Below are positions 1 to 41,131 of a stretch of DNA of 41,131 nucleotides, piece after piece. Both the position numbers and the translations under genes were made by a program. Below the pieces are notes generated by a model that was not told the origin of the DNA, made no database searches, and saw only the letters and a program-made list of their open reading frames with translations. The stretch comes from Chitinophagales bacterium (GTDB taxonomy: Bacteria > Bacteroidota > Bacteroidia > Chitinophagales > BACL12), in assembly GCA_014380545.1 (NCBI GenBank), contig JACMJP010000092.1:1-41131 (forward strand). The letters are read 5' to 3'. The number at the start of each line of letters is the position of its first letter. Position 1 is the first letter of the stretch.

Positions 1-192
1 GGAGTGGATAAAGATGTATTTGTAAAAGTGGGTGATGAAATACAAGTTGGTTCTGTTCTCTGCATAATTGAAGCAATGAAACTATTTAATGAGATTGAAA
101 GTGAACAGGAGGGTAAAATTGTAAAGATCTTAGTTGAAGATGCAAGCCCTGTAGAATTTGATCAGCCATTATTTTTAATAGAACCGAAATAA
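1..192 (+). CDS. accB: Biotin carboxyl carrier protein of acetyl-/acyl-CoA carboxylase, C-terminal part (truncated by window start)
   Basis: Biotinylation motif EAMK ([41 protein letters not shown]), immediately upstream of accC. Confidence 0.93.
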
Positions 193-202
193 ATTTTTTA
201 AC

Positions 203-296
203 GTCATTGCGATAGTTGATTCAAATAAAAAATAAACATTCGATCAACTTGAAGCAATCTCTTCATTAAAAACAGATTGCTTCGTCCCTCGCAACT
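203..296. repeat. Intergenic palindromic repeat, multi-branched, between accB and accC
   Basis: Outer stem TTGCGA(207-212)/TCGCAA(289-294) encloses AGTTGAT(214-220)/ATCAACT(243-249) and GAAGCAATCT(251-260)/AGATTGCTTC(274-283). Confidence 0.6.
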
Positions 297-311
297 CATT
301 CTATAAAGTTC

Positions 312-1661
312 ATGTTTAAAAAAATACTTATAGCTAACAGAGGAGAGATTGCATTGCGGATTATTCGTACCGCAAAAGAAATGGGTATTAAAACAGTTGC
401 TGTTTATTCCACCGCTGATAAAGATAGTTTGCCTGTTCGGTTTGCCGATGAAGCTGTTTGTATTGGTCCGCCACCAAGCCGTGAATCTTATTTAAGTATT
501 CCAAAAATTATGGCTGCTGCAGAAATAACAAATGCTGATGCTATCCATCCTGGTTACGGATTTTTAAGTGAGAATGAAATATTCAGTGAAATATGCGCTA
601 AATACGGAATTAAGTTTATCGGCCCAACTCCTCAACAAATACATAAAATGGGCGATAAGATAACAGCAAAAGATACGATGAAAAAAGCCGGCGTACCTGT
701 TATTCCCGGAAGTGATGGTTTATTAAAAGATGTTAGCGATGCAAAGCGCCAGGCAAAAAAAATAGGTTATCCTGTTATTGTGAAAGCAACTGCGGGTGGT
801 GGTGGAAAAGGAATGCGCATTGTATGGAAAGAAAGTGAAATAGAGAATGCATTCAGCACTGCAAGCATGGAAGCAAAAGCATCATTCAGCAATGATGGGT
901 TATACATGGAAAAATATATTGAGGAACCGAGGCATATTGAAATTCAAATTGCAGGTGATCAATATGGAAAAGTTTGTCATTTAAGTGAAAGGGATTGTTC
1001 AATTCAAAGAAGACATCAAAAATTAGTAGAAGAAAGCCCTTCACCATTTGTAGATGATAAGCTGAGAAAAAAAATGGGCGAAGCTGCTATAAAAGCAGGA
1101 AAAATAATTAAATATGAAAGTGTGGGAACAGTAGAATTTCTTGTAGATAAACACAAGAATTTTTATTTTATGGAAATGAATACAAGGATACAGGTTGAAC
1201 ACACGGTAACAGAAGAAGTAATTGATTATGATCTTGTGAAGGAGCAAATAAAAATTGCTGCAGGAGAAAAAATAAGCGGTAAAAATTATCTTCCTACGTT
1301 TTACGCAATGGAATGCAGAATAAATGCTGAAGACCCTACTAAAAATTTTCAGCCCTCACCCGGAAAAATAACAAGCTTCCATTCACCGAAAGGACACGGA
1401 GTAAGAGTAGATACTGCGGCATATGCAGGATACACAATTCCGCCTTATTACGATAGCATGATAGCCAAACTTATTTGTAAAGCAAGATCAAGAGCAGAGG
1501 TAATTACTAAAATGCAAAGAGCATTAGATGAATTTATTGTTGAGGGAATAAAAACAACTATTCCATTTCACAAAAAACTCATGCAAAACGAACAATTCCG
1601 CTCAGGAAAATTTGATACAAGTTTTATGAATACTTTTGATCTGAGTGATTTGACTGAATAG
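312..1661 (+). CDS. accC: Biotin carboxylase subunit of acetyl-/acyl-CoA carboxylase
   Basis: [36 protein letters not shown]-grasp [29 protein letters not shown]. Confidence 0.97.
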
Positions 1662-1687
1662 TTAATTTATTAATTGTATATTATAGA

Positions 1688-1730
1688 ATGCAGATAATTA
1701 AAATAGATTATTTGCATCTTTATTTTATGT
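1688..1730 (+). terminator. Putative rho-independent terminator after accC
   Basis: 11-bp stem ATGCAGATAAT/ATTATTTGCAT (one G-U) followed by CTTTATTTTATG. Confidence 0.5.
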
Positions 1731-1979
1731 CTTTACTTAGAAAACCCAGAAGTATGGAAATGCCTAAAGTTTGCCCCCTTTTTCTACAACGAAAAAATAA
1801 AAACCGTAAATATTAAAGTCCACAATTTATTGGGTGAAGAGATACATTCGTTTGATTTTGAAAGTTTGGATAATACGCCAATTACAATAAATGTTAAACC
1901 ATTAAAATCAGGATATTATATTTTTTCAGTAACTACCCCTTTCCAAACAAGGAAAATGAAGGTGGAAATATTGCATTAG
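1728..1979 (+). pseudogene. Orphan T9SS type A C-terminal sorting domain remnant
   Basis: Open frame without a plausible start: ...EKIKTVNIKVHNLLGEEIHSFDFESLDNTPITINVKPLKSGYYIFSVTTPFQTRKMKVEILH*; this is the typical Por/T9SS CTD pattern (G-x-x, L-x-SG-Y-I/F, K-x-x-x stop). Confidence 0.7.
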
Positions 1980-2340
1980 TAGCTTTAATACAGCTATATT
2001 CAAAACAATACTTAAAATCCCCATTTAAATAGGCAGGATTTGTGAATAATTTCTACCAGAAAATTCCTTAACAAAGTTTCTACATTATAGAAAGTTTCAT
2101 GACTTCTTAAATTGAGCTTTTAATTTCTCATTCAATAAGTTTTTTCTTGCAAACCTATATCGATAAAGGGATTCCACCTGTAAATCTTTAGTCAGACTTG
2201 CCTATGCTGCTAAATAAATACAGCATTTGTGATGTTTTAAAACTTAACAGATAAAGTAGAGAATACAACTCTACATTGTTGTAGATGCTTCCTGTATATA
2301 AAACAGAGTAAATAAGAATTATTCACTTAAATAGTATACA

Positions 2341-4857
2341 ATGATCATGAAACTAATCTACAGCACATTTCTTATTCTTGCTGCATCAAGTCTCATTTTT
2401 GCACAAACAACAGAGAAACCAAATGTAATTGTAATCATAGTAGATGACCTTAATGATTACGTTGAAGGATTTGATGGGCACCCGCAGGTTAAAACACCAA
2501 ACATTAATAAGATTGCTGAAAAATGTACATCTTTTATGAATAGTTATTGTTCAGCACCCGGATGCGCTCCTTCCCGCACAAGTTTTTTATCAGGAAAAGA
2601 TGTGTTATATACAGATGTATTTAATAACTCGGATTATTTGGGAGCATTCAGGAATAATTTTACTACTGATGGTAACAATGCTGAAGTTTACACACTTCCA
2701 CAAACCTTAAAAGACAATGGCGGATATTATACATACGCAATAAATAAAATTTTTCACAGTCAGGAGGAGAATGATATGGATAAGTCTTCAAACCCCGTAT
2801 GCGAAAAGGAGCAATCATGGAGCCGTTTAACTACAATGGAAGAAAGTGAAGAACTATTAAATACTTTATTTTCCTTTAACACTTATAATTCTTATAGTTG
2901 GGCTATGGTACCTGATTCACTTGAACAATTTCTTGAAGATTACAGAGGAACAGATACAGCAATTCAATTTATAAATAACTATGCAAACGGAACAGAAGAT
3001 GTTTGTAGTGATAAACCATTTTTTCTATCATTAGGATATCATCGTCCACATAGTGGAAGATATATTCCGGAACAATATTTCCCGGAATATTATAACAAGG
3101 ATATTTATACGGCACCTTATGTTTATGGCTATAATAATCCTGCAAATGCATTACCATATAATGGTATTGTAATGCCACCGCAACCTGAAGACAAATTTGG
3201 TGATTATAATAACTTAAAAAGTATTGCAAAGGCTATTTCTGATGCAGGATGTACTGAAACAGATTTTTCAAATTATTTAAACAGCTTAGGCGTACTTCCT
3301 GTAATTGATGCTGACTATAATGTGCAGAAAGTAAAAGAAATTATATCTGAAACGCAAAGAGCAAATTATGTGATGGCATATATAGCCGCAGTGCAATTTA
3401 TTGATGCCCAAATAGGAAGGCTTTTAGATGCCGTAGAAGAACATCCTGAGGTATTTAATAATACAATAATTGTTTTCATGAGCGATCATGGTTATTCCCT
3501 GGGTGAAAAAAAACATTATACAAAATGGTCTTTATGGGAAACAGATATTCGCACACCATTAATTATATCAACACCCGGTATGACTGAAAGAAAAATTTGT
3601 GATAAAACTGTTTCAATGATTGATATATTTCCTACGATGTGTGATCTAACAGGAACAGAATATCCTCTTTTTTCTGATGGGTCGAAGTATTTAGATGGCA
3701 GCAGTTTTATGCCTTTATTAAGTACAGAAGACGCACAATGGTTCAAGCCTGCACTTACAACCTATAAAAAGAATGCATCAATCGGGTCTTGTTTTCCACA
3801 TTATTCAGTAAGAACAGAAAAATATCACTACATCAGGTATCGCACGAATAATGATGGTACAATTAATAAATCAATTTGCGATGAAGCTGGAAGCATAGTT
3901 GAAGAAGAATTATACGATATAGGAACACAAAGAGAAATTGATCCTTATGAATGGAAAAACCTTGCAAATGATCCTGATTATACTGAATTAAAAAACTATT
4001 TACAGGAGTTTATTCCGGGTGGGAGTTTTTATATGCAGCAACCTTATAAAACAGAAATATCTTCACTTGAACAACCATGTTTTTTAACTGATGAAGGAAC
4101 AGTTAAACTAAGAGGTATGTTATATGCATCCGATGGAAGTTTAGTAAAGGGAATTCCTTTACATGCTTATCAATTTACATGGAGTAATAGTTTAACTGAA
4201 GACATTTCTAATGAACGTATTTATCATTTTAAACCAATGTGGTACAGCGATAAATATGATACTATAGACAATATTAAATTTTATTTGAAAGTTACAGATT
4301 TAGCAACTGGTGAATTAGTAGCATTTGACATGAAAACATTTTATGTAAATCCTGCAAATGCGCCTTTAGCAACTTTTAATACTTCTTTAAATGCAAATAC
4401 GGTAATAATAGATAATTATACTTTAACCGGCACACATACTTATGTTACCTGGGACATGGGTGATGGATTTATTGCGAAAGATTCTATTCCCGGCCCACAT
4501 ACTTATGCAGCACCAGGAACATACACAATCACTCATACAGTGTTCTATGGTAACGGATGTTCTGATATTTTCACATCAGAAGTAACAATAGCTGAAATAT
4601 TGCGCACAGCTCCAATCAGGGATTTAATTTTGTATCCAAATCCTGCAACAAAAAAAATATATCTTGCATGTTCGGCTGAGAATACAATTGAAAATATTCA
4701 AATCCTAAATCTTTACGGACAAACAATAAAAAATATAAAACCTGAACAGGGAACAATAAAACAAGTTGATATAGCCGAACTCCCCTCAGGTAATTATTTT
4801 ATGGAAGTTATTTATGGTGACGAAACAATAACCAAGAAATTTGAAGTTATTCACTAA
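2341..4857 (+). CDS. Secreted sulfatase (iduronate-2-sulfatase-like) with PKD-like region and T9SS type A sorting domain
   Basis: Signal peptide; VIVIIVDDLND; Cys-type sulfatase signature CAPSRTSFLSGKD; MSDHGYSLGEKKHYTKWSLWE; PKD-like TYVTWDMGDG...HTYAAPGTYTITHTV; C-terminal LYPNPATKKIYL...SGNYFMEVIYGDETITKKFEVIH. Confidence 0.92.
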   Translation: MIMKLIYSTFLILAASSLIFAQTTEKPNVIVIIVDDLNDYVEGFDGHPQVKTPNINKIAEKCTSFMNSYCSAPGCAPSRTSFLSGKDVLYTDVFNNSDYLGAFRNNFTTDGNNAEVYTLPQTLKDNGGYYTYAINKIFHSQEENDMDKSSNPVCEKEQSWSRLTTMEESEELLNTLFSFNTYNSYSWAMVPDSLEQFLEDYRGTDTAIQFINNYANGTEDVCSDKPFFLSLGYHRPHSGRYIPEQYFPEYYNKDIYTAPYVYGYNNPANALPYNGIVMPPQPEDKFGDYNNLKSIAKAISDAGCTETDFSNYLNSLGVLPVIDADYNVQKVKEIISETQRANYVMAYIAAVQFIDAQIGRLLDAVEEHPEVFNNTIIVFMSDHGYSLGEKKHYTKWSLWETDIRTPLIISTPGMTERKICDKTVSMIDIFPTMCDLTGTEYPLFSDGSKYLDGSSFMPLLSTEDAQWFKPALTTYKKNASIGSCFPHYSVRTEKYHYIRYRTNNDGTINKSICDEAGSIVEEELYDIGTQREIDPYEWKNLANDPDYTELKNYLQEFIPGGSFYMQQPYKTEISSLEQPCFLTDEGTVKLRGMLYASDGSLVKGIPLHAYQFTWSNSLTEDISNERIYHFKPMWYSDKYDTIDNIKFYLKVTDLATGELVAFDMKTFYVNPANAPLATFNTSLNANTVIIDNYTLTGTHTYVTWDMGDGFIAKDSIPGPHTYAAPGTYTITHTVFYGNGCSDIFTSEVTIAEILRTAPIRDLILYPNPATKKIYLACSAENTIENIQILNLYGQTIKNIKPEQGTIKQVDIAELPSGNYFMEVIYGDETITKKFEVIH

Positions 4858-4881
4858 ATTATTCTGTGGCTGAATGTTGGA

Positions 4882-4917
4882 AAAAGGGATTATAGAAATA
4901 TAGTTCCTTTTATTTTT
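4882..4917 (+). terminator. Putative terminator between convergent sulfatase and purT
   Basis: Stem AAAAGGGA(4882-4889)/TTCCTTTT(4904-4911) followed by ATTTTTG. Confidence 0.55.
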
Positions 4918-6103
4918 GAGTGTTTGCCTGCGCATGCAGGGAAACAACTTTCACTTTCCTGGCATTTGCAATTGCATTTTCTTTTACAATATTCACATCC
5001 TTATGCAAATCATCATAAGCTAAAGCAACTCCCATTCTGCGGAAAGGTCTTGTAATTGGTTTTCCAAAAATTTTAATATCTGTTTTTTTACCTTTTATTG
5101 CTTCTTCAATTCCCTCAAAATAAAAGTCTTCAGCATTTTCATTTGCAAGAATAACTGCACTTGCCCCGATCCTTAATAATTCAATGTCGGGAATCGGTAA
5201 CCTGAGCACCGCTCTTGCATGTAATTCAAATTCATTTAAGTTTTGTGTTCCTGCAAGTGTTACCATTCCTGTATCATGCGGTCTGGGACTTAATTCTGAA
5301 AAATAAACACCATCATCTGCAAGAAAAAATTCTACACCCCAAATACCAGCACCTGTTAAAGCCTTTGTTATTTTATCAGCAATGAGTTGCGCTTCTCTTA
5401 ATTGTATTTCGGAAATATGTGCAGGCTGCCAGCTTTCCTGATAGTCCCCCCGCTCCTGCCTGTGCCCAATAGGCGGACAAAATAAAGTTTCACCATTTAC
5501 CTGTGTAACAGTTAATAATGTTATTTCAGAATTGAAATGAATAAATTCTTCCAGAATTACTTCAGCAATATCACCCCGTTTTGCAGATTGAGAATAATTC
5601 CATGCTTTTTCAATATCGCTTTCTGTTTTAATTATACTTTGCCCTTTTCCGCTTGAACTCATTAATGGTTTCACAACACAGGGTATCCCAATTTCTTTAA
5701 TGGCTGTAATCAATTCATCCAAAGTTTTTGCATATGCATATTTTGCTGTTTTTAATTTTAATTCTTTCGCTGCAAGATCCCGGATGGCTTTTCTGTTCAT
5801 TGTAAAATTTGCTGCTTTTGCACTGGGCACTACCTGTATACCCCACTGCTCATAATCATAAAAACGTTCTGTTCTTATCGCTTCAATTTCAGGAACAATT
5901 ATATCAGGCTGGTGTTTTTTTACAATTGCATCAAGAGCATTGCCGTCCAGCATATTAATTATTTCCCGTTCATCAGCTACCTGCTGTGCGGGAGCATCAT
6001 TATATGAATCAACTGCTATTACATATTGCCCTAATCTTTTGCAGGCAATCACGAATTCTTTTCCCAGTTCTCCGGAGCCGAGTAATAATATCTTTTTCAA
6101 CAC
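4910..6103 (-). CDS. purT: Formate-dependent phosphoribosylglycinamide formyltransferase (GAR transformylase 2)
   Basis: [92 protein letters not shown]. Confidence 0.96.
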
Positions 6104-6135
6104 ATTTAATTTAATAAAGAAATAATTTTGTTAAT

Positions 6136-6513
6136 CTAATTTGTCTTCTTTGAAAGTTTTACAAGTTCCAGCGTTTCAAAAATTAAAAAAGAAAAATAAA
6201 TAATTGCAAAAGGAACAATAAAATTCGATGCTCTGGTATCGGGGTTTGCAGTTTTATAAATTACTACAACAATTCCTGTAATAATTAATTTGAGAATAAT
6301 TCCTGCAAAAAATACATTCATAAAATTTGCAAATCTGCCCTTCATGGTTTTTGAGCTGAAATAATAAGTCGCAATACTTAAAATAAAAAATAAAAAATAA
6401 CATATCCATGCAAATTGCATTACAGGTTTATACAATTCAACATAATTTAGTGAAAATAAAATTGCAGCAATAAGTATTGCAAAAGGAATAAATTTCTTTA
6501 AGTAAGCAGACAT
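6136..6513 (-). CDS. Small membrane protein with ~4 predicted TM segments, of the type found near ATP synthase leader genes
   Basis: Hydrophobic 125-aa protein directly downstream of atpZ-like ORF. Confidence 0.6.
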   Translation of the reverse strand: MSAYLKKFIPFAILIAAILFSLNYVELYKPVMQFAWICYFLFFILSIATYYFSSKTMKGRFANFMNVFFAGIILKLIITGIVVVIYKTANPDTRASNFIVPFAIIYFSFLIFETLELVKLSKKTN

Positions 6514-6609
6514 TAATTTTTTCTGCGAAGATATGAAGTCAGCGATGAAAGGGCAGGAACTAATAGCCAGGAATTAGTTTAAAACTAAATTTATTTAACT
6601 CACTAACTA

Positions 6610-6846
6610 TTAATCCTTTTTCCTGCCAATAAAATCTTTCAATGAAAGATACATGCCCGCACTCAACCCCAGTAAAGACAAAATAACAGTGAACCATGGT
6701 TTGGATCCCAGCCATGCATCTAAACGCATGCCTCCCCAAACTCCGAGAAAAATTGCTGCAATTAACTGAAACGTAATATTGCTGTATTTTATAAATCCAT
6801 CAAATCGCTGCTTCCTGTTCGATGGCTTCGAGGGTTTGTTCTGCAT
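6610..6846 (-). CDS. AtpZ/AtpI family protein
   Basis: 78 aa, two TM segments; GVWGGMRLDAWLGSKPWFTVILSLLGLSAGMYLSLKDF is typical of AtpZ/AtpI. Confidence 0.8.
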   Translation of the reverse strand: MQNKPSKPSNRKQRFDGFIKYSNITFQLIAAIFLGVWGGMRLDAWLGSKPWFTVILSLLGLSAGMYLSLKDFIGRKKD

Positions 6847-7231
6847 TCAGTTTTTTATCTTTTGCACCCATGTGGCAAACACCATTAAAGCGGGCGCCAT
6901 TCTCAACTACAATTTTATTCGTATAAATATTCCCCTCTACAAAAGATGATGCCTTTAAAGTAAGTAGTTCCACCGATTCAATATCACCAATTATTTTTCC
7001 TTCAATGTCGGCATTTTTGCAAACAACATCACCTTCAATAATTCCTGTTGGGCCCAGTGCAAGTTTTGCTTTTACATGTAAAGACCCTCTAATCATTCCT
7101 TCTATCCTGATATCGCCATCGCTGTTTACATGCCCTTCAACAACGGTTCCGTTATTGATCCTGTTCGATATCATCATTCCATTTTTTTGTGTATTTGCAA
7201 CCGGGTCAGATGTAGTTTTGTTACCAAACAT
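6800..7231 (-). CDS. Bactofilin (polymer-forming cytoskeletal protein)
   Basis: NNGTVVEGHVNSDGDIRIEGMIRGSLHVKAKLALGPTGIIEGDVVCKNADIEGKIIGDI beta-helix repeat typical of bactofilins. Confidence 0.9.
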   Translation of the reverse strand: MFGNKTTSDPVANTQKNGMMISNRINNGTVVEGHVNSDGDIRIEGMIRGSLHVKAKLALGPTGIIEGDVVCKNADIEGKIIGDIESVELLTLKASSFVEGNIYTNKIVVENGARFNGVCHMGAKDKKLNAEQTLEAIEQEAAI

Positions 7232-7249
7232 AATTTTTCTTTTTTTTAG

Positions 7250-8122
7250 TTAGTTAAAAATAATAAAATCCAGTGGATCCATCGGAAGTTTATTCTGCCA
7301 CAATTCAAAATGAACATGTGGCCCCGTGCTTAATTCGCCCGTGTTGCCAATAATCGCTATTACATCACCTGCGTTAACAAAATTACCGGTTTTCTTCAAT
7401 AATACAGAGTTGTGTTTATATAAAGAAATTAATCCATGATCATGCTGTATCACAATTACATTTCCGCTTTCCACATTCCAGTAAGCATCAATAACAGCCC
7501 CGTCAAGACATGCTTTCACAGGGGTACTCTCATTCGCTACCACATCCACACCGTAATGTCCCTCTCCCGGATTAAACTCTGATGTTATTGTACCTTTTAA
7601 TGGCGGAAAGAAATGCAAAGATTTAATATTCTTCTCCCCGGTATTCTGCGCACCAACACCGGTTAGGTTAAACAGGTCTTCCCGCTCCACCGCTGTCCTG
7701 AAATTTTTATCCAATTCCGATGCACTGTCAATCTTCACTGACCGGTAATCAATTTTTTTCAAACTATCTAATGGCAGCATAGAGTCTATTTCCCCATTTA
7801 GTCTTTTTTGCAGGTTGCCAAGATACAGGTCGTAATAACTTAATGACCGCAAAATTGAGTCTGTAACCGTATTGTTTCTCATCACCTGCCGGGATGTAGT
7901 AACTTCGCTTGTTCCTACAACATAATTTTTAAGCGGAGTAAAAGCTATAAGGCTATAAACAATGAAAGAAAGAATAACGAATAGTGTGCTTGCAATAATG
8001 AGCACATTCAATGCGCTTAGTTTTACAGAAGCCTGCACTTCAAAAGTTTTATCGTGCATCAGCACCAGGCGGTATTTATTACGCAGCCTGCTTATCCACT
8101 TTCTTGTTTTCGATTTAGCCAA
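7250..8122 (-). CDS. M23 family metallopeptidase (murein endopeptidase-like)
   Basis: N-terminal TM; GEGHYGVDVVANESTPVKACLDGAV...HDHGLISLYKHNS...GDVIAIIGNTGELSTGPHVHFELW. Confidence 0.92.
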   Translation of the reverse strand: MAKSKTRKWISRLRNKYRLVLMHDKTFEVQASVKLSALNVLIIASTLFVILSFIVYSLIAFTPLKNYVVGTSEVTTSRQVMRNNTVTDSILRSLSYYDLYLGNLQKRLNGEIDSMLPLDSLKKIDYRSVKIDSASELDKNFRTAVEREDLFNLTGVGAQNTGEKNIKSLHFFPPLKGTITSEFNPGEGHYGVDVVANESTPVKACLDGAVIDAYWNVESGNVIVIQHDHGLISLYKHNSVLLKKTGNFVNAGDVIAIIGNTGELSTGPHVHFELWQNKLPMDPLDFIIFN

Positions 8123-8151
8123 AACAGTTATTTTTTCTGCTGTTTTTAAAA

Positions 8152-8159
8152 TATTTTTG
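8152..8159 (+). promoter_or_regulatory. Putative Bacteroidota -7 promoter element upstream of the sprE-like gene
   Basis: TATTTTTG matches TAnnTTTG; no convincing -33 element. Confidence 0.35.
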
Positions 8160-8200
8160 CTCTACGGTGGTTATAGTAGAAGCCTTAAAATTACAATACT

Positions 8201-10819
8201 TTGAAAAGTAAAATTTTATACAGTACAACTTCAATTTTAATTCTTTTTATTCTTTCAGGATGTGCATCCGGGAAAAAGTCAAACTTTATTAGCAGGGGAT
8301 ACCACAATATGACTGCTTATAACAACGGATATTTCAATGCAAAAATATCTATGAAGGAAAATGAGGAAATATTTAACACTACCATTGAAGACGATTACAC
8401 AACTATTCTTCCCGTTTTTAAATATCCTGATGATGCGGCTGCCCAAAGTGTACAGGCGGGCATGGATGAGATCATCAAAAAAAACTCTATAGCCATTCAG
8501 TTACATCCGAAAAGCAAATGGGTGGACGATAGTTATTTTTTAATAGGCAAAGCAAATTTTTATAAACATAATTATACAGAGGCGCTCACATCATTTCAAT
8601 ATGTCATAAGCGAATATTCAACTACAAAGAAGAAAAAAAAGAAGAAAAAAAAGGATGATGTAGAAATGAGCATAATTGAAAAATTGCGGCATCAGCCTGT
8701 GCATAATGAATCCAGTTTATGGGTGGTGCGCACTTTAATTGAAATGAAAGAATACAATTCGGCCAATACTGCATTGAGTGTAATTAAAGGCAGTTCAAAA
8801 TTTCCTGAAATATTGTTAGGCGAATTATATGCAGTAGAAGCTGATGCAAATATTAAACAGGGAATGTTAGCGGCGGCAATTGAACCACTTGAAAAAAGTA
8901 TAGCGAACACAAATGATAAAACAACGAGGGCGAGATATCATTTTATTTTATCTCAGCTTTATCAAACAGTAGAGGATGATGCTAAAGCCTTGGATGAATT
9001 AAAAAAAGTTATTGATCTGAAGCCGGACTACAAAATGGATTTTTATGCAAGATTAGGTATTGCAACTCTTTTATTAGATAATTATAGCACTTCCGGTGAA
9101 GGCACAATTAAAATGCTGAGTGAAATGCTGAAGCAGGAAAAGTATAAAGAGTTTTACAGCTTATTATACAATATTCTTGCAGGAATTGAAACGGCAAAAA
9201 AGAATACAGATGCTGCAGTAGAATATTTAAGTCTTGCGGTGCGCAGCGAAGATGCTGATGGCTTACAAAAAGCAATTGCATATATGCAATTGGGTGATAT
9301 AAATTATACGGCAATCGAATACATTAAAGCATATAATTATTACGACAGCAGTTTAATTTCACTTCCTAAAGATCATGAACGTTATCCCGGAATTGTTTTG
9401 CGCAGGGATGGATTAAACGACCTTGTAAAAGAGTTGCAGATCATTGAAACAGAAAAAAAATTACAATATTTTGCTACACTCTCAGATAAAGCATTGGAAT
9501 CAGAATTGGCAAAAATGATCCCCGAAGAGGACAGTAATGATCCCGGCCAGGAATTTCTGGATGATAACACAACAGAAACGACAACCAATGTAACAGCAGG
9601 TTCAACATTTTATTTTTATGATGCCTCTATGCGATCAAGAGGATATAGCGAATTTAAAAAAGCATATGGTAATCGTAAATTAGAAGATAACTGGAGAAGA
9701 AGTGATAAGACATCAGGCAGCTATTCCGAAGAGGAAACAACTGCAGCTAATATTGACACTGTGGCAATAGGCGAAACAATTGACCTTTCAAAAAGTAATA
9801 TTACCAGAGATGAAATTCTTGCAAGTATCCCGAGAACAGATGAACAAAAGGCTGCATCAAATGCGAGAATAGCTATTGCTTTATATAATGCGGGAGGGAT
9901 ATACAAAACAAATTTTGAAAATATTACAAAAGCAAAGGAAAATTTTACGGAGAATATAAATCAATATCCTAAAAATGGTTTAGAGTTACAATCACTATAT
10001 CAGATGTATTTGTTAAGTGATGGAAGTAAAAAGGAAGAATATAAAAATGCTATTCTTTCAAATTATCCAGGGAGTTTATTTGCAAATATTATTAATGATC
10101 ATGATTACATCAGTAAACAAAATAAAAAAGATGTTGCCGTAGAATCATATTACTATACTGCTTATGAAAAATATCAAATGGACTCAATAAATGAATTAAC
10201 GCTCATGCTGCTCAGCGTTGATAGTTTATTTAAAACAAATCCATTAAAACCAAAGTTTGATATGCTTTCTGCATTAGTACTGGCTAAACAAAATAAAACA
10301 GATGAATTTGTAACAGCATTACAGGGAGTAGCAAAAAAATATGCAACAGATGAAGTTGGAATAAAAGCAAAAGAAATTCTTTCCTCAATGGGCAGGGGAG
10401 ATAAGGAAGAGAAGAAAGATGAAGTGATGCCGCCAACATATACATTTAAAAAAGAGGAAGAACAATATTTTGTTGCTGTATTAAATGAAACAGGAAAAAC
10501 GGCATCTGACCTCAAGACAAACATCGCAAATTTTAATGGTGTAAATTTCAGTTTAATGACACTGAAAGTAAGTTCATTGTTGCTCGGGAAAGAAAAAACG
10601 CTGGTGATGGTGAAATCATTTAAAAATGTGGAAGAAGCAATGAATTATTATAATACAATTATTAATGATGGAGATGTAACTAAAAATGTTATAACAGAGG
10701 AATTAACATACTTCGTTATCTCCAAATCCAATTATATACAATTTTATAAAAACAAAGATGTTGAAATGTATGAATTGTTTTTTGACGAAAATTATTTTAA
10801 CGAGGAAGAAGACGAATGA
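8201..10819 (+). CDS. sprE: TPR lipoprotein of the T9SS/gliding machinery, SprE/PorW-like (TTG start)
   Basis: Lipoprotein signal LILFILSGCASGKKSNFISRGYHNMTAYNNGYFNAKI; TPR-rich body; length and N-terminal region consistent with SprE/PorW. Confidence 0.82.
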   Translation: MKSKILYSTTSILILFILSGCASGKKSNFISRGYHNMTAYNNGYFNAKISMKENEEIFNTTIEDDYTTILPVFKYPDDAAAQSVQAGMDEIIKKNSIAIQLHPKSKWVDDSYFLIGKANFYKHNYTEALTSFQYVISEYSTTKKKKKKKKKDDVEMSIIEKLRHQPVHNESSLWVVRTLIEMKEYNSANTALSVIKGSSKFPEILLGELYAVEADANIKQGMLAAAIEPLEKSIANTNDKTTRARYHFILSQLYQTVEDDAKALDELKKVIDLKPDYKMDFYARLGIATLLLDNYSTSGEGTIKMLSEMLKQEKYKEFYSLLYNILAGIETAKKNTDAAVEYLSLAVRSEDADGLQKAIAYMQLGDINYTAIEYIKAYNYYDSSLISLPKDHERYPGIVLRRDGLNDLVKELQIIETEKKLQYFATLSDKALESELAKMIPEEDSNDPGQEFLDDNTTETTTNVTAGSTFYFYDASMRSRGYSEFKKAYGNRKLEDNWRRSDKTSGSYSEEETTAANIDTVAIGETIDLSKSNITRDEILASIPRTDEQKAASNARIAIALYNAGGIYKTNFENITKAKENFTENINQYPKNGLELQSLYQMYLLSDGSKKEEYKNAILSNYPGSLFANIINDHDYISKQNKKDVAVESYYYTAYEKYQMDSINELTLMLLSVDSLFKTNPLKPKFDMLSALVLAKQNKTDEFVTALQGVAKKYATDEVGIKAKEILSSMGRGDKEEKKDEVMPPTYTFKKEEEQYFVAVLNETGKTASDLKTNIANFNGVNFSLMTLKVSSLLLGKEKTLVMVKSFKNVEEAMNYYNTIINDGDVTKNVITEELTYFVISKSNYIQFYKNKDVEMYELFFDENYFNEEEDE

Positions 10820-13110
10820 CATTTAAACAACAGTATTCACGATACAGTAAATACAATCGCTGGTTTTGGCGTATTTTTTTTGGAGGATTAACACTGCTCA
10901 CATTTTTTATTCTGCTTTTATCATTTGGTGTATTTGGTAAATTGCCTTCATTTGAGGAATTGGAAAATCCGCAGAGTTATCTTGCAACGCAAATTCTTTC
11001 CAGCGATGGAGAATTATTGGGAAGATATTATAAAGAAAACAGAACAAACGTTTCTTACCAGGATATTCCACCTTATTTAATTGACGCATTAATTTCAACC
11101 GAAGACAAACGATTTTACGATCATTCAGGAATTGATGCAAAAAGTTTGGGCAGGGTAATTTTTAAAACAATTATCCTGAACCAGGAACAAAGCGGCGGGG
11201 GAAGTACTATAACACAGCAGCTTGCAAAAAATTTATATGGAAGACCAAGTGCTGATCATATTTTTTCACTTGGTTTAATAAAAATAAAAGAATGGGTTAC
11301 TGCATCAAAACTTGAACGCCGTTATACAAAAGAGGAAATTATAACCATGTACCTGAATACTGTAGAATATATTTATGATGCTCATGGTGTTCAAACTGCA
11401 GCAAAAACATTTTTTAATAAATCGGTTGATTCCCTTTCTGTTAATGAAGCGGCAGTATTAGTGGGCATGGTAAAAAATCCTTCATTATATAATCCTATTA
11501 AACATCCTGAAAATGCTTTCGACAGAAAAAATACAGTGCTTGCATTGATGCAGCAAAATGGGAAATTAAGTGAAGCAGATTTTAAAAAATTTAAAGAAGA
11601 TAAAATTGATATCAGCAAATTTAAAAGACAGGATCATAAAAGTGGTGATGCAACTTATTTCAGAGAATATTTGCGTTTGTGGTTATCTGATTGGTGTAAA
11701 AAAAATCCGAAACTGGATGGAACAGAATGGGATATTTACAAAGATGGATTAAGAGTATATACAACACTAAATGCCGATATGCAGCATTATGCCGAACAGG
11801 CAAGTGCAGAATGGCTTACAAAATTGCAAAAATCATTTAATGATCACTGGAAAGGAAATAAATATGAACCGTGGAATTTTCCTTACTCAGGAAGAACGCA
11901 ACCTGATTTAATTGACGATGCTGTGAAAGGCAGCGAAAGATATTATCAATTAAAAAAACAGGGATTAAAAGAAAGTGAGATCATGGAAAATTTTAATACT
12001 CCAATTAAAATGACTGTGTTCACCTGGAAAAATAAATTGCATGACCTCGATACAATAATGAGCCCTTACGATTCAATTAAATATGCAAAAAAATTATTGC
12101 ACCCGGGTTTCATGGCAATAGACCCGCATACTGGTGAAATAAAAGCATGGGTTGGTGGAATTGACATGCGTTATTTTCAGTTAGATCATGTAAACCCGCA
12201 TACAAAAAGACAAGTAGGTTCTACATTTAAACCATTTGTTTATACCGCCGCAATTGCAGATAAAGGATTTTCTCCATGCCAGCAGGTTCCTAATTTACCG
12301 GTAACATTTGAGCGGGGGAAAAAATGGGGATTATTGAGCGACTGGACACCAAAAAATTCTGATGGCAGTTCAGGTGGTATGCTCACATTAAGTATGGGTC
12401 TCGGAAAATCAGTAAATACAATTACAGCATATTTGTTAAGGGAAGTGGGCATTCAGCCTGTAATTGATCTTTCAAAAAATATGGGTATTGAAAGCGAAAT
12501 TCCTTTTCAGCCATCAATTTGTTTAGGGGCAACTGATATTTCTGTGTATGAAATGACCGCAGCTTACACAGCTTATGCAAATAAAGGTGTTGCTGTACGA
12601 CCAATTTTTGTTTCAAGAATTGAAGACAGAAACGGAAATATTATTGTTGAATTTCCTGTAAAAAAAGTGGAGGTAATGCGGGAAGAAATTGCAAGTGTTA
12701 TGCTCACGATGCTGGAATATGTAATCGATCATGGAACAGGGCAGCGTTTAAGAAGAACTGAATACGGCGGCATTACCAGTGAAGTGGCAGGTAAAACCGG
12801 TACTACGCAGGAAAATACAGATGGCTGGTTTATGGGCATGACCCCACAATTGGTATGTGGTGTTTGGGTTGGTGCTGATGATCCTGTTGTGCATTTCCGC
12901 TCCACCTCTTTAGGGCAAGGGGCAAACATGGCGCTTCCTATTTATGGTTTATTTATGCGCAAAGTATATAATGATAAAAGTCTTGGTATAGATGCTAATG
13001 CGAAATTCCCTCCCTTCACCGGCGAAAAAACAATAGAACTCGACTGCACAAAATATGCAACCGCTGATGATAATGTATATGATGATATTATGGAAGGGTA
13101 TGATGAATAA
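10816..13110 (+). CDS. Class A penicillin-binding protein 1A (transglycosylase/transpeptidase)
   Basis: EDKRFYDHSGID, GGSTITQQLAKNL, RQVGSTFKPFVYTAAI, GKTGTTQENTDGWFMGMTP; ATGA overlap with upstream gene. Confidence 0.96.
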   Translation: MTFKQQYSRYSKYNRWFWRIFFGGLTLLTFFILLLSFGVFGKLPSFEELENPQSYLATQILSSDGELLGRYYKENRTNVSYQDIPPYLIDALISTEDKRFYDHSGIDAKSLGRVIFKTIILNQEQSGGGSTITQQLAKNLYGRPSADHIFSLGLIKIKEWVTASKLERRYTKEEIITMYLNTVEYIYDAHGVQTAAKTFFNKSVDSLSVNEAAVLVGMVKNPSLYNPIKHPENAFDRKNTVLALMQQNGKLSEADFKKFKEDKIDISKFKRQDHKSGDATYFREYLRLWLSDWCKKNPKLDGTEWDIYKDGLRVYTTLNADMQHYAEQASAEWLTKLQKSFNDHWKGNKYEPWNFPYSGRTQPDLIDDAVKGSERYYQLKKQGLKESEIMENFNTPIKMTVFTWKNKLHDLDTIMSPYDSIKYAKKLLHPGFMAIDPHTGEIKAWVGGIDMRYFQLDHVNPHTKRQVGSTFKPFVYTAAIADKGFSPCQQVPNLPVTFERGKKWGLLSDWTPKNSDGSSGGMLTLSMGLGKSVNTITAYLLREVGIQPVIDLSKNMGIESEIPFQPSICLGATDISVYEMTAAYTAYANKGVAVRPIFVSRIEDRNGNIIVEFPVKKVEVMREEIASVMLTMLEYVIDHGTGQRLRRTEYGGITSEVAGKTGTTQENTDGWFMGMTPQLVCGVWVGADDPVVHFRSTSLGQGANMALPIYGLFMRKVYNDKSLGIDANAKFPPFTGEKTIELDCTKYATADDNVYDDIMEGYDE

Positions 13111-13124
13111 ATTGTTTGCTACTA

Positions 13125-13514
13125 TCATTCTGTCCTGGACAATTCAAATTGATAATGCTTTTCATAGTCTGTCCATTGACCTAAGATTTTATTATTTGCT
13201 AACGTTCCAACAAATTGCTCCTTTTTATTTTCACTTGCATAAAAGGCATCCATAATAATGTGATTATCTTTTAAACTTCCTTTAACCGGAATAGGAATAT
13301 CATATTTAGTGTATTTATAAAACCCTGTAATTTCATTTTCAACAACACTAATTTCTAATTCAATTGGTATGGATTTATTAATAGATCCAAAAAATGATAG
13401 CTTGTCCATGGCGTCAGGATGATTTCTTAAATTGAAATCAGCAAAGAGTGCCACCACACCTGTAACAGTAGTTATTAGTGTGCATATTAATGCTATTTTT
13501 TTGCCGCTAACCAT
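13125..13514 (-). CDS. Hypothetical membrane-anchored protein
   Basis: 129 aa; N-terminal TM segment then polar beta-rich region. Confidence 0.55.
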   Translation of the reverse strand: MVSGKKIALICTLITTVTGVVALFADFNLRNHPDAMDKLSFFGSINKSIPIELEISVVENEITGFYKYTKYDIPIPVKGSLKDNHIIMDAFYASENKKEQFVGTLANNKILGQWTDYEKHYQFELSRTE

Positions 13515-13572
13515 ATATGCATTATAAAAAGTAATTCAAGTCAATACACAAATTTATTCTAACCCATGACTA

Positions 13573-13602
13573 AAATCAATCTCCAATATCAGTGATTTAT
13601 TT
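13573..13602. repeat. Copy A of ~30-bp palindromic element
   Basis: AAATCAATCTCCAATATCAGTGATTTATTT; similar to copy B at 15715-15744; 59 bp upstream of the 13514 start. Confidence 0.6.
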
Positions 13603-13662
13603 GATCTAAGAAATTTTGGCCTGGTATGAATTATTATCTTCACTAATTGAACAAAAGATAAT

Positions 13663-13698
13663 TTTCAGCAGAGTCTTATTTAAATGACTCTGCTGAAA
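13663..13698 (-). terminator. Strong hairpin 3' of the 618-aa ORF (terminator-like, weak U-tract)
   Basis: Perfect 13-bp stem TTTCAGCAGAGTC/GACTCTGCTGAAA, 10-nt loop. Confidence 0.6.
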
Positions 13699-13712
13699 CT
13701 GAAACCATTATT

Positions 13713-15569
13713 TTAACTTTTACAGAAAGACAACCAATCCTCAATATTGCTATGTTGATTTTCTCCATTTGTTAGTTTTAATTCCACAGACATTATAACT
13801 GTGTAGGCACATTTACTTAAAGTATTTACCGGAACTAAAATGGGATTATGCAATTCAGTGGCTGTTCCAAATGTTTCAACGACTGAACTGACTGGAGTTA
13901 CATTTTCAATAGAATAAGGTCCACCGGGTCCATATAAAGTAAGGCTAACTGCACCCATATTTGGATTAGCAGCTGTATAATTTACATGTATTGCATTCGT
14001 GATAAGTGTGCAACCAGTTCCGCCGCCACCGCCTATCATTTCCTGAATATCTATGCAGGCGACGCCCATCTCATTAGAAATCTGCGGCATCCAAGAACCA
14101 AACTGCGGTACATTTTGATACTCTGTATTAAACATGGCAACTGGATTGGAAACTCCCGCTGTTACTTCTGTAGCAGGGTTACCTACCTGGCGTTTTCTCA
14201 TTCGTATTTTAAAAAATCTGTTTTGTTGAAGAGGAGCTATTGTAGTTGTGGATTGCCCTTGTATCAAGCCCGCCATGTTTAGCACAGCACCATTCAATTT
14301 AGATGTATCAAGACCCAATAACGGTCCGTTAATATTAGGTGCAAAATTGCTCGCTTGTGGCACTGCAATCCATCCGCCTGGATCTACACCGTTGCTTGCA
14401 CCTACAATATAGTCATCTATTATTACAGGATTCATGGGGTCACCAGTAAGTGTATAAAAAGTACCTATTACAGCATCGCACATTTGCGGGGCTAATACTT
14501 TTTTCCATATCCCTATTTCAGCTCCACCAGGACCACTAGTTTCAATTGTATCAAAGCTGTATTCCATTGCCACCCCATTTAATTTTTGGTTGAGGTTACC
14601 CCGCAATTTAATGCAACTGTAAAATGCCTGTCCGGCAGGGGTTTTTCCTGTAGCTAATGCAATTACATTTGGATTACCGCTGGCAATAATCTCATTTATA
14701 AAATGGTTTCCATTGTTTCCAATCTTTGTGAAAGAAGCCGGGATGGGGTCAGGGATAATCTCTATGTCTTTCAAACACAATTCGACACAAAGGCAATAAC
14801 CTACATTATTTCTACGGTTAGCGGCTGTTTCTCCCTGTATGGATAAGCCATTGTATTCGTATTTAAAATATACATCCGGTCCGCTGTTAAAAGTGAGTGA
14901 AACAGGATCTGTTTCAACATTTATCCAGGGCGATAAAAATGTTTGTTTAAAATCAATTGATGTGTAATCAATCCGGAAATGCCCATTAGCATCTGTTATA
15001 GCGCTGCCAAGGTTATCATCCGTTAAAAAATCAGCATCATATGCCGTTATTTTTACATTTGGAATAGGTGTTTTAGTGCCACAAACATACATGTGCCCAC
15101 ATATTACCCAGGCATCAAAATAATATCCCCGAATATAGCACCACCATCTTCCTGTTATGCAATATTCCCATTGATAGTAATAGCTTTCTCTTTCTTTATC
15201 TATTCTCCATTGCGGGTATACAGTGGTAAGATGAAATTGCAAAGGCTCTTTACGGGGTTTGGGTGGTGTACGAGGTACAGTGCCGCAAATAAAGTCAATA
15301 TCAAAAGCTGTTTTACTGTACTTTTCATCCAGTACAAATTCGAAGTTGCCCTTTTCATCGGTTTTTGTAGTGGCAATAAGTAAATCTTTTCTTGCAGCGC
15401 TTTCTTCTTTTGTAACTAAGCGAAAAGTGTCTTTGGTGCTCGCAACTGTATTTTCGACTACCCTTTCTTTTTGCCAGGGCAGGTAGAGAAGTACTTCTAT
15501 ACCATAAAGTGGTTCAGTGCAATCTTCGCAGAGATAACCGCAGAGGGAGCCTTTAAATCTGTATTTCAT
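13713..15569 (-). CDS. Hypothetical Cys-rich protein with tandem transthyretin/carboxypeptidase-regulatory-like beta-sandwich segments
   Basis: 618 aa; IATTKTDEKGNFEFVLDEKY and IPNVKITAYDADFLTDDNLGSAITDANGHFRIDY resemble CarboxypepD_reg/TTR-like modules; no signal peptide or T9SS CTD seen. Confidence 0.6.
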   Translation of the reverse strand: MKYRFKGSLCGYLCEDCTEPLYGIEVLLYLPWQKERVVENTVASTKDTFRLVTKEESAARKDLLIATTKTDEKGNFEFVLDEKYSKTAFDIDFICGTVPRTPPKPRKEPLQFHLTTVYPQWRIDKERESYYYQWEYCITGRWWCYIRGYYFDAWVICGHMYVCGTKTPIPNVKITAYDADFLTDDNLGSAITDANGHFRIDYTSIDFKQTFLSPWINVETDPVSLTFNSGPDVYFKYEYNGLSIQGETAANRRNNVGYCLCVELCLKDIEIIPDPIPASFTKIGNNGNHFINEIIASGNPNVIALATGKTPAGQAFYSCIKLRGNLNQKLNGVAMEYSFDTIETSGPGGAEIGIWKKVLAPQMCDAVIGTFYTLTGDPMNPVIIDDYIVGASNGVDPGGWIAVPQASNFAPNINGPLLGLDTSKLNGAVLNMAGLIQGQSTTTIAPLQQNRFFKIRMRKRQVGNPATEVTAGVSNPVAMFNTEYQNVPQFGSWMPQISNEMGVACIDIQEMIGGGGGTGCTLITNAIHVNYTAANPNMGAVSLTLYGPGGPYSIENVTPVSSVVETFGTATELHNPILVPVNTLSKCAYTVIMSVELKLTNGENQHSNIEDWLSFCKS

Positions 15570-15714
15570 AATTTTAATTGTTATTTATTTTGCCTACTCT
15601 TTCAATACCGGATTTTCAGCTTCTTCCGTTTATAGCAATGCCTTATTAAGACTCTGCTATTAGACTTACATTTTAAATTTAATTTATTGCCAAAAATAAA
15701 CCGCTACTAAACCT

Positions 15715-15744
15715 AAATCAATCCCCAATAGTGGTGATTGATTT
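15715..15744. repeat. Copy B of ~30-bp palindromic element
   Basis: AAATCAATCCCCAATAGTGGTGATTGATTT; 9-bp AAATCAATC/GATTGATTT arms plus inner CCA/TGG. Confidence 0.65.
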
Positions 15745-15762
15745 AACCAAGAAATAAATTAA

Positions 15763-15936
15763 AAGAAAAAAAAGAGTGAAAGCGAATTAGTAAAACATTT
15801 AGATTATCAAAGAGAAAATTTAAGAAACAAATTAAATCATCCGAACAATATTTTATCGCAGTACGAAGCTGAAAGGTTACTTTCTACAGTATTAACTGTA
15901 ATCACAGAAATGATAGAAGAGGTAACAGTGCATTAA
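15763..15936 (+). pseudogene. Short start-less open frame, possible gene remnant
   Basis: KKKKSESELVKHLDYQRENLRNKLNHPNNILSQYEAERLLSTVLTVITEMIEEVTVH*, protein-like composition but no usable start codon. Confidence 0.3.
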
Positions 15937-16065
15937 TAAAAAAAGACTTGTTGAACATGCAGGTGTTTAAAAAAATAATTATTCAAAATAATTTTAACTA
16001 GTAGTTTTCGAAATTCTTTTACGCAATAGTTTAGAATTAATTAAATTTATGGAAATCATTAAAAA

Positions 16066-16103
16066 AAAATAAAAAATCCCGGCAGATAAATAACCTGCCG
16101 GGA
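16066..16103 (-). terminator. Rho-independent terminator for the 546-aa ORF
   Basis: Perfect 9-bp stem TCCCGGCAG(16077-16085)/CTGCCGGGA(16095-16103); U-rich tail on the minus strand. Confidence 0.85.
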
Positions 16104-16128
16104 AAATATTATATAATTGAGTATTGTG

Positions 16129-17706
16129 TTAAAGATTTAATTTTCCGTATTGCAGGTTTTTACCTCTTTCTGCTGAAATTGTAAAACTTGTTCCAACAAT
16201 AGGAAGACAACTACTTGTTTCCAAAATAACATCAAGATCTTTTCCACGGAAGAGTGCTTCTTTCTCCCAATCTCCACCACCTCCAACAGTAACTAATGTA
16301 GCAAGTGCTTTGTTTTTATTCACCATCATTTTCACATCCTTTAAACTTCTTGCATCACCGTTGTCTTTATGATCATTGTAAAGAATATAAATATCACCGT
16401 CTTTTGCAGTGCTCACAAAACTATTATATTTATAAGCCGCACGGGTTAAATACCCGGGAAAATACCAAACTGAAAGCGGTCCGATTCCCAATTTAGGAGT
16501 TGATATTGTAGTTGATTGCATTTTCGGTATTGTACTTATCCAGTCAATTTCCTGCACACTGTTATACCTGAAAATGATAAGGTGATTAAAATAATATGTT
16601 CTGCTTACTGAGCTTTGTTCCTCATCCTGTATAATTCTTCTTTGTTCAGCAATAACATAGCCGCTGCCATCTTTTTCTTCATTCATTTCCTGAATTGTAT
16701 ATGCATTCAATTCATCTGCATTGAAGAATTTTGCAAATGCTCCTGAGGGAGATATTGCCGCTTTTGTTGATGCGTCCATCACTTTAATATGCATATCAAA
16801 GTCTTCTAAGTTTGCCGGATCTGCAACAGCCATAAATGCCCCTTCAATACCTTCACTTTTTCCTTTTCCGGTAAGATCATTATAAAATCCGGTGATCAAA
16901 ACTCTTTTGCTGTTCACGAATTTTACTCTTGCACTTGAAATAAATTTGCCTTCCATCTTGATATTCTTTTCATCAAATTTTCCTGATGTGCCGATAAAAG
17001 AAAAAATACTTGTACTGTATTTTTCAAGTTTTGATCCTTCTTCACCTTTAATTAGTGCAAGCATGGCAACATCTCCATCATTTTCAACGGCCGCAGAAAG
17101 TAAAGTAAAATTTTTATCTTCATATGGGAATGAAGCTGAAGTTTTCCAGAGTTCTTCATAATTTTCTGTGTTCACAACCGTGAGTGTAATCTTAGCTTCG
17201 TCATCACCTTTCATGTCATGCTCATGTACAATTAAAATTTTACTGCTATCACCAGAAAATTTATATTGAAAATCAGATTTCTCTGTGTTTTTTTCCACTT
17301 TAACCGCAGCGATTTTTTTAAGCTTTGTTTTTGTCGGTTTTCCTGCAAGGTTAAAAGTTACTGCTCTTACATAATTTGTTTTTTCCCCGCTTTCATATTC
17401 CGACATCAGCAGGTTTATCTCTCCATTGCGGAGGTAAGCAACATCAGCATCAAATTTTTTCTCACCTGTAATGAGTTCGGTTTGCGCTGCAATATCCATC
17501 TTTCCATTAATGTTCATAAGAAGACCATCTTTTCCGTCTATCTGAACGGCGTAATAATTTCCACCGATCCATCCAAGCGGCATATAAGAGTTTGTAGTAC
17601 CTCCTGCTTTGTCCATTGTACCCCATTGTATTTCATGATCTCCGGCATAAAGTCCGGTGAATGTCAATAATATGCAAATACAGAATAGTTGTAGTTTCGT
17701 TTTCAT
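16129..17706 (-). CDS. Hypothetical secreted protein
   Basis: Start chosen at internal ATG giving signal peptide MKTKLQLFCICILLTFTGLYAG; long open frame. Confidence 0.7.
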   Translation of the reverse strand: MKTKLQLFCICILLTFTGLYAGDHEIQWGTMDKAGGTTNSYMPLGWIGGNYYAVQIDGKDGLLMNINGKMDIAAQTELITGEKKFDADVAYLRNGEINLLMSEYESGEKTNYVRAVTFNLAGKPTKTKLKKIAAVKVEKNTEKSDFQYKFSGDSSKILIVHEHDMKGDDEAKITLTVVNTENYEELWKTSASFPYEDKNFTLLSAAVENDGDVAMLALIKGEEGSKLEKYSTSIFSFIGTSGKFDEKNIKMEGKFISSARVKFVNSKRVLITGFYNDLTGKGKSEGIEGAFMAVADPANLEDFDMHIKVMDASTKAAISPSGAFAKFFNADELNAYTIQEMNEEKDGSGYVIAEQRRIIQDEEQSSVSRTYYFNHLIIFRYNSVQEIDWISTIPKMQSTTISTPKLGIGPLSVWYFPGYLTRAAYKYNSFVSTAKDGDIYILYNDHKDNGDARSLKDVKMMVNKNKALATLVTVGGGGDWEKEALFRGKDLDVILETSSCLPIVGTSFTISAERGKNLQYGKLNL

Positions 17707-17970
17707 TTTTTTGTAATTTGGTTTATATTTTTTTTTGAAATCCAAATATAGAAATTCTTTAGTAAACAATACCCTAAGTGAACAACCTGTACCAAATTAT
17801 TAATATTTTCGAATGAGGGGTTTCTTTTTAAGTGAAATAAAAGAAAATATATTTTATCCCATTACAACTATCAGTAAGTTTTAGGAAACATATCATTTTT
17901 TATGTTGTTGAATGCAGCAGGTAGCTATTGAATGTATTTGCGCAATAAAATAACCATTTTTTTAATACCT

Positions 17971-17978
17971 TATCTTTG
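17971..17978 (+). promoter_or_regulatory. Putative -7 promoter element for uvrC
   Basis: TATCTTTG matches TAnnTTTG, 12 bp upstream of ATG (near-leaderless). Confidence 0.4.
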
Positions 17979-17989
17979 CCTTAATTGTA

Positions 17990-19816
17990 ATGAACCCCGA
18001 TCAGTTTAAAAATATTGAAATAACGCTTCCGGCAAAACCCGGTGTATATCGCTATTATGATACAGAAGGGAAAATGCTGTATGTAGGAAAAGCAAAACAT
18101 TTAAAAAAAAGGGTTGGCAGTTATTTCCAAAAACAGGATCATAGTGCAAGAATAAAATTGCTGGTAAAAAAAATTGAGAAAATAGAATTCACCATTGTTA
18201 ACTCAGAGCAGGATGCATTCTTATTGGAGAATACTCTAATAAAAAAACACCAGCCAAAATATAATGTTAATTTAAAGGATGGTAAAACATATCCTTTCAT
18301 TGTTGTGAAAAATGAACGGTTTCCACGAATGTTTTTTACAAGAAAAAGAATTGAGGATGGTTCCACTTATCTCGGGCCTTTCACCTCAAAAGGAAAAGTA
18401 AAATCCATTTTTGATTTTATTAAATCTATTTTCCCGATCCGAACATGTAATTATTTTTTATCAGAACAAAATATTAAGAATCATAAATTCAAGGTTTGTC
18501 TTGAATATCATTTGGGCAATTGCAAAGGGCCCTGCGAAGGTTTGATGAGTGAAGGGGAATACATGGAAAATGTGCAAAGTATTGTTCATATTTTAAAAGG
18601 AAATATGAGTTTAGTGAAAACCAGGTTTAAAGAAAAAATACATGAATATGTTGAGAAATTAGAATTTGAGGAAGCTGGGGAAATAAAAAAGAAACTGGAG
18701 ATAATTGAAGATTACCAGGGGAGAAGTACAGTAGTGAATATTAATATTGATAATGTGGATGTATTCGCAATTACAAATGCTGAAAACTTTGCAGTAATAG
18801 GGTACTTAAAGATTATGCAGGGCATGATAACGCAAACCAAAACTTTAGTGATCACAAAAAAATTAGATGAACCGCCTGAAGAATTATTAAGTATTGCAAT
18901 TACAGAATTAAGGTTACAATTTCAAAGCGAAAGCAATGAGATAATTGTTCCGTTTAAAACAGAATTAAGTGAGGAAACAATTATACAAACAATTCCGCTT
19001 GCAGGTGATAAAAAGAAATTATTAGATCTTGCTTTAAAGAATGCACTATATGTGAAAGAAGAAAAAAACGCAGGAAAAGAAAAACGGGAGGCAAGAAATC
19101 AAAATACCCGCATTCTTGAAACAATTAAAAATGATTTTAAATTAAAAGAACTGCCTTATCATATTGAATGTTTTGATAATTCAAATATCCAGGGTACAAA
19201 TCCGGTGGCAAGTATGGTGTGTTTTAAAAACGCTAAACCGAGTAAAAAAGATTACCGGCATTTTAATATTAAAACAGTTATAGGTCCGGACGATTTTAGC
19301 AGCATGCATGAAATTGTTTTAAGAAGATATAAAAGGTTAATAGATGAAGCACAAACTCTTCCGCAACTCATTGTTATTGATGGTGGCAAAGGCCAATTAG
19401 GTGCAGCCGTTGAAGCATTAAAAGAATTAAATATTTACGGTAGGATTGCCATTTGTTCTATAGCTAAAAGGCTGGAGGAAATATATTTTCCCGAAGATCC
19501 GCTGCCATTGTATATCAGTAAAAAAAGCGAAAGCCTCAAAGTAATTCAGCAATTAAGAGATGAAGCGCACAGGTTTGCAATTACTTTCCATCGCTTAAAA
19601 AGAAGTAAATCAGCAATTAATTCTGAATTACAAAATGTAAAGGGCATAGGTGAAGTAATACAAAAAAAGTTAATTGCAGAATTTAAATCTGTAAAAAAAA
19701 TAAAAGAAGCCCCTGTGGAAGAAATTGAAAAAATAATAGGTAAAGCAAAAGCAAAATTAATTATTGATCATTTTCAAACACATGTTAAGTCAGATTCGTC
19801 AGATGCTTCCATCTGA
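17990..19816 (+). CDS. uvrC: Excinuclease ABC subunit C
   Basis: PAKPGVYRYYDTEGKMLYVGKAKHLKKRVGSYF (GIY-YIG), ECFDNSNIQGTNPVASMVCF, LIVIDGGKGQLGAA, C-terminal HhH. Confidence 0.97.
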   Translation: MNPDQFKNIEITLPAKPGVYRYYDTEGKMLYVGKAKHLKKRVGSYFQKQDHSARIKLLVKKIEKIEFTIVNSEQDAFLLENTLIKKHQPKYNVNLKDGKTYPFIVVKNERFPRMFFTRKRIEDGSTYLGPFTSKGKVKSIFDFIKSIFPIRTCNYFLSEQNIKNHKFKVCLEYHLGNCKGPCEGLMSEGEYMENVQSIVHILKGNMSLVKTRFKEKIHEYVEKLEFEEAGEIKKKLEIIEDYQGRSTVVNINIDNVDVFAITNAENFAVIGYLKIMQGMITQTKTLVITKKLDEPPEELLSIAITELRLQFQSESNEIIVPFKTELSEETIIQTIPLAGDKKKLLDLALKNALYVKEEKNAGKEKREARNQNTRILETIKNDFKLKELPYHIECFDNSNIQGTNPVASMVCFKNAKPSKKDYRHFNIKTVIGPDDFSSMHEIVLRRYKRLIDEAQTLPQLIVIDGGKGQLGAAVEALKELNIYGRIAICSIAKRLEEIYFPEDPLPLYISKKSESLKVIQQLRDEAHRFAITFHRLKRSKSAINSELQNVKGIGEVIQKKLIAEFKSVKKIKEAPVEEIEKIIGKAKAKLIIDHFQTHVKSDSSDASI

Positions 19817-19893
19817 CTATTGAAGTATTTTAATATTGCCAGATATACGAAAACAATAAATATTATAAATATTGCCAGATGGAAGCATCTGGC
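19798..19893. repeat. Pair of inverted, covarying palindromes (REP/BIME-like) with a 13-bp direct repeat
   Basis: GTCAGATG-CTTC-CATCTGAC (19798-19817) and GCCAGATG-GAAG-CATCTGGC (19874-19893); AATATTGCCAGAT at 19832-19844 and 19868-19880. Confidence 0.75.
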
Positions 19894-19901
19894 ATAAATA
19901 C

Positions 19902-19932
19902 AAAAAAAAGCCTGTGATAAAATCACAGGCTT
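19902..19932 (-). terminator. Rho-independent terminator for the gld operon
   Basis: 11-bp stem AAGCCTGTGAT/ATCACAGGCTT with AAA loop; A8 on + strand = U-tract on - strand. Confidence 0.85.
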
Positions 19933-19971
19933 CAAATATATTTATGTCAGGTTTGTATACTGACTTAGTAT

Positions 19972-20805
19972 TTAAAATTCCCAGAGCTGATGCTCAAATT
20001 CGAATATTTCATTTTTTACACGATCACTTTCCAGTACCTGGTCAATTCCGGCAGCGTATGCATTAATAAACCTGTCATACACATTATCTTCTTTAATTAC
20101 ATAACTGCTAAAATAACGGTTCTCAAAAATATCCTCGAATGTGAAATACCTTGCACTGTTCTTTGTATTAAATACTTCAATGCGTATCATGTGTTCCCGC
20201 ATATCCGGATAATATATCCAGAACATATCTTCCTCACCAATAGGCTCACCTGTCGCCTGGTCAATTCTTTCTTTAACAGGAGCTATACCAACAATGCGCA
20301 CTTGCAGAGTTGAGGTTTCTTCATCAAATATCCAGTCTTCCTTTATTTTTAATTTCTTTACTTCCATGTAATTAAATGTAACGGGAACTGTTCTTATTTC
20401 TTCTTCATATGTTTCTTCATTAAATAAATAAACAGTATCAACCCTGTTGAATTTATTTTGAACATCTTCTACAGTAAAAGCATTTTCAGCTTTAAAATCA
20501 TCATAAAGTGGGCTATAGGCAGTGAGTTCACCTGCAATTACAAGGTTATATATTCTGTCCATAAATGGATCTTTGGGCCAGGAAAAAGGCAGGTTCATTT
20601 TCTCCCTGAAGTCAATAACTCTCCAAACTCTTTTTTCCCAAAATACATCCGCCTCTCTTATGTGATCATATGGAAGTATTTCACGGGACGTAATTAACTC
20701 CCTGTCATAAATCCCGTCTCTTTTTTCTTCCGAAGTTGCTTGCGCAAATATTGAAAATGACGAGAAAAGGAATGCTGCAAAAAAGAATTTTGATATGCTG
20801 TTCAT
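19972..20805 (-). CDS. gldN: T9SS/gliding protein GldN (PorN)
   Basis: Signal peptide; RDGIYDRELITSREILPYDHIREADVFWEKRVWRVIDFREKMNLPF; gene order. Confidence 0.94.
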   Translation of the reverse strand: MNSISKFFFAAFLFSSFSIFAQATSEEKRDGIYDRELITSREILPYDHIREADVFWEKRVWRVIDFREKMNLPFSWPKDPFMDRIYNLVIAGELTAYSPLYDDFKAENAFTVEDVQNKFNRVDTVYLFNEETYEEEIRTVPVTFNYMEVKKLKIKEDWIFDEETSTLQVRIVGIAPVKERIDQATGEPIGEEDMFWIYYPDMREHMIRIEVFNTKNSARYFTFEDIFENRYFSSYVIKEDNVYDRFINAYAAGIDQVLESDRVKNEIFEFEHQLWEF

Positions 20806-20820
20806 AGCCTTATAATTTTA

Positions 20821-22413
20821 TTATATAAGTTTAAATGTTGTACTTACTGATCTTGTTGTTCCATCAGGCATGCGCACTTTTACATCATTCAACATAATCC
20901 TGTCACCCGGTTTTGCTTTTTTCTTTATTTCCTGCATCAGTGAAGTAAATCCCGGACCCTTTGCATAATCCGAAACAAGACTACCACCGCCTGCAGGTAC
21001 ATATACTAACTCAAATCCAACAACCTGGTAAGGCACCTGGAAGACGAAGTCAACATTTTTTGCATCTACACGATCGGTAATAGTAAATTCAGACTTTTTT
21101 ATAGTTCCGCCTTTTGATGTACTTAAATATGGATATGGATCAGGAATACGACGTACTCTGAATTCATTTTTATATGATTTAACTCCCTCCGGTGTATTAA
21201 CGGTTACATTAATATTATCAACCCCCGGGCTACTTGGGTTTGCTGTATATTCTTCCCCTTTAATTTTTTTAATGTTACAGCCTGAAGCAGAAACTTTATC
21301 AGAAACATACCCCGGTACTGAAATTTTAATCGGGTTTTCAATTCCAACATAAAGTACATTCATTGAAGTTGGAGAAACAACAGCTCCACCCACTTCAAAT
21401 GTTTCATAGCCAAAATCGAAAGGGTAATACTTAAATTTATCTGAATTTGGTACGGCCATTTTAACAACACCCTGATAAGTAGGTGCACCGGAAGCCGCTT
21501 CCTTAATTTTACCCATACCATTAACAACGTCAACCTTTCTTGCGCCGCTCAATGGAATTTCAGCTTCAGTTCCTTCAATCACATTATAATCGCCATTGGC
21601 ATCTTTAATTACTTTTCCATTAAAGCTACCGAGGTACACTTCAGGATTAGCCTGCTTGGATGTTGCTGCAACAAAGATGTCAGCCGTATATTCATTGCCC
21701 CGCTTTACATAAGCTGTAGGCGCTACAACACGGGCCACCATCTGGTCTATCTTGTAGTCGAACTTATCTATATTGGCTCCGAGAACATCCAGTATGGAAT
21801 TTTCAGCACTTCTCGCATCCTGCTGAAGCTTGGTGAGAATGGTTGTAACGGCGATTGCCGGTACCCTGTCAAAGTTATATTCAGCCCAGTCTTTTTTAGA
21901 ATCAGCAGGTACATCGGTAACTTTTAAAGGAATATCTATACTCGCATCATTTCCTACAAGGGCAAGAAATTTACCCCTCGCTTCCTCTATCTTTTGTTTG
22001 AGTTCTTCAGCCTTTCCTTCCTTTAATAAAAGGTGGCTGGTTTTTTCAGTTTCCCCTTCTGTTTTAAGGAATTTATTTGGGTCTTCTGTATTTTCCCCGC
22101 CGGCAGCGACTTTTATCTCCTCTTTCAGCGTTTCTACCCATGCTACAAAATCATTACTGATAGTTTGAGCCTGCTGGGCATTTGCCAGCATTTGCTGGGT
22201 ATTTGGCCTGTTATCTTTTGCAGCTGCAGAATTAATAGCAGCCATCATAGAAGTGCTCTTCTGCGTTAATATGTCGTTACTGTCGGATATGCCTCTGTTA
22301 ACAAGATTAAAGGCATTCAGTATCTCAGCAGAAACATTCAGTGCAAGCATGGCGGTTAATACCAGGTACATGAGGTTAATCATGAGCTGGCGGGGTTCCT
22401 TAGGTATTGACAT
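20821..22413 (-). CDS. gldM: T9SS/gliding protein GldM (PorM)
   Basis: PKEPRQLMINLMYLVLTAMLALNVSAEILNAFNLVNRGI; gene order. Confidence 0.96.
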   Translation of the reverse strand: MSIPKEPRQLMINLMYLVLTAMLALNVSAEILNAFNLVNRGISDSNDILTQKSTSMMAAINSAAAKDNRPNTQQMLANAQQAQTISNDFVAWVETLKEEIKVAAGGENTEDPNKFLKTEGETEKTSHLLLKEGKAEELKQKIEEARGKFLALVGNDASIDIPLKVTDVPADSKKDWAEYNFDRVPAIAVTTILTKLQQDARSAENSILDVLGANIDKFDYKIDQMVARVVAPTAYVKRGNEYTADIFVAATSKQANPEVYLGSFNGKVIKDANGDYNVIEGTEAEIPLSGARKVDVVNGMGKIKEAASGAPTYQGVVKMAVPNSDKFKYYPFDFGYETFEVGGAVVSPTSMNVLYVGIENPIKISVPGYVSDKVSASGCNIKKIKGEEYTANPSSPGVDNINVTVNTPEGVKSYKNEFRVRRIPDPYPYLSTSKGGTIKKSEFTITDRVDAKNVDFVFQVPYQVVGFELVYVPAGGGSLVSDYAKGPGFTSLMQEIKKKAKPGDRIMLNDVKVRMPDGTTRSVSTTFKLI

Positions 22414-22458
22414 ATATTATTTCCTTTTAAATTTTAATAAATTATTTTACCTAAAAAA

Positions 22459-23274
22459 TTATTTAGCTCCCATACTCATTGCAGAAAGCATATTGCCATA
22501 TACACGGTTCAACGCAGATAAGTTGCTTGATAATTGCCCGATCTCTTCACGATATTTTTGAGTATCAGTCAATGATTCATTCAGATTATCCATAGCTGAA
22601 TTTAAGCTACCATAGAAACGGTTCATTGCCTTTAGGTGATTATTGGTATCCTGTAATTCAAGTTCGTAAATTGCATTTAACTGGCTTAAATTTTTAGTTA
22701 CCATTTGCACCTGCTCATGATACTTTGTTGTATCTACTGATGAGGCTGTAATTTGCGCCATTGCATTTGCAGCATTATGATAAGCTTCCCGCATTTCAGT
22801 AACAGCAACAGTTGCTGACTTAATATTTGTAGCATATTCATTTGTATTCAAGGCAGCGTCATGCACATCAGAAAGTTTTTCTATGTTCTCTCCCAAACGT
22901 TTCAGGTTATCGCCAAGCCGCTCAATCATCACTGGTTCAACTTTGCTTTCCTCCAGCATTTTATCAAGCTGGCGGGTAACACTTTCTTTTGGTTCTAATT
23001 TGTGTATTTTTTTCCCGGACCTTGCTTCTTCCACTTCAGGTGAAACATGTAAATCCGGATATATCTTCTCCCAATAATAGTCTCTGTGAGGTGGAATAAT
23101 TCCAAGCATTAAGAATAAAAATGCTTCTGTGAGCATACCTACCATGAGCATTAAGTCTGCAAAAGGTAAGTGAAGGATTTTAAATAATGCACCTACAAGT
23201 ACTATAGAAGCACCTGCACCGATTACAAAGTTTTTGATACGTTTAAAACGTTCGGTCTCGAAAAATGCTGACAT
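22459..23274 (-). CDS. gldL: T9SS/gliding protein GldL (PorL)
   Basis: Two N-terminal TM helices, VGALFKILHLPFADLMLMVGMLTEAFLFLMLGI; gene order. Confidence 0.95.
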   Translation of the reverse strand: MSAFFETERFKRIKNFVIGAGASIVLVGALFKILHLPFADLMLMVGMLTEAFLFLMLGIIPPHRDYYWEKIYPDLHVSPEVEEARSGKKIHKLEPKESVTRQLDKMLEESKVEPVMIERLGDNLKRLGENIEKLSDVHDAALNTNEYATNIKSATVAVTEMREAYHNAANAMAQITASSVDTTKYHEQVQMVTKNLSQLNAIYELELQDTNNHLKAMNRFYGSLNSAMDNLNESLTDTQKYREEIGQLSSNLSALNRVYGNMLSAMSMGAK

Positions 23275-23395
23275 GTTTTAACTGTTTTTTGGTTTTAAAA
23301 TGATTATTACTTTTGAATTTAACTCTATATCGCTGATATAAAATGTGCCTATCAACGAATTACTTTACCATATTATTATAAGATGTGAAAAAAAA

Positions 23396-24694
23396 TTAGA
23401 AATCACTCATTGATCTTCCGAGGAATGGCATTACGCATCTGAACCCAACATAACATTTTGCTGTATCCTGAAATTCCCAATGGCGGCTACCTGTCTGAAT
23501 ATAATAACTGATATCCTTCCATGAACCACCTCTTATCACTTTTCTTTTCAATGCCGGCGGATCGCTGTCTTCCGCATCATATCTTATATCAGGGTTTTCA
23601 TCGTGAATGAACATATGAGCATTTTCATAAAATGCTGTTGAAGACCATTCACTAACATTACCTGCCATATTATATAAACCGAAATCATTAGGAGCATAAG
23701 AATATACATTCACAGTATAGTAGCCTCCATCTTCAGGATAATTTCCACGACCCGGTTTGAAGTTAGCAAGGAAACAACCTTTTGTATTTCTTACATAAGG
23801 TCCTCCCCATGGGTATGGCACCTGATCTCTGCCACCTCTTGCTGCATATTCCCATTCACTTTCAGTTGGTAAACGGAAATCATCAACAATTACTTCTTCA
23901 TGCAGAATTCTCCACCAGTTCCAAAATCTTGTCCTCCAATGATTGAATGCTGTTGCCTGATGCCAGTCAACACCTACTACCGGATATTCATCAAAAGCAG
24001 GGTGCGAAAAATATTGACGGGTCATTGGTTCATTGTAAGAATATGAATAATCATGAACCCAGCAAAGTGTATCCGGATAAACCCGAACAGTTTTTTCATC
24101 CTTAAATTCGCTGAGATATTTATCACGGTCTTTATTTAATGTTTTACTTGCCGCATCTTTCCAGTGGATCCAGTCATAAGTATATTGCAAACGATTTGCA
24201 TCCACGGTTCTATACCAGATGCTTTCACCGGGAGGCATTAATAATTCTTCAAGTTTAGCTTTATTGCCCTCATCTTCATCACCCGCCCAGTCAATCTCTG
24301 TTGACCAGTCTATAATTGGCGTTTCTGTTTTTTCCCCATCTTCATTTTCCTGATATTGTGCCAATAGCACATGGGCAATGGAATCTCTCACCCAGAATAC
24401 AAACTGGCGATACTCATTGTTTGTAATTTCAGCATCATCCATATAAAATCCCTGAATGGAGATGGATTTTTCCCTTTGCCATAGTGAATTGTTTACATCC
24501 TGATCGCTTTGGCCAATGTGTAATGTACCGGAAGGGATGTATACCATACCATAAGGATTAATAGGTTCCCACACAGGGCGATCCTGCATTCCGAGTAACT
24601 GACCTCTGTAAGTATCCCATGTTGAATTGCTACATCCTGAAATGACAAATGCCGAAATAATTACAGCCGTGACTAATGGTAGTTTTCTGTTCAT
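23396..24694 (-). CDS. gldK: T9SS/gliding lipoprotein GldK (PorK), FGE/SUMF1-like fold
   Basis: Lipoprotein signal VISGCSNS; GFYMDDAEITNNEYRQFV, RLPTESEWEYAARGG, GLYNMAGNVSEW, VIRGGSW, VGFRCV. Confidence 0.95.
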   Translation of the reverse strand: MNRKLPLVTAVIISAFVISGCSNSTWDTYRGQLLGMQDRPVWEPINPYGMVYIPSGTLHIGQSDQDVNNSLWQREKSISIQGFYMDDAEITNNEYRQFVFWVRDSIAHVLLAQYQENEDGEKTETPIIDWSTEIDWAGDEDEGNKAKLEELLMPPGESIWYRTVDANRLQYTYDWIHWKDAASKTLNKDRDKYLSEFKDEKTVRVYPDTLCWVHDYSYSYNEPMTRQYFSHPAFDEYPVVGVDWHQATAFNHWRTRFWNWWRILHEEVIVDDFRLPTESEWEYAARGGRDQVPYPWGGPYVRNTKGCFLANFKPGRGNYPEDGGYYTVNVYSYAPNDFGLYNMAGNVSEWSSTAFYENAHMFIHDENPDIRYDAEDSDPPALKRKVIRGGSWKDISYYIQTGSRHWEFQDTAKCYVGFRCVMPFLGRSMSDF

Positions 24695-24837
24695 ACTTGT
24701 TATGCGTTGTTCAAAAACAAACTGCGTAAAATTAATTTTTTAGTGTATAAATTTTCGGATGGTTTGAATAGTATTATCCACACCACCTTTATTAAAAGGC
24801 AAAAATTAATAACTTTCCTGACAATCTCAAATTTCAC

Positions 24838-25824
24838 TTAGTAATATAAGTACCTCAAATTATTAATCTCTTTGCCCGCTCTTGGCTTTTCTACAAAGAT
24901 GCGATAGCGTAAAATTATTTCATGAGAACCATCACTTACTGTATTAATTTCAGAAAGCGTAACATCATAACTATAACTGATTCCCAACTTCTCTGAAATA
25001 TTCCATCCTCCAATAAGAACTACTGCGTCGGTTTGTTGTTTTAGGTTGCCTCTAAACGATGCGCCCACAAATATATTGTCTTTATAATCAAATATGGCGT
25101 TAAAGTCCACCATATTTTCCGCAAGATCCATTTTATAAAGAACATTTGGTGTCACACCAAATTTATCTGCTATTAAAATTTTATATCCCGCAGTAACGTA
25201 TCCTGCCGGATTATATTGTATGGATGCGGGTCCATTTTCTGTATTAAAAGAAAAATAATTATTTAATAAGTGATTAGCTGATACGCCAGCATAGAATTTA
25301 TTGCTCTGAAAATAAATTCCCCCACCCGCATCAGGAATAACCGAAGATTCAAGGGATATGGGAATGTTATCGTCATTATGGTCAATTGTGCCGTCGTTAT
25401 AGCTTCCTGTTGGTGAAATCAATTTACTGCCATCAAGTGTTCTTTGCACAACACCTCCATATAGCCCAAAACTTAATGTTGAATTTTTAAAATTCTTTTT
25501 ATAAGCATAATTAAGAGTTATCCCTGTTGTTTTTTGCTGCCCGGCATTATCATTAATAATATGAATGCCAGCCCCGCTTGAAATTTTATATAAGGGCATA
25601 TGAAAAGTAAGGGATTGCGTTTGTGGTGCTTCAGGAATACCCACCCATTGGTTCCTCGCATCAATCGTAGTCACAATAGCTTGCTGATTGCCGGCTACAG
25701 CAGGATTAAATTGTAAGGGGTTGAACATATACTGACTAAACTGCGGAGCATCCTGTGCACAAACATACATGCAAATGAAAAGAGAAAAAGAAAATGTGAT
25801 GCTGCGTAAAAAAATTTTCATCAA
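24838..25824 (-). CDS. T9SS membrane protein of the PorP/SprF family
   Basis: QDAPQFSQYMFNPLQFNPAVAGNQQAIVTTIDARNQWVGIPEAPQTQSLTFHMPL; beta-barrel C-terminus. Confidence 0.93.
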   Translation of the reverse strand: MMKIFLRSITFSFSLFICMYVCAQDAPQFSQYMFNPLQFNPAVAGNQQAIVTTIDARNQWVGIPEAPQTQSLTFHMPLYKISSGAGIHIINDNAGQQKTTGITLNYAYKKNFKNSTLSFGLYGGVVQRTLDGSKLISPTGSYNDGTIDHNDDNIPISLESSVIPDAGGGIYFQSNKFYAGVSANHLLNNYFSFNTENGPASIQYNPAGYVTAGYKILIADKFGVTPNVLYKMDLAENMVDFNAIFDYKDNIFVGASFRGNLKQQTDAVVLIGGWNISEKLGISYSYDVTLSEINTVSDGSHEIILRYRIFVEKPRAGKEINNLRYLYY

Positions 25825-25911
25825 TATATTTATTAACCGGCAACTGATAAACGACTTCTAAAGAGTAAAATTATAATAAACAGGTGAAAATTAACTCAAT
25901 CATGTAAAAAA

Positions 25912-27999
25912 TTAAAAAGATTTTAACTGTTGAATATATTCTTTGATGCTTATGACAGGAATCTGACAATTGTAGTTGCGACAATTAAAAATCCGGGATG
26001 TATCGTCTATAAATTTATTATTAAGTAAGGGGTAATTTATTTTACTACCATCTGTATCAATCATTATAATTCGATTTGGGTAGTATATCCTGTTAACTTC
26101 TTCCAGTAAGTCGAGTGCATCCACCCCGCAAATAGCAGTTTCTAGTATTGGATATGTGTATTGCAGAGCACCGATAAGCCACATACCAAATGAGGAAGGA
26201 TATTTAATAATATCCTCTTTTACTGATAAAAACATTTTATCAGCTCTCTCCTGTAAAGCCTTATCTCCGGTAATAATTGATATCTTAATTAAATTCGACA
26301 ACATCAATGCATTTCCTGATGGTGTCGCATGATCATACAATTCTTTATTGCGTAAAGGAATATCAGTCTGGTTTTTTTGCGTAAAATAAAATTGAATATC
26401 GTTTTCGTCTGAAAAATTATCAATTACGAAGTGATTTAAACTGATGGCTTCTTCAATGTAAAAAATATCGCCTGAAATTTCATAAAGGTCAATTAACGCA
26501 GTAATGAGTGATGCATAATCTTCAAGCATAGCCGGATATTTTGTAATATCATTTTTATAAGTATGGAATAATGCTGCGTCTGCTGATTGGTTCCTGAATA
26601 CTTTTAATACGAATTGTATATTCCTTTCCGCAGTTTCCTTATATTTAATATTATTTGTTGCTTTATATCCTGCAATGAAACCACTGCACATAAGAGCATT
26701 CCAGCTAAGAATTATTTTATCATCAAGTCCGGGTTTTATGCGCTTATCTCTTTCTGCAAGTAATTTTTGATTACATATTCGAAGTAACTTTTTTTCTTGC
26801 CCGTTAAGTTGTTTGAATTTTCCCTGCCCGTTCGGCAGGCGGTCGTTTTAATTCCTTTCTACATTCCGGTATAAAATATTTGTATGTTCCCAATTCCCGC
26901 TTTCAACAACATTAAATACTTTACAAAACCATGCAGCATCATCAATTAATATTTTTTCAATTTCTTCTTTACTCCATGTGTAAAATTTCCCTTCCACACC
27001 TTCTGAATCAGCATCATATGAGCTATAAAAACCGCCATCATTTGTCATCATTTCCTTCATGACAAATTGTAATGTTTCATCAACAATTCTTTTATATTCT
27101 TCATCGCCGGAAACCATGTATGCTTCTCCATATATCTGCACAAGCAATGCATTGTCGTACAACATTTTTTCAAAATGCGGAACAATCCATTTTCTATCAA
27201 CACTATATCTTGCAAAACCTCCTTCCAACTGATCATATATTCCGCCATATATCATTTTATAAAGAGATAAATGAATATGATCTGTTTCTTCTTTGTCGGT
27301 AGAATAAAAATTTTTACGCAATAAATATTTAAGTGTCATTGCTGATGGAAATTTTGGAGCGTTTCCAAACCCTCCTTCATCTGTATCAAAAAAACTTTTT
27401 AATGCTTTATGAATATCTGCTATTTCATTTTCTGATACAATTTTATTACCTGTATGCTGTATGTTTTCAATTTTAATCAAAGCATTATCCATTCTTCCCA
27501 GATACTCAAGCATTTTTTCTGCCTGCTGCTCAACAGTGTCTCTTTGTTTCTCAAAAGTTTCGTACACATAAATTAATACATCCATCCAGCTTGGCTTTCC
27601 ATAAGAGGGTTTTGGAGGAAAATAAGTGCCTCCGGTAAATGGTTTCAGCTCTTGTGTAAGAAACATATTTAATGGCCACCCTCCGCCGCCTGTTAAAACC
27701 TGACAAGCCTGCATATAAATATGATCAACATCCGGCCTTTCTTCACGGTCAATTTTTATATTCACAAAGAATTTATTCATGAAGGCTGCAGTTTTTTCGT
27801 CTTCAAAACTTTCCCGCTCCATAACATGGCACCAATGACATGCTGCATAACCTATGCTTACTAAGATAGGCTTATCTTCTTTTTTTGCTTTCTCAAAAGC
27901 CTCTGTTCCCCATGCAAACCATTCAACAGGATTGTGCGCATGCTGCAAAAGGTAAGGGCTTGTTTCATCAATTAACTTATTTGTGAATTTATGTATCAT
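25912..27999 (-). pseudogene. YyaL-like thioredoxin-domain protein (DUF255/SSP411 family) interrupted by one in-frame TAA at 26848-26850
   Basis: N-terminal ORF 26848-27999 ([31 protein letters not shown]) and C-terminal ORF 25912-26691 are in the same frame; intervening codons read KLLRICNQKLLAERDKRIKPGLDDKIILSWNALM. Confidence 0.85.
26823..26839. repeat. GC-rich palindrome next to the yyaL stop
   Basis: CCTGCC-CGTTC-GGCAGG. Confidence 0.6.
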
Positions 28000-28004
28000 A
28001 ATTA

Positions 28005-28060
28005 TTTAAAATAAAATTGCATCAACACTCAATATTTTTACAGAGATAGTTGATGCAATT
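28005..28060 (-). terminator. Hairpin terminator 3' of hemD
   Basis: 12-bp stem AATTGCATCAAC(28015-28026)/GTTGATGCAATT(28049-28060), U-rich tail on - strand. Confidence 0.65.
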
Positions 28061-28078
28061 AAAAATATTATCTGTACT

Positions 28079-28864
28079 TTATTTCTTTTTATTTGCTTTC
28101 GCAAGATACCGGTCTATTGCCATAAAAATAGAAGGTGTTTCAGGTGTTGGCGCTTTCAGGTCCACCTGTAAACCATTTTCTTCCATTGCTTTTAATGTAC
28201 TTAAACCCATACATCCTATTCTTAATTCCCCCTGCGCAAAATTTGGGAAATTTTTAAATAAACTATTTACACCAAGTGGCGTAAATAAAACAAGCATATC
28301 ATAATTTATTTTTCCATTCATATCACTCAGGTCAGCTGTAATACTTTCATACATGATCGCTTCATCAAAATTTGCATTTTTACTTTTTAAATATTCAGTA
28401 TAAACATCCTTGTGGTTTGGTGTACATGGAAACAATATTTTCTCGTTAAGAATATGCTTATTCAGGATTTCAAATAATTCAGTGTCTTTTCCGGAATCCC
28501 CATAAAAAACTTTTCTTTTTCTGTATTGAATATATTTTTGAAGGTAAACAGCAATTGCCTCTGTTACACAAAAATACTTTGTCATCTCCGGCATTTTTAC
28601 TCTCAACTCTTCGCACAACCTGAAAAAATGATCTATTGCGATCCTGTTTGTAAACATAACAGCCGAGTAATCTGAAATATTAATTCTTTGCTTGCGAAAA
28701 TCTTTTCCCTGTGTTCCCTGAATTTTAATAAAGTGCCTGAAATCAATTTTCACTTTATATTTTTCAACTAATTCAGCATAAGGATTTTTCGGATTTTCCG
28801 GAACCGGCTGGCTAACTAAAATAGATTTTACTGGTTTTAAATGTGGTTGCAAAGTTTGTGTCAT
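28079..28864 (-). CDS. hemD: Uroporphyrinogen-III synthase family protein
   Basis: VKSILVSQPVPENPKNPYAEL...YSAVMFTNRIAIDHFF...VLFTPLGVNSLFKNFP...IGCMGLSTLKAMEENGLQVDLKAPTPETPSIFMAI. Confidence 0.88.
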   Translation of the reverse strand: MTQTLQPHLKPVKSILVSQPVPENPKNPYAELVEKYKVKIDFRHFIKIQGTQGKDFRKQRINISDYSAVMFTNRIAIDHFFRLCEELRVKMPEMTKYFCVTEAIAVYLQKYIQYRKRKVFYGDSGKDTELFEILNKHILNEKILFPCTPNHKDVYTEYLKSKNANFDEAIMYESITADLSDMNGKINYDMLVLFTPLGVNSLFKNFPNFAQGELRIGCMGLSTLKAMEENGLQVDLKAPTPETPSIFMAIDRYLAKANKKK

Positions 28865-28885
28865 GTACCTGTGCTTTTCCTTTCA

Positions 28886-29851
28886 TTATGCAGATATTAA
28901 AGTAAATGCTTTATATACAATTAATAACGGCGCAATTTCAAGGGCGCAAATATACAGCAAAAAATAAAGAATGTGAAACCTTGTAAATGTAATTCCAACT
29001 GTTATTCCTTTTATAAAACGTAATATCAATGCAAGCGCAGCCAGGCTTATTGAAACTGCTACAACCCAGTGCAGACCTGGTTCCTGAACGGTGGCTATAA
29101 GAATGACACAGGGCAATAGTGCCACCGCTAAGAGCTGATAAATGATCAATGTGTTAAAGCGGAAAAATTGCACGGCAATGTCAAATTCGAATATCAGTTT
29201 TAATAAAATGTAAATAATTGTTTTAATAAAATATGCTGCGGGAAAAATAGCACTACATAACAACACATTCAGGAAAATTGAATGGAATGGGAGCTTAATA
29301 TGAAAATACCCTGACAGAAGATAACAATACATACCTATAATTAATATTGTATTAAAATATAATAGGATACTGAAAATATTAAATGAGAATTCACGGTCAC
29401 GGTAAATTTGCTGCCCCAGATTCATATTGAGTAGCACCGTAATATTTTCCCTGATCTGCTTTGCATACCTATACCTCAAAATTGTGAAATACAAAAGCAA
29501 TAAAAACAAAATAACAGGCAAAGTATATGATGTATTTTTTTTATGATATTGCAAAATATGGTCTGCGGCCGGTTCAGTTTTATGAATAGAAAACAAAGTA
29601 TCGTAAAAAGAAGGTGCCATTTTTTGCCCCTGAATATTTGTATCGTTTTTATCTTCAGTGTTATTTATTGAATTGCTGTTTGCTTGTATTTGTATTTGAG
29701 CAGAATGGTTTGATGAATCATTCTGAACGTTTGTTATTTCTGATTGCTGACCGGTTTGTGTATTTGAATCAATTATCGGCGCTACAGAATCCTGTTGAGC
29801 ATATAGAACCTGTGAATAAAATATTAAAAACCATAAAACAAATTTTTTCAC
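28886..29851 (-). CDS. DUF4271-like membrane protein (GTG start)
   Basis: Signal peptide, low-complexity Q/N/S linker, multiple TM segments; position between BamA-like gene and hemD. Confidence 0.7.
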   Translation of the reverse strand: MKKFVLWFLIFYSQVLYAQQDSVAPIIDSNTQTGQQSEITNVQNDSSNHSAQIQIQANSNSINNTEDKNDTNIQGQKMAPSFYDTLFSIHKTEPAADHILQYHKKNTSYTLPVILFLLLLYFTILRYRYAKQIRENITVLLNMNLGQQIYRDREFSFNIFSILLYFNTILIIGMYCYLLSGYFHIKLPFHSIFLNVLLCSAIFPAAYFIKTIIYILLKLIFEFDIAVQFFRFNTLIIYQLLAVALLPCVILIATVQEPGLHWVVAVSISLAALALILRFIKGITVGITFTRFHILYFLLYICALEIAPLLIVYKAFTLISA

Positions 29852-31632
29852 TAAAAATAATTTAAATACCCGAAATGAATTTTTGCGTTTTTCAATTGTA
29901 CAGGGTTATTTTGCTGTGACCCTAAGGCATAATTTACGGCAAAAATACCCGCTTTTGTTTCAAATGTAATTCCAGTACCAAAACCAAATGGAAAATCTTT
30001 TTCAACGAGAGGTTTACTTGCATCTTCAGTATATGCCTGGTCAAAGAAAATTCCTGCATAAGAATTTTGCGAAAGCAAATACCGCACTTCAGCGGTGAAC
30101 ACATGATATTGGGAAGCTATAATTGTTTTATCATCAAAACCTCTTAATAAATTGATTCCGCCTATGCGGTATAATTCATTTTCAAATATTTGATCGTTGA
30201 TTACGGATGCTCCATTTAATTTAAGAACAAATGATGTGTTTTTTATTATTGGCTGATAAAAGGAAGCGCTATATTGATACATTATATTTAATGACCGGGT
30301 ATCAATGCTATCATACAAACTTGCAAAATCAAATTCAGGGTTTTCAGGATCGAATAACGAAGTGATAGCGGTATTTTCTTTTATTGTTTTTGTTCCCGCT
30401 GATGCACTGATATAAAAGGCAACACCTTTTCTGGGGTTATAGATATAATTTAATTTTTCAAAGTTAAATGCAAGACCATATCCTATATTTTCCACATCAA
30501 GATTTACAGGTAATGTGAGTGTTTCCAAAACTGATGCTGTATCAATATTCAGTACGTCTGAATTATAAAATGAAGTAAAAGCTTTTGAATAATTATTGCC
30601 CATGAACTGGTATAATAACCCTACGGAAGATTTGCGTTCTAAAAATGTTGAATCTTTTAAAAACAGATCAAATGATGCATCAATACCAAGAGATATAAAT
30701 GGTAAATACGGATAGGTGAAATGGCTTTCCAATTCTTTAGTAGTTAATTCCAGTTTTGAAAAATGTACATCAACTAATTCCCCGGCATTAAAAACATTAT
30801 TTAAGTGTAATGTTCCTTCTCCCGTAATTATTAATCGCCCCACAATTTCATTATTCGGCAATATGCCAATCAGGAAATCAAACCTGCTTGCATTCTTTTC
30901 ATCAAGATAAACGATGACTTTTGCTTTTTGTCCGAAAAATTGCACCTGGGATGATCTTATCACATTTGCAAAAGGCAGTTCTTTTAGTCGTTCATCTAAA
31001 TCTTTTATTAGTGATTCATTATAAATTTCTCCGGGTTTAATTCCTGTGTATTGTTGCAAATAATTTTCTGTTAGTTCAAGATTACCTTCTATTGCAATTG
31101 TATCAAATTGTATCAAACGGTTTCTATTGAATAATAATTTAGCAGACAAAATTGAATCAGAAATTTGCACACTGTCCAATTGCACTGTTGCAAAAGGATA
31201 ACCATGATCTTCTGCAAACTCAAGCATATCTTCCATGAAAGAAACAATTTCCTCGTATCTGAAAGTTGTATTTACAAAATCTTTTTCCCGGTAATTTGCG
31301 CCACTTAAGAAAATTTTATCGATGCCTGACATATTTAATTGAGCCAACAATATTTTATTTCCTTTTTCAAAAACAACAAACGCCGTATCATTTCTTTCAG
31401 ACGTTATCGAATAATTTGCAGCCAGGTGACCTGAACTATAAGCATGCAATAAAATTTTCTGCAGATAAACATTTCTTTCAGCAACAGAATAGAATGTATT
31501 TTCTTCATCCAGGTTTCTCGGAAAAATATCTTTGTCGTTCCTGTCATTCTGAATAACCAGGTAAACAGTATCCTGCGCATGAAGAGCTGCTGCGAAAAAA
31601 AATATTGCGATCAGGAAACGTAATTTTGCCAA
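29851..31632 (-). CDS. BamA/TamA-like outer-membrane beta-barrel (POTRA + surface antigen D15), TTG start inferred
   Basis: Signal peptide MAKLRFLIAIFFFAAALHAQ from TTG at 31632; POTRA-like IAIEGNLELTENYLQQYTGIKPGEIYNESLIKDLDERLKEL; FYRIGGINLLRGFDD-type barrel motif (LYRIGGINLLRGFDDKTI). Confidence 0.85.
   Translation of the reverse strand: MAKLRFLIAIFFFAAALHAQDTVYLVIQNDRNDKDIFPRNLDEENTFYSVAERNVYLQKILLHAYSSGHLAANYSITSERNDTAFVVFEKGNKILLAQLNMSGIDKIFLSGANYREKDFVNTTFRYEEIVSFMEDMLEFAEDHGYPFATVQLDSVQISDSILSAKLLFNRNRLIQFDTIAIEGNLELTENYLQQYTGIKPGEIYNESLIKDLDERLKELPFANVIRSSQVQFFGQKAKVIVYLDEKNASRFDFLIGILPNNEIVGRLIITGEGTLHLNNVFNAGELVDVHFSKLELTTKELESHFTYPYLPFISLGIDASFDLFLKDSTFLERKSSVGLLYQFMGNNYSKAFTSFYNSDVLNIDTASVLETLTLPVNLDVENIGYGLAFNFEKLNYIYNPRKGVAFYISASAGTKTIKENTAITSLFDPENPEFDFASLYDSIDTRSLNIMYQYSASFYQPIIKNTSFVLKLNGASVINDQIFENELYRIGGINLLRGFDDKTIIASQYHVFTAEVRYLLSQNSYAGIFFDQAYTEDASKPLVEKDFPFGFGTGITFETKAGIFAVNYALGSQQNNPVQLKNAKIHFGYLNYF
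31621..31628 (+). promoter_or_regulatory. Putative -7 promoter element for hemW
   Basis: TAATTTTG matches TAnnTTTG, 36 bp upstream of ATG. Confidence 0.35.
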
Positions 31633-31664
31633 ACAGAAATTTTTTGCAAAAATACAACGCAACA

Positions 31665-32807
31665 ATGGCAGGCATCTATATACACATTCCTTTTTGTAAA
31701 CAGGCATGTCATTATTGTAATTTTCACTTTTCAACTTCGCTGGTTCTGAAAGAAAAAATGCTGGATGCTATTTGTAACGAAATTGTTATACGTAAAAATT
31801 ATCTTGGCGATAAGGACATTGAAACAATTTATTTTGGAGGAGGTACGCCTTCTGTCTTAGAAGTACAAGAAATAAAAAGAATTATTGATACCATAGAAAA
31901 TAATTATAAAACCAATACAAAAGAATTTACGCTTGAAGCAAATCCTGATGACCTGACAAAAGAAAAATTAATTGAACTGAGATCAATAGGAGTAAATAGG
32001 TTGAGTATTGGAGTACAATCTTTTTTTAATGCAGACCTTAAATGGATGAACCGGGTGCATGATGCAAAGCAAGCAATAACTTGTATTGAAAATGCATTAG
32101 TAGCAGGATTTGAAAATTTAAGTGTTGATCTCATTTACGGAACACCAAATCAAAGTGATGATAACTGGAAATATAATATTCAAAAATTAGTTGATTATAA
32201 TATCCCCCATATCTCCTGTTATGCATTGACTGTGGAACCAAAAACTGCTTTGCAGTATATGATAGAAAAAGATAAAACACAGGCCCCGGATGAAACCATT
32301 GCAGCAAAACATTTTGAAATATTAGTGGACATGCTCAGGGAAAATAATTATGAACATTATGAAATATCCAATTTTGCAAAGAATAAAAAATATGCAATGC
32401 ATAACTCCTCTTACTGGAAAGGTGCATATTATTCAGGCATCGGCCCATCAGCGCATTCTTTTAACGGATTCAGCAGGCAATGGAATGCTTCGAGCAATGC
32501 GCTGTATATTCAAAACATGAAAGACGAAATAATCCCTTTTGAAATTGAATACTTAAGCGAAGTGCAAAAAGCAAATGAAAAAATTATGACATCGCTACGA
32601 ACAATGTGGGGTTTGAATTTAGAAGAATTTAAAGACGCATTTAATGAAAATAATTTGAAGCAACTATTAAGCGAAGCAAAATACGATTTGCAAAAAGAAA
32701 ATCTGAAACTTGAGAATAATATTTTATGCATGTCGGCAAAGGCAAAGTTTTTTGCTGATGGAATCATCAGCGATCTGTTTTTTACAGAAGAAACTTTTGT
32801 CAATTAA
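31665..32807 (+). CDS. hemW: Radical SAM heme chaperone HemW (oxygen-independent coproporphyrinogen oxidase-like)
   Basis: MAGIYIHIPFCKQACHYCNFHFS (CxxxCxxC), TIYFGGGTPSVL, RLSIGVQSFFNADLKWMNRVHDAKQA, YEISNFAK. Confidence 0.94.
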   Translation: MAGIYIHIPFCKQACHYCNFHFSTSLVLKEKMLDAICNEIVIRKNYLGDKDIETIYFGGGTPSVLEVQEIKRIIDTIENNYKTNTKEFTLEANPDDLTKEKLIELRSIGVNRLSIGVQSFFNADLKWMNRVHDAKQAITCIENALVAGFENLSVDLIYGTPNQSDDNWKYNIQKLVDYNIPHISCYALTVEPKTALQYMIEKDKTQAPDETIAAKHFEILVDMLRENNYEHYEISNFAKNKKYAMHNSSYWKGAYYSGIGPSAHSFNGFSRQWNASSNALYIQNMKDEIIPFEIEYLSEVQKANEKIMTSLRTMWGLNLEEFKDAFNENNLKQLLSEAKYDLQKENLKLENNILCMSAKAKFFADGIISDLFFTEETFVN

Positions 32808-32841
32808 AAAACCTCCTGCATTTTGAAAGCTCAGGAGGTTT
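32805..32841. terminator. Terminator between convergent hemW and tlpA-like gene
   Basis: 10-bp stem AAACCTCCTG(32809-32818)/CAGGAGGTTT(32832-32841). Confidence 0.8.
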
Positions 32842-32867
32842 AAAGTATGTATGCTATTATCAAAAAA

Positions 32868-33383
32868 TTATTTATTTGATAACTCAGCAATCTTTTCTTC
32901 TAATAGATATTCATCCCCCTCAACATATCCGCTGTGCTTATCCGCTATCATTCCGTTTTTATCAACCACCACCGTGAAAGGAACTGTCTGCCCGTTTAAT
33001 AATCTTTGCAATTCTTTATTATCATCCATCAGCACTAAATATTCCCAACCCTGTCCGTCAACGTAAGATTTTACATTTGCTTTTGTTTTTGCATCATCAA
33101 TAGAAACTGCAATTATCTGCACATCATAATCAGCTTGCCAGTCTTCATAAATATCTGCGATATTATTTAATTCCTTTTTGCAAGGCGTACACCATGTTGC
33201 CCAAAAATTAAATACTGTAACCTTTCCTGATTTACCCAGTTCTGCAATATTTACTTTATTGCCGTTCATATCATATAAACTAATATCGGGTAAATTATCA
33301 TTGCCTGTTGCTTCAACAGCTTGGGTATGGCCACTTGTAAGAATAAGACTCAACAGGGTGATTACAAATAATTTTTTCATCAT
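32868..33383 (-). CDS. TlpA-family thioredoxin-like protein
   Basis: Signal peptide; VTVFNFWATWCTPCKKELNNIADIY. Confidence 0.92.
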   Translation of the reverse strand: MMKKLFVITLLSLILTSGHTQAVEATGNDNLPDISLYDMNGNKVNIAELGKSGKVTVFNFWATWCTPCKKELNNIADIYEDWQADYDVQIIAVSIDDAKTKANVKSYVDGQGWEYLVLMDDNKELQRLLNGQTVPFTVVVDKNGMIADKHSGYVEGDEYLLEEKIAELSNK

Positions 33384-33606
33384 ATAATTTAAGTTATGCG
33401 AAAATAGCGCATTTTTTCAATAACCATGCCCGCCGGAACAGGTTTAACAATTCTTTAAATCATTTGTCTGACAGAGGTTTTTATACAGCCTAAGTAATTT
33501 GGACTTGTTTGCGGTTATTTGGGAAATAGATTTATGCGGATTATCTGTATACACAATTCGTAAAAATTTTAAGTATCCCGTTACCTTTACGGACGAAATC
33601 GGCACT

Positions 33607-35190
33607 ATGAAGAAAATCTTTTTTGCATTTATAATTTTTTTTTGTGTATCAAAAATATTTGCCCAAAGCCAGTTTAGTGGCGACCTGCAGGTAAATTCAG
33701 AATTTTATCAGCCTGATTCTGTAATTGGTGCAACAGGCACACCTCATTATGATAATTTAAAAAGTGGATTGGATGTTTGGTTGCAATTAAATTATCAAAA
33801 CCCATCAGCGGGTTTAGAGGCCGGGCTAAGGCTTGACATATTTAATAATTCTAATTTACATGATCCCGGTGTGCCTTATACTGATCAGGGAATTGGCAAA
33901 TGGTACATAGCCAAAACACTTAATGCTTTTAAAATAACAGGTGGATATATTTATGAGCAGTTCGGCTCAGGTTTAGTTTACAGAAGTTATGAAGAACGCC
34001 CGCTTGGAATTGATAACGCATTATTCGGACTTGAGTTGGAATATAATATTAATGAAAACTGGAATATAAAAGCACTCGCCGGGCAACAAAAAAATTTATT
34101 TGATAGCTATAACCCCGTTTTAAAAGGAGTAAATATTAATGGATTTATTCCTTTTAGTGATAGTTCGATTATTAAAATTGCACCCGGTGCTTCTTTTTTA
34201 AACAGAACAATTGATGAAGATAATATGAATTTGATTGCAGCAGCAATTAATAATTATGATCTTGAAGACAGGTTTGTTCCAAAATATAATATGTATGCAG
34301 GTTCAGTTTATAACACACTCACAATTAAAAATATCAGCTGGTATATTGAATATGCAATGAAAACACATGAAGCAATTAAAAATGCAAGCGGAAATTTAAT
34401 TGATACTGATGGAAATGTTATTTATACAACACTTGCTTATTCTCAAAAAGGATTTGGTATTACGGGTCAGTTTAGGAAGGCAAATAACTGGGTGTTGCGC
34501 ACATCTCCTAATGAATTATTGTTAGATGGAATTATGAATTATTTACCAGCGCTCACGAAACAAAATTCGTTGCGCTTAACTGCTAGATACCAGGATGTTG
34601 CTCAGGAACTGGGGGAAACGGCTTACCAGTTTAATGTTACCTATACTCCAAAAAAGGGATATACTATTACTGCAAATTATAGTGATGCAGTTTCGGCAGA
34701 CAATATTCAATTGTGGAGAGAAGCTTACATTGATCTAGAAATAAGAAAATCAAAATATAAATTATTGGTAGGGGCACAATATGTTTTGTATAATCAAAAG
34801 ATATTGGAAGCCCATCCACTAGATACTACTATTACTCCCATTACACCATTTACAGAATTCACATATAAATTTGATAAGAAAAAAAGCTTGCGCATTGAAT
34901 TACAATATCAAAACAATGATGGTGACTATGGAAGTTGGATTTATGGTTTAGCAGAATTTAATATAGCTCCTAAGTGGAGCTTTACTGCAAGCGATATGTA
35001 TAATTTTGATCCCCTAAAAACAGATAAAGCATTACACTTTCCTTTAATTGCCGCCGTTTATACACAAAAAGCAAATCGTTTTAGTTTGAGTTATGTAAAA
35101 CAACTGGAAGGCATTGTTTGCACAGGTGGTGTTTGCAGATTTGAGCCAGCCTTTAGCGGATTAAAATTTCAAATTATTTCAACATTTTAA
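33607..35190 (+). CDS. Outer-membrane protein, DUF6029-like
   Basis: Signal peptide MKKIFFAFIIFFCVSKIFAQ from ATG 33607; FSGDLQVNSEFYQPDS; GGYIYEQFGSGLVYRSYEERPLGIDNALFG; beta-barrel-like. Confidence 0.75.
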   Translation: MKKIFFAFIIFFCVSKIFAQSQFSGDLQVNSEFYQPDSVIGATGTPHYDNLKSGLDVWLQLNYQNPSAGLEAGLRLDIFNNSNLHDPGVPYTDQGIGKWYIAKTLNAFKITGGYIYEQFGSGLVYRSYEERPLGIDNALFGLELEYNINENWNIKALAGQQKNLFDSYNPVLKGVNINGFIPFSDSSIIKIAPGASFLNRTIDEDNMNLIAAAINNYDLEDRFVPKYNMYAGSVYNTLTIKNISWYIEYAMKTHEAIKNASGNLIDTDGNVIYTTLAYSQKGFGITGQFRKANNWVLRTSPNELLLDGIMNYLPALTKQNSLRLTARYQDVAQELGETAYQFNVTYTPKKGYTITANYSDAVSADNIQLWREAYIDLEIRKSKYKLLVGAQYVLYNQKILEAHPLDTTITPITPFTEFTYKFDKKKSLRIELQYQNNDGDYGSWIYGLAEFNIAPKWSFTASDMYNFDPLKTDKALHFPLIAAVYTQKANRFSLSYVKQLEGIVCTGGVCRFEPAFSGLKFQIISTF

Positions 35191-35205
35191 ATTAATTTTG
35201 GTATC

Positions 35206-36078
35206 ATGAATTATTTAATATATAAATACAAACATTATTTTTTCCTGCTATTAGGTTCCTGTTTTTTAATTTTTAATAACTCATGCGAAGAAATTGGGCC
35301 AGCAATTGATTTTACTCCTGTTGATACAAGTCTTGTTGATACAACATACCAGACAGATTCCATTTTTACTCCACAGAATAGAGTTGTTTTACTTGAAGAT
35401 TTTACAGGGCAGTTATGTCCTAACTGTCCTGCTGCTCATGAAATAATTGCCGATATAGTTGATGAACATGGAGATAATGTTGCCAATATTGCAATGTATA
35501 ATTATTTTGCTGATGAAAGTTCGCAATTAGCTTATGTTATAGATGAGGCAATAGAATTAGGTGATTATTTGGGACCCATTATAGGTTGGCCAATAGGAGC
35601 AGTTAACAGAAAAGATTTTGGAAGTGGTATTCTTCAACCTAAAGAACTATATTCAACTTATACAGATAGTGAATTATTGATCACACCCTCCTGTAATATT
35701 TCAATGACATACGGATATAATTTTACGACACGAAAATTAAATGTATTTGTTACAGTTAAATATCTTGACACAATTACTACTGTAAATCATTTAAGTGTGG
35801 CAATATGTGAAAACGGAATTATTGATTTTCAGCATGATGAACTTGGCGAAATTCCTGATTATACACACAATCATGTTTTGCGTAAAATGCTTACCCTAGC
35901 AACCGGCACTGAATTATCTGCTACCAATGAACCCGGCAGGTTATATAGGAAGGAATTCGCAATCACTTTGCCTGATGATTGGGTAAAAGAAAATCTTGAA
36001 GTAATTGCTTATGTACATAATTATGAAGCGGATAATAAAGAAGTTTTACAAACAGCAATTATTCATTTAGAAGATTAA
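35206..36078 (+). CDS. Omp28-related lipoprotein
   Basis: Lipobox-like NNSC; VVLLEDFTGQLCPNCPAAHEIIADI (CxxC) typical of Omp28-related proteins. Confidence 0.85.
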   Translation: MNYLIYKYKHYFFLLLGSCFLIFNNSCEEIGPAIDFTPVDTSLVDTTYQTDSIFTPQNRVVLLEDFTGQLCPNCPAAHEIIADIVDEHGDNVANIAMYNYFADESSQLAYVIDEAIELGDYLGPIIGWPIGAVNRKDFGSGILQPKELYSTYTDSELLITPSCNISMTYGYNFTTRKLNVFVTVKYLDTITTVNHLSVAICENGIIDFQHDELGEIPDYTHNHVLRKMLTLATGTELSATNEPGRLYRKEFAITLPDDWVKENLEVIAYVHNYEADNKEVLQTAIIHLED

Positions 36079-36112
36079 TTAAAGTCGAGCCGCACTCAAA
36101 ATGGCATTCCGA

Positions 36113-37240
36113 CTAAATCTTTAGCTGCAATTGTGCAACAAACATATTTGCTGCATCAATTGCGTCACTTCCTGAAATCGGTTTTTTCCAATCAGTATGA
36201 ATAAAATTCAGTTGCAGCCTTGCATTATTATCAGGGAGAAAATTAAAAGCGATATTTCCAGTAATTGTAGAAAATTCATTTTCATCAATTGAAGATAAAG
36301 GATCAGTATTTTCAAATTTACCGCCTACTTCTAATAGTTTACACCATTTTTTATTGAGGTCAAATTTTAATAATGCCTGTGCTTCATATCCGCCCATATT
36401 AAAGTCTTCAATTTTTTTTGCTGCTGTTGTATCAGCATTATAGCTCAATACATTTGTTCCATTTAAATATTCACCTTCAATTAGCAGAGATACTTTGGAA
36501 TTTATTTTTTCCTGAATAGAAATATCAGCACTATAAGAGTTTCCAGTTTCATCTTTTAAACCAATTACCTGGTCAGTAACAGCAAGGCGAACTCCTTTAA
36601 TTGGAGTAAACTCAATGCGCCCTAAAATATTCTTCGATGAATTATCATCGTAACCAACTGATCTGTCACTTGCATTTACTGCAGCTAAATAATAATTAAG
36701 TGGTGTTTTGTCTTTCAGCAAATTTCCAAAGATCATAACACCCGGTTGATAAGAAGCTAAATAACTGTTCACAAATAAAATACTTGTGGGTCCACGGTCT
36801 ATCATGCGCAAATTATCGTAAGGAGTTAATTCGTCAAGTACAAAAGGAACAAGAAATTGCCCTGCACGAATTTGAAAACCATCTTTCAATTTAAAATTTG
36901 CATAAGCAAGTTCAATTGTTTTACCGGGTGTTGATGTTTTCAATTCCGGCAATTGCAAACGAATTGTTCCTGTTATTTTTTCAGAAAGCAAGAGATCAGT
37001 TTTAATCGCTGCTCTCCTTATTCTAAAATTATTATTAACCGGATCAGCATTAAATTTATTCTGAACATCAACACTATCTGTGAGGGAAGATTCAAACCGG
37101 TTTTGTAAAATAAATTGCCACTTAATTGTAGGGTTAAATATCTTAGTGTTTTCTGTTTGCGTAAAAGCTGCATTACTATAAAACAAAAAACAAGCGATTA
37201 ACATAAGTAAAGATCTTTGCATGTGGTAGGTTTTGCGCAA
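36113..37240 (-). CDS. Phosphate-selective porin O/P-like outer-membrane protein (copy 1)
   Basis: Signal peptide; RFESSLTDSVDVQNKFNADPVNNNFRIRR...RAGQFLVPFVLDELTPYDNLRMIDR; C-terminal LQLKI. Confidence 0.85.
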   Translation of the reverse strand: MRKTYHMQRSLLMLIACFLFYSNAAFTQTENTKIFNPTIKWQFILQNRFESSLTDSVDVQNKFNADPVNNNFRIRRAAIKTDLLLSEKITGTIRLQLPELKTSTPGKTIELAYANFKLKDGFQIRAGQFLVPFVLDELTPYDNLRMIDRGPTSILFVNSYLASYQPGVMIFGNLLKDKTPLNYYLAAVNASDRSVGYDDNSSKNILGRIEFTPIKGVRLAVTDQVIGLKDETGNSYSADISIQEKINSKVSLLIEGEYLNGTNVLSYNADTTAAKKIEDFNMGGYEAQALLKFDLNKKWCKLLEVGGKFENTDPLSSIDENEFSTITGNIAFNFLPDNNARLQLNFIHTDWKKPISGSDAIDAANMFVAQLQLKI

Positions 37241-37320
37241 AGTTGAAAGTATTTATCCTTCAAATAGTAAATGAAGTGTTAATCTTAAGGCCGAAAATAA
37301 AACTTTGTGTAAAGGAGCAC

Positions 37321-37344
37321 AAAAAAACCCTGTCTTTATCAGGG
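37321..37344 (-). terminator. Terminator between tandem porin genes
   Basis: CCCTG(37328-37332)/CAGGG(37340-37344), A7 on + strand = U-tract on - strand. Confidence 0.65.
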
Positions 37345-37370
37345 CGTAACCTAAAATATCTTCTGTATTC

Positions 37371-38489
37371 TTATATTTTTATTTGCAATTGGGCAACAAA
37401 CATATTAGCAGCAACAATCGCCTCACTACCTGAAATCGGTTTTTCCCAATCAGTATGAATAAAATTCAACTGTAATCTTGCAGTATTATCAGGTAAAAAA
37501 GTAAATCCAATATTTCCGGTAATTGTAGAGAAAGCATTATCGTCAACATCAATTAAAGGATCAGTATTTTCATATTTAGCACCAACTTCAAAGGTCTTAC
37601 ACCAGCTTTTATTAATATCAATTTTAAATAATGCCTGGGCAAAATATCCGCTTAAATTATTTTCATCAATTGCAGGTGCAGTTGTATCTGCAACAAAAGC
37701 AGTAATATTTGAACCCACAATATATTCTCCTTCAACAATCAGTTTTGTTTTTTCTGAAATATTTTTAATAAGCTGCAAATCTGCTCCGTAAGAAGTAGTG
37801 TTAGTTGAATCATTTAAGAATATTTCCTGTCCGCTTATTCCAATTCTAATTCCTTTAACAGGTGAAAACTCTATTCTGCCTACAAGGTTTTTCTGTGAAT
37901 TATCATCATAAGGCAACGCCCTTGAACTTCCGTTTACCAAAGCCAGATAGTAATTTAATGGTGTTTTATCTTTCAAAAAATTTCCAAAAACCATTAACCC
38001 CGGCTGGTAACTCGCCTGGTTATTACTTACAATCAACACACTGGTCGTTCCCCTGTCAATCATTCTCAGATCTTCATGGCTTGTTAATTCATCCAGTTCA
38101 TACGGTGTCTTAAATTGCCCAAACCTTATCTGCAGGGCATCATTTGCTCTATATTCACCATAAGCAAGCTCAATCACATTTCCATAGTTACTTGTACTGG
38201 TAGATTTTAATTGTGGTAATTGCATACGAATAACCCCGCTCCATTTATCATTTAATTTTATGTCTGCTCTTAATTCAAGTCTCCTTAATCTGAAATTATT
38301 ATTAACCGGATCCGCATTAAATTTATTCTGTACATCTACACTATCTGTCAGGGAAGATTCGAATCTTGATTGCACCAGACCCTTCATCCTAATCGTAGGG
38401 TTAAAAGTTGATTCACTATTTTGTGCAAAAAGGTTTGAAGAAAATTGGATGATCATTACACAAACCAGTAAGCAGTAGAGTTTTCCCAT
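37371..38489 (-). CDS. Phosphate-selective porin O/P-like outer-membrane protein (copy 2)
   Basis: Same motifs as copy 1: RFESSLTDSVDVQNKFNADPVNNNFRLRR...RFGQFKTPYELDELTSHEDLRMIDRGTTSVL; C-terminal LQIKI. Confidence 0.86.
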   Translation of the reverse strand: MGKLYCLLVCVMIIQFSSNLFAQNSESTFNPTIRMKGLVQSRFESSLTDSVDVQNKFNADPVNNNFRLRRLELRADIKLNDKWSGVIRMQLPQLKSTSTSNYGNVIELAYGEYRANDALQIRFGQFKTPYELDELTSHEDLRMIDRGTTSVLIVSNNQASYQPGLMVFGNFLKDKTPLNYYLALVNGSSRALPYDDNSQKNLVGRIEFSPVKGIRIGISGQEIFLNDSTNTTSYGADLQLIKNISEKTKLIVEGEYIVGSNITAFVADTTAPAIDENNLSGYFAQALFKIDINKSWCKTFEVGAKYENTDPLIDVDDNAFSTITGNIGFTFLPDNTARLQLNFIHTDWEKPISGSEAIVAANMFVAQLQIKI

Positions 38490-38733
38490 GTTAAGTTATT
38501 TTAAAGTTAAATTAAGTTGAATGCAAATTTAACTTCACCTGATCCGTATATAGTTTAACAGTATGTTAAGTTTTAGTATTGTTTTTATTAAGTACATATA
38601 TAATTAATAACAGAATCATTCAAAAACGAATAAAATTGAAAGTTTAGTTTTACTTAATAATGAATAACAGTTGAAAAAAATGTGACTAACATCCTCCAAA
38701 ACTAAATACCTGAAGTGGAAACGCAGATTTCTA

Positions 38734-38765
38734 TTTGTGCATCCGCATTGCAAGTTATAATTTTA
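38734..38765 (+). promoter_or_regulatory. Putative promoter of the nuo operon
   Basis: TTTG(38734-38737), 20-bp spacer, TAATTTTA(38758-38765); close to TTTG/TAnnTTTG consensus. Confidence 0.5.
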
Positions 38766-38775
38766 GCTCCGCTTT

Positions 38776-39126
38776 ATGGGACCTGCATCACTTATAGTTT
38801 TGATTTTAGCTGCTGTAGCATTTTCTGCCGGAGGAATTCTACTTTCAAAAGTTGTTTTGAGGGCAAGTAAAAATGCTGTGAAGGGAGAACCCTATGAATG
38901 CGGTGTTCCTACCGTCGGTCCGAGCTGGGTTCAGTTTAATGTGGGTTATTATTTATTCGCACTCATCTTTTTAATTTTTGATGTGGAGCTGATTTTCCTT
39001 TATCCATGGGCAGTTACGGTTCAAAAACTTGGTATGTTTGCTTTTGTAGAAGCTGTTATCTTTCTATTCATATTATTTATGGGATTTCTTTATGCGCACA
39101 AAAAAGGAGCTTTAAAATGGATGTAA
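38776..39126 (+). CDS. nuoA: NADH-quinone oxidoreductase subunit A
   Basis: [43 protein letters not shown]. Confidence 0.96.
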
Positions 39127-39671
39127 AAAACCCTTATATGGATGGCAATCCTTTTCCGGGTGATGTGCACCAAACAGCGGGAGGAGGGATTTTAGTAAGC
39201 AAATTAGACGATGTGATCAATTGGGCAAGAAGTAATTCTTTATGGCCGCTCGTATTCGGAACCAGTTGTTGTGCTATTGAAATGATGAGTACAGCTTCCG
39301 CAAAATACGATTGGGGCCGTTTTGGTTTTGAAGTGGCAAGAGCAACACCCAGGCAAGCTGATGTAATTATTATTGCCGGAACCATTGTAAATAAAATGGC
39401 TCCCGTATTAAAAAGATTATATGATCAGATGCCGGATCCTAAATACGTAATTGCCATGGGAGCATGCGCAACAAGCGGCGGTCCTTTTTTCTATAATACA
39501 TACAGTGTAGTGAAGGGGGCGGATCATATTATTCCTGTGGACGTTTACATTGCCGGTTGCCCACCAAGACCTGAAGCATTATTGCATGCAATGATGACCT
39601 TGCAGCAAAAAATAAAAGCCGGTGGAAAAAGAGAAAAGATAATGATTGAGAAATATTCAGACAAAGTTTGA
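39117..39671 (+). CDS. nuoB: NADH-quinone oxidoreductase subunit B
   Basis: [78 protein letters not shown] at 39117 overlaps nuoA. Confidence 0.97.
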
Positions 39672-39697
39672 AGATCGAATAATTAAGAAAAGAATAA

Positions 39698-40153
39698 ATG
39701 AATATTGAAGAGTTAAAAATTAAATTACCAGAAATTCAACCTTCAATCACATTTGAAGAAGGCGGAGAATTTTTAAATTTGAATATTGATGCAAAAGAAT
39801 TCAAAGATTTTGCGCAGATGATCTTTAATAATGATAATTTATCTTTTAATTATTTATTTTGCCTAACATGTGTTGATTGGAAAACACATCTCACAATGGT
39901 GTATCATTTTGAATCAACAAAACACCGGCACATTATTGTAATTAAATCGAAGTTAGATAGAGAAAATCCGGAAATAGAGACTGTAAGTGACATTTGGCGC
40001 ACAGCAGAATTACATGAACGGGAAGTATATGATTTGTTTGGAGTACGGTTTATTAACCATCCTGACCTAAGAAGATTATTTTTAACGGAAGATTGGAACG
40101 GGTATCCTTTGAGAAAAGATTATGAAGATCCGGTTAATATGATAAAATTATAA
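39698..40153 (+). CDS. nuoC: NADH-quinone oxidoreductase subunit C
   Basis: TAELHEREVYDLFGVRFINHPDLRRLFLTEDWNGYPLRKDY. Confidence 0.96.
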   Translation: MNIEELKIKLPEIQPSITFEEGGEFLNLNIDAKEFKDFAQMIFNNDNLSFNYLFCLTCVDWKTHLTMVYHFESTKHRHIIVIKSKLDRENPEIETVSDIWRTAELHEREVYDLFGVRFINHPDLRRLFLTEDWNGYPLRKDYEDPVNMIKL

Positions 40154-40183
40154 AATAAATCACCTGAGAATTTTTAATTAACG

Positions 40184-41131
40184 ATGAGCGACCTGAGTCA
40201 TTTAATGGAAGATGTTATACCAGAATCTTCAACCAAAAAAAATCTTGATGAAGGCGATCTTATTATAAACATCGGCCCGCAGCATCCATCTACAAATGGA
40301 GTGTTGCATCTTGTTATTACACTTAATGGCGAAACAGTAAAAAAAGTTGAACCACATCTCGGATATATTCATCGCTCTATTGAAAAAATGTGTGAGAGTT
40401 TAAGTTATCGCCAGTTTATTTATTCTACTTCCCGCATGGATTATTTATCATCACACATAAATAATCATGGTTGCGCATTATGTGTTGAAAAAGGTTTACA
40501 GGTAGAAATACCAAAAAGGGCACAGGTAATTCGTGTGCTCATGGATGAATTAACTAGACTTGCAAGTCACCAGTTATGGTGGGGAGCCATGGCAATGGAT
40601 GTTGGCGCACTCACTCCTTTTTTCCTTGCATTCAGGGAAAGGGAAATGATAAATGAAGTGATGGAAAAAACATGCGGCGCAAGATTAACGATGAATTATA
40701 TTGTTCCCGGCGGAGTCATGTTTGAACTGCATCCCGATTTTCAAAAAGATGTAAAAGAATTTATCCGTTTTTTCAAAACAAAAATTGATGAATATGATGA
40801 ATTGGTTACCGGAAATATTATTTTTCAAAACCGCATGAAAAATGTTGGATATATTTCAAAACAAGATGCGATTAGTTATGGCTGCAGCGGGCCAACTGCA
40901 AGGGCAAGCGGAGTAAATTGCGATATCAGAAAATTATATCCATACGATGTATATAATGAAGTTGAATTTGAAGAAATTATTGAAAGTGATGGAGATTGTT
41001 TTGCAAGATATTTAGTGCGCATGAAAGAAATGCGTCAATGTTTAAGTATCATTGAGCAATTAATTGACAATATTCCTGAAGGAGATTTCCAGGCAAAAAC
41101 AAAAGCTGTATTAAAATTGCCGAAAGGAGAA
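40184..41131 (+). CDS. nuoD: NADH-quinone oxidoreductase subunit D (truncated by window end)
   Basis: Translated by hand: INIGPQHPSTNGVLHLVITLNGETVKKVEPHLGYIHRSIEKMCESLSYRQFIYSTSRMDYLSSH...GCSGPTARASGVNCDIRK. Confidence 0.96.
   Translation, partial: MSDLSHLMEDVIPESSTKKNLDEGDLIINIGPQHPSTNGVLHLVITLNGETVKKVEPHLGYIHRSIEKMCESLSYRQFIYSTSRMDYLSSHINNHGCALCVEKGLQVEIPKRAQVIRVLMDELTRLASHQLWWGAMAMDVGALTPFFLAFREREMINEVMEKTCGARLTMNYIVPGGVMFELHPDFQKDVKEFIRFFKTKIDEYDELVTGNIIFQNRMKNVGYISKQDAISYGCSGPTARASGVNCDIRKLYPYDVYNEVEFEEIIESDGDCFARYLVRMKEMRQCLSIIEQLIDNIPEGDFQAKTKAVLKLPKGE

Follow-up and report, generated by a model that had tools for sequence, protein, structure and literature searches.

An asparagine codon in place of the quinone-site histidine of NuoD in a Chitinophagales genome

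The histidine of the beta1-beta2 loop of NuoD pairs with an aspartate and is usually assumed to be the proton donor to the reduced quinone (PMC7434922; PMC8119997). In recent quinol-bound structures this residue is not hydrogen-bonded to the quinol, and water remains an alternative donor; which group directly donates the second proton is not settled, water being a possibility (PMC13083836). Simulations indicate that either the tyrosine of the site or the His/Asp pair can supply a proton, and mutants of the His/Tyr/Asp set, His to Arg included, retain partial activity, as cited in the same study (PMC12890310). A literature search found no paper on natural replacement of this histidine in complex I. 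A naturally occurring complex I that is intact except for asparagine at this position would make a useful test of whether the loop histidine donates the proton directly.

The locus described here resembles the 11-subunit complex I of Desulfitobacterium hafniense DCB-2 (PMC11238625) and of the relatives G003 and G005 in the content and order of its assembled genes, in NuoD type and in the presence of Tyr87 and Asp139, but its NuoD reads Asn at His38. The 14-subunit complex I (Thermus Nqo1-14, Escherichia coli NuoA-N, mitochondrial) has a NuoD that is homologous and shares the layout of the quinone site; it differs in that the relatives' operon lacks nuoEFG, for which there also appears to be no room in that of the window, and in the replacement of His by Asn in the window. 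The large subunits of the sulfane sulfur reductase MBS and the group 4 hydrogenase MBH are paralogous to the window NuoD. As described (PMC7684303), MBS lacks an equivalent of His38 and resembles the window NuoD in this respect; however, it also lacks an equivalent of Tyr87 and reduces polysulfide rather than quinone, whereas the window NuoD keeps both Tyr87 and the GPQHP motif.

The nuoABCD cluster and its complex

The window, that is, the whole stretch of 41,131 nt that was analyzed, contains a nuoABCD cluster at positions 38776-41131, with the following features.

38776..39126 (+): nuoA, 116 aa, with which the cluster begins; open reading frame, NCBIfam NuoA models below cut-off but specific
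39117..39671 (+): nuoB, 184 aa, bearing cluster N2; NCBIfam TIGR01957 and NF005012 above cut-off
39698..40153 (+): nuoC, 151 aa; PF00329, E = 1.4e-40
40184..41131 (+): nuoD, 316 aa up to the end of the contig, which truncates it, homologue of the 49-kDa subunit / Nqo4; PF00346, E = 1.3e-66, and NF004739
40295..40297 (+): codon AAT for Asn38, where Thermus (His38) and mammals (His59) have the quinone-site His; sequence and alignment
40442..40444 (+): codon for Tyr87, the partner quinone ligand, kept; alignment
40598..40600 (+): codon for Asp139, the partner of the His, kept; alignment

The translation of 40184-41131 (+) starts with MSDLSHLMEDVIPESSTKKNLDEGDLIINIGPQHPSTNGVLHL, and the reading frame is open throughout its readable part, leaving the contig at residue 316. 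Despite the truncation, the product passes the curated NuoD cut-off (NF004739, 361.3 bits versus a cut-off of 360) and that of PF00346. Among its PDB matches, MBH and formate hydrogenlyase score far below complex I. A paralogue with another function was rejected on the basis of the NuoD cut-off and of the position of the protein in the tree among NuoD of the 11-subunit type.

Direct reading of the sequence gives the motif GPQHPSTNG, with AAT at 40295-40297; a single C-to-A change separates this codon from one for His. The first-pass annotation, which had read QHPSTNG with Asn replacing the second His of HPxTHG at residue 38 next to a retained partner Tyr, was therefore correct on all of these points. 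The second His of this motif is a catalytic residue and not a family cut-off. Residues 24-305 of the window protein align in phmmer with residues 45-326 of NDUFS2 at equal length, so that N38 corresponds to His59, Y87 to Tyr108 and D139 to Asp160 in mature mammalian numbering; a wrong frame or misalignment was rejected on the same evidence. Tyr87 and Asp139 are both invariant in the aligned sequences of the 14-subunit type (18/18) and of the 11-subunit type (37/37, the window counted). With a single active-site residue replaced, the window protein is otherwise a typical subunit of a known complex rather than an enzyme of a new type.

In G003, G005 and a Lutibacter genome (L032), nuoD is directly followed by nuoH, I, J, K and L, without nuoEFG, and nuoM is also present after nuoL in G003 and G005. 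In the window's own genome nuoD ends contig C212, while contig C263 carries nuoH, I, J, K, L and M, the first and last of them partial. The nuoD-nuoH join is unassembled, the missing ends of the two genes amounting to about 590 bases by comparison with G003. Judged by this gene content, the window nuoD is probably part of an 11-subunit complex I (nuoABCD/HIJKLM, no nuoEFG) split across contigs. Genes of the 14-subunit type occur elsewhere in the same genome (nuoH-nuoI on contig C294 and nuoF on contig C67), and no nuoD of this type was found in the assembly. Of the operon partners that the first-pass annotation had proposed to look for, nuoH to nuoM were thus recovered, in whole or in part, on C263; nuoEFG are missing from the relatives' operons, and the nuoF found belongs to the 14-subunit type.

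The gene adjacent to nuoA in G003 encodes pyruvate:ferredoxin oxidoreductase (PFOR), a genomic hint of a ferredoxin-type donor; the arrangement accords with proposals for D. hafniense (PMC11238625). No PFOR gene lies beside nuoA in the window or in G005, and the window's own genome has only weak partial matches to PFOR. By analogy with 11-subunit enzymes that have been characterized, the complex should transfer electrons to (mena)quinone from a low-potential donor, for example ferredoxin, with concomitant proton pumping.

A tandem pair of very similar genes for porin-like proteins (375 and 372 aa; 36113-38489, minus strand) adjoins nuoA in the window. In G003 one porin-like gene sits beyond the PFOR gene, so that the interval between nuoA and the porin genes seems to have either gained or lost PFOR.

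Occurrence of the asparagine state

The NuoD alignment comprised 56 sequences, of which 37, including the window, are of the 11-subunit type and 18 of the 14-subunit type; one is an outlier. His38 is present in 54 of the 55 other proteins, being absent only from the window and from Lutibacter L032. This result bears on whether Asn is common across NuoD of Bacteroidota, the alignment check suggested in the first-pass annotation, and answers it in the negative. Relatives from the same family, 84% and 80% identical to the window NuoD, carry His, as does the rest of the order as sampled; the substitution is not clade-wide, as had been considered, and a lineage-specific variant of complex I finds no support beyond the one genome. 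The quinone site may be a changed one, which was the other reading offered in the first-pass annotation.

Pattern searches extended the comparison. A codon at position 38 starting with a base other than C was matched solely by the window in 396 genomes of the phylum, and a looser form of this pattern retrieved the window and 14 other matches from 399 genomes of the order, neither pattern covering Arg, Gln, Leu or Pro codons. None of the 14 lies in a GPQHP or GPTHP context, and their number is close to that of the reversed control. The His/Asn motif occurs in 249 genomes of the order sample, and among the matches listed all but the window have His; order genomes beyond those matches are covered for the Asn state by the non-C-codon search. 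Across 84,980 species the Asn pattern gave 16 hits, two of them derived from nuoD: an intact Lutibacter gene and a truncated Bradyrhizobium frame. With His allowed, this pattern recovers 45 of the 55 known NuoD, so some Asn cases may have been missed, and the collection may omit records close to the window's own genome. Fifteen of the 16 global hits, like the 14 order matches, were rejected as intact NuoD. The Bradyrhizobium frame (strain sp. 164, L040) reads GPQHPAANG and then continues into unrelated sequence; it looks like the remnant of a decayed nuoD. At present the finding chiefly illustrates how seldom this residue changes.

In the maximum-likelihood tree the window and Lutibacter fall in different groups, and two independent changes are needed. 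Both intact Asn cases are single tips, and both come from MAGs. All other matches from the genus of the Lutibacter genome have His, and the Lutibacter MAG (contig JAUYUA010000043.1) differs from three congeners by one C-to-A base in an otherwise identical 29-mer (GGCCCTCAACACCCGGCAGCTCACGGGGT versus ...GCTAACGGGGT). On the sequences compared, Asn in the window is an isolated change confined to one terminal branch. Such a single-tip, single-base pattern fits a very recent mutation, a segregating polymorphism or a consensus error alike, and it speaks against a maintained adaptive variant.

The surrounding genes are well conserved. At positions invariant among the relatives the window shows no deviation in nuoA (27), nuoB (80), nuoC (13), nuoH (80) or nuoI (20), 220 in total, and compensating changes at such positions in these five subunits were rejected accordingly. 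The nuoD gene has three deviations at 95 invariant positions, H38N, D181E and S286C (Fisher p = 0.027). In a leave-one-out test other NuoD proteins bear up to five unique deviations; the window nuoD is thus not exceptional overall. Comparison with three relatives gives dN of 0.12-0.15, with dS above 2 or saturated, which indicates strong purifying selection on nuoD.

Three genomes of the window's family (G001, G002 and G004; 83-94% complete) have no NuoD match, and both the 11- and the 14-subunit types are present in genus g4 of this family. Complex I seems to be patchily distributed within the family.

Origin and consequences of the replacement

The reading preferred here, to which about an even chance is assigned, is that H38N is a recent, real and tolerated missense change in an otherwise ordinary 11-subunit complex I; this reading takes it that the base is genuine and the protein produced, and its account of turnover is likewise inferred. 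The change would have arisen by the single C-to-A step. Of the two protons, one would come from Tyr87 and the second from the Asp139/water network or, alternatively, the quinol would depart as an anion; Asn38 could hydrogen-bond the headgroup but could not carry the imidazole proton relay. The change would be tolerated because Tyr87 and Asp139/water can still protonate the quinone and because the published mutants keep partial activity. An enzyme with Asn38 would most likely still work, perhaps more slowly. Counting against a tolerated missense change, the base comes from a single MAG split into 547 contigs and lies 837 bases from the contig end, and the only other intact Asn case is likewise a single base in a single MAG.

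The same facts are what a consensus artefact would produce, in which the true codon would be CAT (His) and the A at 40295 would be an error of sequencing, assembly or strain mixture. Such an error, unlikely though still to be reckoned with, would account for a single base in a single genome whose fragmented assembly ends a contig in this very gene, for the like case in Lutibacter, and for a change at a residue that is elsewhere nearly invariant. However, the nuo genes on the window's contig are free of frameshifts and stops, and D181E and S286C are also unusual in nuoD, which fits real gene evolution better than one stray error. Apparent changes seen in a single MAG call for read checks ahead of interpretation.

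It is improbable that the complex is in early loss of function, the 14-subunit complex I having made the 11-subunit one dispensable and H38N being damaging and not yet removed by selection. The nuoH, nuoI and nuoF genes of the 14-subunit type elsewhere in the genome, the lack of the PFOR gene found beside nuoA in G003, with only weak partial matches in the genome, and the decay of the third Asn match, that of Bradyrhizobium, are consistent with this, but every readable nuo gene is intact and conserved, with invariant positions outside nuoD unchanged. Moreover, many relatives retain both complexes with His, G005 has His although its nuoA likewise has no PFOR neighbour, and no second NuoD was found in the Lutibacter genome.

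An adaptive variant, in which 11-subunit complexes, fed by a low-potential donor, can do without the His relay and Asn was selected to retune the quinone site, is highly improbable: both intact Asn cases do belong to 11-subunit complexes that retain Tyr and Asp, and the Lutibacter genome shows one NuoD only, but no sister species shares Asn in either group, nuoA, B, C, H and I carry no compensating change at invariant positions, and two cases are uninformative on enrichment because the 11-subunit type is common in these Bacteroidota.

Apart from the preferred reading of a tolerated change in the window, there is a small chance that in both 11-subunit complexes of Bacteroidota Asn arose independently and is genuine, fixed and functional; these enzymes would then perform quinone reduction and proton pumping without the His relay. 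If so, Tyr and Asp/water would be pointed to as sufficient proton donors.

Other features of the window

Four consecutive genes at 19972-24694 (minus strand) resemble gldK, gldL, gldM and gldN by their sequence, and may encode a gliding motility / type IX secretion core. A gene of the DUF255/Thioredox_DsbH (YyaL-type) family at 25912-27999 (minus strand) runs in one frame, which one in-frame stop (26848-26850) interrupts. Beside this stop, at 26823-26839, is a perfect palindrome-like element, CCTGCCCGTTCGGCAGG (chance expectation of 0.09 for the pattern). Its position right beside the stop suggests that the DUF255 gene may have been broken when a short inverted repeat inserted there.
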